A DNA stretch of 64,000 nucleotides from Nostoc sp. CENA543 (lineage in GTDB: Bacteria > Cyanobacteriota > Cyanobacteriia > Cyanobacteriales > Nostocaceae): assembly GCF_002896875.1 (NCBI RefSeq), contig NZ_CP023278.1:3954501-4018500 (forward strand). The letters are read 5' to 3'. Made by a program: the position numbers and the translations under genes. A model generated the notes under the pieces. It made no database searches, had not been told where the DNA came from, and worked only from the letters and a program-made list of their open reading frames with translations. This document shows, piece by piece, positions 1-64,000 of this stretch; within the stretch, counting starts at the first letter, position 1; every line of letters starts with the position of its first letter.

Positions 1-62
1 CCGCAGATAGGACAGGGTGCATTTTGTAGATTATGGTTGCTGGAATCTGGTTTTGTACTCAT
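1..62 (-). CDS. 5' end of an unidentified zinc-ribbon-like protein (cut by window edge)
   Basis: Reading the minus strand from an ATG at 60-62 gives an open frame of about 20 codons running off the window edge. It ends in a CPxCG motif (residues 17-21, APCPICG), the usual first half of a zinc ribbon or rubredoxin-like knuckle. It starts only 30 bases after the stop of the CHAT protein, in the same direction, so it is probably the fourth gene of that operon. The visible part is too short to name a family. Confidence 0.55.
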   Translation of the reverse strand, partial: MSTKPDSSNHNLQNAPCPIC

Positions 63-92
63 GAGGCTGTTTTACCTATTTTAAGGGCAAAA

Positions 93-2840
93 TTACTTGG
101 GAGGACAAGAAGGATCTTTCACAAGTTCAAATGATAACCGGCCTTTTACCCGCTTGACAGTGACAATTACGCGTGTGGTAAATTCTATGCGATCGCCCCT
201 GGGATCGAATCTGATTTTTGAGCCTGCAAGCACATCACTAGATGCGGCTGTTTCAGAGCGAATACCTGTTTCCGATAGTTTTTGTCGAATTTCTTTGCGA
301 GTGACATTTGGCTTTGATAGTTGTATTGCTTGCACTACTGCTTGCACCGCTTCATGTGCTAAGGCGGTTCTGCGATTTAAATCCCCACCCCAGTATTCAT
401 TATTCTCTTTTCTATACTGTTCCGCTCCACATTGTTGAGGATGCCAATCTACTGCTAAGAATAAACTATTGATAGTGTCATCTTGAGCTTTATTAATAAC
501 TTCCTGGAGATACATAGGGTTTGCCGCTAATATCGGCTTCCTCCCCTTATTAAGTTTAACAATCTCAATGGCTTTTTGCAGTGCCATACTATTGTTAGTA
601 CCACCATCAGGCAATAGTACCAAAGCATCAGCATTAGTCACTTCTGGCGGTAATTTACTAGTATCAAATGCAGGGTCAGACAAATCAAATTTATTAATGA
701 TACGTCCATTCAAGGCTCTAATCACCTGCTCAAATTGGTCAAACAAATCTTTACTAAATCCCTCTTGTGAGTTGTAGAAAACAACTACTTTGGGTGCGGT
801 TTTTTTGAGTTCCTCAATGAGATAGCGCACTAAACTATCAGCTTCTACTCTGCTAGAAGAAACGGTGCGATAAAAGACCTTATTGGGGTCATTACAATTG
901 GGAATGGATTGGAAATTTACTACTGTGCTGGTGGGAGAAATAACTACTAAATTTTCTGGAGAATAAATGTTTAAGGCTGCACAGGTGTTAGGAGAGGTGT
1001 AGTGTCCCACCACAGCTAAAATATTTTTGTCATTGGCTAAAACTTTAGCAACTTCTTGTGCTTGACTGAGATTATTATTATCGTTAGCAATCACAACTTG
1101 TAAGTTGAAATCCTTGCGATTTACAGCTACATCTTGAGCTTGAGCCACACCGAAAAGGATATCCATACCGAAGTTAACATTTAAGGGTGCAGCAACCGCA
1201 ATGGTGTAAATTGGCAGACTAGGGTTTTGATTATGCCGCAGATTCACCATCGCATTGTTACGATAAATGAGAATCTCTGGATCTTGAAGTGCAGCTAAAG
1301 CAGCTTTACTAAAACCTGGGGCAGATTTATTGAGTTTTGCTTGATTTCGTAGGTTATCAAAAATAGTAATTGCTACGTCATATTTACCTTGAGCAAATGC
1401 GGCAATGCCTTGCTTTTTTAATGACAAATAAGGTTCACTCAGTTGGACTCTACTATCAGCAATTGCCTTTTGACCATAGCTAATATATTTGTCTACATGA
1501 GCAGCAGTCAGGGTAATATCATCAGGTTGAGTACAAAGTGAGGGAAAAATCTGACATTGGTTGGTTTTCCATAAAGCAGTCGCGCCAAAAATTCCCACTG
1601 CGGCAATTAAACCCAGCATAATTTGAAGCTGCAAAGACAGGGAACGCCAGCGTACAAATAATGATACACCGTTTTTTGGAGGAATATCTGCGGCGATTGG
1701 GGCTGGTGGTGGTTCTTGTTGAATACTCGGCCAGACAAATTCTGATTGATTGGGATTTAAGCAGACTGTGGGTAGCCAGGATGCAGCCGGAAAATTTCCC
1801 TGTAAAGTTTCCAGGCGATCGCGCGCTTTCCTCACGGCTAAACATAGGGGTGTACCTTGAGAAAATTCCCGCAAAAAGTAGAGTAAGAATTTATAAGCAA
1901 TCCTGTCTGGGACTGGTTCTCGCATCACAATGACGGCTGGTACATTCAACTCGCCTAAAAAATCTGCAATTCCCAAGCCATCACAGGAATTAAAAATGGC
2001 CAATTTCAAACCATTTTCCACTGCACTGGTTAACCTTTGTTTTAAGGCCTTTAAGGGTAAGTTTATCCCTTCGCTAATTTGAATTTGTCCCCCGCTTCCC
2101 TCACTGGATGAGTGACCGGCAAAAAATAAAATTTGCCATTCTTGATCAAACAGTAAATGAGAAAGTGTCTCTTCATCTGGCTCAGATACGCTCTCAATTT
2201 GCGCCCCACGCTGTTCGAGCAGTTGTAAGGCGGCGGCATCTTCTTCTAGTTGTAAACCACCTTGAGAACTGCCAAAAATCGCTAAAACTCTCACTGGTGC
2301 TGTGAGCGTGGGGACTGGCCGATGAAATTTGGTGAATAAAGCGAACTCAGCATTGGGAAGTTTAGTAAATAAGTCCCATGTATGCCAAGGAATTCTGCGA
2401 AGGACTTCGTCTTGTTGTTCATTGTCTGCCTTACATTTGATGATAACGGGAACAGATTGATCATGGCTAACTCTAGTATTGGCACGAATGCGATCGCGCA
2501 AACTATTAAAAGCTTGATTCCGAAACCACCTGCGACATAAGTTTTCTAGTTCTTCGGCTCTAGTTCTCCAATTTTCTAATGTCGCCACGTTGGTGACTTG
2601 TGCTGGGACTGCTTGTAGTCTCCGACTGTTGTCTAGGGAAATAGCTTTCCAGTCTTCATATAACTGTGGGATTTCTGGTGCAGCTGGAATATCTGGTAAA
2701 TCATCATCATCTTGAATAGTCCGACCATCTTCTAGAATTTTGAGCCTCACGGAAAAACCGTCAACAAAACTACCGTCACTAATCTCAACTACGACAGTTA
2801 CATTTTCGGGATGTTGTGGTCTAGAGGATGATGACAGCAT
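93..2840 (-). CDS. CHAT (caspase-like) domain fused through one TM helix to a periplasmic amino-acid-binding-protein domain
   Basis: A protein of about 915 residues starting at ATG 2838-2840; an upstream TTG in frame is less likely. Residues about 180-370 form a CHAT domain with both expected catalytic residues: His near 243 in FFAGHSSS and Cys near 286 in LAIFNSCDG. One hydrophobic helix follows (about 403-425, LQLQIMLGLIAAVGIFG), then a Cys pair that could form a disulfide outside. Residues about 530-900 resemble the class I periplasmic binding fold of the Leu/Ile/Val receptor family (IYTIAVAAPLN, then LAVVGHYTSPNTCAAL). Inferred topology: protease-like domain in the cytoplasm, ligand-binding domain in the periplasm. 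It is the third gene of an operon after a sigma-like factor and a DUF1822 protein. The N-terminal 170 residues are unassigned. Substrate and ligand are unknown; I infer a sensor-effector. Confidence 0.85.
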   Translation of the reverse strand: MLSSSSRPQHPENVTVVVEISDGSFVDGFSVRLKILEDGRTIQDDDDLPDIPAAPEIPQLYEDWKAISLDNSRRLQAVPAQVTNVATLENWRTRAEELENLCRRWFRNQAFNSLRDRIRANTRVSHDQSVPVIIKCKADNEQQDEVLRRIPWHTWDLFTKLPNAEFALFTKFHRPVPTLTAPVRVLAIFGSSQGGLQLEEDAAALQLLEQRGAQIESVSEPDEETLSHLLFDQEWQILFFAGHSSSEGSGGQIQISEGINLPLKALKQRLTSAVENGLKLAIFNSCDGLGIADFLGELNVPAVIVMREPVPDRIAYKFLLYFLREFSQGTPLCLAVRKARDRLETLQGNFPAASWLPTVCLNPNQSEFVWPSIQQEPPPAPIAADIPPKNGVSLFVRWRSLSLQLQIMLGLIAAVGIFGATALWKTNQCQIFPSLCTQPDDITLTAAHVDKYISYGQKAIADSRVQLSEPYLSLKKQGIAAFAQGKYDVAITIFDNLRNQAKLNKSAPGFSKAALAALQDPEILIYRNNAMVNLRHNQNPSLPIYTIAVAAPLNVNFGMDILFGVAQAQDVAVNRKDFNLQVVIANDNNNLSQAQEVAKVLANDKNILAVVGHYTSPNTCAALNIYSPENLVVISPTSTVVNFQSIPNCNDPNKVFYRTVSSSRVEADSLVRYLIEELKKTAPKVVVFYNSQEGFSKDLFDQFEQVIRALNGRIINKFDLSDPAFDTSKLPPEVTNADALVLLPDGGTNNSMALQKAIEIVKLNKGRKPILAANPMYLQEVINKAQDDTINSLFLAVDWHPQQCGAEQYRKENNEYWGGDLNRRTALAHEAVQAVVQAIQLSKPNVTRKEIRQKLSETGIRSETAASSDVLAGSKIRFDPRGDRIEFTTRVIVTVKRVKGRLSFELVKDPSCPPK

Positions 2841-2928
2841 AACCAAGAGATAGCGGCTGGAGGGAAGGAATTTATTTATTAGATAAGCATGATTGTGCAG
2901 AATTCCGCAATGATCAGTTAATGATCAG

Positions 2929-4023
2929 TTAAAGCAAAAAATCTTCAGTAAAACTGACATCATTGAAAATTACCTGCACACTAAAGCGATCGCCTCTGTC
3001 CCCTGTAAACTTAAACTGAATATAATTGTCTTGTGGGCGTGATTCTACTTCAAAAAATAGATCACCAGCATCATCCAATCCGATTAACTTCAAGCCTGTC
3101 GGCATTTGGGGTTGTTGTTCTGGGGGATACACACGTAGCAAAACTAACATCCTGCCATCTGGCTTAGGTAAAATCCCCACGATGAGAACCATCGCATAAC
3201 CTAACAGGTAAATTCCTAAGTCCTTGGCACTGATGACGGGACAAGCAGGATGTTTAGGATCTAATTCCCACAGTAATTCCGCAGATTTCCAACGTATTTC
3301 GTCATCATGAGTGGTTTGGATGAGATTTACTAAGGCTTGCTGGGGATCGAGATGACTAGGGATAGTTTTTCCCCGATGACTGGACTGGTGGCGATAGAGT
3401 TTTTCCACCTGTTGGCGTAGGGGAATATCACCACGCTGTGGGTCAAGTTCAGCACGCCTAGTCACCGAAGCTTTCATGATTTGCAGTAAGTTTTTAGAGG
3501 GTTGCCAATCATATTCAAATACGTTTTTGAGCCAGTGACTCAATTTGACAACTGGGTCTTGAGGTTCGGAAGTTAAACAATCTAATAAACTATCAAGGGG
3601 TTTTAAGTAACTCAGTGGTAATTCCAAGACAGAAACAGATTCCACAAACCCTAAAATCTTTGCCTCCTGGTAAGGCTCATCGAGTTGAATGATGACATAG
3701 CCAAGTCGGTCTGACCAAACTTCTGGGGGGATGTGACATTTGCGATCGCTTTTCTGGAGGGAACGACATTCTAAAAATCCGTTTAAACTGGGAATATACA
3801 AATCAGCAATGTTTTCTAACTGCTGTTCTAAGGGATTCCAACAGTGGCTAGCTGCTAAGTCCGTCTCTATACCCAACCTTTCTAAAAAACGCTGAGTGAC
3901 TAAGACAGCTAAAGTATTACGATAAACTTGTTGCGATCGCTCCTTGGTTGGTTGTTGTTTAGCAAACTGATAAGCTTGTTGACAATCAGTAAGGGCGATC
4001 GTAATTGTGATTGGTTCAGTCAT
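2929..4023 (-). CDS. DUF1822 family protein
   Basis: A 364-residue protein without signal peptide or membrane segment. The N-terminus (MTEPITITIALTDCQQAYQF), the alternating hydrophobic C-terminal strands and the FxxFTGDRGDRFSVQV end resemble the cyanobacterial DUF1822 family, whose function is unknown. It lies 73 bases after the sigma-like gene and 88 bases before the CHAT gene on the same strand, so the three are probably co-transcribed. From memory, DUF1822 genes often sit between a sigma-like gene and a CHAT gene in filamentous cyanobacteria, which suggests a role linking the two. No catalytic motif is visible. Confidence 0.8.
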   Translation of the reverse strand: MTEPITITIALTDCQQAYQFAKQQPTKERSQQVYRNTLAVLVTQRFLERLGIETDLAASHCWNPLEQQLENIADLYIPSLNGFLECRSLQKSDRKCHIPPEVWSDRLGYVIIQLDEPYQEAKILGFVESVSVLELPLSYLKPLDSLLDCLTSEPQDPVVKLSHWLKNVFEYDWQPSKNLLQIMKASVTRRAELDPQRGDIPLRQQVEKLYRHQSSHRGKTIPSHLDPQQALVNLIQTTHDDEIRWKSAELLWELDPKHPACPVISAKDLGIYLLGYAMVLIVGILPKPDGRMLVLLRVYPPEQQPQMPTGLKLIGLDDAGDLFFEVESRPQDNYIQFKFTGDRGDRFSVQVIFNDVSFTEDFLL

Positions 4024-4096
4024 GATATATAAGAAAAAACATTTAATTAGGGGGTGTAGGGATCTTCAACCGTTACACCCGCAAACTCCCCGATCC

Positions 4097-4828
4097 TCAA
4101 TTAGATAACAACTGTTTGAAGATAGGGAAACAGCGAGTTTTGCAAAATCGTTTCAGTGCAGAAGATTCAACTTGATATTTTTGCGCCAAAGCATCCCAAG
4201 AAAAATCTCCTGAGTCGCGCAACATCTGCAAAATGTGCATCAACAAAAACTGACAATTCACATCAGGATGATTCTGCATTCGGCAATTTCTCAGGGAATG
4301 TGGATGATTTTGGATTAACTCCAGCCATTCTTGAATAGTTTCATGCCAACGCTCCGGCTCAGGCGCAGGAGGATACATCCATTCATGATTTTCTTCATCA
4401 ATAGGAAGATGATATTTTCTTTTGTCTTCCTTTTCCTTTTCACGAATGACATCTAAAATTCTAAATTTCAACTTTTGGTTAAACCAAGTGACAAAGCTAG
4501 CTCTTTCTGGGTTATATGCTAAAGACATCTCTTTGCTAAACCATTCCCAAGTGCGTGATAAGGCTTCCTCATAAATATCTGGCGATATCTTTCCACCTCC
4601 ACACCAAATTAATCGGGAAGACTTCATCATGATGATAATGAAATCCTTTGCTTGACTGGCCAAAGTTAAGTCATGACTTTGACAGGCTTGCTCCCACAAC
4701 CATTGACGCGCCGGAACATCATTCATGATTTCCTGAAGCTTTTTAGGTTGCTGTAATAACCTGCTCTTTTCAATGGGATTACTAAAAGCCGCTTCTAACC
4801 AACCAATTTTCATATATTGATTACCCAT
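4097..4828 (-). CDS. Sigma-70 family (ECF-like) RNA polymerase sigma factor
   Basis: A 243-residue protein. Residues about 75-135 read as sigma region 2: EEALSRTWEWFSKEM, then YNPERASFVTWFNQKLKFRI and LDVIREKE, the pattern of the core-binding and -10-recognition helices in ECF-type factors. The last 50 residues (FSWDALAQKYQVESSALKRF) can fold as a region 4 helix-turn-helix, though it is more divergent than usual. A loop rich in Pro and charged residues links them. It is the first gene of the operon with DUF1822 and the CHAT fusion, so it may control that operon or a regulon answering the CHAT sensor. No anti-sigma gene is seen in the window. The start ATG at 4826-4828 could be replaced by a second Met five codons later. 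Confidence 0.75.
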   Translation of the reverse strand: MGNQYMKIGWLEAAFSNPIEKSRLLQQPKKLQEIMNDVPARQWLWEQACQSHDLTLASQAKDFIIIMMKSSRLIWCGGGKISPDIYEEALSRTWEWFSKEMSLAYNPERASFVTWFNQKLKFRILDVIREKEKEDKRKYHLPIDEENHEWMYPPAPEPERWHETIQEWLELIQNHPHSLRNCRMQNHPDVNCQFLLMHILQMLRDSGDFSWDALAQKYQVESSALKRFCKTRCFPIFKQLLSN

Positions 4829-5106
4829 AAAGATTATCCAGACCCAATTAGTTTAGGTTTGAATATCATCACAGCACCTATCCTCCCCGCAATTCTCTAG
4901 GGGGATATCGAGATCAGAGAATATAGAATTGGCAATTGTTTACAAAACTTCATGCCTGTTAGTCAATAGCTCCCCGACTGTTTGAAAGCCGGGGAGCTAT
5001 GACCTGTCATAATTTTTATGGCGGACTAATAGTGTATTAAATGTAGGATATCGGCGTTGGGTTTCCTTGCGTCAAACCAACCTACTGGCCGGTGTGAATG
5101 TTTTGA
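4829..5106. other. Intergenic region upstream of the sigma operon
   Basis: No gene. It holds the presumed promoter of the sigma / DUF1822 / CHAT operon and one strong hairpin (4966-5000). A short palindromic patch, ATTGGCAATTG, lies near 4927-4938. Confidence 0.5.
4966..5000. terminator. 11-bp GC-rich hairpin, probable terminator
   Basis: ATAGCTCCCCG (4966-4976) pairs exactly with CGGGGAGCTAT (4990-5000) around a 13-base loop. It lies about 105 bases beyond the stop of the minus-strand gene 5107-5748. The T-rich side (AATTTTT) is on the plus strand, so as a minus-strand terminator it lacks a clean T run. It is related in sequence to the hairpin at 5990-6024. Confidence 0.6.
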
Positions 5107-5748
5107 TTAATTATTATCGCCAACAGCACTATCATTTGAGTCAACTTGTGGCGTGGGACTAGTTGTGGAATTAGTAGCCGGAGTTTGGGTAGAAGTATTA
5201 CTTCCGTTGTTGACCCTGGGAGGATTACTTGGTGCAATATTAGGTGATGTTTGTGTTCTAGATTCTTGGGGTGGAATGGTCACATTAATTTGTGGCGTAG
5301 CAGGTGCAGAAGAGGGTTGCGGGATGAAAACAGGTACTTCTCTAGTTCTTTCAACGGGGACTTCTCTAGTTCTTTCAATAATTGTGGTTTGTTGTGGTTG
5401 AGAAGTCGCGCTAGCATTCGGTACAGGAGTTTCTACTGGCGCATTGTTATCAACCGTCGCATTCTGTTGATTAAAATACCAGAATGCACCGACAGTTAAA
5501 CCTATCAAGGAAGTCAGTAGAACACCCAACAATAGACCATTAGCTGTATTTTCGTTATCACGTCCAGCTAAGTCAGCCTGTTGATATCTCCGTTCTGTGT
5601 TACGTCCATGCACATAGCCACTTTGGTAAGAATTATTATTAGTTGATGTACTTCTGGTTACGTGTGTATGTGTATTTCCGTTAGCATCTGTATAAGATTC
5701 TTGTCTGATTTCTTGGTGATCAGTTTCGCGTTCATTTGGATTAGTCAT
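5107..5748 (-). CDS. Membrane-anchored Pro/Thr/Ser-rich protein of unknown function
   Basis: About 213 residues. The first 70 are polar and rich in Asn, Thr, His and Arg (THTHVTRSTSTNNNS). One hydrophobic segment follows (GLLLGVLLTSLIGLTVGAFW), then a low-complexity outer part rich in Pro, Thr, Gln and Asn. The outer part carries a short internal repeat, RTREVPVERTREVPV. The likely topology is a short cytoplasmic tail and a long extracytoplasmic low-complexity region. ATG 5746-5748 is chosen because GAGGAG lies 14 bases upstream; the in-frame GTG at 5761-5763 would overlap that site. It is a lone gene between two related hairpins. I do not recognise a named family beyond cyanobacterial hypothetical proteins. 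Confidence 0.7.
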   Translation of the reverse strand: MTNPNERETDHQEIRQESYTDANGNTHTHVTRSTSTNNNSYQSGYVHGRNTERRYQQADLAGRDNENTANGLLLGVLLTSLIGLTVGAFWYFNQQNATVDNNAPVETPVPNASATSQPQQTTIIERTREVPVERTREVPVFIPQPSSAPATPQINVTIPPQESRTQTSPNIAPSNPPRVNNGSNTSTQTPATNSTTSPTPQVDSNDSAVGDNN

Positions 5749-5989
5749 AGCAGTAGATTTCACTCCTCAATTTGATTTTGATGTCGCATAAATAAAGCAG
5801 TTTCAACACAAAGATGTTCACAAAATGTGTATATAGTTTGATTTATGACTCTGCCTGCAATATGTTTTAGAATAACGGTTGGATTCTGCTTATAGGTTCT
5901 ATCTTGAGGAGAAAATTACATCATTCAAAAGAAGTAATATGGCTGAGTCTGCCTGTAATTTTCATCGAACGGTAGAATTAAAAACACAA

Positions 5990-6024
5990 TAGCTCACCGA
6001 CCTTTGAACGCAGTCGGTGAGCTA
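5990..6024 (-). terminator. 12-bp hairpin terminator downstream of the EndoU gene
   Basis: TAGCTCACCGAC (5990-6001) pairs exactly with GTCGGTGAGCTA (6013-6024). On the minus strand it is followed by TTGTGTTTTTAATT, a usable U-rich tail. The arms and the loop start (TTTGAA) closely match the hairpin at 4966-5000, so both may be copies of one repeat that serves as terminator. Confidence 0.65.
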
Positions 6025-6061
6025 ATAGCAATGATTACTTAAATCCCCCAACACAGACAGC

Positions 6062-6179
6062 GTTGCTGAATTGAGATATGAATTTATCGGGCTACGCCCC
6101 GCTACGCTAACACGCGAAGGCGCAAAGGAACAAAGGAAAAGAAAGGTATTTCTGGCATTTCATATTCTGATTCAGCAAC
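6062..6179. mobile_element. 118-bp MITE-like element with imperfect terminal inverted repeats
   Basis: The left end GTTGCTGAATTGAGATATGAA and the reverse complement of the right end share the first ten bases and TATGAA. The interior carries the palindromic repeat GGGCTACGCCCCGCTACGC common in Nostoc genomes. Similar direct sequences flank it: CCCCCAACACAGACA at 6045-6059 and CCCCCAACAGACA at 6179-6191. It has no coding capacity, so any movement would need a transposase in trans. Confidence 0.6.
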
Positions 6180-6219
6180 CCCCAACAGACAATTCCTATT
6201 CCCTGTTCCCTATTCCCCG

Positions 6220-7038
6220 TTAATGTCTGCATTTCGCGCCTTGGGGAGTAGCATCAGGGTAGAAAGTAATAATTGCCTGATCCTTTCTTACAAAAACGTT
6301 AGGAAAAGTTTTGCCTGTTTCTTGATCACGCACATTGTAAATGCAAGCTCCTTCTTTATTCTTTTGCTTTTTAAATGCGAGTGTAGTATCTATTAACATT
6401 TCTTCGGCATTGCTGATATAGCTATAACCTTTGATGACATCTCTGATAATTCTATTGCCTTGTTTGATTACTACACCCATCGTATAAATTACACCTGGGA
6501 CAACTTCTTCTCGTTGCTGATTATTTGGGAGTCTGCCAGCAATACCTTGATTTTGTAGTTGCAAATATCTGCCATAAAAATGTAACCCACCAATATCATT
6601 GGCGTTATATATTTCACCACAGAATATGTGTTCAAAACCACGTCGTTTAAACCAAATTTTAGTTAAGTCTTCAATAAATTGTGTCTTGGTTTTACGTCCT
6701 GGTAACAGTTCACCACCTGTCACTTTTTGTAGTTTTTGTAGTACCTCTGGATGCTGAGATAATAACTGTTTAAATTGATGGCGATTTACTTTTGTCCCAA
6801 CAGCACCACAGGTATTAAGTACAGCTTGGTCGAAAGCATTTAATTTTGGCGCAGGTGGTGTAATATCTACTCGTTGTCCTCTGGGAAAACCTACAGGAAC
6901 GGGATTATCTACATTATCGAAAAAAGGTAATAATGCCTGCTGTGATTGCGCCGTAACTTGATTTTGGATATATAGGGGACTACTCAGCAATAAGATAGTA
7001 AATATTCGCAAAGTTGTGGATAGTTTGGGGTTAAACAT
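6220..7038 (-). CDS. Secreted EndoU (XendoU-like) nuclease-domain protein
   Basis: A 272-residue protein with an N-terminal signal peptide (hydrophobic stretch IFTILLLSSPLYI, then a probable cut near TAQSQQ). The C-terminal half carries the EndoU signature GFEHIFCGE followed by GGLHFYGRYLQLQNQ; these supply two histidines, as in the catalytic pair of the eukaryotic XendoU family. A lysine in the last 50 residues (FVRKDQAIITFYP) could be the third catalytic residue. Known EndoU enzymes cut RNA at uridines to give 2',3'-cyclic phosphates; some bacterial members are secreted toxins. Here no immunity gene adjoins it and no toxin-delivery domain is seen, so a periplasmic or extracellular nuclease is the simplest reading. 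It lies after ilvC in the same direction but is separated by a strong terminator, so it is transcribed alone. Confidence 0.75.
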   Translation of the reverse strand: MFNPKLSTTLRIFTILLLSSPLYIQNQVTAQSQQALLPFFDNVDNPVPVGFPRGQRVDITPPAPKLNAFDQAVLNTCGAVGTKVNRHQFKQLLSQHPEVLQKLQKVTGGELLPGRKTKTQFIEDLTKIWFKRRGFEHIFCGEIYNANDIGGLHFYGRYLQLQNQGIAGRLPNNQQREEVVPGVIYTMGVVIKQGNRIIRDVIKGYSYISNAEEMLIDTTLAFKKQKNKEGACIYNVRDQETGKTFPNVFVRKDQAIITFYPDATPQGAKCRH

Positions 7039-7099
7039 AAATTTAAATTTAACTGTCGTTAAATGTCGCCTTTTGTTGACAATTTAACACCAAAAAATA

Positions 7100-7134
7100 A
7101 AGACGCAAAGGATTTTGGAATACCTTTGCGTCTT
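7100..7134 (-). terminator. Rho-independent terminator of ilvC
   Basis: AAGACGCAAAGG (7100-7111) pairs exactly with CCTTTGCGTCTT (7123-7134) around an 11-base loop. On the minus strand it is followed by TATTTTTTGG. It lies 24 bases beyond the ilvC stop codon. Confidence 0.9.
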
Positions 7135-7157
7135 ATTGCTAGATTTCAAAGAATTTT

Positions 7158-8180
<1,023 letters not shown>

Positions 8181-8239
8181 TCATTGATTGGCAGGTTTTT
8201 GATTGTACCTTAAATTGTGTCACTACGGATGAAATTCTG

Positions 8240-8400
8240 GGGACTGGGGATTGGGGATTGGGGAGAAGGAGACAAGGAGGACAAGGGAGACAAAACTAAT
8301 GAGTAATGAGTAATGACTATTGACTATTGACCATTGACTAATGACTAATGACTATTGACTAATGACTAATGACTATTGACTAATGACTATTGACTATTTT
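8240..8400. repeat. STRR heptamer arrays (GGGGATT type, then TGACTAA/TGACTAT type)
   Basis: Three GGGGACT/GGGGATT units lie at about 8240-8265. From about 8299 to 8397 there are about 13 copies of TGACTAT, TGACTAA or TGAGTAA. The second array runs directly into the stop codon of the aldo/keto reductase gene, whose TAG is the first TAG of a TAGTCAA unit on the minus strand. Confidence 0.9.
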
Positions 8401-9263
8401 GTCTGCTGATCTATTTTTTGGACTTCGTCTGGTGATAGTTTTACGTTGACGGCGTTTATTGAATCTTCGATGCTAGAAAGTTTGCTTGCGCCGGGGATGG
8501 GTAAGATACAAGGAGATTTAGAACGTAACCAGGCTAATACGATACAGTATACAGATACGCCTTTGGCTTGAGCTAGGTGGGCGATCGCGGGAATTTCTTC
8601 TAAGTTTTGATGGCGACGATGACCACCGAAGGGACTCCAAGGTAAAAAGGTTAATCCTGCTTGTTCGCAATACTCTAACACTCCGTCTGTTTCTGGTTGG
8701 CGTTCCCACGGACTATATTGATTTTGTACTGAAACAATCTCTACTACGTCTTGTGCTTGTTTAATTTGTGCGACGGAAAAGTTGGAAACTCCCACAAACC
8801 GAATCAAGCCTTCGGCGACGGCTTCTTTAACTGGGGCGAGGGATTCGGCAATTGTGTATTCTGGGTCTGGTGAGTGATATTGCCACAAATCAATCGGTTT
8901 TTTACCACCTAACGCCTCAAAACTGACGCGGATAGTTTGACGCAAGTGTTCGGGGTTGCCATTGCGTACCCAACTTTGATTCGGACGCATTAAACCGCCT
9001 TTAGTAGCGACAACTACTTGGCTAACATCTCCCTGGTAACTGCTGAGTGCTTTGTGAATTAGTCGTTCATTGTGGTGTTTATCTGATTCATCTTGACAGT
9101 AGGAATCGGCAGTATCAATAAATGTTATCCCCAAATCTAAGGCTCGATGAATGAGCTGCATAGATTGCGATTCTGGGGGGCGATCATATATTGACATGGG
9201 CATAGCACCCAAACCAATCGCACTGACGAAGATACCCGTTTTCCCTAGTTGTTGGTTTTCCAT
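8394..9263 (-). CDS. Aldo/keto reductase
   Basis: A 289-residue cytosolic NADPH-dependent oxidoreductase of the AKR superfamily. The (beta/alpha)8 signatures are present: GLGAMPMS near the start; FIDTADSY with Asp and Tyr of the catalytic tetrad; VVVATKGG with the catalytic Lys; LWQYHSPDPEYT with the His; and the cofactor-binding end IPIPGASKLSSIEDSI. The length fits the smaller bacterial AKRs. The substrate cannot be told from sequence. It reads toward ilvC on the same strand but with a 240-bp repeat-rich gap, so co-transcription is unlikely. The stop codon lies in a heptamer array. Confidence 0.92.
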   Translation of the reverse strand: MENQQLGKTGIFVSAIGLGAMPMSIYDRPPESQSMQLIHRALDLGITFIDTADSYCQDESDKHHNERLIHKALSSYQGDVSQVVVATKGGLMRPNQSWVRNGNPEHLRQTIRVSFEALGGKKPIDLWQYHSPDPEYTIAESLAPVKEAVAEGLIRFVGVSNFSVAQIKQAQDVVEIVSVQNQYSPWERQPETDGVLEYCEQAGLTFLPWSPFGGHRRHQNLEEIPAIAHLAQAKGVSVYCIVLAWLRSKSPCILPIPGASKLSSIEDSINAVNVKLSPDEVQKIDQQTK

Positions 9264-9492
9264 GCTTATCGCTTGAGTTGATGGCGTTGCTAAAACTATT
9301 TAGTAGCGAGTTTCATGTATTTTGACAATTCATCTAGAGAAATAGGGTATAGGAAGGATGTAGTAAAAGATATGGTCTTGATTTCAGTAAATTCTTTTCT
9401 ATGGAAATTTTGGTTACATAAATTGCAACCATCCCAGCTTTCAATTTTCTCTCAGTAATACTGAAATTATTACATCTATCTGAGGTTTAATT

Positions 9493-10422
9493 ATGACTAT
9501 ATCTATTGCCCAAAAATTACCACGCCAATCAGCTTTATTGATGAGTGCGCTATTAGGCGGGATGATTGTTTCTAGTTGTGCAGCTGCACCGAAAAATCTT
9601 GCTAATCAATCCTTACCACCTGGTGTGTCAGAAAACCAAGCTGCAATCTCGGCTGATGCAGCTGCGAATGTTACTGCAAATCCAGAAGCCGCATCAGTAC
9701 CCCGTAACCGTCCTCAATTGATCAAAAAAGCGGCTATGACCTTAGTGGTGGATTCCGTAGATAAAAGTATTGATGCTGTGACAAAAATTATTAGTAAACA
9801 ACAAGGTGATCTGATTAATTTAAACGAAAATCAACCGACAAGCAGCAATTCTCGTCATACTGCGTCTATACAACTACGAATTCCCCAAAATCTTTTAGAA
9901 CCGACTATAGAAGAGTTAGCAAAATTAGGCACAGTTGAAAACCGTAATATTACAGCAGAAGATGTAGGTAGTCAGTTAGTTGATTTTCAAGCCAGATTAA
10001 ATAATCTTCGTAGAACAGAAGCCAATTTGCAAAAAATTATGGATCGGGCTGGTTCTGTGAGGGATATACTTACTGTTTCAAAAGAACTCAGTAATGTCCG
10101 ACAAACTATTGAACAAATCGATGCTCAGTTAAAAAGTTTACAGAATCAAGTCGCCTATTCTACTATTACTTTAAACTTAGAAGCTACTATTTCTAGCAAT
10201 AGCCCACAACGCGCAGTGGGTTCACAAGTGTATGAAACCTGGAATAATTCTACTCAATCTTTAAGCAATTTTACGGTGGGTTTATTAAAATTGGGGATTT
10301 GGTTAATAGTTTACAGTCCTTATATGTTGATTGTGGCTGCTGGTTTTTATGGTTTACGCCGTTGGCGACTTAATCATCTATCACGATTAAATCAGTCTTC
10401 TGAATCGGTCAATAGTCAATAG
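9493..10422 (+). CDS. DUF4349 lipoprotein with C-terminal membrane helix
   Basis: A 309-residue protein. The N-terminus has a lipoprotein-type signal (LLMSALLGGMIVSSC) with a lipobox-like VSSC at about residues 26-29. Residues about 74-230 match DUF4349: IKKAAMTLVVDSVDKSIDAV at the start, then a long coiled-coil hairpin (LRRTEANLQKIMDRAG to IDAQLKSLQNQVAYST), then the strand TITLNLEA. A C-terminal hydrophobic segment (LGIWLIVYSPYMLIVAAGFY) and basic tail anchor it. DUF4349 proteins are envelope proteins of unknown function. It is a single gene with AT-rich DNA upstream. The last codons (SVNSQ and stop) are made of the TAGTCAA array that follows. Confidence 0.88.
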   Translation: MTISIAQKLPRQSALLMSALLGGMIVSSCAAAPKNLANQSLPPGVSENQAAISADAAANVTANPEAASVPRNRPQLIKKAAMTLVVDSVDKSIDAVTKIISKQQGDLINLNENQPTSSNSRHTASIQLRIPQNLLEPTIEELAKLGTVENRNITAEDVGSQLVDFQARLNNLRRTEANLQKIMDRAGSVRDILTVSKELSNVRQTIEQIDAQLKSLQNQVAYSTITLNLEATISSNSPQRAVGSQVYETWNNSTQSLSNFTVGLLKLGIWLIVYSPYMLIVAAGFYGLRRWRLNHLSRLNQSSESVNSQ

Positions 10423-10458
10423 TCAATAGTCAATAGTTATTAGTCATTAGTCATTAGG
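10404..10458 (+). repeat. STRR heptamer array (TAGTCAA/TAGTCAT)
   Basis: About seven units of GTCAATA/GTCATTA directly overlap the stop codon of the DUF4349 gene and continue for 35 bases. Confidence 0.9.
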
Positions 10459-10540
10459 AAACAGAATCTTTAATTTTGTAGCTTGCTTCCCGAAGGGTAT
10501 TTTGTAGGCGCAAGCTTTGTAAAAACACTAGGATTCATTT

Positions 10541-10608
10541 CGTAGTAAGGACTTTAGTCCTTTTCTGTTCGCGCAGTGTCTCGTAGAGAGAACTAAAGTT
10601 TTCACTAC
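10541..10608. repeat. Dispersed inverted-repeat element
   Basis: CGTAGTAAGGACTTTAGTCC (10541-10560) and the reverse complement of AACTAAAGTTTTCACTAC (10591-10608) match at about 14 of 18 positions (core ACTTTAGT). The loop holds a small palindromic repeat (GCGCAGTGTCTCGTAGAGAG). The layout resembles short non-coding dispersed repeats of Nostoc; it lies 15 bases beyond the stop of the convergent response-regulator gene. Confidence 0.6.
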
Positions 10609-10622
10609 AAACCTTTAATTAA

Positions 10623-11300
10623 TCAAACTAAACCAGAACGCAAGGCGACAACGGCAGCTTGCACACGGTCATCTACTGCTAGTTTATTCATAATCCCTCG
10701 GACGTGGGTTTTGACGGTGTTGGGACTAAGATAGAGTTTTTCGGCTATCTCTGGGTTACTTAAACCTTCTACCATCAGTTTTAATACTTCTAATTCGCGT
10801 CCTGATAAATTAGCCGTGTTACCTGTGGGTGTGGGTGGTTTGAGATGATCAACTACTCGCCGTGCAATTTGCGGATCTAAGTAAGTCGCGCCATCAACAG
10901 CCGCCGCGATCGCATTTAATAATCGCTCTACACTCGCACCTTTGATACAATAAGCGTCTGCACCGCTAGATAGTGCAGCAATAATTTCTGTTTCCGTTTG
11001 ATGGGATGTCAACATCACTACATGAGTTTGGGGGAGTGCAGCTTTAATTTGTTGTGTAGCTGCAATTCCATCTAATCGCGGTAAACCAATATCCATCACC
11101 ACTAAATCTGGCTTCAGTTTCAGTGCTGCTTGTACACCCAAATAACCATCCTCTGCTTGTCCCACAATTTCCAACTGGGGATGAATCATTAATGATTGTT
11201 CCAATCCCAATTGCATCATTGGATCATCTTCTACAATCAACACCCGCAAAGGTGAAGCATCTCTGGGTAAATTTAAGGTATAGCCAGTGTTCAAAGACAT
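10623..11300 (-). CDS. NarL/FixJ-family response regulator
   Basis: A 225-residue two-component regulator. The receiver domain (about 17-135) has the acidic pair IVEDDP, the phospho-acceptor Asp in LVVMDIGLPRLDG and the conserved Lys in YCIKGAS. The LuxR-type helix-turn-helix (about 160-220) reads SGRELEVLKLMVEGLSNPEI and LSPNTVKTHVRGIMNKL. It would bind DNA as a phosphorylated dimer. No histidine kinase is adjacent, so it is an orphan here. A GGGGACT/GGGGATT array sits directly upstream of the ATG and no Shine-Dalgarno is visible, so translation may rely on the start alone. Confidence 0.93.
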   Translation of the reverse strand: MSLNTGYTLNLPRDASPLRVLIVEDDPMMQLGLEQSLMIHPQLEIVGQAEDGYLGVQAALKLKPDLVVMDIGLPRLDGIAATQQIKAALPQTHVVMLTSHQTETEIIAALSSGADAYCIKGASVERLLNAIAAAVDGATYLDPQIARRVVDHLKPPTPTGNTANLSGRELEVLKLMVEGLSNPEIAEKLYLSPNTVKTHVRGIMNKLAVDDRVQAAVVALRSGLV

Positions 11301-11302
11301 AG

Positions 11303-11446
11303 TTGGGATTGGGGACTGGGGATTGGGGACTGGGGATTGGGGATTGGAAGGGGGACAAGGGAGACAAGGTAGTAGTAAGGAGAAGAAACTAATGACTAAT
11401 GACTAATGACTATTGACTAATGACTATTGACTAATGACTATTGACT
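11303..11446 (-). repeat. STRR heptamer arrays between era and the response regulator
   Basis: About six GGGGACT/GGGGATT units (11307-11347) and about eight TGACTAA/TGACTAT units (11390-11446). The second array contains the stop codon of era (GAG GAG TAG TCA on the minus strand). Confidence 0.9.
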
Positions 11447-12413
11447 ACTCCTCAACCCTGTAACCTAATTCGGCTAACCTGACGCGTGAATGTCGCCATT
11501 TGGGTTGGACTTTGACGAATAACTCTAGATAGACTTTACCAGAAATCAATTTTTGAATTTGTTCTCTTGCTGAACTACCTATGGCTTTTAACATTGATCC
11601 GCCTTTACCGATGAGAATCCCTTTTTGAGAGTCGCGTTCAACGTGGATGGTAGCCATTACACGGGTAATGTTTGGTGTTTCTTCTACTTTATCAATGGCG
11701 ATCGCTACGGAATGAGGAACTTCTTCCCGTGTCAACAGCAAAATCTGTTCGCGAATTAATTCGCCCATAATAAATCTTTCTGGTTGGTCGGTTACTAGGT
11801 CGGGCGGATAGTATAAAGGGCCATAATCTAAATGTTCAATTAATTTTGTTTGCAGTTGGGGTAATTCTGCACCAGTTATGGCGGAAAATTTGACTATCGG
11901 CCATTGATGGGTAGCTGCTAACTGTTGATAACTTTCATCGATACTTTGGGGGTTTTCTGGTTGTTCGTCAATTTTATTGACACCTAAAATTACTGGTGTG
12001 GGACTGTTAACTAGTAAGTCAGCAATGAAGCGATCGCCTGCACCACAAGCTACTGTTCCATCTACTACAAATAGGACTAAATCTACCGAATCAATCGCTA
12101 TTTTAGCATTTTGCACCAGTACCTCACCTAATTGATGATGTGGTTTGTGAATTCCTGGTGTATCTACAAAAATCATCTGTGCATCTGAGGTGGTGACAAT
12201 TCCCCTCAAACGGTTGCGTGTTGTTTGTGCTACGGGTGAAGTAATAGCAATTTTTTGTCCCACTAATTGATTTAGCAGCGTAGATTTACCGACATTAGGA
12301 CGGCCGATAATGCCGATAAAACCTGATTTAAACTCAGGAGGAGCTTGAGGTATCGATACTGCTTCTGCTAAAGATAGGATGTGATTATCAATACTAGTCA
12401 CTGTCAGTTCCAC
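11445..12413 (-). CDS. era: GTPase Era
   Basis: A 322-residue ribosome-assembly GTPase that binds the 3' end of 16S rRNA. The motifs are intact: G1 GRPNVGKSTLLNQL, G2 region TTRNRLRG, G3 FVDTPGIHKPHH, G4 VNKID, and the G5 region FSAITG. The C-terminal KH domain carries GILIGKGGSMLKAIG. The first 28 residues precede the usual start of the GTPase domain and are variable. The stop codon falls in a heptamer array. No partner gene adjoins it; the next gene on the same strand begins beyond 320 bases of AT-rich DNA. Confidence 0.97.
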   Translation of the reverse strand: MELTVTSIDNHILSLAEAVSIPQAPPEFKSGFIGIIGRPNVGKSTLLNQLVGQKIAITSPVAQTTRNRLRGIVTTSDAQMIFVDTPGIHKPHHQLGEVLVQNAKIAIDSVDLVLFVVDGTVACGAGDRFIADLLVNSPTPVILGVNKIDEQPENPQSIDESYQQLAATHQWPIVKFSAITGAELPQLQTKLIEHLDYGPLYYPPDLVTDQPERFIMGELIREQILLLTREEVPHSVAIAIDKVEETPNITRVMATIHVERDSQKGILIGKGGSMLKAIGSSAREQIQKLISGKVYLELFVKVQPKWRHSRVRLAELGYRVEE

Positions 12414-12733
12414 CGTTATATTTTATGGTTGAGATTTAATAGGTATAAGTCTTGACGAACACACTCGAAAAACATCAATTCACCCTAAGAAGTGCGGGGA
12501 ACTAGTCTTTAATCTTAGTTTAATCTACTACTAAATATATTTTGCTGTGATTTCTTGAAAATCAGATATGAACAGACAATCAAGGAAAATTATCTTTCTA
12601 TCAGGAGATTGATTTTAAGGAAATATTGTGATTTTTTTGACAAAAATTACAGAGCTTTACAAATTATCTTAAATCTGTGTTTATCTTTAAAATATTTATA
12701 ATTTCGACTCTAGGGATTATTAACAAATATCAA
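12414..12733. other. Intergenic region upstream of era
   Basis: 320 bp of AT-rich DNA. I see no ORF with a ribosome binding site, no hairpin of note and no repeat; it presumably holds the era promoter. Confidence 0.5.
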
Positions 12734-13852
12734 CTAATTAATTATTCCCATGACAAATTCACCCTGATTTACGGCTTGATTGGTGGAAATATCATAAACT
12801 AATCCATCTTCATCTGCACCAACATCAATCACTGATGGTAGTTGACTTTCCTTGTTAAAGCTAAGGATTTGATATAGCCTTTCTCCTGCTTTGATTGTTG
12901 TACCTAAAGGGACTCTAGCTTGAATCATGCCACCTGCGATCGCATGATATTTTTGGCGATTGCTACTTTTAGCAAAATACATTTCTTGGGATGAAGTGCA
13001 TGATAAATTTTGCAATACATTTTTCTGAATTAAGTAATTCTTGATGCCCTCCACACCTTTTTTTACAGAATCAGGATTAATCTGCATACCAGCACCTAAT
13101 TCTAAAGTCCACGCTTCGACATCAAATTTAATTTCTCTACCCAATTGTCGCAAACAATCTTCTAAAGCTAACCAAGGTTTGATAAAAGCTTCATCAAAAG
13201 CATCACCATCATATTTATCTAACAGAATTCCTAAATCTAGTAAAAAATATTTAGCACTTGACTCGCGATCGCGGAAATAATAAACATAGTCTAAGCCTTG
13301 ATTTGTAGAACTATGTAAATCAATTAAATAGTCAGCATCTAGACTCAAAGACTGGAGTTGATAACGAAATAGTTCTGTGTAGGGGACACTATAAGGAGAA
13401 TTGATCGCCTCTAAATTTTGGGCAAAGTATTTCTTGATGACATTTAAATAATTCTGTCGAATCGTTGCTAAATCTTCATGAATTTGGGACTTAGCAAAGG
13501 TGATTAAATCATTGTTATGTTTCTCATAATCCCAAAATATCCGATTCCAATCTTTATATTCATAAGCACAATGACGGCCTGGTGAAAAATGTTGTGCGCG
13601 TTCGTTAGTTCCCATCGGGTTACAAACAGGAACTAGCCAAATTTCGCCTATTAAATCATGTTCGTTTACTGATAAGAGAAATTCAATTAATTGGTGTATA
13701 ACTGCATTTCCAGAGATTTCCGCACCGTGGAGATTAGATTGAATATAGACCTTTTTACCTGCTTTTGCACCGATGAATTTATATATTTGTAAAAACAGGC
13801 GATCGCCTGAAGCCATTTGGCGTAAAAATCGAGTTTCAATTTGAGGCTGCAT
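12734..13852 (-). CDS. Succinylglutamate desuccinylase/aspartoacylase-family metallohydrolase
   Basis: A 372-residue protein of the M14-like zinc hydrolase group. The zinc ligands are visible: HGAE in VYIQSNLHGAEISGN (residues about 37-50) and the later His in LIDLHSSTNQG. The substrate-binding VPVCNPMGTNER and the catalytic Glu in ELGAGMQ are present. The last 75 residues form the usual beta-sandwich (GTTIKAGERLYQIL, VIDVGADEDGLVYD). Such enzymes remove acyl groups from amino acids, or act as peptidases on small amides; the substrate is not evident. The DOMON-like gene lies 39 bases upstream on the same strand, so the two may be co-transcribed. Confidence 0.88.
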   Translation of the reverse strand: MQPQIETRFLRQMASGDRLFLQIYKFIGAKAGKKVYIQSNLHGAEISGNAVIHQLIEFLLSVNEHDLIGEIWLVPVCNPMGTNERAQHFSPGRHCAYEYKDWNRIFWDYEKHNNDLITFAKSQIHEDLATIRQNYLNVIKKYFAQNLEAINSPYSVPYTELFRYQLQSLSLDADYLIDLHSSTNQGLDYVYYFRDRESSAKYFLLDLGILLDKYDGDAFDEAFIKPWLALEDCLRQLGREIKFDVEAWTLELGAGMQINPDSVKKGVEGIKNYLIQKNVLQNLSCTSSQEMYFAKSSNRQKYHAIAGGMIQARVPLGTTIKAGERLYQILSFNKESQLPSVIDVGADEDGLVYDISTNQAVNQGEFVMGIIN

Positions 13853-13891
13853 ATAAAATTAGGGGATCGGGAATAGGGTTGAAAAATTTAT

Positions 13892-14431
13892 TCATAAAAT
13901 AATTATGAAACTATCTCTCAGATGAAAATCAGCCTCAGCACCTTTGTGAACTAACGCCCAGTATGTTACATGATTATCTCTTTGTTTCACAACAGTAGTA
14001 ATTGCGACTTCTAAAGCTTGTACAGATGGGATAATTTTATTTAAATCAAAATTCAATGAAAGCATCAAACTATCTGGATGAGATTGCACAATAAAAGGAA
14101 GCTGATTAAAAGCTGTTTCCTCTTGCATTCCTCGACGATAATCATCAAATCTATATATGTTCCAATCTCCAGCCGGAGAAAGATTAAATTCCCAATAACG
14201 GGAAGAATTCTGCACACCTAAAAAGAACTCAAAACAGGTATTTTCCCAGAGTTCGTTTTTGCGATTTGGTATATCTACGAGTGGAGGAATAACGACTTGT
14301 TTTAAATCACCTGTTAGTTGGTATGTAATCGCCAGTTGATTATTTTCACGGCTAATATTACCTGTAATCGTTAAATCAGGTGCAGATTCAGGTGAAAGAA
14401 ACGGTTTTAAAGAAAATGTTTGTTTGGTCAT
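13892..14431 (-). CDS. DOMON-like domain protein
   Basis: A 179-residue single-domain beta-sandwich protein. Alternating strands and the motif ELWENTCFEFFLGVQNSSRY, followed by WEFNLSPAGDWNIYRFDDYR, match the small cytosolic DOMON-like family of cyanobacteria; DOMON domains bind haem or sugars. There is no signal peptide. It is probably co-transcribed with the aspartoacylase-like gene 39 bases downstream. Its ATG (14429-14431) is formed by the last heptamer of a TAATGAC array, and no Shine-Dalgarno is visible. Confidence 0.75.
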   Translation of the reverse strand: MTKQTFSLKPFLSPESAPDLTITGNISRENNQLAITYQLTGDLKQVVIPPLVDIPNRKNELWENTCFEFFLGVQNSSRYWEFNLSPAGDWNIYRFDDYRRGMQEETAFNQLPFIVQSHPDSLMLSLNFDLNKIIPSVQALEVAITTVVKQRDNHVTYWALVHKGAEADFHLRDSFIIIL

Positions 14432-14512
14432 TAGTCATTAGTCATTAGTCATTAGTCACCAGCTACTACTCAGCACTCACCACTCACCACTCACCACTCC
14501 CCTAAACCTACA
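14429..14512 (-). repeat. STRR arrays (TAGTCAT and CACTCAC types)
   Basis: Four TAGTCAT units (14429-14456) overlap the start codon of the DOMON-like gene. About five units of the ACTCACC type follow up to about 14502. Confidence 0.88.
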
Positions 14513-14514
14513 TT

Positions 14515-15630
14515 TCATTTCATATCTTGAATGATGTGGCGAATCTGATGTTCTTGAGATTCTATACTTTCAGTCAACTTAAACTGCACGATCGCTCTTG
14601 CTAAGTTATGCTCTGGATGCTTGACTTTAAAATAGACATTTCCCGCTAAATAGTCAGCAAAAAACCGCAGTCCCAACTCAAAGGCGATGAGGCGAATTCC
14701 ATCGTACATATATGTGTAGTCGTTCTCTGTTAAAAAGGCTTTGGCAACTGCGAGATAACCCTGTAATATTCCCTGACATATATCTGTATCAAAATAGACA
14801 GTATCCCAATCAGATGTTTCCTCTCCAGCCGGATTACACCCAGAACGCAAACAATCTCCAATGTCGTAATGTACTAAACCTGGCTTAACGGTGTCTAAAT
14901 CTATGACACTCACTGCTTTTTGAGTTGCAGTATCAAACATGACATTGTTAATTTTGGGATCGCCGTGCATTAAGCGTAAAGGTAACTTACCTTCAGCTTT
15001 GGCATTTTCTAGGATATGGGCAAAATTAGTGCGATCGCTCACAAATTGCAAGCAATAATTAACTTCAGGAGATGATTTTGGTGTGATTCCCGCTATAACC
15101 TCCTGATAATGTTGCAAATAAAGCGGTGTAATATGAAATCCTACGAGGGTATCCGCTAATTTTTCCGGTGCTAAGTCGCTAATTAGGTTATGGAACATCC
15201 CCAAGGCGTAGCCAATTTCCTGTGCCTGTTCTAGACTCTGCATGGTGTCGAAAGATTGGGAATTTTCGATAAAGCTAATTGCACGCCAAAAATTACCAGT
15301 TGTATCAATACAATAGTCTTGAGCTTTCTGAGTTGATAATACACGGGGTATTTCCCAACGCCGATTTAAAGGATTACGCTGTAAACTTTGGTGAATATGC
15401 TCAGTGAAGGTACGCATATTCTGCATAATTAGTTGGGGTTGGCGAAATACCTGTGTATTAATGCGTTGCAGAATAAAATGCTGTTCTTGAGCATCAACAG
15501 TGACTATAAATGTGTCATTAATATTACCACTACCAAATGCTTGAACATTGGTGACTTTACCTGGAAGTGCGAATTGTTCAGCAATTGTAACCAGATTTTC
15601 TAAGGTTTGCGACCTGATAACAGTTGTCAT
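14515..15630 (-). CDS. Phosphotransferase of the aminoglycoside/choline/N-acetylhexosamine kinase family
   Basis: About 371 residues from ATG 15628-15630; an in-frame Met 12 codons upstream has no ribosome binding site. The kinase-like fold shows the catalytic loop LMHGDPKINNVMFD (Brenner motif HxDxxxxN) and the metal-binding SVIDLDTVKPG. The C-terminal CLRSGCNPAGEE and the helical end recall N-acetylhexosamine 1-kinase (NahK-like) proteins, so the substrate may be an amino sugar, but choline or another alcohol cannot be excluded. It is on the same strand as the DOMON-like gene but separated by repeats. Confidence 0.82.
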   Translation of the reverse strand: MTTVIRSQTLENLVTIAEQFALPGKVTNVQAFGSGNINDTFIVTVDAQEQHFILQRINTQVFRQPQLIMQNMRTFTEHIHQSLQRNPLNRRWEIPRVLSTQKAQDYCIDTTGNFWRAISFIENSQSFDTMQSLEQAQEIGYALGMFHNLISDLAPEKLADTLVGFHITPLYLQHYQEVIAGITPKSSPEVNYCLQFVSDRTNFAHILENAKAEGKLPLRLMHGDPKINNVMFDTATQKAVSVIDLDTVKPGLVHYDIGDCLRSGCNPAGEETSDWDTVYFDTDICQGILQGYLAVAKAFLTENDYTYMYDGIRLIAFELGLRFFADYLAGNVYFKVKHPEHNLARAIVQFKLTESIESQEHQIRHIIQDMK

Positions 15631-16309
15631 ATGCGTTTTTACTACTCCCCACACACAAAATTGCACTACGGCAATAGGAAACTATAGTAGCTTAAGTTTC
15701 ACGCCAGGTCTGTATATAAGTGTTGCAAAGAGGGGTGATGGGGTTTCCATGACTAGACGCGATCGCGCAAATAAACCAACCTCCGCCAAAAAGTGATAAT
15801 TTATCAGTATCAAGGTATAAAATCTGGCAAAAAAGTATTATTCACAAAAATTAAGTATAAACTCTGACGCTAATCCTACAGTATCACGTCAGAGGTTTCC
15901 GCTTTATATTCTGATGTGTGAAGTATTTCGGTAAATGCCGAGATAATTTTTTTGTTTTTGTTAGGAAAAATAACCCAAGCTATTGTAGAAATCCCTAACA
16001 GACTAACTGACATCAATTCCGTGACACACAAGTATCTGTCAATCACCTGCATATATTACCTAGTAATCTCTGATAAATAAAACGGATGGATTCGTCTGCA
16101 AAATAACCGCACACAGAAACTATAATTTGATAGATGAAAACACTGACTTAAACTCTTATTTTCTGATTTGTCTTTCCCTTTTTCCTCATTCAGATTTACC
16201 TACCTAAGTAAAATCATTGTAATTCTCAAATAGGAATTTGATATCTGATACTTAGAAACTATAAACACGGGCAATAATATCTATCAAGCATTGCCGTTTG
16301 TAGTTAAAA
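15631..16309. other. 679-bp divergent intergenic region before the ABC importer
   Basis: This AT-rich region separates the phosphotransferase gene from the importer operon and must hold both promoters. One inverted repeat (15862-15894) is visible. I looked for an NtcA-type site (GTA-N8-TAC) before the importer and found no convincing one. No ORF is supported. Confidence 0.5.
15862..15894. promoter_or_regulatory. 8-bp inverted repeat, possible operator or hairpin
   Basis: CTCTGACG (15862-15869) and CGTCAGAG (15887-15894) are exact inverted copies separated by 17 bases. There is no T run, so it is not a typical terminator. Confidence 0.35.
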
Positions 16310-17188
16310 ATGCCAAGATTGTTGTTAATTTTCATGGCCAGTAAATTCAGGGAATTCAAGCATATGGTAACATCCTCCCCACGACCAAAAGCTCAAAATC
16401 AAAAAACCAAACAATTATTTTTGAGGTTATCTCAGCGAATTTTTGCGCCGATATGCGGTATTACTATTATTTTAATCTTATGGCACTTGATGAGCCTTGC
16501 ATCTGATACATCTTTACCCTCTCCTTTTGAAGTTGTTAGCAATACTTGGGAGTTAATTATTAATCCTTTTTTTAATAAAGGAGGCTTAAACAAAGGTTTA
16601 TTTTGGTTGATTTTAGCTAGTCTTAAACGGGTGATGTTCGGCTATTTAATAGCTGTATTAATTGGGATTCCCATTGGCTTTTTGATTAGTCTCAATAAAT
16701 TTTTAAGAGATGCGATAGACCCCATAATTCAAATTTTGCGTCCCGTTGCCCCTCTAGCGTGGCTACCGCTAGCCCAGGCGATATTTCTCAAACCCAATCC
16801 ATCAGCTATTTTCGTAATTACTATTACTGCTATATGGCCAATTATTATTAATACTGCTTTGGGAGTAAAGATGGTTCCTAAAGATTATACTAATGTCTCT
16901 AAAATTTTAGAACTCTCATTTTTTGAGAATTTATACAAAGTCCTTATTCCTGCAACATTACCATATATTTTTACAGGGTTGAGAATAGCAATTGGTCTTT
17001 CTTGGTTAGCTGTAGTTGCAGCCGAAATGCTCCTTTCTGACGATGGACTAGGATTTTTCATCGTGAATGCTTACAACAATTCAAACATCAGTGAGATTAT
17101 ATTAGCGATTATATATTTAGGTGTTGTAGGTCTAATTTTAGACAAAATTATGTCCTACATTGCTTTCAAAGTTACGCCACAGGAATAG
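16310..17188 (+). CDS. ABC transporter permease, NrtB/CmpB/SsuC family
   Basis: A 292-residue inner-membrane permease with about six helices (IILILWHLMSLAS, FGYLIAVLIGIPIGFLI, ISEIILAIIYLGVVGLI among them). The EAA-type cytoplasmic loop lies around ILELSFFENLYKVLIPATLP. It matches the family that imports nitrate, bicarbonate, cyanate or sulfonates. The start is uncertain: ATG 16364 (MVTSSPRPK) has AGGGA ten bases upstream, while 16310 adds an 18-residue extension. It is the first gene of an importer operon with the ATPase (17347) and the binding protein (18271). The stop codon TAG lies in a heptamer array. Confidence 0.88.
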   Translation: MPRLLLIFMASKFREFKHMVTSSPRPKAQNQKTKQLFLRLSQRIFAPICGITIILILWHLMSLASDTSLPSPFEVVSNTWELIINPFFNKGGLNKGLFWLILASLKRVMFGYLIAVLIGIPIGFLISLNKFLRDAIDPIIQILRPVAPLAWLPLAQAIFLKPNPSAIFVITITAIWPIIINTALGVKMVPKDYTNVSKILELSFFENLYKVLIPATLPYIFTGLRIAIGLSWLAVVAAEMLLSDDGLGFFIVNAYNNSNISEIILAIIYLGVVGLILDKIMSYIAFKVTPQE

Positions 17189-17336
17189 TCAATAGTCAAT
17201 AGTCATTAGTCATTAGTCATTAGAGAACAGGGAACAGGGAACAGGGAACAGGGAACAGTTTTTCTCATCTCCTACCTTGTCTACCTTCTCCCCAGTCCCC
17301 AGTTCCCAATCCCCAGTCCCCAGTCCCCAATACTAG
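17187..17336 (+). repeat. STRR arrays between permease and ATPase genes
   Basis: About five TAGTCAA/TAGTCAT units start at the permease stop codon. Then come five AACAGGG units (17224-17258) and about six CCCAGTC/CCCAATC units (17291-17330). They stretch the gap between two operon genes to about 160 bases. Confidence 0.9.
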
Positions 17337-17346
17337 GAGAATCCCT

Positions 17347-18174
17347 ATGCAGAATTTTGTTGCTATTCACGGTGTCAATAAGGAATATCCTGCGCCCAAT
17401 GGTGAAAAAAATATTATTCTCAAAGATATTTACTTAGAAATTCAGCAAGGAGATTTTATTTCTCTGATTGGTCATTCTGGTTGTGGTAAGTCTACTTTAC
17501 TAAATATCATTGCAGGGATGGAAAGGGCTTCTAGTGGTTATGTGGAAGTAGATGGTACACGGGTGAAAAAACCAGGTGCAGAACGCATGATGGTGTTCCA
17601 AAATTATTCGCTCTTACCTTGGTTGAGTGCTTGGGATAATGTAGCTTTAGCGGTTGATAAAGTATTATCTCATAAACCAAAAGTAGAACGCGATCGCATT
17701 GTTTCTAGTCACTTAGAAATGGTCGGTTTAAAAGATGCAGCCCGCAAAAAACCAGGACAACTTTCGGGGGGAATGAAACAACGAGTCGCCCTCGCCCGTG
17801 CTTTAGCTATTAAACCAAAACTATTACTGTTAGATGAACCTTTCGGGGCTTTGGATGCACTCACCCGCAAATCTTTACAAGCAGAATTGATGCAGATTTG
17901 TAATCAGGCTCATATCACAACCATTATGGTGACTCATGATGTGGATGAAGCACTGTTGCTTTCTGATCGTGTGGTGATGTTAACTAATGGCCCTGCTGCT
18001 CATATTGGTCAAATCGTCGATATCCCCTTTGGTCGTTCTCGCATTCCTTCGGAAATTGTAGATCATCCCCTCTATCATGAACTGCGCCACGAATTGCTCG
18101 ATTTCTTACATCATCAGCAGCAAATTCAATATCAAGAAGTTGAAAAAATACCCAGTTTGAAATCTGTAGCTTGA
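17347..18174 (+). CDS. ABC transporter ATP-binding protein, NrtD/CmpD/SsuB family
   Basis: A 275-residue ATPase. Walker A is GHSGCGKST, the Q-loop region is [11 protein letters not shown], the signature is [15 protein letters not shown], Walker B is [12 protein letters not shown], and the H-loop is [12 protein letters not shown]. The ending ([20 protein letters not shown]) is typical of NrtD/CmpD rather than SsuB. It would drive the permease encoded just upstream. ACTAGGAG lies seven bases before the ATG. Unlike the nitrate and bicarbonate operons, there is no second ATPase fused to a binding domain (NrtC/CmpC). Confidence 0.93.
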
Positions 18175-18270
18175 AGCAGACTAAAAAAGGCAAAAAGTAA
18201 AAGGTAAAAAGTAAAAATCAACTTTTACCTTTCTTTTCTAGTACCTATATTTTTAATTAATTGTTGAGAT

Positions 18271-19557
18271 ATGACAAAATTTACTAGAAGGAATTTTATA
18301 GCAGCTAGTAGTGCAGCATTTTTATCTACAACTTTGACACATCGCTCTACTACTGTTCCGTCTCCTACAAGTTTGTATGCGGCTAATGGTGATACACCAG
18401 AAGTCACGGGCGCGAAACTTGGCTTTGTCCCTGTGACTAGTTGTTGTCCTTTAATTGTGGCTAAAGCCAAGGGCTTTTTTGCTAAACATGGAATGCCTAA
18501 TGTAGAGGTTTTAAGACAACCATCTTGGGCAATTATCCGCGACAAACTGATGTTAGGTTCAGGTAATGAAGGATTAGACGGAGCGCATTTGCTGTTTCCA
18601 ATGGTGCATTTAATGGCTACTGGGGAAATTAGCTATGGACGCAAAATTCCAATGTACATTTTGGCGCGGATGAATGTTAACGGGCAGGGAATTTCTGTTA
18701 CTAATGCTTATAAAGATCTAAAACTTGGGCTAGATAGTTCTCCCCTCAAATCAATATTTGCTAAAAAAAGTTTGAGTGGGGAAAATGTGCGTTGTGCAGT
18801 ACCTTATCGCCGGGTAACTGGTGACTTTTTTATGCGCTGGTGGTTAGCGCATGGCGGTATCGACCCAGATAGAGATGTATCGTTGATTGTAGTTCCACCA
18901 CCGCAGATGGTAGCTAATATGCGGGGTGGTTCAATGGAAGCTTTTTGTGTGGTAGATCCTTGGCATCATCGTTTAATTAAAAAAGGCATTGGTTATTCTA
19001 CCGTCACTAGTGGCGAGTTATGGAATAATCATCCAGAAAAAGCCTTTGGTGTGCGTGCAGAATTTGTAGATAAATATCCTAAAGCCGCAAAAGCTTTATT
19101 GGCGGCGGTTTTAGAGGCGCAGATGTGGTGCGATCGCCCCGAAAATAAACCAGAATTATTTGAGATTTTATCACAACGCCAATGGATTGGTATCCCTAGC
19201 GAATTGTTGCGCGATCGCCTCATGGGTAAGTTTGACTACGGTAACGGCCGTATAGTCGAAAATAGCCCTCATATGATTAAATTCTGGCGGGAGAATGCCT
19301 CCTATCCATATAAAAGTCATGATTTGTGGTTTTTTATCGAAGATATGCGCTGGGGTAATCGTCCCCAGGATTTTGACCCCCAACCCGTTATCAATGCAGT
19401 CAATCGGGAAGATTTATGGCGAGAAGCTGCTACACTCATCGGACAAGCAAAAGCTATCCCCCCCAGCACCTCACGCGGTGTCGAAAAATTCTTTAACGGT
19501 TTAGAATTCGATCCTCAAAATCCCCAAGCCTACCTCAATGCTCCTAAAATCCAGTAG
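18271..19557 (+). CDS. Substrate-binding protein of the NrtA/CmpA family
   Basis: A 428-residue protein with a twin-arginine-type signal (TRRNFIAASSAAFLS). The mature part begins like NrtA/CmpA: LGFVPVTSCCPLIVAKAKGF, then QPSWAIIRDKLMLGSGNEG and DGAHLLFPM. The middle reads PWHHRLIKKGIGYSTVTSGE, and the hinge GVRAEFVDKYPKAAKAL is also typical. In this family nitrate and bicarbonate binders differ at a few pocket residues; I cannot assign the ligand safely without a structure-based alignment. It follows the ATPase gene by 96 bases in the same direction. The order permease, ATPase, binding protein reverses the usual nrtA-first order. Confidence 0.9.
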   Translation: MTKFTRRNFIAASSAAFLSTTLTHRSTTVPSPTSLYAANGDTPEVTGAKLGFVPVTSCCPLIVAKAKGFFAKHGMPNVEVLRQPSWAIIRDKLMLGSGNEGLDGAHLLFPMVHLMATGEISYGRKIPMYILARMNVNGQGISVTNAYKDLKLGLDSSPLKSIFAKKSLSGENVRCAVPYRRVTGDFFMRWWLAHGGIDPDRDVSLIVVPPPQMVANMRGGSMEAFCVVDPWHHRLIKKGIGYSTVTSGELWNNHPEKAFGVRAEFVDKYPKAAKALLAAVLEAQMWCDRPENKPELFEILSQRQWIGIPSELLRDRLMGKFDYGNGRIVENSPHMIKFWRENASYPYKSHDLWFFIEDMRWGNRPQDFDPQPVINAVNREDLWREAATLIGQAKAIPPSTSRGVEKFFNGLEFDPQNPQAYLNAPKIQ

Positions 19558-19600
19558 TTTGAGGTAAAGTTAATTGTCAAACTTCATTTCCTCAATTCCT

Positions 19601-19930
19601 ATGAACACCAGCACACCCATAGGTAAAAATAGTGAACCTCAACTGCTTCATGAAATTAAGGAAACGCACACTCAAGAACTCCAGCAGATTGCCTTCTTGT
19701 TAGCTCAAATGACAAATGTGTCAGAAGAAACAGTGAGGCCTCATCTTGATGCCATGTTATTGCAGTTGGTGAAGTCTAAAGTTGAACGTCCATTTTATGA
19801 AACCGCTACCCCTGATGAATGGGTGAAAGCATTTAAAGAATGGGCTTCTAGCCACAGAAAAGATACTCCATTACTTGACGACTATGCCGTAAGCCGGGCA
19901 GGAATCTATGAAGAGGATGAAGAGATTTAG
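19601..19930 (+). CDS. Probable antitoxin partner of a PIN-domain toxin
   Basis: About 109 residues from ATG 19601; an in-frame TTG nine codons earlier is less likely. It is acidic and mostly helical (HEIKETHTQELQQIAFLLAQ), ending in DYAVSRAGIYEEDEEI. I do not recognise its DNA-binding type. The stop codon overlaps the GTG start of the PIN-domain gene by one base, the tight coupling usual for antitoxin-toxin pairs. The acidic C-terminus could mask the toxin active site; this is inference. Confidence 0.65.
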   Translation: MNTSTPIGKNSEPQLLHEIKETHTQELQQIAFLLAQMTNVSEETVRPHLDAMLLQLVKSKVERPFYETATPDEWVKAFKEWASSHRKDTPLLDDYAVSRAGIYEEDEEI

Positions 19931-20376
19931 TGGCTTACCTTGTAGATACTAATTTGTTACTGAGAAGCGTTGAGCCACATCACCCCATGTATGGAGATAC
20001 TGTAAATGCAATCTCTACCTTAGCAGTTGCAGGAATTGGGCTTTTTGTCGCATCACAAAACTTAGTTGAGTTCTGGCGAAGTGCTACCCGTCCAGTAGAC
20101 AGAAACGGGTTAGGCTTCACTGTAGCAGAAGCAGAAGCAGAGCTACAACGGTTAGAAACGCTCTTTCCGGTACTGCCTGATGTACCAGAGATTTATCCTG
20201 AATGGAGACGAATCGTTTTACAGTACAGGGTAATGGGTGTAAATGTCCACGATGCCCGTCTTGTTGCAGTCATGCGTGTTCATGGGCTGACTCATATCCT
20301 GACTTTTAATACTGGGGACTTTACTCGATACTCTGGTGAGATTACTTCTATACACCCAGCAACCGTTACACCTTAA
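19930..20376 (+). CDS. PIN-domain ribonuclease, VapC-like toxin
   Basis: A 148-residue protein starting at GTG 19930, which shares its first base with the last base of the upstream stop. The PIN fold shows the acidic residues expected for Mg2+ binding: Asp in AYLVDTNLLLRS, Glu in NLVEFWRSATRP, Asp in VNVHDARLVAVM, and a fourth in LTFNTGDFTRY. VapC-type enzymes cut tRNA or rRNA and are neutralised by a partner. It forms a two-gene module with 19601-19930. Confidence 0.85.
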   Translation: MAYLVDTNLLLRSVEPHHPMYGDTVNAISTLAVAGIGLFVASQNLVEFWRSATRPVDRNGLGFTVAEAEAELQRLETLFPVLPDVPEIYPEWRRIVLQYRVMGVNVHDARLVAVMRVHGLTHILTFNTGDFTRYSGEITSIHPATVTP

Positions 20377-20516
20377 GCAAAAGCGATCGCTGTTTGAAGT
20401 ATACAAGCCTCATGAAATGTGGCTTGAGTGTCGTTCTTGGCATTTTCCTAGTCAACAGTAGCTAAATACACCAATATCCGCTATATTCCCCTTGGTAGCT
20501 ATTGGTGAGGATGTTT

Positions 20517-22151
20517 ATGGGAAGAGGCGGAAAAAATCTCAGCCTGATTGCTGGTTGCTTGAGCGCGCTGACTCTGAGCCAATTTTTTGGGTTAAACACC
20601 TCTGCACAGGCAGCTGATACAGTGGTGGTGCGTTATGGTTTATTTGCAGAATCTGTTCCCCTAGCGGATTTACAAACCGCCGCTACAACTGGGGAATTTC
20701 CTCGCAGTCTAGACTGGTTAACCAAACGATTATCACAAGAGCAACGTCGTTCTCTGTTGGGGACGCTGAAAATGAGAGTACCTCTGAATGTGGTGACTCT
20801 CAGTAGATTACTCAATACCCAAATTGGTACAACTATTCTCAATGACATCTCTACAGCCTTAGCACGCAAAGATAAAGCAGGTGCAAATGCTTTGAGAGCA
20901 GCTTTAGTTCTCGGTGCAAATTCTCCCCAAGGCTTATCTGTGCTGAGTTTTATTGCAGCTTATCCAAGTCAGCGTTTGGAAATTAATTTACCCCAAGCTG
21001 TGACTGTCATGGGCAGTTTGAATAATGATTTTTGGCGTACCCAACAATTAATGCTTTCTCTGTCTCCCCAACTTGCGCCTCAAGCTTCCCAAATTAATTT
21101 ACCCTTTGACCCCAGCCAACCAGGTAAGGCGAATGTACAGGTTGAGAACTGGAATTTAAATGATCAAAAACGCGATCGCAAAATCCCTGTCGATATTTAC
21201 TGGTCAACTGCTGCTGAGTCCAATAAACCACTAATTGTATTTACTCATGGTTTGGGGTCAGTTCGCACAGAGTTACGTTATTTAGCAGAACATCTCGCCT
21301 CTCACGGTTATATAGTGGCAGCTATAGAACATCCTGGTAGTAATCAAACTCATGTTGATTTAGCTCTTAAAGGTAAAACCAGAATTGTTGAACCCCAAGA
21401 GTTTTTAGACCGTCCCCAAGATATTAGTTTTGTTTTAGATGAGTTCACCAAGTACAATCAAACGGCAAAAACTCCTCTCGCTGGCAGAATAGCCACCGAT
21501 AATGTCATGGTTGTGGGTTATTCTTTTGGTGGCGCGACAGCTCTCGCACTAGCGGGTGGTGAATTCCAAATAGCCGGACTCAAACAAACTTGTCGGAATC
21601 AATTAGCGAGTTTGAGTGTTGGGACAACTATTCAATGTATTGCCCAAGAACTACCAGAAAACAGTTACCAACTGCGGGATAATCGAGTTAAACAAGTTAT
21701 GGCTTTGAGTCCCACAACTTCACGAATTTTTGGTGACACGGGTTTAACTAAAGTCCAAGTCCCGACATTAATTTTGGCGAGTTCCGCAGATAAAAGTACA
21801 CCAGCTTTAACAGAACAAGTTATAGGATTTAGCAAGATTTCTGCTCCTAAATGGTTAGCAGGTGTGATTGGTGGTACTCATTTAAGTGTCAAAGACCCCA
21901 GCACCACTTTAGACCAAGCGGATCAACCCAATACAGCTTTAAGCGGTGGCGAAATTGTCGGTGAACAAGCTGCTGATGTGCGAAAATTTGTCAAGGCGAT
22001 CGCTTTAGCAATGGCAGCACAACTCACCTCAGAAGCTGATAATTATCAGGTTTTCTTGACTCCAGATTATGCTCAGGCTGCTTCTACCCCAGTCTTCCCT
22101 TTTCGGATAGTCCGAGATATTCCTCCCGGATTAATTTCAATGGAGAAATAA
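20517..22151 (+). CDS. Secreted alpha/beta hydrolase with N-terminal DUF1400
   Basis: About 544 residues from ATG 20517, preferred because GTGAGG lies six bases upstream; ATG 20511 and an earlier TTG overlap that site. A signal peptide (LSLIAGCLSALTLSQFFGL, cut near AQA) leads to a DUF1400 domain (about 40-170). An alpha/beta-hydrolase domain follows with IVFTHGLGSVRTELRYLAEH, VAAIEHPGS, the nucleophile elbow VVGYSFGGATA, and a late GGTHLSVKDP that may hold the catalytic His. The combination resembles cyanobacterial proteins related to PAF-acetylhydrolase-type lipases. The substrate is unknown; it probably acts in the periplasm. Confidence 0.88.
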   Translation: MGRGGKNLSLIAGCLSALTLSQFFGLNTSAQAADTVVVRYGLFAESVPLADLQTAATTGEFPRSLDWLTKRLSQEQRRSLLGTLKMRVPLNVVTLSRLLNTQIGTTILNDISTALARKDKAGANALRAALVLGANSPQGLSVLSFIAAYPSQRLEINLPQAVTVMGSLNNDFWRTQQLMLSLSPQLAPQASQINLPFDPSQPGKANVQVENWNLNDQKRDRKIPVDIYWSTAAESNKPLIVFTHGLGSVRTELRYLAEHLASHGYIVAAIEHPGSNQTHVDLALKGKTRIVEPQEFLDRPQDISFVLDEFTKYNQTAKTPLAGRIATDNVMVVGYSFGGATALALAGGEFQIAGLKQTCRNQLASLSVGTTIQCIAQELPENSYQLRDNRVKQVMALSPTTSRIFGDTGLTKVQVPTLILASSADKSTPALTEQVIGFSKISAPKWLAGVIGGTHLSVKDPSTTLDQADQPNTALSGGEIVGEQAADVRKFVKAIALAMAAQLTSEADNYQVFLTPDYAQAASTPVFPFRIVRDIPPGLISMEK

Positions 22152-22210
22152 AAATATATGGGGAAAATTTGATTTTAATTTTTCCCTATTCTCAAAATTA
22201 AAGTCTTAAT

Positions 22211-22606
22211 TTACACCAAGTGCCTCATCTTTGCCGCAGCTAGAGGTGATAAGGTCAGCAAAAATAGACCAATTGGTAACAGACCACCCTGAAGCAAGTT
22301 GTAGTCAGAGAAAATTCTTTCCCAAGAATAAGCCAACACAACCTTTCCTAGAAATAACTCAAATCCCACTGTCAGGATTAACCAAAGCAATCCAACAGCC
22401 AATAGTTGCATCACATCATTGATACCAAGCCATTTAATGGAGATAAAAGCGATCGCTAAAATCATGAGCGACCCTGTAAACACAGTGATTTGTCTTGCCG
22501 TAAAGTCACCAACCCAAGGCTCAAGTAAAAACTTCCGTGCTGTACCGTGCAGAATTTCGGCGAATATAATCACCACCCACAACACTAAACCTTTGAAGAA
22601 TGCCAT
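22211..22606 (-). CDS. Conserved small membrane protein (four TM helices)
   Basis: A 131-residue very hydrophobic protein. Four helices are visible: GLVLWVVIIFAEILHG, ITVFTGSLMILAIAFISI, LLAVGLLWLILTVGFELFLG and LPIGLFLLTLSPLAA. Short charged loops include the motif RKFLLEPWVGDFTARQ. I recall similar hypothetical proteins in bacteria but no assigned function. It converges with the hydrolase gene, 59 bases away. Confidence 0.75.
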   Translation of the reverse strand: MAFFKGLVLWVVIIFAEILHGTARKFLLEPWVGDFTARQITVFTGSLMILAIAFISIKWLGINDVMQLLAVGLLWLILTVGFELFLGKVVLAYSWERIFSDYNLLQGGLLPIGLFLLTLSPLAAAKMRHLV

Positions 22607-22701
22607 ATAGAAATAATACTTATAATAAAAACTTATAATATATATTTACTTTTCTGTGTCAACTATTGTTGACTAAATCGTTACAAATTTGTTACATTTA
22701 T

Positions 22702-22893
22702 TTATATAAAGCAATAAGCTGATCTAACCAACCAAACACTAAACCTCACTGAATTGCTCATCACGGTTAAACAGTGAGAGACAAAGGGCTGAGTAGAAAG
22801 GGTTATCAACTCACTCTTCATCACTACTAGTAACGTTTTTTGTTTAGTTAGCTCGTAAAAGCTGAATTCGGTATCGGTATCTTCCATTGACAT
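22702..22893 (-). CDS. Small ORF with a good ribosome binding site, function unknown
   Basis: A 63-codon frame on the minus strand whose ATG (22891-22893) is preceded by AGGAGA at seven bases. The N-terminus is acidic (MSMEDTDTEFSFYEL) and the rest mixed, with four Ser-rich hydrophobic stretches. It starts about 50 bases beyond the stop of the GGDEF gene on the same strand. I see no family match, and the C-terminal half looks less protein-like, so a shorter peptide or a non-coding transcript are alternatives. Confidence 0.35.
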   Translation of the reverse strand: MSMEDTDTEFSFYELTKQKTLLVVMKSELITLSTQPFVSHCLTVMSNSVRFSVWLVRSAYCFI

Positions 22894-22911
22894 TTGGACT
22901 TCTCCTAATCA

Positions 22912-22937
22912 CCTCAGTAAAATTACTGGGGTTTTTT
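22912..22937 (+). terminator. Plus-strand terminator without an obvious plus-strand gene
   Basis: CCTCAGTAA and TTACTGGGG (22912-22931) form a 9-bp stem with a 2-base spacer (one G-U pair), followed by TTTTTT. Both annotated neighbours read on the minus strand, so it may end a plus-strand small RNA. Confidence 0.5.
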
Positions 22938-22944
22938 ATTAATT

Positions 22945-23799
22945 TCATATAGCAGGATGTTTTGATAACTCATGCTGCAATAGGTTTTTACCTTTCTTTT
23001 TTGCCATGTACATTAAATTATCTGCTTGCTCTAGAATCTCGTTCACTGATTGCGGTGGATGATAAAAAGTAATTGCACCGATGCTGACGGTGACTGATAG
23101 GCCTTCTTGCTGCATAGACATGACAAGCATTGTTTTTAACCTATGCAACACTACTTCTGATGCTTCATAATCAGTGCGTGGTAATAAAATCGCAAATTCA
23201 TCGCCGCCAATTCTCGCAATCACATCACTTTTACGCAAAGTCACTGTAGCTTGATTAGCTACTAATTGTAATAAGCGATCGCCAGCCGTATGTCCATACT
23301 GATCATTGATTTTTTTAAAGTCATCTATATCAAAATAAGCCAACGTTAGAGGTTCTTTATATCGGACAGATTTTACAATTTCATTATTGACTATTTCCAT
23401 AAAGAATCTTCGATTATTCAATCCAGTCAAATTGTCTTTTTGTGCCAATTCCTCCAATGATTTCAAATTATTTTTAAATTCCAATAATAAAAAATTAGTA
23501 AATAATAAAAACACTAGCATTGTCATTGCATTCCAATAATGGTTATAAGGATTTAAATGGTATTTATTCTTCATTTGGTTCAGGATGAGATTAATGAGGT
23601 CACTAGCCAATATGATAAATAAGCCTATGTACTTATCAGTACACCATGTAGAAATCCCAACAGGTATTAAATATAAAAACGACACAGAAATCTCTGTAGA
23701 CACTAAGTAGTCAATTACACTAATAACTACTAGCATTAACATACTGATGAGAATCGAGGTAAATTTAGGTTGATTTTCTAGCTGTTTTAGTAAATACAT
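22945..23799 (-). CDS. Membrane-bound diguanylate cyclase (GGDEF)
   Basis: A 284-residue protein. The first 120 residues hold about four or five membrane helices (ILISMLMLVVISVIDYLV, VSFLYLIPVGISTW, IGLFIILASDLINLI, MTMLVFLLFTNFLLLEF), a possible sensor domain of no named type. The GGDEF domain (about 125-280) has DNLTGLNNRRFF, DIDDFKKINDQYGHTAGD and an intact active site ARIGGDEFAILLP. RKSD stands five residues before GGDEF, the RxxD inhibitory site for product feedback. It should make c-di-GMP. The N-terminal LISMLMLVVIS region is close to the start and no Shine-Dalgarno is strong. Confidence 0.9.
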   Translation of the reverse strand: MYLLKQLENQPKFTSILISMLMLVVISVIDYLVSTEISVSFLYLIPVGISTWCTDKYIGLFIILASDLINLILNQMKNKYHLNPYNHYWNAMTMLVFLLFTNFLLLEFKNNLKSLEELAQKDNLTGLNNRRFFMEIVNNEIVKSVRYKEPLTLAYFDIDDFKKINDQYGHTAGDRLLQLVANQATVTLRKSDVIARIGGDEFAILLPRTDYEASEVVLHRLKTMLVMSMQQEGLSVTVSIGAITFYHPPQSVNEILEQADNLMYMAKKKGKNLLQHELSKHPAI

Positions 23800-24733
23800 A
23801 TTTTCCTAGCTTCATAGCCGTTTTAGCTACTATTTATACTTTGTTCAAGTCATGGTTAAGTAATAAATTTATGGCTATCGGTAAAATTTTAAATCAGAGT
23901 CATAGCAAAATTTCCTATACAAATAAAACTTTGTCAGTAAGTTAAGTGAATACATACTATTAATTTCTCCATATAAAGAAATTATTTCGTCCTAGTTAGC
24001 GGAAGAGACTGATGAAACTTGATGTCTCCCATAAAATTAGGTGTTGAGTTTTGCAAAATAACTGGCTCACAAAAATCACTGACAAAACAGTATTTTCTTG
24101 TAAATTCAAGGATAGAAAATGATGGTTTGTTAAAAACCATACATTGAATTTATGTATTTACCCTTTACTAGAATCTTTTTTATATCTCTTACCCAAAGTT
24201 TTAAAGCCTTAATGAAAATGTAGTCTGAGGTAAATTCTCAGTGATAAGTTATGAATATTAATAATGAGAAATATACCAATAGTAATTTTCGGTAGAAATA
24301 AATTCAAGACTTATGATTGTATCGATCTCATAGCTGATGTTTGCACAACATTATTTATAGTTTTTAACTGCCTATTTCAGTGAATAATTTCAGTAATCAG
24401 AGCAGATGATTATCTTAGTGTCACCTAACTTTTAGATGCAGCAAATCTTTAAATTTTAAAAATATAAATTTTACAATAATTCCTTTACTACATCTGGAAA
24501 TGATAATTCTGTTCTTGTAGTATTTATATAGATGTATTGTAAGTAACTGGATCAATCAAATAATCATACTCTTAGGAAAAGCAATGAATATCTCAATCTT
24601 GCTCATGATTGTTCTCTTGTTTTAAGTTTGTCCTGATCAGTGCAAAATAATAGTGAAGCCATTATTTATCACTCTGTTAATACGCAAGTCCTAGAAGCGT
24701 TGCACAAAAGTTAAGAGTTTTACACATAAATAT
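23800..24733. other. 934-bp AT-rich intergenic region between two c-di-GMP genes
   Basis: This separates the divergent GGDEF and REC-GGDEF-EAL genes. It holds a small hairpin, ATGGTTT/AAACCAT, near 24121-24139. A 13-codon hydrophobic frame (ATG at 24583, AGGA upstream) is too short to claim. I see no other structure. Confidence 0.45.
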
Positions 24734-26590
24734 ATGCAAACAGAGCCAGCAGCACTGATTTTAATTGTGGATGAGGATCTAGACAATTTAGGAGTTTTGT
24801 CCACTTTATTAACAGACTCAGGATTTCGAGTTGCAACAGCTAATAGTGGACAAGATGCTTGGCAAAAACTAAGTCAAATTACGCCTGACTTAATTTTGAC
24901 AGCAGGGATGATGTCTGGAGCGGATGGCTTTGAACTTTGTCATCGCATTAAAACTAATTCAATATTACATAAAATTCCAGTTATATTAATGATTGCTAGA
25001 AATGAAAATCAAAATAGACTAGCACAATTAAATTTAGAATCAGTTGACTATATCACCAAACCATTTTTACCAATAGAAGTTTTAATTCGTATCCGGTTGA
25101 ACCTGCGACTTCTGACTTTAACCCGTTCTCTTACTGAAAGTAATACTCAACTCCAACAAGAAATCATTGCTCGCCAAACAGTAGAAGCCGAGTTATATCA
25201 ACTTAATCAAGATTTAGAGCAGAAGGTAATTGAGCGGACTCAAGCACTGACATTGGTACTGAATGAAGTACAACTAAGAGAAGAAAAACTCACTTATGAA
25301 GCTTTTCATGATTCATTAACAGGCTTATTTAATCGTGCTTGGCTAATGCAGTATTTATCGGAAATCTTTGCGAAACAGCAGCCGCAAATAGGACACGCAA
25401 TTTTATTTTTAGACCTAGACCATTTTAAGAGTGTTAATGACCATTTAGGACATATAGTAGGTGATAAATTATTACAACAAGTTGCTAAAAGATTGAATAA
25501 CTGTATTACAGTTGCACATAAAATTGTGCGCTTGAGTGGTGATGAGTTTTTAATTTTCCTGAACAACCAAGATGGAATTCACGTAGTTGAAACAATTGCT
25601 AGTGCTATCCTCCAAGAATTACATACACCTTTTGAGATTGACAAGTATCAAATTTCTATCGGTGCAAGTATTGGTATTTTACCTTCTACACTTAATTATC
25701 AGCAGCCAACAGATATCCTTAGAGATGCCGATGCTGCAATGTATCAAGCTAAACGTGCTGGTAAAGGTTGCTATATAGTTTTTACCAACGAAATGCAATT
25801 GCAAACCTTAAAGCGTATTCAACTAGAAAGTGAACTCCGCCAAAGTATAGAAAAAAACGAGTTTTGCCTTTACTATCAACCTATACTGTGTTTATCTTCT
25901 CAAAAAATAGTCGGTTTAGAAGCATTAATTCAATGGCAACACCCGCAAAGAGGAATAATTTCCCCAGATAAATTTATTAAAATTGCCGAAGAAAGTGGAA
26001 TAGTCCCTTCTCTAGATTTACTAGCATTGAAGTTAGCTTGTCAACAACTACATCAGTGGCAACAAAAATTTAAATGTGCTGAATCCTTAGTAATTCATAT
26101 TAATATAGCTGCCGCCCAATTACAGCACTTAGACTTAGTAGAAAAAATTCAACAAATTCTAGGAGAATATCATATATCCCCTTCGGCTATTAGATTGGAA
26201 GTAACAGAAAATGCTTTGATCAAAGGTTCTCACACTGTTACTCAAGTTATGGACAAAATTCATAATCTAGGAGTTAAACTCTGCATAGATGACTTTGGCA
26301 CTGGATATTCTTGTTTTAGCCAATTGTACACATTTCCAGTTGATACTCTCAAAATAGATCGTTCATTTACCAAAAATGTCAATGTTAGTGTGGAGTCTGC
26401 GGCAGTAGTCCAGACTCTAATTAATTTTGCTAATTCTTTAGGGATTACCGTAGTAGCTGAAGGAATTGAAACTCAAATCCAATTAGAAGATTTACAGAAA
26501 TTTGGTTGCGAATTTGGACAGGGTTACTTATTCTCCCATCCTTTGCCGATCGCAGAAATCACCAATTTTTTACAATTACAAGATGGGTGA
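24734..26590 (+). CDS. REC-GGDEF-EAL c-di-GMP protein with degenerate receiver
   Basis: A 618-residue soluble protein. The receiver (1-125) keeps VDEDLD and the Lys in YITKPFLP, but Ala57 stands where the phospho-acceptor Asp is expected (LILTAGMMSGADGFE, normally LILLDVMMPGxDGFE). A coiled coil (about 130-185) links to the GGDEF domain, whose active site reads RLSGDEFLIF (Ser for the first Gly). The EAL domain (about 370-610) has LEALIQWQHP (Gln for the usual Arg), the full DDFGTGYSCFSQL and LKIDRSF, and VAEGIET. Most phosphodiesterase residues are present, so c-di-GMP breakdown is the likelier activity and synthesis is doubtful. It converges with the chemosensory operon, 18 bases from the cheA-like stop. 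Confidence 0.9.
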   Translation: MQTEPAALILIVDEDLDNLGVLSTLLTDSGFRVATANSGQDAWQKLSQITPDLILTAGMMSGADGFELCHRIKTNSILHKIPVILMIARNENQNRLAQLNLESVDYITKPFLPIEVLIRIRLNLRLLTLTRSLTESNTQLQQEIIARQTVEAELYQLNQDLEQKVIERTQALTLVLNEVQLREEKLTYEAFHDSLTGLFNRAWLMQYLSEIFAKQQPQIGHAILFLDLDHFKSVNDHLGHIVGDKLLQQVAKRLNNCITVAHKIVRLSGDEFLIFLNNQDGIHVVETIASAILQELHTPFEIDKYQISIGASIGILPSTLNYQQPTDILRDADAAMYQAKRAGKGCYIVFTNEMQLQTLKRIQLESELRQSIEKNEFCLYYQPILCLSSQKIVGLEALIQWQHPQRGIISPDKFIKIAEESGIVPSLDLLALKLACQQLHQWQQKFKCAESLVIHINIAAAQLQHLDLVEKIQQILGEYHISPSAIRLEVTENALIKGSHTVTQVMDKIHNLGVKLCIDDFGTGYSCFSQLYTFPVDTLKIDRSFTKNVNVSVESAAVVQTLINFANSLGITVVAEGIETQIQLEDLQKFGCEFGQGYLFSHPLPIAEITNFLQLQDG

Positions 26591-26608
26591 TTTTGGAGAT
26601 TGATTCAG

Positions 26609-29600
26609 TTAAACAGTAGTCAAGTGGTTGACATTTGTTGTTTGTGCATTTATGAGCCGCTCAACAGTCGCTAGCAATTCATGCTCTAAATATGGTTTAG
26701 TTAAGTAACCTTGCGCCCCTAATTCTTGAGCTAGTTGTCGATGTTTGTCTGCACTGCGAGAAGTCAGGATAGCTACTGGTAGCTTGGCAAATTTTGGCTG
26801 ATTGCGGATATGAGTAAGCAATTCAAAGCCATTCATCCGTGGCATTTCTAAGTCTGAAATTACAACTTGGATTTGGGGATGTTTTTGTAATTGCTCTAAA
26901 GCTTCTATACCATGTTGAGCTTGTATAACTTGATAACCAGCTTTTTGCAGAGTTAAAGAAACAGTTTGTCGTAGACTAATGGCATCATCAACTACTAGAA
27001 TTAGTCCTTGAGATTTTTTCTGTACTTCTACATATTGACTAGGTGGCTCTTCTTGATAATTTTTAGGTTGAGAAGCAGTCAATAATGGCATTGATTTCAA
27101 GTTAGAGTCTGATGATGGCAAGGATATATTATTAGGAAGATTACTTTCTGGCAGCGCGCTTACATCCAATGTAGCCTGCATCTCAACAGATTGTAATAAT
27201 AAGGCACCATCAATCACTAATATGAGATTTCCATTAGCCAAGCTAGTGCAACCATAAATATATTTTGGTGGCGCGATCGCATTTCCTACAGGTCTAATTA
27301 CCAGTTCTTGTTCGCCAATAATTTGCTCAACTTCTAAAGCAAACATTCCATGATGATGTTTAAGTAATAACACAGGATTATTCATGACTTCTGTGTTATC
27401 TTCAGCCAATAAATGCTGAAGACTAACATTCTGATTTAAGGAACTGTTGTAAGACATCAAATCTGATAATTGATAAAGACTCAGAAGGGTTTCATCCTCA
27501 TCTGAGTGCCAATGTAATACTCTTTTATCTTCAAACTCTTGAATTTGTTGTTGTGAAGGAATCACAATTTTCTCGATGCTGTCTAATAGTAAAGCGTAAA
27601 CAATACCACCAGCCTGAACTAACATTAATTGGTCAGTAGTCATAGAAAAAGGAATTTTTAAAATGAAAGTTGTCCCCTGGTTTGGTTGAGATTGTACTGA
27701 AATAGATGCGTTTAGATTTTGTAATTGAGAGCGTACAATATCTAACCCCATTCCTCGTCCAGAAATTTCACTTACCTGATCAGCAGTGGAAAATCCGGGT
27801 GTAAACATGACATCCAACAAATCAGACTCATCCCAGTGAGCATTTTTTGGCCGCAGATTAAGTGCATCAGCTTTTTTCCGAATTTTCTCTAAATTTAATC
27901 CCTGTCCATCATCGCGGACTTCAATCACTGTCTGACTACCTTGATGATAGGCGCAAATTTCAATGATACCTAGTTCTGGTTTCCCTTTTGCTTGCCGAAC
28001 CTGTGGCGACTCGATACCGTGATCAAAAGCATTACGCACTAATTGTAGTATGGGATCATAGATTTTTTCTGCGATCGCCTTATCTATGAGTAATCCTGTA
28101 CCAGTTAATCGCAATTCCACCTGTTTTTGATAGACGTTACCCAGTTGTTTCACCATCTGAGGAAAGCGATTCAAGATATTACCAAAAGGTAACATTCTGG
28201 CTGTGACTAAATTATCTAGTAGATTTAACGCTAAACTTTGTTTTTTATCACTAATTTGGGTGGCTTGTTTTAATAGTAAATCTATTGACTCTGTCGTTTC
28301 TTGCAATTGCAGTGTTTCTTCTAAAGCCTCATGCAAATTCAAATGGAATTCTGTATAAACATCCATTTCTAAAGGATCAAATTTCACAGATGCAAAATTT
28401 TGTGTATGATGTGATAAAAAACTCTGCATCTGTAAAGGTAAATCACGTAACTGATTTAACGTTTCTTGGTGTCTATTCAATTGCTGATATAATCTATCGA
28501 GAATTTCTTGCAGTTGCTCATCATTTAAGGCTCGACGTTTTTGATAAACTAATATCTCTCCAGCCAAATAATTAATGCGTTGTAGTCCTTCGACTCCTAC
28601 GCGCACAAAAGAATTAGATTGGTTCTTTTTATTGTGAGTAATCTGGGATTTTTCTAATGGTGATTCATTGACAGCATCAATTACTCGCTCTGTAATCTCT
28701 GTATTGACTTCCTCAATATTAGCTAAGGCTTGATTAATATTTTGTGTTTCTAATGGGAGTTCTTCCTGTTCATCTGCTGCTTCTAATTTGCTTTCCCCTC
28801 CCCATATTGACTCTAATAGATTAGAGTCTAAATTGGTAGTTATTTTTGATATTTGCTTAACAATTAGTAATTCCTGTAGCTTATAACTATCAGACCAATT
28901 TTTTTCTTGGGAATTTACAGGAGGATGTTTTTTATATTCTGCGGCTAATATACTAATTTTATTTTGTAGAGCTTTAATAAATGCCAGCCGATTCTCAGAT
29001 TTTTGCTGAAAATATTGAAATTTAGCCACAGCCATAAGAATAATTAAAATGATGCCTTGACGATATAGACAAAGGCTATCACTATCATGATCCTCACGAA
29101 TGAAATCTAAGAATTTATTTAACCAGCTTTCTACATAATTGAGATATGTTTCATCTTCGTGATTGGAAATTAACATATCCAGATACATTTCTGAAACTAG
29201 TATTTCTCTGGCATGATTAAACCAGCCAAATATATAATGCAAAACCTTTAAATAAAATTTAGCAGTTGCAGGTTGGACACAATTATTTGGTTGATTATTA
29301 CCTGTAACTAAAAATTTGTAAAATTCCTGATCTAAACTCAAAAATTGGAGATTGAGAGTTTCTGTAGCTGGTGATGTCAGCTTAATTAAATCATGGGAAG
29401 GCTGACCACCGCGAGTGCGATCGCCTGCTAATACATCTTTGTGTGCTTGCTGTAAATCAGCTAACGCAATTTTCGCAATTTGATGTGCTTTTTGAGGATT
29501 AGCTTGTAATGCTTGCAAAATCCCTTGAGCAATTTCTCCAAAACCTGGTAAGTTTAAAGATTCCCCTAAACCCAGAAAAACTTCAGCTTCACTATTTAAA

Positions 29601-30154
29601 AAATCTATTAACTCTAGATTTTCTGAAATATTTTTAATGGCATTACTAATTTTTTCTAAACGTTGTTTTACCCCACTTTCAAATATAGATTTGACAATAT
29701 CAAATCCTAATTCCTGCGAGGTAGGGATATGAGTATTTTCTCCAAATTTATCTCCTAATTTACTCTGAATTTGAGTAAATATATCAGTAGCTCTTTGTAA
29801 AAGTTCCTGGTCATTGATGACATGACCGTTGATTTCTGAACTCAATGCTAAATTTAAACATTCATAAGCTTGATATAAAAGTGTATTCAACTCAAAATCT
29901 ATGATAATATCTGGATTATATAAAGATTTAAAGACATCTTCTAAATAATGAGCAATCTTATTAATTAATTCTAAGCCAACAGTAGCTGCTCCCCCTTTAA
30001 TTGTGTGAGTAGCTCGCATTAAGCTATGCACTTTAGTCGTACTGTGACTTTCTGATAAATTCAACAGTTCCTGTTCAATAGTTTGTAATAAATCAGGGGC
30101 TTCTGCAAGGAAATAAATATACCCCTGTTCACGAATTTCGGCATCTGTAATCAT
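26609..30154 (-). CDS. CheA-like hybrid histidine kinase (Hpt-kinase-CheW-REC) of a phototaxis-type operon
   Basis: An 1181-residue kinase. The N-terminal Hpt domain has the phospho-accepting His50 in ATHTIKGGAATVG. About 450 poorly conserved helical residues follow. The dimerisation and ATPase domains show LVRNAFDHGIESPQVR (N box), VRDDGQGLNLEKI and GRGMGLDIVRSQL. A CheW-like domain and a C-terminal receiver (phospho-acceptor in VVISDLEMPRMNG, Lys in GYLTKPY) complete it. Domain order matches PilL/PixL/HmpE-type cyanobacterial kinases. It should take signals from the MCP encoded upstream and phosphorylate the receivers of the same operon, which in related systems act on type IV pili. The operon in this window lacks cheR and cheB. 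Confidence 0.92.
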   Translation of the reverse strand: MITDAEIREQGYIYFLAEAPDLLQTIEQELLNLSESHSTTKVHSLMRATHTIKGGAATVGLELINKIAHYLEDVFKSLYNPDIIIDFELNTLLYQAYECLNLALSSEINGHVINDQELLQRATDIFTQIQSKLGDKFGENTHIPTSQELGFDIVKSIFESGVKQRLEKISNAIKNISENLELIDFLNSEAEVFLGLGESLNLPGFGEIAQGILQALQANPQKAHQIAKIALADLQQAHKDVLAGDRTRGGQPSHDLIKLTSPATETLNLQFLSLDQEFYKFLVTGNNQPNNCVQPATAKFYLKVLHYIFGWFNHAREILVSEMYLDMLISNHEDETYLNYVESWLNKFLDFIREDHDSDSLCLYRQGIILIILMAVAKFQYFQQKSENRLAFIKALQNKISILAAEYKKHPPVNSQEKNWSDSYKLQELLIVKQISKITTNLDSNLLESIWGGESKLEAADEQEELPLETQNINQALANIEEVNTEITERVIDAVNESPLEKSQITHNKKNQSNSFVRVGVEGLQRINYLAGEILVYQKRRALNDEQLQEILDRLYQQLNRHQETLNQLRDLPLQMQSFLSHHTQNFASVKFDPLEMDVYTEFHLNLHEALEETLQLQETTESIDLLLKQATQISDKKQSLALNLLDNLVTARMLPFGNILNRFPQMVKQLGNVYQKQVELRLTGTGLLIDKAIAEKIYDPILQLVRNAFDHGIESPQVRQAKGKPELGIIEICAYHQGSQTVIEVRDDGQGLNLEKIRKKADALNLRPKNAHWDESDLLDVMFTPGFSTADQVSEISGRGMGLDIVRSQLQNLNASISVQSQPNQGTTFILKIPFSMTTDQLMLVQAGGIVYALLLDSIEKIVIPSQQQIQEFEDKRVLHWHSDEDETLLSLYQLSDLMSYNSSLNQNVSLQHLLAEDNTEVMNNPVLLLKHHHGMFALEVEQIIGEQELVIRPVGNAIAPPKYIYGCTSLANGNLILVIDGALLLQSVEMQATLDVSALPESNLPNNISLPSSDSNLKSMPLLTASQPKNYQEEPPSQYVEVQKKSQGLILVVDDAISLRQTVSLTLQKAGYQVIQAQHGIEALEQLQKHPQIQVVISDLEMPRMNGFELLTHIRNQPKFAKLPVAILTSRSADKHRQLAQELGAQGYLTKPYLEHELLATVERLINAQTTNVNHLTTV

Positions 30155-30353
30155 AACTTTAAGGGTGTAAGGTTTTAGGGTGTAAGGGGTTTAAAAGTTG
30201 AAGTTAAGCATTAAGAGGAGTTATAAATCTCCTCTTAGCTGTCTATGCTTCTTGCCTCTTGAACTTTCAATTTTAGAATTGTGACTTTAAAGTTGTATTT
30301 CTCTTGCCAAATCTAAAATCGCAAATCCCAAATCATTTAGCCTCCTGCTGCGT
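30155..30353. other. Spacer between MCP and cheA-like genes
   Basis: 199 bases without a gene. A short inverted pair, TTAAGAGGAG and CTCCTCTTAG, lies at about 30210-30238 (loop TTATAAAT) and may act as an attenuator inside the operon. Confidence 0.4.
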
Positions 30354-33300
30354 TTAACTAACTTTGAACTTACTAGCAGTTGTTAATAAATCTTGTGCCA
30401 TGTTAGATAAATCTTGGAAAACAGCTGCTATTTCTTGGGATTCACCAAAAGTTTGATTAGCAATTTCTGCAACATCTTTCATGGAATTAGTTACAGATAC
30501 TGACTGCCCCATTTGCTTTTGAGTCGCATCGGTAATTTGGTTAATGAGTTGACTAATTTCCGCAGTGGCAGCCACGATCGCATTTAAGTTTTGTCGAGTT
30601 TCATTGACGAAGTTTGTACCTTCGACTACCTGCTGGATACCAGTTTCCATTGCTACTGCAACTTCTCCAGTTTCCTCTTGAATCTCTTGAACTAACTTTT
30701 CAATTTCAATGGTGGCGGCGGCAGATTGGCGAGATAAAGAACGCACTTCATCCGCCACCACTGCAAAGCCTTTACCATACTCTCCAGCGCGTGTAGCTTC
30801 AATGGCGGCGTTCAAAGCTAGTACGTTGGTTTGAGTAGCAAAGTTACTAATCAAATTCACCACCTTGGAAATTTTCTGTGAAGACTCACCCAGACGTTTA
30901 ATCTTTTTGCTAGTTTTAGCTACGGTTTCACGAATCGCTTGAATTGCTTGCACAGTCTGATTCATCGCCGCATCGCCAGCCTCAACAGTTTGGTTGGCTT
31001 GTGTGACTGCTACTTGCACCAATTCCGCACTACCCACCACAGCTTGGGTAGCATTCAGCATCTGTTGAATTTCACTTAACGCTAGATTGATTTCGTCAGA
31101 CTGTTGTTGAGCTAAATGATTCAATCCTGCCAGAGAAGCATTACTGGTACTAGAAGTTTGGGCAACTTTTTGGGCAGATGTTTGTACTTGCAATACGATT
31201 TGTCGTAGTGCTTGCAGAGTATTGTTATAAGCATCAGCAATTGTTCCCAATTCATCTTCTGTAATTGGCGCACGTACTGTTAAATCGCCGTTGAGGGCTG
31301 GTCTAACGGCCGTTAGCAGTTGAATGGAACGTTGTTGCAGCAATTCTTTAGCCGCTTTATCTCGTGCTGCGGCTTCTGCTAGTTGAGCTGATTGAGTCTG
31401 GAGTTTTTGCAAATATTCGGTTTGTTGTAAAGCCAATCCTAATTGGTCGCCAATTCTCGCTAACAACCCCACTTCCGATTCTTCCCATTCGCGGGTACCG
31501 GAATTTTGATAGGCGGCAAATAATCCCCACAATTTTTCCCCAAAGAAAATTGGGACTATCACATAAGCTCTAGCTTCAAACTGCTCTAAAATCTCTAGGT
31601 GGCAGTTAGCATGGCCTGTTTGATAGATATCATTTACCACGAAGCTTTCACCCTTGACATAGCGACCCCCTTGAGTTTCTTGGAGGAAGGTATCTTCCCA
31701 AACGGTTTTGATATCAGGGCCGACTAATTTCACCCAATTATGACCAACAGACTCAGCCACAAATAACCCACTCCAATCAGGATTAAAGCGAAAGACAACT
31801 ACGCGATCGCATTTCAATAGTTGTCGTACATCTTGGGTACTAATCTTGAAAATTTCTTCTAACTCTAAAGCTTGCCGGATACGGTTGACTATTTTAGTAA
31901 ACGCTTTTTCCTGTTCTGCTATCTGAGTTAGTTTCTCAGTTTTAATTTGCGCTTCTTGTAGATAATCTAACTGCGATTTAGCCAGGCTAAATTGTGAGGC
32001 AATTTGATTTAAGAAACTAGCTTCCCACTCATGCCATTCGCGAGGCCCGGAATTTTGATAAACTGCCAGTAAACCCCATAATTGGTCACTGAAGAAAATG
32101 GGGACTATGATGTAAGCTTTGGCATCAAAAGCTTCTAATATATCTATATGACAAGGCTTAAAACCTGCTTTATAGATATCATTGACGATGGAATGCTCAC
32201 CTTTGATAAACTTCCCACCCTGTTGATCCTGGAGGAAAGTATCGTTAAGAACAGTTTTCACCTCAGATGTGACTAACTTTGTCCAACCTTGACTAACCGA
32301 TTCAGCGACAAAATTGCCACCCCAATCGGCATCGAACTGATAAACAGCCGCGCGATCGCACTTGAGAAATTGGCGGATTTCTTGAGTCGTAGTTCTAAAA
32401 ATATTGTCTACATCTTGGGCTTGGCGGATACGGTTCACTATTTTAGTGAAGGATTTTTCTTTGTCAGCAACTTGAGCCAGTTGTTGCGATTTAATGCGTA
32501 ATTCTTCTAAATAGTCTAACTGGGCTTTAGCTATACTAAATTGCGAGGCAATTTGATTTAAAAAGTTGACTTCCCACTCTTGCCATTCACGAGGTTTAGA
32601 GTTTTGATAAAGTGCTAGCAAACCCCATAGTTTTTCTTTAAATACGATGGGAACTATGATGTAAGCTTTAGCTTCTAAGGCGTTCAATAATTCTAGATGA
32701 CAAGGATTAAAGCCTGCCTTGTGGACATCATTCACGACACAATTTTTGCCTTTAAAATAATCGCATGATTCGGTATCTGAGAGAAAAGTATCGCTGATCT
32801 CAGTGCCAATAAATGCTGTCCAACCTTTACCAACTGACTCAGCCACAAATTTCCCACCCACTTCTGGGAGGAACTGATAAACACCCATGCGATCGCATTT
32901 GAGAAATTGACGAACTTCTTGGGTTGTAGTTCTAAAAATACTTTCTTCAGTTTCGGCTTGGCGAATGCGGTTAACTATCTTGGTAAAAGCTTTTTCTTTT
33001 TCCGCAATTTGAACTAGCTGTTCAGATTGCATCTGCATTTGTTCTAAGTATTCTGCATAAGCAATAGAAACACCTAATTGCACACCAATTTGGCTCAAGA
33101 AGTTAACTTCCCAATCTTGCCAGTTACGCGACCCTGTATTTTGATAAGCTGCTAATAAACCCCATAATTTTTCACCTGTAAATACAGGAACAATCACATA
33201 GGCTTTGATTTCAAATTGTTCTAGAACATCTAAATGGCAGGGAGAATGAGTTGATTGGTAGACATCGTGAATGACAGAGTTTTCGTTATGGCGATAACGT

Positions 33301-34199
33301 CCACCTTGGGTTTCTTGGAGATAAGTATCTTCCCAAATAGTTCTGATATTTGGCCCTACTAGTTTTACCCAACCATTACCCACCGATTCAGCTATATATT
33401 CTCCACTCCAATCTGGATGGAAGCGATAGAGACTGACACGATCACATTTCAATAATTGTCGGACTTCCAGAGTGGCAATTTGAGAAATTTTATCAATATC
33501 TGATAACCGCAAAATTTTATCGATGACTTTGCTTAATGACCTTCTAGAATGTTCCTGGAGTTGGGATTCTTTCTGAATTTCAAATGCTTGTACTCTATAG
33601 GTTAATTCTGTGGTAACTTGAAATAACAGTGTGGCTTCTACTTCTTGCCACTGTCTAGCATGAGTACAACTATTAACAGCTAATATGCCCCAGACCTTAC
33701 CTTCAACAATTATGGGTACACTTAAGCTAGTTTGAATTTGAAATTTATCTAATAGTTGTTTTTGATAGTGAGTGAGTTGTACTTGACTACTCTCATCAAT
33801 TGTTACTGGTTCTACATATTCGTTGTTACTATGCAAACCAAACATAATCCCTGGAAGAATTTCACCTAAAGTTGGTGTCCAGCCCAAAGTTCTAGATTCT
33901 GCTAAAACTGTGCCAGAATCCGCAGAATTAAATTGATAAATAAAGACGCGATCGCAATTCAGTTTTTCTCTGACTTTTTCCACTGTCTCCCTTAAGACGG
34001 CATCTAAGTCAGTGGCTTGACGCATATCAACTATGATTTCTTGTAACTGCCGTCGCCAGTCTCTAAATGCTTGTGCGATCGCTTCTGATGTTTCTTGATT
34101 ATAATCACCAATTAAATCAACTTCTTTAACTTTTTCTACTGCTTCTACTTTAGAAATTGAATTGCCATGATCATGATTTTTTTGATATGTAATTGCCAT
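30354..34199 (-). CDS. Soluble methyl-accepting chemotaxis protein with five GAF domains, four of cyanobacteriochrome type
   Basis: A 1281-residue protein without transmembrane helices. Five GAF domains occupy about residues 50-940. GAF2 to GAF5 each carry a Cys-His in the pattern PCHxxxLExF(E/D)xxAY: Cys321, Cys500, Cys683 and Cys866. That is where cyanobacteriochromes attach their bilin. They also share FVAESVGxGW and LWGLLAxYQN. GAF1 lacks this Cys. None of the four has the DxCF second Cys (they read DTFL or DTYL), though GAF3 has an extra Cys in TESCDYF. A HAMP segment (LNGDLTVRAPITEDELGTIA) and an MCP signalling domain with the tip GFAVVADEVRSLSRQS follow. I infer a PixJ/PtxD-like photoreceptor; non-bilin GAFs remain possible. 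AAGGGTGA precedes the ATG. Confidence 0.88.
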   Translation of the reverse strand: MAITYQKNHDHGNSISKVEAVEKVKEVDLIGDYNQETSEAIAQAFRDWRRQLQEIIVDMRQATDLDAVLRETVEKVREKLNCDRVFIYQFNSADSGTVLAESRTLGWTPTLGEILPGIMFGLHSNNEYVEPVTIDESSQVQLTHYQKQLLDKFQIQTSLSVPIIVEGKVWGILAVNSCTHARQWQEVEATLLFQVTTELTYRVQAFEIQKESQLQEHSRRSLSKVIDKILRLSDIDKISQIATLEVRQLLKCDRVSLYRFHPDWSGEYIAESVGNGWVKLVGPNIRTIWEDTYLQETQGGRYRHNENSVIHDVYQSTHSPCHLDVLEQFEIKAYVIVPVFTGEKLWGLLAAYQNTGSRNWQDWEVNFLSQIGVQLGVSIAYAEYLEQMQMQSEQLVQIAEKEKAFTKIVNRIRQAETEESIFRTTTQEVRQFLKCDRMGVYQFLPEVGGKFVAESVGKGWTAFIGTEISDTFLSDTESCDYFKGKNCVVNDVHKAGFNPCHLELLNALEAKAYIIVPIVFKEKLWGLLALYQNSKPREWQEWEVNFLNQIASQFSIAKAQLDYLEELRIKSQQLAQVADKEKSFTKIVNRIRQAQDVDNIFRTTTQEIRQFLKCDRAAVYQFDADWGGNFVAESVSQGWTKLVTSEVKTVLNDTFLQDQQGGKFIKGEHSIVNDIYKAGFKPCHIDILEAFDAKAYIIVPIFFSDQLWGLLAVYQNSGPREWHEWEASFLNQIASQFSLAKSQLDYLQEAQIKTEKLTQIAEQEKAFTKIVNRIRQALELEEIFKISTQDVRQLLKCDRVVVFRFNPDWSGLFVAESVGHNWVKLVGPDIKTVWEDTFLQETQGGRYVKGESFVVNDIYQTGHANCHLEILEQFEARAYVIVPIFFGEKLWGLFAAYQNSGTREWEESEVGLLARIGDQLGLALQQTEYLQKLQTQSAQLAEAAARDKAAKELLQQRSIQLLTAVRPALNGDLTVRAPITEDELGTIADAYNNTLQALRQIVLQVQTSAQKVAQTSSTSNASLAGLNHLAQQQSDEINLALSEIQQMLNATQAVVGSAELVQVAVTQANQTVEAGDAAMNQTVQAIQAIRETVAKTSKKIKRLGESSQKISKVVNLISNFATQTNVLALNAAIEATRAGEYGKGFAVVADEVRSLSRQSAAATIEIEKLVQEIQEETGEVAVAMETGIQQVVEGTNFVNETRQNLNAIVAATAEISQLINQITDATQKQMGQSVSVTNSMKDVAEIANQTFGESQEIAAVFQDLSNMAQDLLTTASKFKVS

Positions 34200-34272
34200 T
34201 GGATCACCCTTGATTTAATTATGTCCCAAATAAATTAGTTAGTTTTGCTTGCAATGTTCACCGAGATTTTTG

Positions 34273-34755
34273 TTAATTATGATGAGCATATACTGGAGAA
34301 TGAATAATAGCCTCAGCGTCTAAGTTAAAAATCATCTTTTCATCATCATTGATAAAGTACCCCTGTAAAAAAGGGACTATTGATGGAGAAAATAATTCTG
34401 CCGATGATTCCTTCATCTGATGAATATTTAAAGACTCAATATCCATCAGTTGCCTAACTAATAAACCTAAATATTTCCCATTCTCTTCCAATACAATTAC
34501 CATCATTTTTAGCAGCACATTTGCTGTCTGTAACAATGGTGGATAACCAAGCATCTCATCTAAATCTACTAACCACAGCATTTCATCGCGCCAGTTATAA
34601 ACACCCAAAATATAACTAGGCATCTGAGGCACAGCACATATATCACTTAAAGATACTTGCAAAACCTCTGTAATATGATCTAAAGAAATGACTGCTGTAT
34701 CTCGAATTCCTAAATTAAAACTTAAAAATTTACCCTGATTTTCCAAATTAATCAT
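34273..34755 (-). CDS. CheW-like adaptor protein
   Basis: About 160 residues from ATG 34753-34755; an in-frame TTG five codons earlier is an alternative. The CheW fold shows FLSFNLGIRDTAVISLDHI, ITEVLQV and the conserved YILGVYNWRDEMLWLVDL. It should couple the MCP encoded downstream to the CheA-like kinase. It starts 24 bases after the receiver gene and ends 73 bases before the MCP gene. Confidence 0.9.
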   Translation of the reverse strand: MINLENQGKFLSFNLGIRDTAVISLDHITEVLQVSLSDICAVPQMPSYILGVYNWRDEMLWLVDLDEMLGYPPLLQTANVLLKMMVIVLEENGKYLGLLVRQLMDIESLNIHQMKESSAELFSPSIVPFLQGYFINDDEKMIFNLDAEAIIHSPVYAHHN

Positions 34756-34779
34756 CCTTATTAATGCCAAAAATACTTA

Positions 34780-35142
34780 CTATTTAACGAGTTTCTTCAA
34801 TGTTGATACTAACTCTTCTTGGTTAATTGGTTTAGAAAGATAAGCTTCTGCACCTAGCATATTTCCCCAAATCCTATCTACATCACTATTTTTAGTAGAG
34901 CAAAAAACTACTGGTATCTTACTAGTATCTGGGTTATTTTTTAATTCTCGGCAAATTTCAAAGCCACTTTTACCAGGTAAAATCACATCAAGAAAAATTA
35001 AATCTGGCTTATTACTGTCTATTTTGCTTTGAGCTTCTTCACTGCTTGTCGCACTAATTACAGAACAACCTGCCTGTTGTAAATAACGACTCAGAACTTC
35101 CATATCAGTTAAGCCATCTTCAATCACTAAAACAGTAGTCAT
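34780..35142 (-). CDS. Single-domain response regulator (CheY/PilH/PixH-like)
   Basis: A 120-residue lone receiver. It has VLVIEDGLTD (Gly in place of the second acidic residue), the phospho-acceptor Asp in LIFLDVILPGKSGFE, Ser/Thr in VVFCSTKNS, and Lys in AYLSKPIN. AAGGA lies six bases before the ATG. It is the second gene of the operon, where PilH/PixH-type regulators usually sit, and would be phosphorylated by the CheA-like protein. Confidence 0.93.
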   Translation of the reverse strand: MTTVLVIEDGLTDMEVLSRYLQQAGCSVISATSSEEAQSKIDSNKPDLIFLDVILPGKSGFEICRELKNNPDTSKIPVVFCSTKNSDVDRIWGNMLGAEAYLSKPINQEELVSTLKKLVK

Positions 35143-35350
35143 ATTAATTCCTTATGTTAAATTTTCACCTAGTAATTTGTAGATTTACGCTATTGAAGGC
35201 ATTTAAAAATAGCCTTTCCATTTTGTTATTATTTTGGTTTGTTAATGCTAAATCTGGCTCAGAATAAATACCTATGTTTACTTAGTTTATTGAAAAAAAT
35301 GTTGTATCCCTGATGCTATATTTAGCAGTAATTCAGATAAGACTTTCTTG

Positions 35351-36625
35351 TTACGCTATATCTTTAGGGACAGCCTCTAAGCGTGATTGACTGTGAATCG
35401 GAGATGCTATTTTAGTGGGTAAATACTTACGTAAAATACTCATTACCTTATCTGTATTCACTGGCTTAGTCAGAAAATCGGTCGAGCCAACAACTTTAGC
35501 ACGTACTCTATCTAATAACCCGTCATTACCTGTTAAAATAATTACCGGGGTATTAGTAAAAGCTGAAATGCGGCGCAACTGGGTACAAATTTCATAGCCA
35601 CTCGCAACAGGCATAATCAAATCTAAAAAGATTAAATCTGGTTTTTCTTGAATAAGAATGGGCAAGGCTTGCACCGCATCTTGAATCTGGACAAATCTCA
35701 ATCCATGAGAAGTAATAATTTCTTCCAACATTTTACAAACTTGGGGACTATCATCTACACAAGCTATTAAGGGGGTGTAAACTTTTTTCGGTTGTGCAGA
35801 AATAGAGTCATTGGGTAATTGTGTGACAACTAAAGGTAAATCTGGTACTTTTACTAATTCAATAATACCTTTGAGGATATAAGGAAGTAGAGAACGAGAT
35901 ACAGGTAAAACATTTTGCTTCATTTTGGTGGCTAACTCTCGCAGAGTCAGTTTGCCATTAAATAGAGTGACAAAATTTTTGTATACTGGTGGACTGACTA
36001 GTTCCTGTAGCTGTTCTGGTCTTCTAATGACTGGTGCTAAGTCAGGAAAAACATTTGCTAAACCGGCTTGTGTCCATAGATTCCATGATTCTTGCATTTG
36101 TTTCATAGAAATATCTGCACTCGTGAAACTCATGGGTGCTTCTAAAATGACTTCTTGATTGCGTTCACACTTAACAGCTATAAAATTCGTTTGCTGGGCT
36201 AAGTCAAATAAAAGCTCTGCTAAGGTGTTCTCGACAATACTATTAATTTGCTCTCTTTGAATTCTTTGTTTTTTATATAGAATTTCTAAAAGTCGGTAAT
36301 CCCAGTAACTCATTTCTACATCTTGTTGGCGCAACTGTATTTTATCCACATTAATTTGTGGGCAATATTGAGCCATTAATCTCCGCCATCTCCTAAAAGG
36401 ATGTGTTCCTCCTGATGCCCAGACTATCCGTCCTAAACGATAGTAGAAAGTCCACTGATGTCCTTTTTGGCTACTCAGAATTAACTGCCCATTATATTGC
36501 AGCTGTGTACAAGTCCTAAATTCATCAAGAATGTTATTGGATTCCATCTTTTTCGAGCTATTTTTACTTGTTTTATCCCCACAAGCCAGTCTCTTAATAA
36601 CAAAATCTGAATACCTCTTGAGCAT
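35351..36625 (-). CDS. PATAN-domain response regulator (PixG/PatA-like)
   Basis: A 424-residue protein. Residues about 27-270 form a PATAN (DUF4388-type) domain: LQYNGQLILSSQKGHQWTFY, RLGRIVWASGGTHPFRRWRR and FDLAQQTNFIAVKC. The receiver (about 290-410) has ACVDDSPQVCK, the phospho-acceptor in LIFLDLIMPVASGYE, and DFLTKPVN. The same layout occurs in PatA and in PixG/TaxP1-type regulators that steer pili in phototaxis. It is the first gene of the five-gene operon. Its start is uncertain: the first Met (36623-36625) and Met27 both lack a good ribosome binding site. Confidence 0.9.
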   Translation of the reverse strand: MLKRYSDFVIKRLACGDKTSKNSSKKMESNNILDEFRTCTQLQYNGQLILSSQKGHQWTFYYRLGRIVWASGGTHPFRRWRRLMAQYCPQINVDKIQLRQQDVEMSYWDYRLLEILYKKQRIQREQINSIVENTLAELLFDLAQQTNFIAVKCERNQEVILEAPMSFTSADISMKQMQESWNLWTQAGLANVFPDLAPVIRRPEQLQELVSPPVYKNFVTLFNGKLTLRELATKMKQNVLPVSRSLLPYILKGIIELVKVPDLPLVVTQLPNDSISAQPKKVYTPLIACVDDSPQVCKMLEEIITSHGLRFVQIQDAVQALPILIQEKPDLIFLDLIMPVASGYEICTQLRRISAFTNTPVIILTGNDGLLDRVRAKVVGSTDFLTKPVNTDKVMSILRKYLPTKIASPIHSQSRLEAVPKDIA

Positions 36626-36776
36626 TCTTGATTTTGTAAATAGTTATTTAGTTTATTATGTTAGTAATAGTGTTTTTAGGGTTTATATTTTGAAAGGTAT
36701 TATTCTGAATTTGACTATCAACAAAATTATGGTGATCGGTAAATATAATTAAGATAATTTTAATTGAGAGGTTTTT

Positions 36777-36899
36777 ATGTCAAATCTTAATTTTGATTCT
36801 CAATTTGTGAGTAAAAATACCGTTAATTCTGGATACTCAAATTTAGATAACCACAAATCAATCTACACTCCCATATGCACAGGCTTCTTTTTGATGTAA
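36777..36899 (+). CDS. Candidate 40-residue peptide gene
   Basis: ATG 36777 is preceded by GAGAGG at five bases, one of the better ribosome binding sites in the window. The frame gives 40 residues, polar and Asn/Ser-rich at first (MSNLNFDSQFVSKN) and ending YTPICTGFFLM. It is divergent from the PATAN-REC gene. No RGSGR-type or other known signalling motif is present and no family is recognised, so this rests on the ribosome binding site and isolation alone. Confidence 0.35.
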   Translation: MSNLNFDSQFVSKNTVNSGYSNLDNHKSIYTPICTGFFLM

Positions 36900-37154
36900 C
36901 TATTTTAGAGATTGTCAATTTGATTTATATCCGTGGAAATTCTGATTTTTAATTACACTAAAAATAGTATTGGTCAGCAATTTTTGTGATTGGTATAAAA
37001 GAATTAACATAAAGTTAAGTTAGTCAGAATATATAAACTTAAATTAATTAATATTTCCACCACTTTACAGCTCATATCATATCTGAGTAAGAGGTTAACG
37101 GGATGATGCTCATACCATTTTTTTATCAAGCTGTATAGAATTTGACTCCCCTAA

Positions 37155-37290
37155 ATTCACGCCACTTGACAGCAGTTGCTTTATGCTGGGGAACCCGTCC
37201 GTCCACTGCACTGCCTTCTTTAAGCCGGGAAACCATGCACTGCCGATGCTCCTGCGTCGCTAACACTAACGCAGTGGCTCCCCTGAAAAA
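37155..37290. repeat. GC-richer dispersed-repeat sequence
   Basis: The stretch around GGGGAACCCGTCCGTCCACT and CGCTAACACTAACGCAGTGG stands out from the AT-rich flanks and resembles interspersed palindromic repeats of Nostoc genomes. It has internal short inverted pairs (CACTGC / GCAGTGG). Short frames here look non-coding. Confidence 0.5.
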
Positions 37291-37304
37291 AGGGATTTTG
37301 ATTC

Positions 37305-37415
37305 TAGTGGTCTATTGCATTAATTTTCAAGTTTGTAGTTGGGCTTTACCCCTTTTCATTTAAGCGATAAATCGCAACTACGAAAGCCCCAAATATCTAA
37401 TAAAACAGACCACGA
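37305..37415. mobile_element. 111-bp MITE-like element
   Basis: TAGTGGTCTATTGCATTA (37305-37322) and the reverse complement of TAATAAAACAGACCACGA (37398-37415) agree at 14 of 18 positions. Inside, GTAGTTGGGCTTT and AACTACGAAAGCCC form a second, looser inverted pair. There is no coding capacity. Confidence 0.55.
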
Positions 37416-37774
37416 CGGTTGTTTGATTAGATATTGCCTGTATATTCAGTCGGCGATGGAGAGTAGGTAAACAAAGGTTTATAGCTTACTGGCTCAACCA
37501 CAAATCCTTACGTGAAGTGAAATGGAATTTGGGTATAGTCCATACTACAGCTATTTGCCGCTTCGATATATCCAGTTATTTCTCGTTCTTTTAGACCAAT
37601 CCTTTAGATCATCCTTTTTGAGACGATCCCATTACCTGTGTCTTAGGTTTCAAAATCGTACTTATCAAAATTTTCAGTCTCAGATTTAAGTATCTTATTT
37701 GATGGTTAACTTAAGAAGCAGGTAAAGGATCATTCTGTTCAAAAAGGGTTTTAACTAGTTAGCTTGTTGGAGTC

Positions 37775-38392
37775 TTAGCGGAGAAAGCTGCTAATTAACC
37801 ACAAAAGTACGAAAGTCAGCACAGTGGAAAACTGATTACCGCTTAGATTAATGAATTGTACTTGTGACAAGAGCCAGGCAGCAATTAGCCCTCCGCTAAT
37901 TAAGCCAACAATCAGTCCTACAAGAGTAAGTAAAACTGATCTGCCAAATCTACCTTCTTTACGATTGAGGAAGAAAACGCTAACTCCTATGCCAACCACT
38001 AACGCTAACTGCAAAAGCTGATCGCCTGTAAAAATGCTGATTACACTTAAACCCACGTACCAAGCTCCGGGTAAAAGTATATCTGTCATTGTGGGCTGAT
38101 CCAGGAAATTTTGCAGCCATGCAGGTGATTGCTCACGAGAAGTTAAACTTTCTTTAGGTGGTGATTGTATCCTTAATTCTGGAAAGCGGATACGTTCTGG
38201 CACTTTGATTTTTCCTTCCTGGCGCATCCGTAAGCGATCCATTAAAATCGCATCGTAAGCAGCTTCAACGATTTCTACGCTTTTAGCATCGCCACTACAT
38301 TGCTCCATCAGGCGATTGCGAGCGTCCTGAATTTCGTCAAAGCTAGCATCTTCTGATACCCCAAGTTTTTCGTAGGGATTTTGATCGCGCAT
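37775..38392 (-). CDS. CPP1-like protein with degenerate J domain and membrane helices
   Basis: A 205-residue protein. The N-terminal 70 residues resemble a J domain without the HPD motif (NPYEKLGVSEDASFDEIQDA, EAAYDAILMDRL). The C-terminal half has three or four helices (LLPGAWYVGLSVISIF, LALVVGIGVSVFFL, LLTLVGLIVGLISGGLIAAW, VLTFVLLWLISSFL). This layout is that of the cyanobacterial and plastid CPP1 (DUF3353) family; the plant protein protects protochlorophyllide oxidoreductase. A role in thylakoid protein or pigment handling is inferred from that. It is a single gene. Confidence 0.85.
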   Translation of the reverse strand: MRDQNPYEKLGVSEDASFDEIQDARNRLMEQCSGDAKSVEIVEAAYDAILMDRLRMRQEGKIKVPERIRFPELRIQSPPKESLTSREQSPAWLQNFLDQPTMTDILLPGAWYVGLSVISIFTGDQLLQLALVVGIGVSVFFLNRKEGRFGRSVLLTLVGLIVGLISGGLIAAWLLSQVQFINLSGNQFSTVLTFVLLWLISSFLR

Positions 38393-39070
38393 GGGAGTTT
38401 ATACTTCAGCCTTTATCAGTGGCAATTTTTTGTTAGAGAATAACAATTGTAGATTTTAATTTGATCGAAGACAAACGTATCGACCGAATTTTATGCTCTA
38501 CCAGGATAGTAGCACGCGTTAGCCAAGTTGACCCAGGAATTTCAACTACTGCAACTTTAACATATTGTTATAACTCCGTGTATACCCCCATGTCGTTGAC
38601 CAATTCTAGCTCTAACCTAGAATTTGAACCGGGAGTATCTGTAACACTATTTTTTGGTGCTTCAGACTTGGCGATTTACCATAATATGAGGATATCCCAA
38701 TGATTTAGCTTTCATCTTAAGTAGTGGTATCAATCCACATAAAGATTTAAAATGGAAAATTTTTCCATCCCCATCCAACTATTATACGGAAGTCTCCTGG
38801 AACAATAAATTATGGGGTGGCTCATGGATTAGCATTGGGTAGTTAAACACATTAAGTTTCTTATGACAGTATTGCAATTAAACTGTAATAATAGTTATCT
38901 AAATTCTCTTAGTGTGTTTGTCCGGCGTTTTGACTTCACTATCCTTGAGATAATCAGGAAATATGTTTCTGATGCCTGTAGTTCCTTAAATAATACATAG
39001 GTGGAAACTGCGTTTTACGCAATACTGCTGTTAATCTTGAAGAAATTTATTTTTGTGTAAAGAGATGGTC
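38393..39070. other. 678-bp intergenic region before the OmpR-family regulator
   Basis: It holds the divergent promoters of the CPP1-like gene and the response regulator. An 80-codon TTG-started frame at 38461-38703 has no ribosome binding site or family match, so I do not call it. Confidence 0.45.
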
Positions 39071-39787
39071 ATGGCTCCTGCCAAGATTCTTGTAGTTGAT
39101 GACGACCCGGCGGTTCGGAATTTAATCCAACGCTTTTTATTGAAACAAAGCTATCAGGTAGAAGCGGCTGAGGACGGTAAGACGGCCTTGTCCTTGTTTG
39201 AGCAATTTAACCCGGATTTGGTCATTCTTGACGTTAATTTGCCAGATGTAATAGGCTTCAACCTCTGTCAAGAGATGCAAAGTCGTAATGGCGTTTTTGT
39301 TCTCATGCTGACTAGCCGTGCAGATGAGGCTGACAAGATTCGTGGCTTTGCTAAAGGTGCTGATGACTATCTCACAAAGCCATTTGGCTTGGGAGAACTG
39401 GAAGTCAGAGTTGCAGCGATTTTAAGACGGCAGAGAGTGGTGACTAACGCCGAACAAAAACGCTTGCAGTTTGAGAAGTTGATGATTGATCCCGTGCGGC
39501 GAGAGGTGACACTGAATAGTCAGCCTGTTCCGTTAACGGCTTTAGAATTTGATTTGTTACATTTTTTAGCTAGCCATCCTGGTCGAGTCTGGCGACGTGC
39601 GGAGTTGATCCAAGAAGTCTGGGATTATGAATATGTTGGTGATCAGCGAGTTGTAGATGTACATATAGGTCAAATTCGCAAAAAGATTGAAGTCGATGCT
39701 AGTCAACCAGCATTAATTCAGACTGTGCGTGGGGTGGGTTATAAATTTGAATGTCCAACTCATTCCCAGTTAGAAACGAATCCTTGA
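39071..39787 (+). CDS. OmpR/PhoB-family response regulator
   Basis: About 238 residues from ATG 39071, which has AAAGAG six bases upstream; ATG 39065 and TTG 39053 lie in frame before it. The receiver (1-120) has KILVVDDDPAVRNLI, the phospho-acceptor in LVILDVNLPDVIGFN and DYLTKPFGLGE. The winged-helix output domain has LTALEFDLLHFLASHPGRVW, VVDVHIGQIRKKIE and the final TVRGVGYKFE. It differs clearly from RpaA and RpaB in the receiver, so I give no symbol. No histidine kinase is adjacent. Confidence 0.93.
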   Translation: MAPAKILVVDDDPAVRNLIQRFLLKQSYQVEAAEDGKTALSLFEQFNPDLVILDVNLPDVIGFNLCQEMQSRNGVFVLMLTSRADEADKIRGFAKGADDYLTKPFGLGELEVRVAAILRRQRVVTNAEQKRLQFEKLMIDPVRREVTLNSQPVPLTALEFDLLHFLASHPGRVWRRAELIQEVWDYEYVGDQRVVDVHIGQIRKKIEVDASQPALIQTVRGVGYKFECPTHSQLETNP

Positions 39788-40034
39788 TAGCTTTTTAATA
39801 CTCGCAATTTATTTATTAGTAGTGGGCATGGTATATACCATGCCCAAATTTGTAGGAAAAAATTTGCTGTTAATCTCACAATTTTGGCGATCGCTCAACA
39901 ATTTATTCCAAAATATTGTTAATTGATTTTTAATTTTGAATGGTTTTTGCAGACGCAGGAAAGAATTTATGCTGGACAGTACCAGCACAGTGTCTGGTAC
40001 ATCAAAGCCTATAAATACACCACGTCATTGCAAA

Positions 40035-40232
40035 TTAGCAATTGTGAAACAAAGTTTCTAAATAAACGCGGGCAGCACGGCGATCGCTGTCGCCATTTTG
40101 CAGTAAAAACAATGATAGGGCTGCTGTTAATACCCGATTTTGATCCCAATCGGGGTGAGTCTCTAAATAAGTTTTCAGTGATTCATGAAGAGTTTCGGGG
40201 ATTTCTGTAAAAATACTAACTGTTGCGTTCAT
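40035..40232 (-). CDS. DUF2811 family small protein
   Basis: A 65-residue protein whose core, ETLHESLKTYLETHPDWDQN followed by RVLTAALSLFLLQNG, is the signature of the small cyanobacterial DUF2811 family. The predicted strand-helix-helix resembles ribbon-helix-helix proteins, so DNA or protein binding is possible. GGAAA precedes the ATG by five bases. It is a single gene. Confidence 0.85.
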   Translation of the reverse strand: MNATVSIFTEIPETLHESLKTYLETHPDWDQNRVLTAALSLFLLQNGDSDRRAARVYLETLFHNC

Positions 40233-40327
40233 GGTGTTTTCCTTGTGGGAGTTCAGTTAAAACGAACTATTGCTTGGAGTGAGGCTGCTTTAGGCAACAT
40301 CTACACTGACCTCTAAGGTAAGTTTTG

Positions 40328-40618
40328 ATGTCAACGGTTGCACAAACTATAAAACCCGGCCGCATCATTGTGCGACAAGAGGGGGTGGGTTTGTCAATGC
40401 TGCGAAATGTTAAAAACAATCGCACTCAAAATAAATGCGAACGCAATCATCAATATTTCAAGCAGATTTTTGTTACATTTCTTAATAAGAACTCAGTCCT
40501 CTGCACTGAACTAGACTCTAGATCAAAAATCCCCAGCAAGCCTGCAAGTGCTTATCCCCTCGTAGAACATCTGTGGAAAACTGGGAAAACTCCTGTGGAA
40601 ACTCTGTGGAATGAATGA
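40328..40618 (+). CDS. Hypothetical short ORF, weak support
   Basis: A 96-codon frame from ATG 40328 with AAGG ten bases upstream. The product is basic and Lys/Asn-rich with no recognisable domain. It sits between the DUF2811 gene and the MFS gene, and may be chance. Confidence 0.25.
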   Translation: MSTVAQTIKPGRIIVRQEGVGLSMLRNVKNNRTQNKCERNHQYFKQIFVTFLNKNSVLCTELDSRSKIPSKPASAYPLVEHLWKTGKTPVETLWNE

Positions 40619-40680
40619 GGAAAATATCAGCCAATGATAAGAATTACAAAAACGTGATCATTTAATGACATTATTTGCCC

Positions 40681-41946
40681 ATGAAAACTGCGTTCCTATC
40701 CCAGTTATCTTGTTTGTTACCCTCGATACATCCTCAAGTTAGGGTTTTGGCGATCGCCAGGTTCCTCTCAGAATTAGGTACGGGGTTTACCCTGATTTAC
40801 GCCCCGATCTTTTTTGTCAACCAACTGGGGTTATCTACTACTATCGTCGGTTTTGGCTTGGCTAGTAGCTCATTTTCTGGGTTTTTCGGTAGGATTCTGG
40901 GGGGTGCTTTAACAGACTCACCCAGATGGGGTCGTCGCCGCACCTTATTGCTAGCAACAGCAATTTCTGCTGTTGGGTCATTAGTGTTAGCAACAACCAC
41001 CAATTTTGCAACTCTGGTCATCGGTAATTTAGTTTATGGTTTGGGTATAGGCTTGTACTGGCCAGCCACAGAGGCAGTTGTGGCAGATAGTAGTGACATA
41101 GATAATCGCCGTGAAGCTTTTGCCCTGACTCGGTTAGCAGATCATTTAGGGTTAGCAATTGGACTAGTATTGGCGGGGGTATTGGTGACAATCTTCATGA
41201 GTTATCGTTGGTTGTTCGTTGTTGACGCTTTCTCGTTTGTGGTGTTTTTTGGGGTGGTTTACGTGGCGATGAAAAAGCCCGATCAACTCTTAGTACAGCC
41301 GACACAACAGACGCAAAACTTTACAGCCTGGATATCAGCCTTAAGCGATCGCCGTTTCTTGATTTACATTGCGGCCAATATCCTGTTCACCATATATATT
41401 TCTCAAATCCACACAATTATTCCCCTGTATTTAAAAAACTTCATTTCTGTGGGAGAGACAGCCCAAAGCTTTAGCGAATCTACAATTAGCAGATTATTTT
41501 CTTGGCACTTGGTCTTAGTAATTATCTGTCAACTACCTCTGACCAATCTTTTAAAACGCTACTCCCACTCACAAGCACTCACCGTTTCGGCTATTTTGTG
41601 GGCTATTGGTTTTAGTTTAATTTGGGTGACAGGTAACTTCCCATCCTATCAATTAATTTGGGCGACATTGGCATTAACAGCATTAGCGATGGCATCTGTA
41701 GCATACAACCCATCAGCTGCCTCTCTCGTCACCGATTTAGCCCCCGAATCCCACCGAGGAATCTACTTTGCTATTAATTCCCTATGTTGGGCTTTAGGTG
41801 GATTTATCGGCTCACCCTTGGGAGGGTGGGCTTTAGATCAATCACCCCTGATTACTCATCATTTTTGGTTGGGCTTTGTTTTGAGTGTAGCGATCGCCAT
41901 CACCATTTTGCAGTATTTAAATTGGGTTTTAGTCAATAGTCAATAG
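40681..41946 (+). CDS. Major facilitator superfamily transporter
   Basis: About 421 residues from ATG 40681, with about 12 membrane helices. The loop 2-3 motif appears as GRILGGALTDSPRWGRRRTL, the usual MFS G-x(3)-D-x(2)-GRR pattern. The central loop separates two six-helix halves (about residue 200), and PSAASLVTDLAPESHRGIYF with the preceding helix recalls drug/proton antiporters. Direction and substrate are unknown. The last residues (VNSQ) and the stop codon belong to a TAGTCAA array. Confidence 0.9.
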   Translation: MKTAFLSQLSCLLPSIHPQVRVLAIARFLSELGTGFTLIYAPIFFVNQLGLSTTIVGFGLASSSFSGFFGRILGGALTDSPRWGRRRTLLLATAISAVGSLVLATTTNFATLVIGNLVYGLGIGLYWPATEAVVADSSDIDNRREAFALTRLADHLGLAIGLVLAGVLVTIFMSYRWLFVVDAFSFVVFFGVVYVAMKKPDQLLVQPTQQTQNFTAWISALSDRRFLIYIAANILFTIYISQIHTIIPLYLKNFISVGETAQSFSESTISRLFSWHLVLVIICQLPLTNLLKRYSHSQALTVSAILWAIGFSLIWVTGNFPSYQLIWATLALTALAMASVAYNPSAASLVTDLAPESHRGIYFAINSLCWALGGFIGSPLGGWALDQSPLITHHFWLGFVLSVAIAITILQYLNWVLVNSQ

Positions 41947-42085
41947 TCAATAGTCATTAGTCATTAGTCATTAGTCATTAGGCATGGGGCATTGGGCATT
42001 GGGAATGGAACAAGGGAAGAAAAACGATAATTAATAAGTGTTACACTTCCCACTCTCTACTCACTACTCACTACTCAGCACTCAC
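41935..42085 (+). repeat. STRR arrays after the MFS gene
   Basis: About seven TAGTCAA/TAGTCAT units (41935-41982) include the MFS stop codon. GGGCATT units follow (41985-42004), and ACTCACT/ACTCAGC units at 42055-42090. Confidence 0.9.
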
Positions 42086-42087
42086 CA

Positions 42088-42126
42088 CTCAGCACCGGCT
42101 AAACGCCGCGCTACCGCTAACAGCAC
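42088..42126 (-). repeat. 39-bp dispersed repeat, copy A
   Basis: Its reverse complement matches the copy at 44487-44525 at 36 of 39 positions (GTGCTGTTAGC...GGCGTTTAGCC). It contains the hairpin-forming core GCGGTAGCGCGGCG. Confidence 0.8.
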
Positions 42127-42136
42127 TCACCACTCC

Positions 42137-42787
42137 CTAACGTCGCCGTTCTTGTAGCTTACGATAAACTGCCTTTAAATCTACTTGATGGTGAGCTAAG
42201 GCAACTAGTGTGTGGTAAAGCAAGTCTGCAACTTCACCAGCGATCGCATCGTGTTCGTCATCTTTGAATGCCATCACTACTTCAGCTGATTCTTCACCGA
42301 TTTTTTTTAAAATCTTGTTATCGCCACCAGCTAATAACTTACAAGTGTAGGAACTTTCATTGGGATGATCGCGGCGATCGCATATCACTTGAAACACTTG
42401 AGATAAAGTATCCCCAGGTGGAGCAATGATTTGTCCTTCGATTTGATGAAAACAACTACGTTCACCTGTATGACAGGCAATATCTCCTATTTGCTCTACA
42501 CCAATTAGTAAAGCATCGCTGTCGCAATCATATCGAATGCTTTTTACCTTTTGGATATGCCCTGAAGTCCCGCCTTTGTGCCATAATTCTTGACGGGAAC
42601 GGCTCCAAAACCAAGTTTCTTTTGTGTCTAAAGTCTTTTGTAAAGATTCCCGATTCATCCAAGCCATCATTAGTACAGTACCATCCAAATAGTCTTGGAC
42701 AATTGCTGGTACTAAACCACGTTCATCGTAGCGAATTTTTTCAATGGGAATGGCATTGTGTAGTGATTGGGAATCGGTGGAAAACAT
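42137..42787 (-). CDS. hisIE: Phosphoribosyl-AMP cyclohydrolase / phosphoribosyl-ATP pyrophosphatase
   Basis: A 216-residue bifunctional enzyme for steps 2 and 3 of histidine synthesis. The HisI half (1-115) shows [30 protein letters not shown], the metal-binding DCDSDALL and CHTGERSCF. The HisE half (120-216) shows [20 protein letters not shown] and [12 protein letters not shown]. Both active sites look intact. It stands alone, as his genes usually do in cyanobacteria. STRR arrays and the 39-bp repeat lie just beyond the stop codon. Confidence 0.96.
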
Positions 42788-42883
42788 ACCAGCTAAATTA
42801 TTCTAGTGAAACTAATCATGTCTGGTTTCACGATACCATTATCGATAGTACAACTGGCATGATTTTTCCACACCCTATATGAA

Positions 42884-43078
42884 TCATCTTAGTAAAACTA
42901 CATTCCTTTCCATTGCTGATTGGATTCTGACAGCACTTAAGGCCACATGGTGAGCCTTAGTATCTTCACCATACCAATGCAAAGCTGAGTTAAAGGCGGC
43001 GCGATACAGGTCTTGGTATGCCTCTGATAATTCAGTACGGATTTCTAAAGGCAAGTCTTGGTTGGACTTGTATAACAT
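42884..43078 (-). CDS. ChaB-family small protein
   Basis: A 64-residue protein whose N-terminal core MLYKSNQDLPLEIRTELSEA followed by YQDLYRAAFNSALHWY matches ChaB. ChaB was first described as a putative regulator of cation transport in E. coli, but its function is not settled. No ChaA exchanger adjoins it. No Shine-Dalgarno is visible at ATG 43076-43078. It is divergent from hemL. Confidence 0.8.
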   Translation of the reverse strand: MLYKSNQDLPLEIRTELSEAYQDLYRAAFNSALHWYGEDTKAHHVALSAVRIQSAMERNVVLLR

Positions 43079-43187
43079 ATCGTTATTTTTTTGGTTCTGT
43101 TAATTTTATACGATATAAGTTCTAGGCGAAATTTAACCCTATCCTAAGATAGAGCTTTTTTTGAATGCCCACTGTTAGGAGAGAACC

Positions 43188-44486
43188 TTGGTAAATACCA
43201 CAATTAAAACCACTAAATCACAAGAAATTTTTGCGGCTGCCCAACATCTCATGCCAGGCGGTGTTAGCTCCCCAGTTCGTGCTTTTAAATCTGTAGGGGG
43301 ACAACCTATAGTCTTTGATCGGGTCAAGGGCGCATACATTTGGGATGTAGATGGCAACCAATATATCGACTACGTAGGTACTTGGGGGCCAGCTATTTGC
43401 GGTCACGCCCATCCAGAAGTGATTAGCGCACTCCACGAAGCTTTGGAAAAAGGTACTAGCTTCGGTGCGCCCTCGGTGCTAGAAAATGTCCTGGCGGAAA
43501 TGGTAATTGCTGCCGTTCCTAGCATTGAGATGGTACGATTCGTCAACTCCGGTACAGAAGCTTGTATGGCTGTGCTACGGCTGATGCGTGCCTTCACTAA
43601 CCGAGAGAAAATCATCAAGTTTGAAGGTTGCTACCACGGCCATGCTGATATGTTCTTAGTCAAAGCAGGCTCAGGTGTCGCTACCCTTGGCTTACCTGAT
43701 TCCCCTGGTGTACCTAAGTCAGCTACTAGCAGCACCCTAACAGCACCGTACAATGACTTAGAAGCTGTGAAAGCTTTATTTGAAGAGAACCGTGATCAAA
43801 TTGCGGGTGTAATTCTTGAACCTGTTGTGGGTAATGCCGGATTTATCACCCCCGATGCTGGCTTTTTAGAAGGTCTACGGGAACTGACTCATGAGCATGG
43901 CGCATTGCTTGTGTTTGATGAAGTTATGACTGGTTTCCGCATTGCTTATGGTGGCGCACAAGAGAAATTTGGCATCACACCAGATTTAACCACTATGGGT
44001 AAAGTTATCGGTGGTGGTTTGCCAGTAGGTGCTTATGGAGGTCGCCGCGATATCATGTCTATGATTGCTCCGGCTGGCCCTGTGTATCAGGCTGGAACTC
44101 TTTCGGGTAATCCTCTGGCTATGACGGCAGGGATTAAAACTTTGGAACTATTGCAAAAGCCTGGTAATTATGAGTATTTAGAGCGCATTACCAAAAGGCT
44201 TGCTGATGGCTTACTACAAGCAGCTAAAGAAACTGGTCATGCAGCTTGCGGTGGTTCTATTAGCGCGATGTTCGGCTTATTTTTTACCTCTGGCCCTGTG
44301 CATAACTATGAAGATGCCAAAAAGTCAGATACAGCTAAATTCGGTCGTTTCCATCGCGGTATGTTAGAACGCGGTGTTTATTTAGCACCTTCTCAATTTG
44401 AGGCTGGCTTTACTTCTTTAGCTCACACTGAAGAAGATATTGACCAGACGATCGCGATCGCTCGTGAGGTCTTATCTAGTCTCTAG
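43188..44486 (+). CDS. hemL: Glutamate-1-semialdehyde 2,1-aminomutase
   Basis: A 432-residue PLP enzyme that makes 5-aminolevulinate for haem, chlorophyll and bilins. Key motifs are [66 protein letters not shown] and the PLP-lysine in [17 protein letters not shown]. The start is TTG 43188, supported by AGGAGAG four bases upstream and by the family's usual N-terminus. The 39-bp dispersed repeat begins at the base after the stop codon. Confidence 0.98.
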
Positions 44487-44525
44487 GTGCTGTTAGCCGT
44501 AGCACGGCGTTTAGCCAGTGCTGAG
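44487..44525 (+). repeat. 39-bp dispersed repeat, copy B
   Basis: Inverted relative to copy A (42088-42126) with three mismatches. It begins directly after the hemL stop codon and can form a stem around GCACGGCG. Confidence 0.8.
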
Positions 44526-44555
44526 TTCAAGAATTAACTCAGCACTGTCAACACC

Positions 44556-44717
44556 TCAACAGCCACAGCCTTTGTGATTGCACCCTTGGATAGTTTTATG
44601 CCCTTCAGCACAACCCTCAGAACAGTAGAATTTCCCATCTTTATTGATGGCATCTTCTACTGAAACAATACACAGGCAATTCGGACAAGCACATTTCATC
44701 TGGTTGATGGTAGTCAT
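44556..44717 (-). CDS. smtA: SmtA-type bacterial metallothionein
   Basis: A 53-residue protein that binds Zn2+, Cd2+ and Cu+. It holds nine Cys (9, 11, 14, 16, 32, 36, 46, 51, 53) and two His (40, 48), the spacing of the Zn4Cys9His2 cluster of Synechococcus SmtA. Segments KCACPNCLC, YCSEGCAEGHK and GCNHKGCGC are visible. It is short enough to be missed by length-based gene calling. An SmtB/ArsR-type operator lies 43 bases upstream of the ATG (44760-44773). No smtB-like gene is in the window, so the regulator would be encoded elsewhere. Confidence 0.95.
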   Translation of the reverse strand: MTTINQMKCACPNCLCIVSVEDAINKDGKFYCSEGCAEGHKTIQGCNHKGCGC

Positions 44718-44759
44718 AATTTTTGCTGCCTAATATTACTATCAATACAATACAACATC

Positions 44760-44773
44760 TGAACAGATATTCA
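44760..44773 (-). promoter_or_regulatory. SmtB/ArsR-type operator upstream of smtA
   Basis: On the minus strand it reads TGAATATCTGTTCA, followed by GATGTT. The TGAA-N6-TTCA imperfect palindrome and the GATGTT flank match the known smt operator half-sites of the zinc-sensing SmtB family. A possible -10 region lies between it and the ATG. Confidence 0.7.
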
Positions 44774-45180
44774 TTTATTTTGACGAAATTCACATTAAAT
44801 TTTGTCTCAGCAACCGCATTTGTGGAGTAAATCAACCAGTTCACAAAAGTCCTGGTAGTCCAGAATGCCAATTAAGTAAAAATGCTGAGAAATAGTATTT
44901 TTTAGTAATTAAAACTATTATTTTTATAATTTACTTACGTATAAAAAATAAAATAGCAATCGCTGATGTTATTGCAACAGAGAGACTCGACACTGTTTAC
45001 TAGCATAGGTATAATAAGTTGTTTGACATCATAATTGCTTTACGTAAATCAGATCCAACTTTAGCAACTCTTCAAAGGATTTACCGCAAAACTGACCTAG
45101 CAGGAGTTGATTTTGGATCTCAATAATTGAAGAAGAGTCTCACTCTCACCGTTACTATTCGTGCAGCGAGTTCACAGTGC
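44774..45180. other. Divergent intergenic region between smtA and the kinase gene
   Basis: 407 bp of AT-rich DNA holding both promoters. No gene or strong structure is seen apart from the smtA operator at its left edge. Confidence 0.45.
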
Positions 45181-46800
45181 ATGAGCTATTGCATAAATCC
45201 GACCTGTCCTAACCCAGAGAATGTAGCACATAGCCAAAGATGTGAAGCTTGTGGCTCACCATTACAGTTGCGCGATCGCTATCTAGTTTTGAAGCCATTG
45301 GGTCAGGGTGGCTTTGGCGCAACCTTTTTAGCCCGCGATGAAATCTTACCAGGCGCGCCTAGTTGCGTCATCAAGCAGCTACGTCCTTCTGGAACATCTC
45401 CACAGGTGTTACAAATGGCGCGGGAACTATTCGAGCGAGAAGCCAAAACCCTGGGTACAATCGGGAATCATCCCCAAATACCCCGATTGCTTGACTATTT
45501 TGAAGCGCAAGAACATTTTTACTTAGTTCAGGAATATATTAGTGGTTCTACTCTCCAGCAAGAAGTAAAACTCAACGGAACTTTTAGCGAAACTGGGGTT
45601 AAGCAATTTCTCAGTGAAATTTTGCCTTTACTGCAATATATTCATGATCAAAAAGTTATTCACCGTGACATTAAACCAGCCAACTTAATTCGCCGTTCTC
45701 AAGACTCCAGAATGGTGCTGATTGACTTTGGGGCGGTCAAAAACCAAGTTACCCAAGCCACGACTAATCAATCAGGACATACAGCTTTAACCGCCTATGC
45801 TATCGGTACTCCTGGTTTTGCACCTCCAGAGCAAATGGCGATGCGTCCTGTTTATGCTAGTGATATTTACGCACTAGGAGTCACCTGTGTTTATTTATTG
45901 ACAGGTAAAACACCCAAAGACCTGGAGTATAATCCCAGTACAGGGGAAGTCATGTGGGAACACTTAGTACAAATCAGTGACCACCTGATTCATGTCCTCC
46001 GAAAAATGTTAGAAGTCTCAGTTCGTAGTCGCTACCATTCAGCTAAAGAAGTCCTCAAAGCCTTAGAAATAGAACCATATTTAGAAAGTTTAGCTGGCGG
46101 ATTGTTAGTCAAATCAGATTCTAATCATAAAGAAGGAACATACAACCGACCTGATGATTCTGCGGTTCTTTGCAGTAATCCTTCTGCTGCGGCTACAGGT
46201 TTAGGAGTAGCACAAGTAGCAGCAGCCATTCGCGCTAGACGAGCGAAGCTTGGTGATGGTACTCGGTTAGATGCTGGAGGGACGCGACAAGGAGTTTCCG
46301 GTGCTAAACCATCAACGACAGCTAACAGTAATGGGAACGGTTCTCATAACTTAAAGTCGAAAGTGGGGCGCAGACTAGATACCCAAAGTTTACTCACCGC
46401 CTATGTGAAGGGAAGACGAGATTTTGCTTTACATAATCTCAATTTACTTAATCTCCAAGGTGCGGATTTATCATCTACCAATTTCCACTCTTGTCAACTA
46501 CAAAATACTAATCTCCAAGGGGCTAATCTCCAAAACAGTGATTTTGGGAGAGCAAGTTTAACTCGTGCTAACTTAAAGGACGCTAATCTCACTAAAGCTT
46601 ACTTCAATCATGCGGATTTAGAAGGGGCAGACCTACGGGGTGCAGATTTGACGAATGCTTATCTCAGTAACGCTAATCTGCGGGGTGCTAACTTATGTGG
46701 TGCTAACCTCACCGGAGCAAAAATTTCCGATGAACAATTAGCACTAGCTAAAACCAATTGGATGACGATACGACCCAACGGTAAAAGAGGTTTATTATAA
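45181..46800 (+). CDS. Ser/Thr protein kinase with N-terminal zinc ribbon and C-terminal pentapeptide repeats
   Basis: About 539 residues from ATG 45181; an upstream TTG adds 18 residues of poor quality. A zinc-ribbon start (SYCINPTCPNPEN, then RCEACGSPL) precedes the kinase domain: P-loop LGQGGFGATF, invariant Lys in CVIKQL, catalytic loop VIHRDIKPANLI, IDFGAVK, and GTPGFAPPEQ. All catalytic residues are intact. A Ser/Gly/Asn-rich linker leads to about 14 pentapeptide units (ANLQN, ADLEG, ADLRG, ANLRG), which fold as a quadrilateral beta-helix and may bind partners. It has no membrane helix. An FHA-domain gene follows downstream and could read its phosphothreonines. Confidence 0.93.
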   Translation: MSYCINPTCPNPENVAHSQRCEACGSPLQLRDRYLVLKPLGQGGFGATFLARDEILPGAPSCVIKQLRPSGTSPQVLQMARELFEREAKTLGTIGNHPQIPRLLDYFEAQEHFYLVQEYISGSTLQQEVKLNGTFSETGVKQFLSEILPLLQYIHDQKVIHRDIKPANLIRRSQDSRMVLIDFGAVKNQVTQATTNQSGHTALTAYAIGTPGFAPPEQMAMRPVYASDIYALGVTCVYLLTGKTPKDLEYNPSTGEVMWEHLVQISDHLIHVLRKMLEVSVRSRYHSAKEVLKALEIEPYLESLAGGLLVKSDSNHKEGTYNRPDDSAVLCSNPSAAATGLGVAQVAAAIRARRAKLGDGTRLDAGGTRQGVSGAKPSTTANSNGNGSHNLKSKVGRRLDTQSLLTAYVKGRRDFALHNLNLLNLQGADLSSTNFHSCQLQNTNLQGANLQNSDFGRASLTRANLKDANLTKAYFNHADLEGADLRGADLTNAYLSNANLRGANLCGANLTGAKISDEQLALAKTNWMTIRPNGKRGLL

Positions 46801-47152
46801 ATTTCCCTAGATAGTTAACGCAGAATCGGCAACGGGGAATTGTGTAATTCTTATTTGATGAGATTTCTCAGATAATTTTTTTCACAAGAGCATAAGCAAA
46901 AAAATTTCTGAAGTTGCTGAATTTCTGCAAATAAATATGAGTTTTATTAAAATCAAATAAAATTGCATCACTCAAGGAAATAAATTTTTATCAAAACCTT
47001 GATATTTGTATTATTTGAATATAAAAATCCGAAAAAATAGCAGTTTGCAGAATTGCTACTTATGAGAATTTGCTACAATTGAGAATAGCATTAATTTTTC
47101 TTAATCTTCAACATTTTGGCGAATTTAAAATACTTTGTTAATTCCACTAATT
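46801..47152. other. Intergenic region between kinase and FHA genes
   Basis: 352 bp, very AT-rich, with no ORF, repeat array or strong hairpin. A separate promoter for the FHA gene is possible. Confidence 0.45.
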
Positions 47153-47890
47153 ATGAATACAAATTTCTCCAACTATGAGCTAGAAAGACGCTTGAGTTTA
47201 TATCATGTGTTTCTGACTTTATATGAAAGACATGGTGATCTGCTAGATAGAATTCTCCAACTAGAAAATCTCTATCAGCCATCCTTGAAAGGCGAACATT
47301 TGCGTTATGTCCAAGGCGTTGTAGAGGATTCATCAGTTTATTTGATTACTAACTTGTGTGACAATCAGACACAAACTCTGGAACAAATGCAACATATTTG
47401 GACAATAGGACGCGATCGCAGTAATGGGATATGCGCGGATAATCGACATTTATCCCGTTGTCATGCTGCGATTCAGTATATTGAATGTCAAGGTTTTTAT
47501 CTAGTTGATTTCCACAGTACCAACGGTTCTTTTGTGAATGGAGAATCTATTTATCAACCCACCAAACTCCAAGATGGCGATCGCATTCGTTTGGGAAGTC
47601 TAACTTTTGATTTTTTCCTCAATCACCAGCACCGTGTTTTACCAGCATTACCAACTGATTTAGTTACCCAACTCATTCCCTCAACAGCAAATATTCAACA
47701 GCAAGAATTAGGTAGTCACAGTGCTGCTCAAAAGACAGATGATCTTGTTAGTCCTGATGAGACTGTACAAATTTCTTTAGAATGTGCTTGGGGTAGATTA
47801 GAGTACGGGCGAGATGGTTTACAAGAACAACAAAAGTCTGACATCTTGGACAGGTTTTTCCAGCAATCCACAAGGACTGATTGTCGATAA
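47153..47890 (+). CDS. FHA-domain protein
   Basis: About 245 residues from ATG 47153. The N-terminal 90 residues are helical (LERRLSLYHVFLTLYERHGD). The FHA domain (about 80-170) shows WTIGRDRSNGI, the phosphothreonine-binding LSRCHAAIQY and FHSTNGSFVNGE. The rest is polar and unassigned. FHA domains bind phosphothreonine peptides; the kinase 352 bases upstream in the same direction is the obvious candidate partner, though this is inferred from position only. Confidence 0.9.
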   Translation: MNTNFSNYELERRLSLYHVFLTLYERHGDLLDRILQLENLYQPSLKGEHLRYVQGVVEDSSVYLITNLCDNQTQTLEQMQHIWTIGRDRSNGICADNRHLSRCHAAIQYIECQGFYLVDFHSTNGSFVNGESIYQPTKLQDGDRIRLGSLTFDFFLNHQHRVLPALPTDLVTQLIPSTANIQQQELGSHSAAQKTDDLVSPDETVQISLECAWGRLEYGRDGLQEQQKSDILDRFFQQSTRTDCR

Positions 47891-47906
47891 TTTCTGCTGA
47901 AAACTA

Positions 47907-47937
47907 AAAAGATTACTCCTGCTGAGAGTAATCTTTT
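47907..47937. terminator. Bidirectional terminator between the FHA gene and recA
   Basis: AAAAGATTACTC (47907-47918) pairs exactly with GAGTAATCTTTT (47926-47937) around a 7-base loop. A/T runs on both sides allow termination in both directions. Confidence 0.85.
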
Positions 47938-47968
47938 GTAATTGATAGCTGTGATTTTAGATTCATAC

Positions 47969-48004
47969 TGGTGATGCGTAAACATAAATTTGTTTATGCA
48001 CCAT
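47969..48004. repeat. Imperfect hairpin after recA
   Basis: TGGTGATGCGTAAACA and TGTTTATGCACCA form a long stem with one bulge and one G-U pair, 12 bases beyond the recA stop. It may stabilise the recA mRNA 3' end. Confidence 0.5.
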
Positions 48005-48015
48005 CAACGCAAGTT

Positions 48016-49092
48016 TTACTCTTCTTCTAAATCAACATCTTCGTCTTCGTCGTCTTCATTGACTTTAGATACTGAATTAGCAGATACAACAGCACCCTTA
48101 TCGAGCTTTTCTCGCACCAGTTTCTTAATTTGTTCTGTAAATTCTGGCTTTTCTTCTAGATACTTAATAGCGTTATCTCGTCCTTGAGAGATGTTATCAC
48201 CGTTGTAACTATACCAAGCTCCTTTACGAACCAAAATCCCTGTTTCTTCAGCTAAGTCTACTAAACAACCGATAGTAGAAACGCCCTTACCAAAAATAAT
48301 GTCAAATTCTGCCACTCTAAAAGGTGGAGCCACTTTATTTTTAGCAACTTTGACTTTTACACGGTTGCCAAATTCGTCTGAGCCTTTTTTCAAAGTTTGA
48401 ATACGACGAATATCTAGACGAACTGAAGCGTAGAATTTCAAGGCGTTACCACCGGTGGTGGTTTCAGGACTACCGTAGGTGACACCAATTTTTTGGCGGA
48501 GCTGGTTAATAAATATAACTGTGCAGCCTGACTTACCAATGTTACCAGTAATTTTACGTAGGGCTTGGCTCATTAACCTGGCTTGCAAACCAACGTGAGC
48601 GTCTCCCATATCTCCTTCAATTTCTGCACGGGGAACTAACGCCGCAACGGAGTCGATAACTACGATGTCAACGGCGGCGGAGCGTACTAATTGATCAACG
48701 ATTTCCAAAGCTGCTTCACCGGTGTCAGGTTGGGAAACCAACAGATTGTCAATATCTACACCTAAAGCCGCAGCGTAGGTAGGATCAAGGGCGTGTTCAG
48801 CGTCTACAAAAGCAGCAATACCGCCTTCTCTTTGTACTTCTGCGATCGCGTGCAGTGCTACAGTCGTCTTACCGGAACTTTCCGGCCCATAAATCTCAAT
48901 CACCCGTCCCTTGGGTAAACCTCCACCCAAAGCCAAATCCAAAGTCAACGCCCCAGTGGAGATGGTTTCTACCCGCATTCGGGTAGCATCACCCAGGCGC
49001 ATAATTGCTCCTTTACCGAAGCTGCGCTCAATTTGGTTGAGTACCATATTGAGTGCTTTTTGCTTGCCGGAAGTATCGGTATTAATAGCCAT
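48016..49092 (-). CDS. recA: Recombinase RecA
   Basis: A 358-residue DNA-dependent ATPase for strand exchange and SOS signalling. Walker A is GPESSGKTT, Walker B is [12 protein letters not shown], and loop L2 reads [20 protein letters not shown]. The acidic C-terminus ([14 protein letters not shown]) is typical. GAGG lies seven bases before the ATG. A LexA-box-like sequence lies 54 bases upstream (49146-49159), so damage-linked control is possible, though LexA roles in cyanobacteria vary. The gene stands alone. Confidence 0.98.
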
Positions 49093-49145
49093 TCGTGCCT
49101 CTATCAGTATATGGATTTTAGGTGTGTGGGGTTGAGAATTTTAGT

Positions 49146-49159
49146 AGAACAGATATACT
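49146..49159 (-). promoter_or_regulatory. LexA-box-like sequence upstream of recA
   Basis: On the minus strand it reads AGTATATCTGTTCT. This fits the cyanobacterial consensus RGTACNNNDGTWCB at all but one fixed position (T for C at position 5). Confidence 0.55.
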
Positions 49160-49315
49160 ATTTTAGCCGGAAATTTCTAGAATAGGACTTCTCAAATTAA
49201 AAAGTGACTGTGACAATATCGTAACGCGATCGCTACTACGTGTAACTAGTACAAAACAACTATAGTTTTGTCCCCCATCGGGCAGTTTTGGATTTTGGAT
49301 TAGGTAAAACAATTG

Positions 49316-50335
49316 TCATGTACCACTGTAGGGTGCTAAGGCTAGAGTTTCCGCCAAATCGGTAAGTAAAAAGCGATCGCAAACTTTAAACAGTTCTACT
49401 TCAGAGGAGGCTTGCCGCATCAGTTGCAGGAAATGACCTTCAGCATCCACACTGAGGGCAATATAGTTAAGAAACATTTTCAGGTAGCCTACGCGCGCTC
49501 GTTCAGGGATATTGGGGGCGGCAGGGGTTTGCCATAAACGCTCAATATAGCCGCGTACCTCTATTAAAGGAACAGGTTTGATCGTCTCGCCACGCAAAGC
49601 TTGACGAATTTGATGAAAAATCCAAGGATTGCCGATTGCCCAGCGTCCTACCATTACCCCAGCCGCACCTGTTTGCGCCAGCACCGACAAAGCAGTGGCG
49701 GCTGAGTCAATATTGCCGTTAGCCAACACAGGACAATTCACGCAGTTGACAGCTTCGGCAATCAAATCATATTTCACTGACCCGTGATACCTATCGGCAA
49801 CTGTGCGGCCATGCAAACTTAATAAATCAATACTGTGACGATTGATCAGATTGAGGATGGTGTAAAAAGTATCAGTATTTTCAAAGCCTAAGCGCATCTT
49901 GACTGTTAAAGGCCGATCATTGACAACCTGTCGCAGTTCTCCCAAAATTCGATCTACTTTATCAGGAGTGAGCAACAATCCACCCCCGACTTGTTTGCGA
50001 TAGACCCTGGGTGCTGGACAACCCATATTCAAGTCAACTCCAGCGACATTGTGACTACATAGTTCCTTGGCAGTTCTGACTAAGTGGGGAATGCTCTCCC
50101 CAATCATTTGAGCAAAAACAGGGCGACCTGTATCATTTTCGGTGACGGCTGCCAAAATGCTGGGATTGAGGCGAGAAGTTTCATTTACACGAAAATATTC
50201 GGTGAAAAAGTAGTCAGGGCTGCCGTAGTGAGCAATGACCTTCATAAACCAAAGGTTAGTCACATCTTGCATGGGTGCAAGCGCAGTCACAGGTAAGTCT
50301 TGGGATAGTGCTTGGGGGAGCGATATCTGGAACAT
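49316..50335 (-). CDS. dus: tRNA-dihydrouridine synthase
   Basis: About 339 residues from ATG 50333-50335; an in-frame TTG seven codons earlier has no ribosome binding site. It is an FMN enzyme that reduces uridines in tRNA. The fold starts with VTALAPMQDVTNLWFMKVI. The catalytic Cys lies in VDLNMGCPAPRVYRKQVGGG. LTVKMRLGFEN, LSLHGRTVADRYHG, VLANGNIDSA and GVMVGRWAIGNPW follow. Which of DusA, B or C it represents is not clear from sequence alone, so the symbol is generic. Confidence 0.92.
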   Translation of the reverse strand: MFQISLPQALSQDLPVTALAPMQDVTNLWFMKVIAHYGSPDYFFTEYFRVNETSRLNPSILAAVTENDTGRPVFAQMIGESIPHLVRTAKELCSHNVAGVDLNMGCPAPRVYRKQVGGGLLLTPDKVDRILGELRQVVNDRPLTVKMRLGFENTDTFYTILNLINRHSIDLLSLHGRTVADRYHGSVKYDLIAEAVNCVNCPVLANGNIDSAATALSVLAQTGAAGVMVGRWAIGNPWIFHQIRQALRGETIKPVPLIEVRGYIERLWQTPAAPNIPERARVGYLKMFLNYIALSVDAEGHFLQLMRQASSEVELFKVCDRFLLTDLAETLALAPYSGT

Positions 50336-50621
50336 AAGAATGCCAGTGTTCGACAAAGGATCACTGTATCAAAAAGTGGTGATAGAGGTTTTGGGAATTT
50401 TTGGGTATGATCATCAACTCTAACTGTAATGCTTCATATTTCAGTAACTTTCTCGATAATTTGGTAAGCAGTTTGAGTACCAATTTTTCCCAATATAAAT
50501 TTTTGAAATTTATCATTTTTTCTTTACAGCAAATTGATATTAATCTCGTTATATTTATCGTGGTGATAACAGTTTAGATGATTGATAGTAGAGGAGTATA
50601 TCAAACATAGGTTGTTCAATT

Positions 50622-50783
50622 ATGAATAAGAAATGGGCTGTGAAACGACTGACAATCAACCTGACATCAGGTGAGGTAGAAAAGTTAGAGACATACTGTT
50701 CCAAGACTGGAAGACCAGCTACAGACGTAGTTCGGGAGCTAATTCGCTCTTTAGCAACTGAAGAAGCACAAAATGCCAGTTGA
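50622..50783 (+). CDS. Small ribbon-helix-helix (CopG-like) protein
   Basis: A 53-residue frame. The strand KRLTINLTSGEVEKLE followed by GRPATDVVRELIRSLATE has the pattern of ribbon-helix-helix DNA-binding proteins, which include many antitoxins. No toxin-like gene follows within 240 bases, so it is an orphan here. No Shine-Dalgarno is close to ATG 50622; GAGGAG is 26 bases upstream. The family pattern is the main support. Confidence 0.7.
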   Translation: MNKKWAVKRLTINLTSGEVEKLETYCSKTGRPATDVVRELIRSLATEEAQNAS

Positions 50784-51000
50784 GCTGTTGCGTAAAGTGC
50801 GATCGCTTGATTTATATCTGCTGCAAAGCTGTATGATACGTTAAAGAAACAAGACCCGTTATCCTCGCTACTGTAAAAAAAACAGCCAGTCATACATAGA
50901 TTGCCAAAAGAAGCAGCCATGTTTGCAAAGTTTTTATTGCTGCTTTCTCGACTATTAACTCTATCCGTGATTCATCTACTAGTGAATCAATCTGTTAATG

Positions 51001-51027
51001 TAGGGGTTTAGCAATGCTAAACCCCTA
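51001..51027. terminator. 12-bp hairpin with 3-base loop
   Basis: TAGGGGTTTAGC (51001-51012) and GCTAAACCCCTA (51016-51027) are exact inverted copies, with CATAATTTTGC following on the plus strand. It sits between the small RHH gene and the weak minus-strand frame. Confidence 0.65.
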
Positions 51028-51309
51028 CATAATTTTGCTCAAAAATTCTGACATTTTCCTGCATATATAAGTATGTTCAGTAAGCAAATCGGATGCTTCT
51101 AATATTGCTTGTGTGAGTAAAGAATACAAACGTACAGAGAATACAGTTGATACTCTCCAAGGAAGAATGTAGTAATATTTTTTAGTTTCATTCCTTAAAT
51201 ACTTGATTTCCTCTAAGCTCATAATATTCTTTTTATGCCAAAAATTAATGCTTGAGATAAAATCCTGTATCTTTACGTTTTCATCCCCAAAATCGTGATT
51301 AATTGACAA
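51025..51309 (-). CDS. Hypothetical protein, weak support
   Basis: A 94-codon frame opening with TTG; a shorter version from the ATG of MSLEEIKYLRNETKKYYYIL has about 65 codons. The product is helical (LYSLLTQAILEASDLLTEHT) and composition is protein-like, but no ribosome binding site or family is seen. Confidence 0.35.
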   Translation of the reverse strand: MSINHDFGDENVKIQDFISSINFWHKKNIMSLEEIKYLRNETKKYYYILPWRVSTVFSVRLYSLLTQAILEASDLLTEHTYICRKMSEFLSKIM

Positions 51310-51535
51310 AATCGTGACAAAAAAGTATTTTGTTATTTATGACAATTATTTAAATAATATCACTTTTATCTAGACAACACCAATATACTTAATCTGCAAC
51401 CATCTTTCTCAGATAATTCTATCGTTATTGCGTTCTAATTGATTAAATAGATTTGGTTCGCTCCGGCAAAAAAATATATAGTAAACCAAAGATAATATTC
51501 TAGAGTCAATAGCCATAAAAGTAGCAAAATTAAAT

Positions 51536-53068
51536 ATGGATGCACACAAACTCATCAACACAGTCATTCGTAAACGCTATAGAATCTTACAATTTCTTGG
51601 TAGTGGCTCTTTTGGCGACACTTATATAGCAGAAGACATAGATTTACCCAACCACCCCAAATGTGTTGTCAAACAGCTAAAGCCTAAAACATCTGAGCAA
51701 GAAGTCATGTTAGTCGCAAGGCGACTATTCGAGAGTGAAGCAAGAACTTTATATCATCTAGGAAACCTGAGCAATCAAATACCTAAATTATTAGCTCATT
51801 TTGAAGAGAATGGCGAATTTTATCTTGTGCAGGAACTAATAGAAGGATGTGATTTAACCGTCGAAATTATACCTGGGATGAAATGGGGTGAAGGTGAGGT
51901 TATCAAGCTTTTACAAGAAATTCTACAAGTTTTGATGGTGGTTCATCAAGAAAACATTATCCATCGTGATATTAAACCTCAAAATCTGATGCGTCGTAGT
52001 AGTGATCACAAGATTATATTGATTGACTTTGGTGCAGTCAAAGAAATTAAGGGATTAGCTGCAAACACTCAAGGACAAGTGACCTCCACTATTGCCATCG
52101 GCTCTAGTGGTTATATGCCAAATGAACAAGCTAATTCTAAACCAAAACTATGTAGTGATATCTATGCAGTGGGAGTAATTGGTATTCAAGCTTTAACAGG
52201 GAAATCACCGCACGATTTTCAAGAAGATCCCCACAATGGAGAAATTATTTGGCGAAATGAAGCAAATGTTAGTAAGGAACTAGCGGATGTTTTAACTAAA
52301 ATGGTACGTTACAACTTTAGCCAAAGATATCAAACAGCAAGTGAAGCACTGCAAGCTCTTAATTCGTTAAAACCGAAATTTTCATTACAAAATATTAATC
52401 TGGTAAGTTGGCAGTCGCTATTGAACTGGAAAGTAATGCTAACAAGTATATTAGTATTATTAGGATTTGTATTTTCTAGATATTTAGTAAATAGTAATAA
52501 TCAAAACGATCACCCGCAAAATCCTCCAAGCTCACCACCAATAATTGCAGAATCGCCAACCAATACCGTCGAAAAGTTACCTCAACTGCCTTGTGATCAA
52601 GACCAACAATTATTCTCACCCCCCATAGCTGAAGGCAAGCCTGCTTGGGAAAACAGCACCTATAAATACTATGGAGATATCAATCCCAAGACAAAAGAAG
52701 CTAATGGTAGAGGTCTGATGGTTTTTAAAAAGAATGGTTTTCAATATTATGGAGATTTTAAGAATAATAAGCGTCATGGATGTGGCAGATTATCATATCC
52801 ATTAACCAGCGATATTAATTATTATTTGGGTCAATTTCAAGAAGATACATTTCAAGGATTGGGCAGGCTAAAGCTGAAAAACCAAAATGAATATATAGGC
52901 AGCTTTGTAAATAATAAATGTCAAGGTATGGGCGTATATGTCTTTAGGGATAAGACAGAGAAATCCGGCTCTTGGTATGAAGATAAATTAGAAGGAAACA
53001 AGAGTTTATCATGTAAACAATCTTCTGTACCTATTATTTTAAATTTAGCTTTTTTGAATATTTATTAA
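51536..53068 (+). CDS. Membrane Ser/Thr protein kinase with extracytoplasmic MORN repeats
   Basis: A 510-residue protein. The kinase domain (about 15-280) has FLGSGSFGDTY, CVVKQLKP, IIHRDIKPQNLM, LIDFGAVKE and GSSGYMPNEQ, all intact. One helix (about 303-322, MLTSILVLLGFVFSRYL) leads to an outside region: a Pro/Ser linker, then LPCDQDQQLFSPP and four MORN units (YYGDFKNNKRHGCGRLSYP, YYLGQFQEDTFQGLGRL, YIGSFVNNKCQGMGVYVF and a final SGSWYEDKLEG). The repeats presumably sense something at the envelope. The following gene encodes a secreted near-copy of this outer region. It lacks the N-terminal zinc ribbon of the kinase at 45181. Confidence 0.93.
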   Translation: MDAHKLINTVIRKRYRILQFLGSGSFGDTYIAEDIDLPNHPKCVVKQLKPKTSEQEVMLVARRLFESEARTLYHLGNLSNQIPKLLAHFEENGEFYLVQELIEGCDLTVEIIPGMKWGEGEVIKLLQEILQVLMVVHQENIIHRDIKPQNLMRRSSDHKIILIDFGAVKEIKGLAANTQGQVTSTIAIGSSGYMPNEQANSKPKLCSDIYAVGVIGIQALTGKSPHDFQEDPHNGEIIWRNEANVSKELADVLTKMVRYNFSQRYQTASEALQALNSLKPKFSLQNINLVSWQSLLNWKVMLTSILVLLGFVFSRYLVNSNNQNDHPQNPPSSPPIIAESPTNTVEKLPQLPCDQDQQLFSPPIAEGKPAWENSTYKYYGDINPKTKEANGRGLMVFKKNGFQYYGDFKNNKRHGCGRLSYPLTSDINYYLGQFQEDTFQGLGRLKLKNQNEYIGSFVNNKCQGMGVYVFRDKTEKSGSWYEDKLEGNKSLSCKQSSVPIILNLAFLNIY

Positions 53069-53253
53069 TTTTTTTAATGTTTACATAATTCATTTAATAT
53101 TTGAAAATATGTTAATACTCAGTCAAGAAAACAGGATTTTTAAATTTAATTTTCAAAAATATATTTTTCTTTATTATTAGTCAGCATAAAATTATGACAT
53201 TTAATAGTAAAGTTACAACATATATACCTTACATCAAAAAATAAAGGGTTTTT

Positions 53254-53928
53254 ATGACATTAAAACCTCTCTTTACTTTGTCTTGTTTGTTTGTTGTGAC
53301 CAGTCTATCTTTTCTTTCTGCACAAAAAATACTTGGGCAGCAAACATCCCCAACAAATCCTGATCCAAACACTGCACCAACTTCTCCAACCACACCAAAT
53401 ACAACACCAACTTCCGACCCAACAACAATACCAATACCTACAAGACAGACAACTTCCTCAGAGTTTTCTCAGCTACCTTGTGATCAAGACCAACAATTAT
53501 CATCACCTCCTCAAGTTAAAGGAAAACCTACTTGGGAAAACAGCACCTATAAATACTATGGGGATATCAATCCCAAAACAAAAGAAGCTAATGGTAGAGG
53601 ATTGATGATTTTTAAACAAAGTGATTTTCAATATTATGGAGATTTTAAGAATAATAAGCGTCATGGATGTGGCAGACTATCATACCCTGTAGAAAGTAAT
53701 ATTCATTATTATTTAGGTCAATTTCAAGAGGATAAGTTTCAAGGCTTGGGTAGGCTGAAACTGAGGAATCAAAATGAATATATAGGTAACTTTGTAAATA
53801 ATAAATGTCAAGGTAGGGGAGTATATGTTTTTAGAGATAAGACAGAGCAAGATGGGTCTTGGCGTGAAGATAAGTTAGAAGGAAGTGATAATTTATCTTG
53901 TAAACAATTTAATAATAACTATCGATAA
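53254..53928 (+). CDS. Secreted MORN-repeat protein, paralogue of the adjacent kinase's outer domain
   Basis: A 224-residue protein with a signal peptide (LFTLSCLFVVTSLSFLSAQ) and a Pro/Thr-rich linker. From residue about 75, LPCDQDQQLSSPP and WENSTYKYYGDINPKTKEAN continue nearly identically to the C-terminal region of the kinase just upstream, through all four MORN units to LSCKQ. Long stretches match at the DNA level too, so the copy is recent or kept alike by gene conversion. Being soluble and outside, it could compete with or assemble with the kinase's own MORN domain. It starts 186 bases after the kinase stop codon. Confidence 0.9.
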   Translation: MTLKPLFTLSCLFVVTSLSFLSAQKILGQQTSPTNPDPNTAPTSPTTPNTTPTSDPTTIPIPTRQTTSSEFSQLPCDQDQQLSSPPQVKGKPTWENSTYKYYGDINPKTKEANGRGLMIFKQSDFQYYGDFKNNKRHGCGRLSYPVESNIHYYLGQFQEDKFQGLGRLKLRNQNEYIGNFVNNKCQGRGVYVFRDKTEQDGSWREDKLEGSDNLSCKQFNNNYR

Positions 53929-54014
53929 TCTCAAGACACATCTAATTGATTTAGTGTGGTATTAGGATGATATACCACTGAAATGAAAAGAGCAATCAAG
54001 GGTTATTAAAGAAG

Positions 54015-54428
54015 ATGAAATCAATAATTTTTACCACTGGTGTAATTATTGTTATGAGCCTGAGTTGTCTTTCAGCACAAACTTCACTGGCTCAAGAGGT
54101 AATTCCAGTTGCAGGCCTGGCCATAGAATCAAATAAAAATACATCTAGTGAACCGCCTGTGGCTGGAAGTGCAATACGGGAGTCAGAACGCAGACCAAAA
54201 AGCGACCAACTTGCTTTCCGTCCAGGTAGGTCTACAAGAAGAGAATCTACAACACAAGTGAGAAGACGCGGAAGAGAAATTTCTAGACGAGAATCTACAC
54301 CACGAAATCGGTCATTAACATCTACATCGGAGAGGAAAATTATTCAGACAAGAAGTGTCAGAAGACCAATAAAATCATCTCCAACAAGACCTCCAGTAAA
54401 TCAAAACTTCCCAATTAGAAGGGGGTAA
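54015..54428 (+). CDS. Secreted basic Arg/Ser/Thr-rich protein
   Basis: A 137-residue protein with a signal peptide ending in SCLSAQTSLAQE, similar in style to that of the MORN protein upstream (SFLSAQ). The mature part is low-complexity and very basic (RRRGREISRRESTPRNRS). A short repeat, PVAGLAIES / PVAGSAIRES, occurs near the start. It lies 86 bases after the MORN gene in the same direction and may belong with it. No family is recognised; it may bind acidic cell-surface polymers. Confidence 0.7.
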   Translation: MKSIIFTTGVIIVMSLSCLSAQTSLAQEVIPVAGLAIESNKNTSSEPPVAGSAIRESERRPKSDQLAFRPGRSTRRESTTQVRRRGREISRRESTPRNRSLTSTSERKIIQTRSVRRPIKSSPTRPPVNQNFPIRRG

Positions 54429-54434
54429 TACCAA

Positions 54435-54530
54435 TTCAAAATTCAAAATACCCTATCGGGTACTCCTACGGAGAAGCAAGCTACGCGGTAGCGTCTCGTA
54501 AGAGAAGCAAGCTACAAAATTCAAAATTTA
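54435..54530. repeat. Short dispersed repeats (AAAATTC units and palindromic GCAAGCTAC repeat)
   Basis: AAAATTC-type units (54436-54452 and 54512-54526) flank two copies of AGAAGCAAGCTAC (54472-54484, 54503-54515) around GCGGTAGCGTCTCGTAAGAG. Such palindromic modules recur in Nostoc genomes. Confidence 0.7.
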
Positions 54531-54575
54531 GAAATCCAGGATTTGGATTTGTTTCGTGATTTCAGTTATAAATAC

Positions 54576-54663
54576 CAGGGACTTCCAAGGAAAAGATATC
54601 GATAGAGCAGTAGAAGGAAATTGGCTCTTATTCCTGAAATCATTTATTTTATGGAAGTCCCTG
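54576..54663. mobile_element. 88-bp MITE-like element
   Basis: CAGGGACTTCCA (54576-54587) and TGGAAGTCCCTG (54652-54663) are perfect 12-bp inverted ends. The interior has no coding capacity. The element ends three bases from the L,D-transpeptidase stop codon and could form its 3' hairpin. Confidence 0.65.
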
Positions 54664-54666
54664 AAT

Positions 54667-55239
54667 TTAGTGTTCTACTATAACTGGGGTGCCAATTTTG
54701 ACCATTTCATATAGTTCACGAACATCCTCGTTATACAAACGAACACAACCAGCAGAAATTGCTTTTCCTACAGATGTTCTATCAGGAGTGCCGTGAAATC
54801 CGATATATTCTCTGTTAACGTTCCAAAATGCGATCCATCTATCTCCTAAAGGGTTGTCTTTACCAGGAGGGACTAATCTTCCAGTTTTAGGATTTGTCCA
54901 ATCTGGATTTTTTAACATCTCAATAACTTTGAACTTCCCTATAGGTGTTTCTAACCCTGCTCTACCAACGGCTACTGGATAGCGAGCTTTTAAATTATTG
55001 CCCTTATATACATACAATTGACGCATCCTTCTTTTTAACACTAGACGGACATTCTTTTTGGAAGGTTTTAGAAAATCTAATTTTACTTGAGGATATGCTG
55101 ACTGCTCGATTGTTGTTTGATCATCTACAGCTTTGTCAAAGCTCATATTTGCCAGATATTTTGACTGGGAGGCGAAAAGCAGCCCCATTGCACACAACCC
55201 AATACTTAAACTAGTGCGAATATACAGGCTATTTTCCAT
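54667..55239 (-). CDS. L,D-transpeptidase (YkuD domain)
   Basis: A 190-residue periplasmic enzyme with an N-terminal signal or anchor (LSIGLCAMGLLFASQSK). The YkuD domain shows VRLVLKRRMRQLYVYKGN, the substrate-side VAVGRAGLETPIGKF and the active-site block GFHGTPDRTSVG ending SAGCVRL. That block contains the catalytic Cys and two conserved residues (His, Arg). It would make 3-3 cross-links in peptidoglycan or attach proteins to it. No LysM or PG-binding domain is present. It is a single gene. Confidence 0.93.
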   Translation of the reverse strand: MENSLYIRTSLSIGLCAMGLLFASQSKYLANMSFDKAVDDQTTIEQSAYPQVKLDFLKPSKKNVRLVLKRRMRQLYVYKGNNLKARYPVAVGRAGLETPIGKFKVIEMLKNPDWTNPKTGRLVPPGKDNPLGDRWIAFWNVNREYIGFHGTPDRTSVGKAISAGCVRLYNEDVRELYEMVKIGTPVIVEH

Positions 55240-55580
55240 AATCTTTTCGGTATAAGGTTAAAAGTAAAAGTAGCCAAAAAGTCAGAACTTCTAGCTTATA
55301 AAGATACCTAACGGAGTTGTGTTACAAGTTAATATTTAATAGCATTTGATTTAAATGTAATGACAAGAAATGTTCTATCTATTTTTTTAATTTTTATAAA
55401 TTATTATACAATACTTAGCTTAAAATTATAGTATGGAACGATAATTTAAATTAAATGCGGCTACTATCTCTGACAAATAAAATTCAAAATTAATAGCAGC
55501 TTGTAAGGTTGCCTATTTTTTGCTATTCGTGCCTAGTCCTACTTGTCAAAAATTAATTATTATATAGAAGTTTAAATATT
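55240..55580. other. Divergent intergenic region
   Basis: 341 bp of AT-rich DNA between the L,D-transpeptidase and macrodomain genes, holding both promoters. No other structure is seen. Confidence 0.45.
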
Positions 55581-56099
55581 ATGCAGAGAATAGAGATTAT
55601 TCAAGGTGATATTACTCAATTACCAGTAGACGCAATTGTGAATGCTGCGAATAGTTCTTTATTAGGTGGTGGTGGGGTTGATGGAGCAATTCATCGTGCG
55701 GCGGGCAAAGAAATGTTAGCAGAATGTAGTCAGCTAGGAGGCTGTAAAACTGGTGAAGCAAAAATTACTAAAGGCTATAATCTTCCTGCTAAATGGGTTA
55801 TTCATACTGTCGGCCCTATTTGGCAAGGTGGTCATCAAAAAGAAGATGAATTACTAGCAAAATGTTATGACAATAGTTTAGCTTTGGCAGCACAGTATCA
55901 AATTAAAACTATCGCTTTTCCAGCTATTAGTACGGGTGTATATAGATTTCCTGTAGAACGTGCTTGTAGAATTGCCATTTTGACTGTTCAAGAATTTTTA
56001 AAGCATCATAGGGAGTTAGAAAAGGTGTTTTTTGTGTGTTTTGGACAAAGTGCCTACGATGCTTATACAAAAACAATGTCGGAAATTGCTGAAAACTAG
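55581..56099 (+). CDS. Macrodomain protein (O-acetyl-ADP-ribose deacetylase type)
   Basis: A 172-residue single macrodomain. The ADP-ribose loops are clear: [34 protein letters not shown], and [13 protein letters not shown]. The Asn of VNAANSS and the Asp of GGVDGAI match the catalytic residues of YmdB/MacroD-type hydrolases, which remove ADP-ribose from proteins or deacetylate O-acetyl-ADP-ribose. No ADP-ribosyltransferase (DarT) adjoins it. Confidence 0.93.
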
Positions 56100-56178
56100 T
56101 CTAGTATGATGCTATTTTTAGAGACAATATTTCTCTTTGATAGACTTAAGTACATACTTTGAGGGTGAATCAACCTAA

Positions 56179-56553
56179 TTATAATACTCGAAAAATGAAT
56201 GGATAACGGAAAGGTTCATCAGGCTGAGTTAAACAGTGAAATAAAGCCCAAATAGTCAATCCCCAATGCAAAGCAAAACCGAAAGCTACCACGGGGAAAA
56301 ATATAATTCCGCCTATGCCAAAGGTAAGCCAAGATAGTAACCCTAAAGGTACACCTATAACTGTTGCCCAAAACCACACATTTAAGTGAAAATTCATTGA
56401 TTCTTTGGCATTACTTTTCACTACTGGGTCATCGGAAATTAAGTTAATTACAAAGGGAACACCGATGGAAAATAGGATGGTACTAAAAAAAATTGCCCCA
56501 TGACATAGAGACGATAGTAATTTACGTTTATCAGAATCGTATGTTGCTTGCAT
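56179..56553 (-). CDS. DUF4870 family membrane protein
   Basis: A 124-residue protein with three helices: SLCHGAIFFSTILFSIGVPF, VWFWATVIGVPLGLLSW and IIFFPVVAFGFALHWGLTI. The DUF4870 pattern of a polar N-terminus, VKSNAKESMNFHLN and a C-terminal FRYPFIFRVL is visible. Function is unknown. GAGGAG lies nine bases before the ATG. It converges with the macrodomain gene. Confidence 0.88.
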   Translation of the reverse strand: MQATYDSDKRKLLSSLCHGAIFFSTILFSIGVPFVINLISDDPVVKSNAKESMNFHLNVWFWATVIGVPLGLLSWLTFGIGGIIFFPVVAFGFALHWGLTIWALFHCLTQPDEPFRYPFIFRVL

Positions 56554-56717
56554 TCTGATGACTCCTCATATATCTTTTCTGTTTTAATTTTAAAGGATAC
56601 TTTCTAGCTTTTGTTTTATCGTTTACCGTACTCAACAATAAAAGTGGTTTTTCCTCATGATAGATAAGTGATGGTCAAGACTAAATACAATTTCAGAGAT
56701 GAGGTTTACCGAACTGG

Positions 56718-56822
56718 TCAATGGTCAATGGTCAATAGTCATTAGTCATTAGTCATTAGTCATTAGTCATTAGTTTTTCTCCCTCTGCCCCCTGCCCCCT
56801 GCACCCCTGCCTCCCCTGCGCC
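56718..56822. repeat. STRR array and CCCCTGC units
   Basis: About eight GTCAATG/GTCATTA units (56718-56773) are followed by CCCTGCC/CCCTGCA units up to about 56822, 29 bases beyond the mutL stop codon. Confidence 0.9.
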
Positions 56823-56850
56823 CCAAGCGATGCTTTTTTGTTGGGAGTTA

Positions 56851-58548
56851 TTAAATACCGTGACTCTTGCCAATTACCCAGTGACGACGGAAAAATCGGG
56901 ATAAGGCTGATTCATCTAATGATAAGTAAATTGGGCGACCGTGGGGACAGGTGCGGGGGTTACGGGTGCGTTGCCAATTGTCTAGTAACTGCTGCATTTC
57001 TGGTAAACTCATTGGTGTGCCGTTGCGGATGGCACTGCGACAGGCGACGGACACCTGGGCTGTTTGTAAATCGCCGCCCCAACTGAGTTCTAGAATTGCC
57101 TCTGCACAATCTTCACGTTTTTGTAACATAGCAGGAAGGTTACGTACTGCCCAAAGTTGTTCGCCAAAGGGTTCGATATCGAAACCGATGCGTTGTAGTT
57201 GACTGACTTGGGCGGGTGATAATTGATAAAGAATGATTGGTGTTTCTACTGGAGTCAGTTGCCAATTATCACACAATTGTTCGTACAATACTCGCTCATG
57301 GGCTATGTGTTGTTCTACTAACCACATTCCGCCAGGATGTTCAGCCACGATGTAGGTATTGCTGACTTGGGCGATCGCTTTGAGGAAATGGGGACTGGGG
57401 ACTGGGGATTGGGGATTGGGGATTGGGGACTGGGGACTGGGATTGAGATTGTAATTACCTTTTTCTTCTGCGGCTTTAATGAGTTGGCTGACTCTGGTGG
57501 TGTGGACTGATTCTTTGATGTTGGCGGAACTTAGACGCAGTGCTTGGTTAATGGCTTGGGTGATTTGTTCTTGCCAATAGGTTAACTCGTTGAGGTAAAT
57601 TTCAGTTTTGGCGGGGTTACGATTCCAGTTGATTTGGTCTGGGGAAATCACCAGATGGAGAAAACAAATCGGATAGCGATCGCGTGGTAATGTACGATGA
57701 AATGCTCCTAGAATTGCCTGTTCTAATTCCGGTGATTTTACCATCCGTCCATTCATCGCCACTCTCACCCAGTCGGGACGATGGCGGTGACATCTATCGG
57801 GTAAGCCTACTACTAAGGTAACTGTTGACTGTTGACTGTTGACAATTGACTGTTCTGGGCTGGGGATTTCTAGTCTTAATTCTTGTAAGTCGCCTTGTCG
57901 GACTTGGGGTAGGAGTTGCGGTATGAGTTGTCCGACGGTAGCGGCTGGGGAGATGGTAAACCATTGGCGGTCATCTTGCCAAACTTGCCAAGTAACTTGG
58001 GGATGACAAAGGGCAATGTTGTAGATTGTGGCTTGTACAGCTTTCATTTGCTGTGCTGTGGAGGGTAAACCATGACGACGTGCTGCACAATTAGCAAATA
58101 AATTCGAGACTGTGACTACTGTACCAGGAGCGATCGCTGTTGCCTCAACTTGAATTGCTTTCCCCCCTTCCCCATAAACCACCCGCCATCCCACGTTCCC
58201 ATTGCTAGAACGGCTAAAAATCTCCAAATCTGCCAATGTCGTTAAACTGTGTAATGCTTCTCCCCGAAATCCCAGACTGTTAATTTTCCACAAGTCATCA
58301 CTAGAGTGGATTTTACTGGTGCTGTGAGATGTTGCTGCTTGTTGCAAATCATCTAAATCCATGCCGCAACCATTATCTGTGACACGGATACGCCACTGCT
58401 GTGGCCAAAGCGCAATCACAATTCTATTTGCACCCGCATCTAAAGCATTTTCCACCAATTCCCGCACAACAGACGCAAAAGAATCAATTACCTCACCTGC
58501 GGTAATTAGATGTACGACTTCTTTTGGTAAAGCTTGAATAGATGTCAT
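56851..58548 (-). CDS. mutL: DNA mismatch repair protein MutL
   Basis: A 565-residue mismatch-repair ATPase. The GHKL N-terminus has AGEVIDSFASVVRELVENAL, DNGCGMDLDDL, TSKI and GFRGEALHSL. The C-terminal domain has EQHIAHERVLYE (endonuclease motif DQHA-x2-E-x4-E with conservative changes), VACRSAIRNGTP and the zinc-site CPHGRP, so nicking activity is likely. Two STRR arrays are translated in frame: one near residues 232-243 (SIVNSQQSTV) and one in the linker near 369-386 (NPSPQSPIPNPQSPVPSP). Because units are seven bases long, any single-unit change would shift the frame. A third array abuts the ATG, with no Shine-Dalgarno. Confidence 0.95.
   Translation of the reverse strand: MTSIQALPKEVVHLITAGEVIDSFASVVRELVENALDAGANRIVIALWPQQWRIRVTDNGCGMDLDDLQQAATSHSTSKIHSSDDLWKINSLGFRGEALHSLTTLADLEIFSRSSNGNVGWRVVYGEGGKAIQVEATAIAPGTVVTVSNLFANCAARRHGLPSTAQQMKAVQATIYNIALCHPQVTWQVWQDDRQWFTISPAATVGQLIPQLLPQVRQGDLQELRLEIPSPEQSIVNSQQSTVTLVVGLPDRCHRHRPDWVRVAMNGRMVKSPELEQAILGAFHRTLPRDRYPICFLHLVISPDQINWNRNPAKTEIYLNELTYWQEQITQAINQALRLSSANIKESVHTTRVSQLIKAAEEKGNYNLNPSPQSPIPNPQSPVPSPHFLKAIAQVSNTYIVAEHPGGMWLVEQHIAHERVLYEQLCDNWQLTPVETPIILYQLSPAQVSQLQRIGFDIEPFGEQLWAVRNLPAMLQKREDCAEAILELSWGGDLQTAQVSVACRSAIRNGTPMSLPEMQQLLDNWQRTRNPRTCPHGRPIYLSLDESALSRFFRRHWVIGKSHGI
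57390..57444 (-). repeat. STRR array inside mutL (linker)
   Basis: Seven full GGGGACT/GGGGATT units (57390-57438) plus a partial one, read on the plus strand. They are translated as a Pro/Ser/Asn/Gln-rich linker between the ATPase and C-terminal domains. Confidence 0.95.
57821..57855 (-). repeat. STRR array inside mutL (ATPase/transducer domain)
   Basis: Five heptamers of the ACTGTTG type (one ACAATTG variant, the last ACTGTTC), translated in frame as a short loop insertion. Confidence 0.9.
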
Positions 58549-58665
58549 GGGGGACTGGGGACTGGGGACTGGGGATTGGGGATTGAGGATTGGGAATTGG
58601 GGATTGAGGATTGGGAATTGTTTCTTCTACCTTGTCTACCTTGTCTACCTTGTCTCCCTCTGCCT
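58549..58665 (-). repeat. STRR arrays upstream of mutL
   Basis: About ten GGGGACT/GGGGATT-type units (58549-58620), then three CTTGTCTAC units (58631-58655). They fill the space between mutL and ygfZ and touch the mutL ATG. Confidence 0.9.
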
Positions 58666-58678
58666 CCTCTGTTCCCTC

Positions 58679-59662
58679 TTATGGATATTCGTGAGACACA
58701 AAGGGGATGGCGACGATTTCGCCTTCGGTATTGCCTACTTGTACTTTTAACCCTACACCACCGGCTTTGCTTTTCACGTAACCTAGTCCGAAATAACCAT
58801 CAGGTGTTTCGGTATAACTGGTGAGTTTACCGATTTTCTCATCACCAATGGTAATAGTTTCACCTACTGCGGCTGGACTATTAAGTTTAATTCCCCAGAG
58901 ATATTGTTTGACACCTTTATATGTATTTAACCGGGCAATGGTTTCTTGACCGATATAGCAACCTTTATTAAAGGAAATGGTCTGCCATAGACCGACTTCT
59001 AAGGGATTAAAATCATCTGTGAGTTCTGTGTCTGGGGCTGGTCTGCCTTGGATGATGCGTAAATGTTCCCAACCGCGATCGCTTAATTCTACCGCCCCTG
59101 AGTCTAAAATTTGCTGCCATACTTTCTCTTTGATGGAAGCAGGCAAAACTACTGTGTAACCAGGGGACGCTAAACCACTACCAACTGCAACGATGATACT
59201 GTCATCCACTGTTATGTGATTGCCGTGGAGTTGACCGATAATTGCCCCAGCACCAAGTTTTTCAACTACCGCGTCACTTCCTGCGCCAATGAGACTAAAA
59301 GTTGCAGTTTCTTCCGTCACATCAGCTAATTGCACCTTATCTGCAAAGAAGATATAACGATCTAACCATTGCATTAAAAATTCACGACGGTTAGGCGATA
59401 CCAAAAGCAACACTGCATCATCCAACACATAAGCACTGACTAAATCTATCGTGCGGGCTGTGGATGTCACCATCACCGTATCACAGCCTTGTCCTGGCTT
59501 GAGACTTTGGAAATCGTTCGTACTTTGATTGTGTAAAAACCTGATACGGTCATCGTCAGAAACACGGATGCGTCCCCAAGAAGAGCGATCGCATACAGCA
59601 ACCCCTGCGGTTGCGGCTTGGATAGCGGCTGCGTCTTTACCGTCAAGTGCAGATGTTGGCAT
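58679..59662 (-). CDS. ygfZ: Folate-binding protein YgfZ/GcvT-like
   Basis: About 327 residues from ATG 59660-59662; an in-frame TTG three codons earlier is an alternative. The protein resembles the T-protein fold. The YgfZ signature KGCYIGQETIARLN is intact, with its conserved Cys, and FLHNQSTNDFQSL and PAPDTELTDDFNPLE are also present. YgfZ supports folate-dependent maturation or repair of certain iron-sulfur proteins. The gene lies upstream of mutL on the same strand but the STRR-filled gap makes co-transcription uncertain. Confidence 0.92.
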   Translation of the reverse strand: MPTSALDGKDAAAIQAATAGVAVCDRSSWGRIRVSDDDRIRFLHNQSTNDFQSLKPGQGCDTVMVTSTARTIDLVSAYVLDDAVLLLVSPNRREFLMQWLDRYIFFADKVQLADVTEETATFSLIGAGSDAVVEKLGAGAIIGQLHGNHITVDDSIIVAVGSGLASPGYTVVLPASIKEKVWQQILDSGAVELSDRGWEHLRIIQGRPAPDTELTDDFNPLEVGLWQTISFNKGCYIGQETIARLNTYKGVKQYLWGIKLNSPAAVGETITIGDEKIGKLTSYTETPDGYFGLGYVKSKAGGVGLKVQVGNTEGEIVAIPFVSHEYP

Positions 59663-59789
59663 AGTAGTCAAGAGTTGCCCTGTTTCAATGTTTTCGCATT
59701 GGTGATTTTAGCAAATCCTGGTTAACGGCTTCAATGCACCTTTAAATTGTTCCAGACATATAATCAAAGAAAAAGTGCAAACAAAACTT

Positions 59790-59996
59790 ATGAAACAAAC
59801 CTTTACTGCAAGTGTATGGCAAGAAGGTAACTGGTTTGTGGCACAGTGCTTGGAAATTGATATTGCTAGCCAAGGCGAAACTGAAGCTGAGGCCTTGTCT
59901 AATTTAGAGGAAGCTTTATCACTGCATTTTGAGCCACCAGTTGCTACCATTACTCCTCAAATTAAAACTATTCAGGTGGAAATGGGTGTCGCTTAA
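59790..59996 (+). CDS. hicB: HicB-like antitoxin
   Basis: A 68-residue protein from ATG 59790. The partial RNase-H-like fold is visible in FTASVWQEGNWFVAQCLEID, IASQGETEAEALSNLEEAL and LHFE. It lacks a long C-terminal DNA-binding domain. It precedes the HicA gene and overlaps it by 11 bases, the reverse of the classic hicA-first order but common in cyanobacteria. Confidence 0.88.
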   Translation: MKQTFTASVWQEGNWFVAQCLEIDIASQGETEAEALSNLEEALSLHFEPPVATITPQIKTIQVEMGVA

Positions 59997-60207
59997 GCCC
60001 TTACCTTATCGTGAAGTGAAGCGTAAATTAGAAGCTGCTGGCTTTGAGGAAGCCAGCCAAAAAGGTAGCCACGTCAAGTTTATCAAATCAACGGATGAAG
60101 GAACTCGTAGTGCTATTGTGCCTCGCCATCGAGAAGTCACTATTGGTACATTAGGTAGTATTTTGCGTCAAGCCGGAATAAGTGTTGAAGAATTTGAAAG
60201 TTTGTAA
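59986..60207 (+). CDS. hicA: HicA-like mRNA interferase toxin
   Basis: A 73-residue protein starting at GTG 59986 inside the end of hicB. The dsRNA-binding-like fold has PYREVKRKLEAAGFEEASQK, the catalytic His in KGSHVKFIK, and VPRHREVTIGTLGSILRQAG. HicA cuts mRNAs and tmRNA when free of HicB. Overlap implies translational coupling to the antitoxin. Confidence 0.92.
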   Translation: MSLKPLPYREVKRKLEAAGFEEASQKGSHVKFIKSTDEGTRSAIVPRHREVTIGTLGSILRQAGISVEEFESL

Positions 60208-60256
60208 ATCTGATATGGCTTTTCTTACTCCGGTGAGGTACAGACAAGAGTAATTA

Positions 60257-60291
60257 AACGCAGATGGACGCAGATAGACGCAGATAAATTT
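60257..60291 (+). repeat. GACGCAGAT tandem repeat
   Basis: Three units of (A/G)ACGCAGAT(A/G) with ten-base spacing lie downstream of hicA. This repeat recurs in many cyanobacterial genomes. Confidence 0.75.
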
Positions 60292-60394
60292 GTACCTCAG
60301 CAGACTAGGAAAGGCTATAGACAAATCAATAACTACAGTAAAACATAAACATAATGTATCATAGCGGCAAAAAAATCATCAATGTAAACCAACT

Positions 60395-61078
60395 ATGGGA
60401 ATACGTTATTCCAACATCATGCTACAGGGAGTTTCCCAAGATGAATTAGTTAATTACCTATCTAATATTAAATTTGATGCTTACGTTTCGCCTACAGTCA
60501 ATGAGTACACTGTTTTATATGATTTAGCATCAATCGGTTATCTCAATAAATTACCGAAATATATCCAACAAGAATATAATTTCTCATCCTTATACAAAAG
60601 ATATTTATCTCCCCAGCAAGCTATTATGGCTTGTTTATGCTCTCATCTGTCTAGAAAATTTAACTGTTCTATTTTGGCTATTTATGTTATTGACGGCATT
60701 ACATTTTGGTATCATCTTTCCCAAAACGGCTATCTGTTAGATGAGTATATAACTGATAACTATTCACACAATAAAATCAAGGTATCATTAACTGATAAAA
60801 CTGCCAAAAACTCTGCGGAAAAACTATGCAGTGCTTTTGGTAAAGAATATGCGATCGCCCAAGTAAAAACAATTCTTGGTGAACCTGTAGAGAAGTATGA
60901 TTCCATGACACGCCATGAACTACTCGCCAAAGCTTTAGAGATTCGCCCCTGCTGGGTAGTGGGGATGAATTATCATTGTTTTACAGGAGAAGACGATTTT
61001 GAGGCACATTATGAATGTTATCGTGAAGACTGTGAGCCTAGCTATGAAGCAGCGTTACAAATGGTGAAAAAAACCTAG
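60395..61078 (+). CDS. Conserved hypothetical protein
   Basis: A 227-residue soluble protein without signal or membrane segments. The N-terminal half is helical (QDELVNYLSNIKFDAY, YLSPQQAIMACLCSHLSRKF), with a strand-rich central part (CSILAIYVIDGITFWYHL). The C-terminal 40 residues are acidic and Cys/His-rich (NYHCFTGEDDFEAHYECYRE), so metal binding is possible. It follows hicBA by 190 bases. I recognise no family. Confidence 0.7.
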   Translation: MGIRYSNIMLQGVSQDELVNYLSNIKFDAYVSPTVNEYTVLYDLASIGYLNKLPKYIQQEYNFSSLYKRYLSPQQAIMACLCSHLSRKFNCSILAIYVIDGITFWYHLSQNGYLLDEYITDNYSHNKIKVSLTDKTAKNSAEKLCSAFGKEYAIAQVKTILGEPVEKYDSMTRHELLAKALEIRPCWVVGMNYHCFTGEDDFEAHYECYREDCEPSYEAALQMVKKT

Positions 61079-61316
61079 AATAGTTTTTTCTGACATGAAG
61101 ACTCAAATACTCTAAAAATAGCGATCGCCTACTTCATTTTTTACCAAAACAGAGTTTATTGATGTAGCCCCAGAATCATATTCTGAGGACATTTGCATGT
61201 AATTAGCACAGAATCATCCCAAATTGGGATAGGTAGTATTGTTTCGAGGTTCTGGAATAGGCTAAGAATCTAGGCTTTGTAATTCAAAATCCAAAATCCA
61301 AAATCCAAAATTGGTA
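61079..61316. other. Intergenic region with AAAATCC heptamers
   Basis: 238 bp between convergent genes. Four AAAATCC-type units lie at 61285-61312. No other structure is seen. Confidence 0.6.
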
Positions 61317-61802
61317 TCATTCAGGTAAATTAGCAAACACCTGTTCAACTAAATTCTTAGTTTTATCTTCTAAATGTTGCCAATCTACTTCCCCAAATTC
61401 ATCAATTAAACTAGTGTCAATATCAACATTTTCACTTTCTGGATGGTAATTTATAAAACATACTTGATAGCACAATTCCCACAAATCAATACTGACATTT
61501 TGGTCTTGACGTTGCAAACATAAGTGATATCCTGGATGGGGCATTGGCAATCTCGCAAGTCTTTCTCTGATGGCTTCTGCTTGTTCTAAAGTTGCATCTT
61601 CCATCTCTTGCAATAACTGTGTCACCAAAGCTTTAGTCTCATCAGTGACGTTAGCTGGCCAAATCAGCACATCTTGGTAAGTTCCCTTCCAAGCAGATTC
61701 TTCTAACTGTTTGCGAAGATTATCAATGACGCGAATGAAAGCAGGCTGCATCAGCAGTTCGGCCTGCTGCCATGTATTTTGGTCTGTTATTCTAGGTGGC
61801 AT
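61317..61802 (-). CDS. Conserved cyanobacterial hypothetical protein
   Basis: A 161-residue acidic soluble protein. It has helical stretches (RITDQNTWQQAELLMQPAF, LVTQLLQEMEDATLEQAEAI) and the motif RLPMPHPGYHLCLQRQDQN followed by DLWELCYQVCF. I have an impression of similar proteins across cyanobacteria but no assigned function. It is divergent from the kinase gene at 61970. Confidence 0.75.
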   Translation of the reverse strand: MPPRITDQNTWQQAELLMQPAFIRVIDNLRKQLEESAWKGTYQDVLIWPANVTDETKALVTQLLQEMEDATLEQAEAIRERLARLPMPHPGYHLCLQRQDQNVSIDLWELCYQVCFINYHPESENVDIDTSLIDEFGEVDWQHLEDKTKNLVEQVFANLPE

Positions 61803-61969
61803 TGGTAATTAACGAAGGCACTAAAAGGAAAATTTACAGTCTGTATTTATTAAAAGAATTGCGTATGGAGTTCAAATCTTTTATCAAGATAGCGGATTTC
61901 ACTGCCAAAAATTTGGAGATATTAATTACCATCGGGAAAATCTAGGTGATAACTGTGGGGAGGGATTTT

Positions 61970-63892
61970 ATGATAGGCAAGCTACTAGACCATCGTTACC
62001 AAGTCGTTCGCGTCTTAGCTGTGGGAGGCTTTGGTCAAACCTACATAGCCCAAGATACCCGCAGGCCTGGAAATCCCATATGCGTTGTGAAGCACCTCAA
62101 ACCCACTAGTTCTGACCCCAAAATTTTTGAGACAGCCAAGCGTCTGTTTAACAGTGAAGCAGAAACTTTAGAAAGGCTGGGTCATCATGACCAAATTCCT
62201 CGGTTATTGGCTTATTTTGATGAAAATCAAGAATTCTATTTAGTCCAAGAATATATTGAAGGTCATACCCTCACGGAAGAACTCATCCCTGGTAAGCGTT
62301 GGAGTGAAAGCCAGGCGATGCAATTTTTGCAGGATGCGTTGAGTATTCTGGAGTTTGTTCACCAGCAAGGGGTGATTCACCGCGATATTAAACCTGATAA
62401 TATTATTCGCCGTACCTCAGATCATAAGTTGGTTTTAGTAGACTTTGGTGCAGTTAAGCAATTACGCACATCAATGGTGACAGTTGGGGGACAACCCACT
62501 GCGACAGTCGCTATTGGTACTCCTGGTTATATGCCCACAGAACAGGGACAAGGTAAACCCCGACCGAATAGTGATATTTATTCTCTCGGTATTATCGCCA
62601 TTCAAGCTTTAACAGGACTACCAGCCGCCGAACTGCAAGAAGACCCCAACACAGGGGAAATCATCTGGCTGCATTTAGTCAAAGTCAACTCTCGTCTGGC
62701 CCAAGTGTTAACTAAGATGGTGCGTTATCACTTCAAAGACCGTTATCAAACCGCTACAGAAGCCTTGCAAGCTTGTAAAGATGCTGCTAACCCTTTGCCT
62801 GTGGCTGTATCAGCTAAGGCGGAAAAATCTATTAATAGTTCTCACTACCAACCTACTACACTACCATCTCAGATAACTCGACAAAAAACTGTAGCGGTTG
62901 CGCCAGCTAACCCAATTAAACCTCAACCATTGCCTCCTAAATCCCCCAAATCTGACCCTTGGCCATTATTAATTGGCTTGTTTTTAGCCGGTGGTGCGGC
63001 GGCTGTGGTGGCTAATGTCTATCCCAACGTGAAAAACTTTGCCTCTAATTTCTTAGGGAATGATGCGACAACTGCCAATAAATGTCTAGCGGTGGTAGCG
63101 GGTAATTCTAATATCCGTTCTGAACCGAGTTCGATTAATTCCGATAATGTCTTACAAACAATTGGCGAAAATAGCAAGTTTGAGGTGACTGGTAGACGCA
63201 CTAAGCGGGGTTGGGTGGAAATTAAATTTAATTCCCGGCGTTTGGCTTGGGCGCACTCAGATGTGATTATCAATAATCAGGAATGGACTACTTGTCTGCG
63301 TAATAAAGGTATTGCCATTCAGACATTCACTGATAATCAATTTATTGCTAGTAAACCAGTACCTCAACCCAAAGAAAAATCTCCAGAGATAATTACCCCA
63401 TCACTCCAACCAATAGTTTCCGCCACTCCTACCCCTGCCAAGTCTCAAGAAGATCCTGCCAAAATTATCGCCAAAGCTAGACAAAAGTATGATTCAGGTG
63501 ATTTACTAGGTGCGATCGCTATACTTAGATCCGTTCCTGATAGTGCCTCTGCTGGCATTAAAGAAACAACCGCCATGATTCAACAATGGCAACAAGATTG
63601 GGAAAAAGCGGATGCACTCTTTAAAGATATCAATCAAGCTTTAGATGATGGTCAGTGGAATAAGGTTTTAGACTATCAAAAGCATCCTGAAAAATTACCC
63701 AACATTAAATACTGGCGAGATAAATTAGAACCAGCATTTAAACAAGCTGCCGAAAACCTGGAGAAACAAGTTACTTCCCACACCAAAAATCAAGACAGCG
63801 AAAATCACTCCCAGCCAGAAACCTCCGAGAGTGAACAATCGACAGATTCAGATATTATCAGTCCCGAAAGATTGCCGCAAAATGGATATTGA
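61970..63892 (+). CDS. Membrane Ser/Thr protein kinase with extracytoplasmic SH3-like domain
   Basis: About 640 residues from ATG 61970, which has GGGGAGGG five bases upstream; an in-frame GTG eight codons earlier lacks one. The kinase domain (about 10-270) has VLAVGGFGQTY, CVVKHLKP, VIHRDIKPDNII, LVDFGAVKQ and GTPGYMPTEQ. A Pro/Lys linker and one helix (LLIGLFLAGGAAAVVANVY) follow. The outer part holds an SH3-like domain (SNIRSEPSSINSDNVLQTIG to LAWAHSDVI), then a helical, polar C-terminus (about 470-640). The SH3-like domain may bind peptidoglycan peptides. It is the third kinase of this type in the window; the P-loop Ala-Val-Gly-Gly differs from the other two. Confidence 0.93.
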   Translation: MIGKLLDHRYQVVRVLAVGGFGQTYIAQDTRRPGNPICVVKHLKPTSSDPKIFETAKRLFNSEAETLERLGHHDQIPRLLAYFDENQEFYLVQEYIEGHTLTEELIPGKRWSESQAMQFLQDALSILEFVHQQGVIHRDIKPDNIIRRTSDHKLVLVDFGAVKQLRTSMVTVGGQPTATVAIGTPGYMPTEQGQGKPRPNSDIYSLGIIAIQALTGLPAAELQEDPNTGEIIWLHLVKVNSRLAQVLTKMVRYHFKDRYQTATEALQACKDAANPLPVAVSAKAEKSINSSHYQPTTLPSQITRQKTVAVAPANPIKPQPLPPKSPKSDPWPLLIGLFLAGGAAAVVANVYPNVKNFASNFLGNDATTANKCLAVVAGNSNIRSEPSSINSDNVLQTIGENSKFEVTGRRTKRGWVEIKFNSRRLAWAHSDVIINNQEWTTCLRNKGIAIQTFTDNQFIASKPVPQPKEKSPEIITPSLQPIVSATPTPAKSQEDPAKIIAKARQKYDSGDLLGAIAILRSVPDSASAGIKETTAMIQQWQQDWEKADALFKDINQALDDGQWNKVLDYQKHPEKLPNIKYWRDKLEPAFKQAAENLEKQVTSHTKNQDSENHSQPETSESEQSTDSDIISPERLPQNGY

Positions 63893-63958
63893 ACCAATTC
63901 GCAATTCGCAATTCGCAATTCGCAATTCGCAATGGACTAATGTCCCGCTACGCTAACA
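63893..63958 (+). repeat. STRR array (AATTCGC) and palindromic repeat after the kinase gene
   Basis: Five to six AATTCGC units (63897-63932) are followed by CCCGCTACGCTAACAC, also found inside the element at 6062-6179. Confidence 0.85.
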
Positions 63959-64000
63959 CAATTAAGTGTTGTGACTGGGACTTAAATCTCTAAATTTTAG

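Follow-up and report, generated by a model that had tools for sequence, protein, structure and literature searches.

A candidate ligand-gated transmembrane CHAT protease encoded with DUF1822 and sigma-like proteins in Nostoc

The operon at the start of a 64,000-nucleotide stretch of Nostoc sp. CENA543 DNA (the window) raises the question of how a sigma-like factor, a DUF1822 protein and a membrane-anchored CHAT protein bearing a periplasmic binding-protein domain (PBP) might act together. The three ORFs described in an earlier, sequence-only reading lie where it had placed them, all on the minus strand and in the order sigma, DUF1822 and CHAT-TM-PBP (Table 1). We propose, with confidence that falls a little short of even, that they form a one-operon transmembrane circuit in which a ligand would switch on the CHAT protease, the protease would cut DUF1822 acting as an anti-sigma factor, and the sigma factor would thereby be released.

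Table 1 Features of the operon and of the region upstream of it, in window coordinates
Feature	Position	Strand	Basis or remark
Divergent ECF-like sigma factor, 243 aa	4097..4828	-	ORF and family-level TIGR02937 matches
DUF1822 protein, 364 aa; proposed anti-sigma factor or adaptor, candidate CHAT substrate	2929..4023	-	PF08852, E 4.7e-73
DUF1822 hinge, residues 151-228; candidate cleavage region	3340..3573	-	Disorder and low conservation
EACC2-like + CHAT + TM + PBP protein	93..2846	-	ORF, Pfam; 917 aa from TTG, 915 aa from ATG two codons later
CHAT domain, residues 202-347	1806..2243	-	Pfam PF12770
His245 codon	2112..2114	-	917-aa numbering
Cys288 codon	1983..1985	-	917-aa numbering
Transmembrane segment, residues 407-425, then Cys pair (431, 438)	1572..1628	-	Hydrophobicity
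Peripla_BP_6 domain, residues 581-863	258..1106	-	Pfam, E 3e-19; related to leucine/isoleucine/valine-binding proteins
Conserved two-block element upstream of sigma gene: AAGTTTTGTAAACAAT, then CGATA	4906..4950	-	Aligned upstream regions
Leader mini-ORF, GTG ATG ATA TTC AAA CCT AAA CTA ATT GGG TCT GGA TAA, just before sigma start	4834..4872	-	Conserved upstream

The sequence-only reading knew of no characterised system with such a layout, a statement that has to be corrected: Kaur et al. 2021 (PMC8195603) already give the set of EACC2-caspase, ECF sigma and DUF1822 genes, in passages that report no experiment on it. In their account, the EACC2-caspase module is constant, its C-terminal sensors vary, and it mostly lies beside ECF sigma and DUF1822 genes where no TRADD-N gene is present. 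Those sets resemble the present one in their three gene kinds, in the N-terminal module joined to a caspase-like domain, in their variable sensors and in the proposed transcriptional output. The operon studied here likewise combines an N-terminal module and CHAT domain with sigma (at the family level) and DUF1822 neighbours and a variable C-terminus, and its N-terminal domain agrees with EACC2 in position and, as modelled, in alpha+beta pattern. The variants listed in that text comprise CHASE2, PDZ, kinase, STAND, macro, trypsin, multi-TM and "several small-molecule-binding domains"; its main text contains none of the terms peripla, PBP, ligand-binding or solute-binding. The same text proposes autopeptidase activation, calls DUF1822 a TPR protein and assigns it no anti-sigma role. 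The general gene set was therefore already known. New here are its PBP-receptor version, widespread and carried by filamentous cyanobacteria, and, upstream, a leader peptide and a conserved promoter-like element; the receptor form and the mechanism refine a known set.

The CHAT domain of the receptor-protease was recognised well above the Pfam cut-off (E 1.5e-11, 44.7 bits vs 24). The catalytic residues previously placed near positions 243 and 286 correspond to His245 and Cys288 in the 917-aa numbering. In an alignment of 127 rows, duplicates included, the His is kept in 124, with 3 not covering the site, and the Cys also in 124, with 2 not covering the site and an Arg in L025. The dyad is thus kept in all but one covering row, and the loss among homologues that the sequence-only reading had named as its refuter was not seen. 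A single hydrophobic segment was found, in agreement with the one membrane helix described before, and 42 of the 48 CHAT-PBP proteins have one such segment between the two domains. The 15 residues preceding it contain 2-7 K/R and 0-1 acidic residues, a pattern that predicts CHAT inside and the binding domain outside, opposite to the shared side of the membrane that had been named as a further refuter. The class I periplasmic binding domain was likewise recovered, as Peripla_BP_6.

Over residues ~17-375, the identity to homologues bearing different C-termini is about 34-45%, and the sensors found on this constant module include PBP, CHASE2, nSTAND1-WD40, pentapeptide repeats and tandem PBPs. 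At L144, a 782-aa CHAT protein considered as a HetF candidate appears CHAT-CHASE2-like by eye and was left out of the comparisons. HetF of Anabaena is also a membrane CHAT protein, a putative protease whose function is lost upon active-site mutation, and differs in its TPRs and its divisome and heterocyst roles (PMC8406250); the window's receptor-protease scored 30 bits against the HetF model, whose cut-off is 1200.

DUF1822 and CHAT belong together, because a CHAT domain of any type lies within 6 kb of DUF1822 in 15 of 22 matches from seven genomes, against about 1.2 expected, and because the order sigma-DUF1822-CHAT-PBP occurs in 36 of 80 loci anchored on DUF1822 only. Co-occurrence across genomes, whose absence had been named as a refuter, is therefore strong. 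Of these 80 loci, 71 have CHAT within 6 kb, and 54 have a recognised sigma gene as the immediate same-strand neighbour of DUF1822. Against our main reading, 22 of them lack a recognised sigma gene within 6 kb. CHAT proteins are common in the cyanobacteria surveyed, with 27 matches in the window's genome and 6 to 38 in the six other genomes. The CPxCG protein that the sequence-only reading had noted after the operon exists as a 72-aa ORF, starting at window position 62 and running off the window (L001:5844-6062). Its relatives among loci L001-L133, many with short flanks, were found only at L010, L039 and L054, copies of one site, and it therefore does not seem to belong to the conserved unit. 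Beside another DUF1822 gene, at L002, a TPR-CHAT protein not of the EACC2 type carries an N-terminal hydrophobic segment (residues 11-29); judging from the sequence, this may be a signal peptide, in which case its CHAT might not meet a cytoplasmic DUF1822.

Partial distance correlations over 54 operons were 0.73 for DUF1822-CHAT, 0.40 for sigma-DUF1822 and 0.20 for sigma-CHAT given DUF1822. These values may put DUF1822 in the middle of the trio; alternatively, DUF1822 may be the least noisy tracer of a shared ancestry. The correlations also bear on a rival account, in which the ligand triggers CHAT self-cleavage and the freed cytoplasmic part acts on DUF1822 or other targets, with sigma as a downstream or parallel output. 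This account agrees with the autopeptidase activation suggested for the family by Kaur et al. (PMC8195603) and with the presence of other sensors on the same module, but leaves unexplained both the constancy of the DUF1822 neighbour and its having the tightest correlation with CHAT, and we consider it unlikely.

At three loci, the place of CHAT beside sigma-DUF1822 is taken by a kinase (L087), a STAND NTPase (L098) or a GTPase (L100), and at L008, in the same genome as the window, a sigma-DUF1822 pair has no CHAT within 6 kb. Given such pairs with other neighbours or without CHAT, cutting by CHAT cannot be the sole route by which the pair is acted on. The same loci favour a non-proteolytic role for DUF1822, as an adaptor or scaffold joining sigma to whichever sensor is encoded next to it; binding by the sensor would then alter the activity of sigma, with CHAT as one interchangeable effector. 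However, the Cys-His dyad is retained almost without exception, which speaks for a need for catalysis wherever CHAT is present, and the three replacements are single loci whose adjacency may be chance; we judge such a scaffold improbable.

As for the output gene, the sigma-70-like identity rests on family-level evidence: TIGR02937 (sigma70-ECF) is matched at E<=0.1 by 22 of the 42 members, the best value being 1.6e-7. The window's own protein falls below all cut-offs, and its assignment, judged from sequence, is weak. No Pfam sigma model matched this protein, its Pfam matches being to unrelated families below cut-off, and its best NCBIfam model, NF041236 (type III-E sigma), gave 18.4 bits against a cut-off of 100. 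An hhalign comparison with four clear sigma paralogues yielded E 0.009 and a probability of 4.5. A specific kinship to type III-E sigma was considered and dropped, as three ordinary ECF paralogues score 18.8-21.9 bits on NF041236 and only 7 of the 42 relatives match it at E<=0.1. In a concatenated sigma-DUF1822-CHAT model built for the L040 orthologue, the sigma part shows helices joined by a disordered linker to a C-terminal helical part.

That concatenated AlphaFold model gave no confident complex (pTM 0.44). Its best PDB matches were an activated SAVED-CHAT filament (8tl0, E 8.4e-9) and separases, which in such a model must concern the CHAT part, although the tool reports no aligned range; Csx29 was absent among the 50 matches listed. 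SAVED-CHAT resembles the receptor-protease in being a CHAT protease switched by a fused sensor and differs in being a type III CRISPR effector with a nucleotide sensor; it reportedly takes part in a cleavage cascade.

The DUF1822 structure model (pLDDT 80.5, pTM 0.47) predicts an N-terminal alpha/beta domain, a variable hinge and a C-terminal beta-sandwich. Within the hinge, residues 155-179 and 185-198 have a pLDDT under 50; across 108 rows, the protein's lowest conservation falls in blocks of this hinge, which nevertheless contains a conserved WLxxxFExxWQ-like stretch. Two described systems suggest what cutting of this protein might achieve. In the type III-E Craspase, Csx30 inhibits an ECF-like sigma factor and is cleaved by the CHAT protein Csx29 (PMC10028731); the cleavage site lacks conservation (PMC11106740). 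In CalpL/CalpT/CalpS, CalpL cuts the anti-sigma CalpT, which holds CalpS (PMC11417357). Craspase (Csx29 TPR-CHAT, Csx30, CASP-sigma) resembles our operon in encoding a CHAT protease alongside an ECF-like sigma factor and a third protein, but is RNA-guided through Cas7-11 and has no membrane receptor. The Calp set is similarly a tripartite one of sensor-protease, anti-sigma and ECF sigma, but is described with a Lon-type protease, a SAVED cyclic-oligoadenylate sensor and a place in CRISPR signalling. By analogy with both, DUF1822 is the likelier protease substrate, rather than the sigma factor, and on these precedents its cutting can be read as sigma release.

Homology between DUF1822 and Csx30 was set aside and is kept as an analogy only: DUF1822 matched no PDB sequence, Csx30 included, and among the 50 of 1300 Foldseek matches listed there was no Csx30, with a yeast Brr2 domain as the one match at E<=0.001. 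The surroundings are also unlike type III-E, as the 12 kb of L001 around the operon contain no CRISPR-like repeats and no Cas7-11-size ORF besides the receptor-protease.

In the circuit that we favour, the periplasmic domain would bind a small molecule, for which an amino acid or a similar compound is plausible, and the single helix would relay the change to the cytoplasmic EACC2-CHAT part, probably via dimerisation or rearrangement. The CHAT Cys-His protease, once turned on, would cut DUF1822, with the variable hinge that separates its N-terminal and C-terminal domains as the most likely site. DUF1822 would until then have bound the ECF-like sigma factor and kept it inactive, and the released factor would transcribe its regulon, probably including its own operon. 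That the system instead counters invaders, by defence or cell suicide, with cell damage rather than a metabolic response as output, is quite improbable: although Kaur et al. treat the family among conflict systems (PMC8195603) and the CHAT part has its best fold match in a type III CRISPR-linked protease, none of the three proteins had a PADLOC match at E<=0.01, the repeat array is lacking in the 12 kb given above, and a periplasmic binding domain would be an odd invader sensor.

If true, the receptor-CHAT-DUF1822-sigma circuit would provide a concrete CHAT substrate and output as well as a role for DUF1822; to our knowledge, CHAT proteins are mostly without known substrates. The protease-anti-sigma-sigma logic of type III CRISPR would then also exist as ordinary environmental signalling, and swappable sensors on one protease core would be useful for ligand-controlled expression switches. 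A broader claim, which we regard as conceivable but doubtful, is that the operon represents a CRISPR-independent, ligand-gated transmembrane caspase pathway that destroys an anti-sigma DUF1822, forming a novel class of one-component signalling by sigma release in cyanobacteria, and that modules of this kind may have been the source from which the protease circuits of type III-E and related CRISPR systems were recruited.

Upstream of the sigma gene, the two-block element is recognisable in the window and in 17 other orthologous regions (an alignment of 18), with one to a few changes in some and the most altered copies at L067, L069 and L104. GATA follows the start of AAAG by 41-42 nt in the 17 regions measured. 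This conservation makes the element a likely promoter or operator of the operon. The window's copy is without the AAA, and a pattern requiring AAA found no match. A genome search allowing 3 mismatches returned 10 sites, the operon's own included, vs 2 for a control pattern; three of the 10 could be placed in loci, read on one strand, one overlapping a gene start and two lying inside genes, and we claim no regulon from them. The element resembles the HLR1/RpaB box, a reading that we set aside because its first block occurs in exact form once in the 7.2-Mb genome, unlike the box of a global regulator. Of the 18 upstream regions, 13 encode a matching leader peptide, of the type MIFKPKLIGSG, whose reading frame either stops 5 nt ahead of the assigned sigma start (a doubtful assignment at L064 and L065) or overlaps it.

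Three genes, with intergenic gaps of 73 and 82 nt, lie on the minus strand of the first 5 kb of the window. They encode a sigma-like protein of 243 aa, a DUF1822 protein of 364 aa, whose nearest named orthologue among the matches listed is from Trichormus sp. M33_DOE_039 (L054; 79% identity), and a CHAT-containing protein of 917 aa. In the last, an N-terminal region and the CHAT domain are followed by a single membrane helix and then by a type I periplasmic binding domain (PBP), with a TPR-like stretch between these two whose Pfam match (E 0.29) stays under the cut-off. The sequence-only reading knew of no characterised counterpart to this layout; excerpts of Kaur et al. 2021 (PMC8195603) already describe the same gene set, proposing sensing, autopeptidase activation and transcription via the sigma factor. 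This was also the only relevant open full-text source on EACC2, the module preceding CHAT, and excerpts of that literature yielded one further mention of DUF1822, in a genome comparison listing two mutated DUF1822 genes. In the same literature, one study linking CHAT domains, sigma factors and cyanobacteria deals with diel expression, and its excerpts do not touch on the gene set; among the matches listed on CRISPR, CHAT proteases and ECF sigma or anti-sigma factors, no title or abstract opening named it. The search covered the main texts of open published papers, and the PBP variant may already appear in a published figure.

The grouping of sigma, DUF1822 and CHAT genes exceeds chance clustering. 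The 7.2-Mb Nostoc sp. CENA543 genome holds eight DUF1822 and 27 CHAT matches, with CHAT within 6 kb of seven of the eight DUF1822 genes (at one, L002, a TPR-CHAT of a different type), and six additional genomes gave 8 of 14. Pooling the seven genomes, 15 of 22 DUF1822 genes, tallied by hand from listed coordinates, have CHAT nearby versus about 1.2 expected under random placement (probability ~2e-15, treating CHAT genes as unclustered), so that the co-occurrence anticipated from the window is borne out. A scan anchored on DUF1822 only retained the best 80 of 547 confirmed matches, all with cyanobacterial names; because these are the best subfamily matches, they overstate how typical the window layout is of DUF1822 at large. 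Searched with CHAT, sigma and binding-domain profiles derived from the window's own family, 71 of the 80 loci had CHAT within 6 kb, 54 a same-strand sigma gene no more than 150 bp from DUF1822 (58 within 6 kb), 40 the CHAT-PBP fusion, and 36 the adjacent one-strand order sigma, DUF1822, CHAT-PBP. Nine loci were without CHAT: four at contig edges, two with other genes (L110, L128), and three in which its place after sigma-DUF1822 is taken by a STAND NTPase (L098), a GTPase with DUF697 (L100) or a protein kinase (L087, its sigma gene truncated by the contig edge).

The window sigma-like protein fell under every curated cut-off and matched no Pfam sigma model. TIGR02937 was matched at E<=0.1 by 22 of 42 family members, and aligning the family profile to four clear sigma paralogues gave a weak match (E 0.009, probability 4.5); together, these make an ECF-like sigma factor the likely, though unproven, assignment. 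The CHAT domain looks active from its alignment of 127 rows (duplicates included): the proposed catalytic dyad is retained in homologues, His in 124/124 and Cys in 124/125 covering rows, the exception being Arg in L025. In Foldseek, a single-chain sigma-DUF1822-CHAT model of the orthologue L040 best matched activated SAVED-CHAT (8tl0, E 8.4e-9) and separases (best E 1.4e-6); the 16 rows with E<=0.001 were all SAVED-CHAT or separases, and Csx29 was absent among the 50 rows listed. Since the output gives no aligned range, we infer that these matches lie on the EACC2-CHAT part.

Among 48 deduplicated CHAT-PBP proteins (PBP profile E<=1e-60), 42 carry a single hydrophobic segment between the two domains, preceded within 15 residues by 2-7 K/R and no more than one acidic residue, and six have no segment above the hydrophobicity threshold. 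In the window's clade, which makes up 19 of these 42 proteins, a Cys pair directly follows the segment. Both CHAT and Peripla_BP_6 were matched in 10/10 CHAT-PBP relatives scanned. The window's binding domain aligns with 4mlc, a receptor whose structure is known (E 1.3e-7), and with leucine/isoleucine/valine-binding proteins (1z15, E 4.7e-4); the alignment covers the first lobe and shares its GH..S and SP.ST stretches, which presumably hold the amino-acid carboxylate. Its place is taken by CHASE2 in L003 and L005 and by nSTAND1-WD40 in L004, while relatives L006 and L007 carry N-terminal pentapeptide repeats. Receptor proteases of 1238-1250 aa occur at L077, L080, L082-L086 and L097, and both of the two scanned (L077, L097) have two tandem binding domains.

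According to excerpts of their descriptions, the nearest experimentally known circuits are Csx29-Csx30-CASP-sigma (PMC10028731; PMC11106740) and CalpL-CalpT-CalpS (PMC11417357), each made up of an ECF sigma factor, its inhibitor and a regulated protease. Across 54 operons (59 before duplicate removal), partial distance correlations were 0.73 for DUF1822-CHAT, 0.40 for DUF1822-sigma and 0.20 for sigma-CHAT, which is suggestive only of DUF1822 lying between the other two. Because of these circuits and this middle place, we consider it a real possibility, a little short of even, that DUF1822 takes the role of Csx30 and CalpT, and that the receptor-controlled CHAT protease would cut it and so free the sigma factor. 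Alternatively, DUF1822 could be an adaptor acting without proteolysis, or the CHAT protein could cleave itself.

The DUF1822 model (21 sequences; overall pTM 0.47) shows N-terminal alpha/beta and C-terminal beta domains, both predicted with good confidence; in the hinge that links them, residues 155-179 and 185-198 have pLDDT <50. The least conserved blocks of 108 rows sit in this hinge, although it also contains conserved tryptophans and, in about half the rows, a helical insert. The tryptophan stretch reaches pLDDT 67-82 in the single-chain model (56 just after) versus ~40 alone, a hint at most, because the former used more rows and a different orthologue and has pTM 0.44. Among the best 50 of 1300 Foldseek rows for DUF1822, many were FN3/Ig-like beta-sandwiches and others looked spurious; the sole row of the 1300 with E<=0.001 was 3hib, a Brr2 domain.

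The upstream element and leader peptide (see table) point to dedicated control. The first block is TAAAGTTTTGTAAANAAT-like in the window and 17 orthologues, with changes in L067, L069 and L104, and its exact form occurs once in the whole genome; the second block, GATA, lies 41-42 nt from the first block's AAAG in the 17 measured. The pair is missing from most other surveyed sigma genes. A MIFKPKLIGSG-type peptide, found in 13 of 18 upstream regions, ends 5 nt before the assigned sigma start or overlaps it, making translational coupling possible; autoregulation of the operon would be a guess.

Features in the window and at compared loci
Feature	Sequence	Position	Strand	Remarks
Two-block promoter-like element	window	4906-4950	-	upstream of sigma gene; window and 17 orthologous operons
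12-codon leader peptide, VMIFKPKLIGSG	window	4834-4872	-	conserved before sigma start
EndoU-type nuclease	window	6220-7038	-	PF14436, E 4e-34; N-terminus signal-peptide-like by eye
Genes downstream of operon	L001 (window operon's locus)	1420-4620	-	weak response-regulator match (Response_reg at cut-off, GerE under cut-off); VWA + SBP_bac_11 gene
Paralogous locus	L003	811-10435	-	sigma, TPR-CHAT with N-terminal hydrophobic segment, DUF1822, CHAT-CHASE2, DUF928, separate periplasmic binding protein

The orthologous operons L039, L040 and L044 adjoin genes similar in length and start to those downstream of the window operon.
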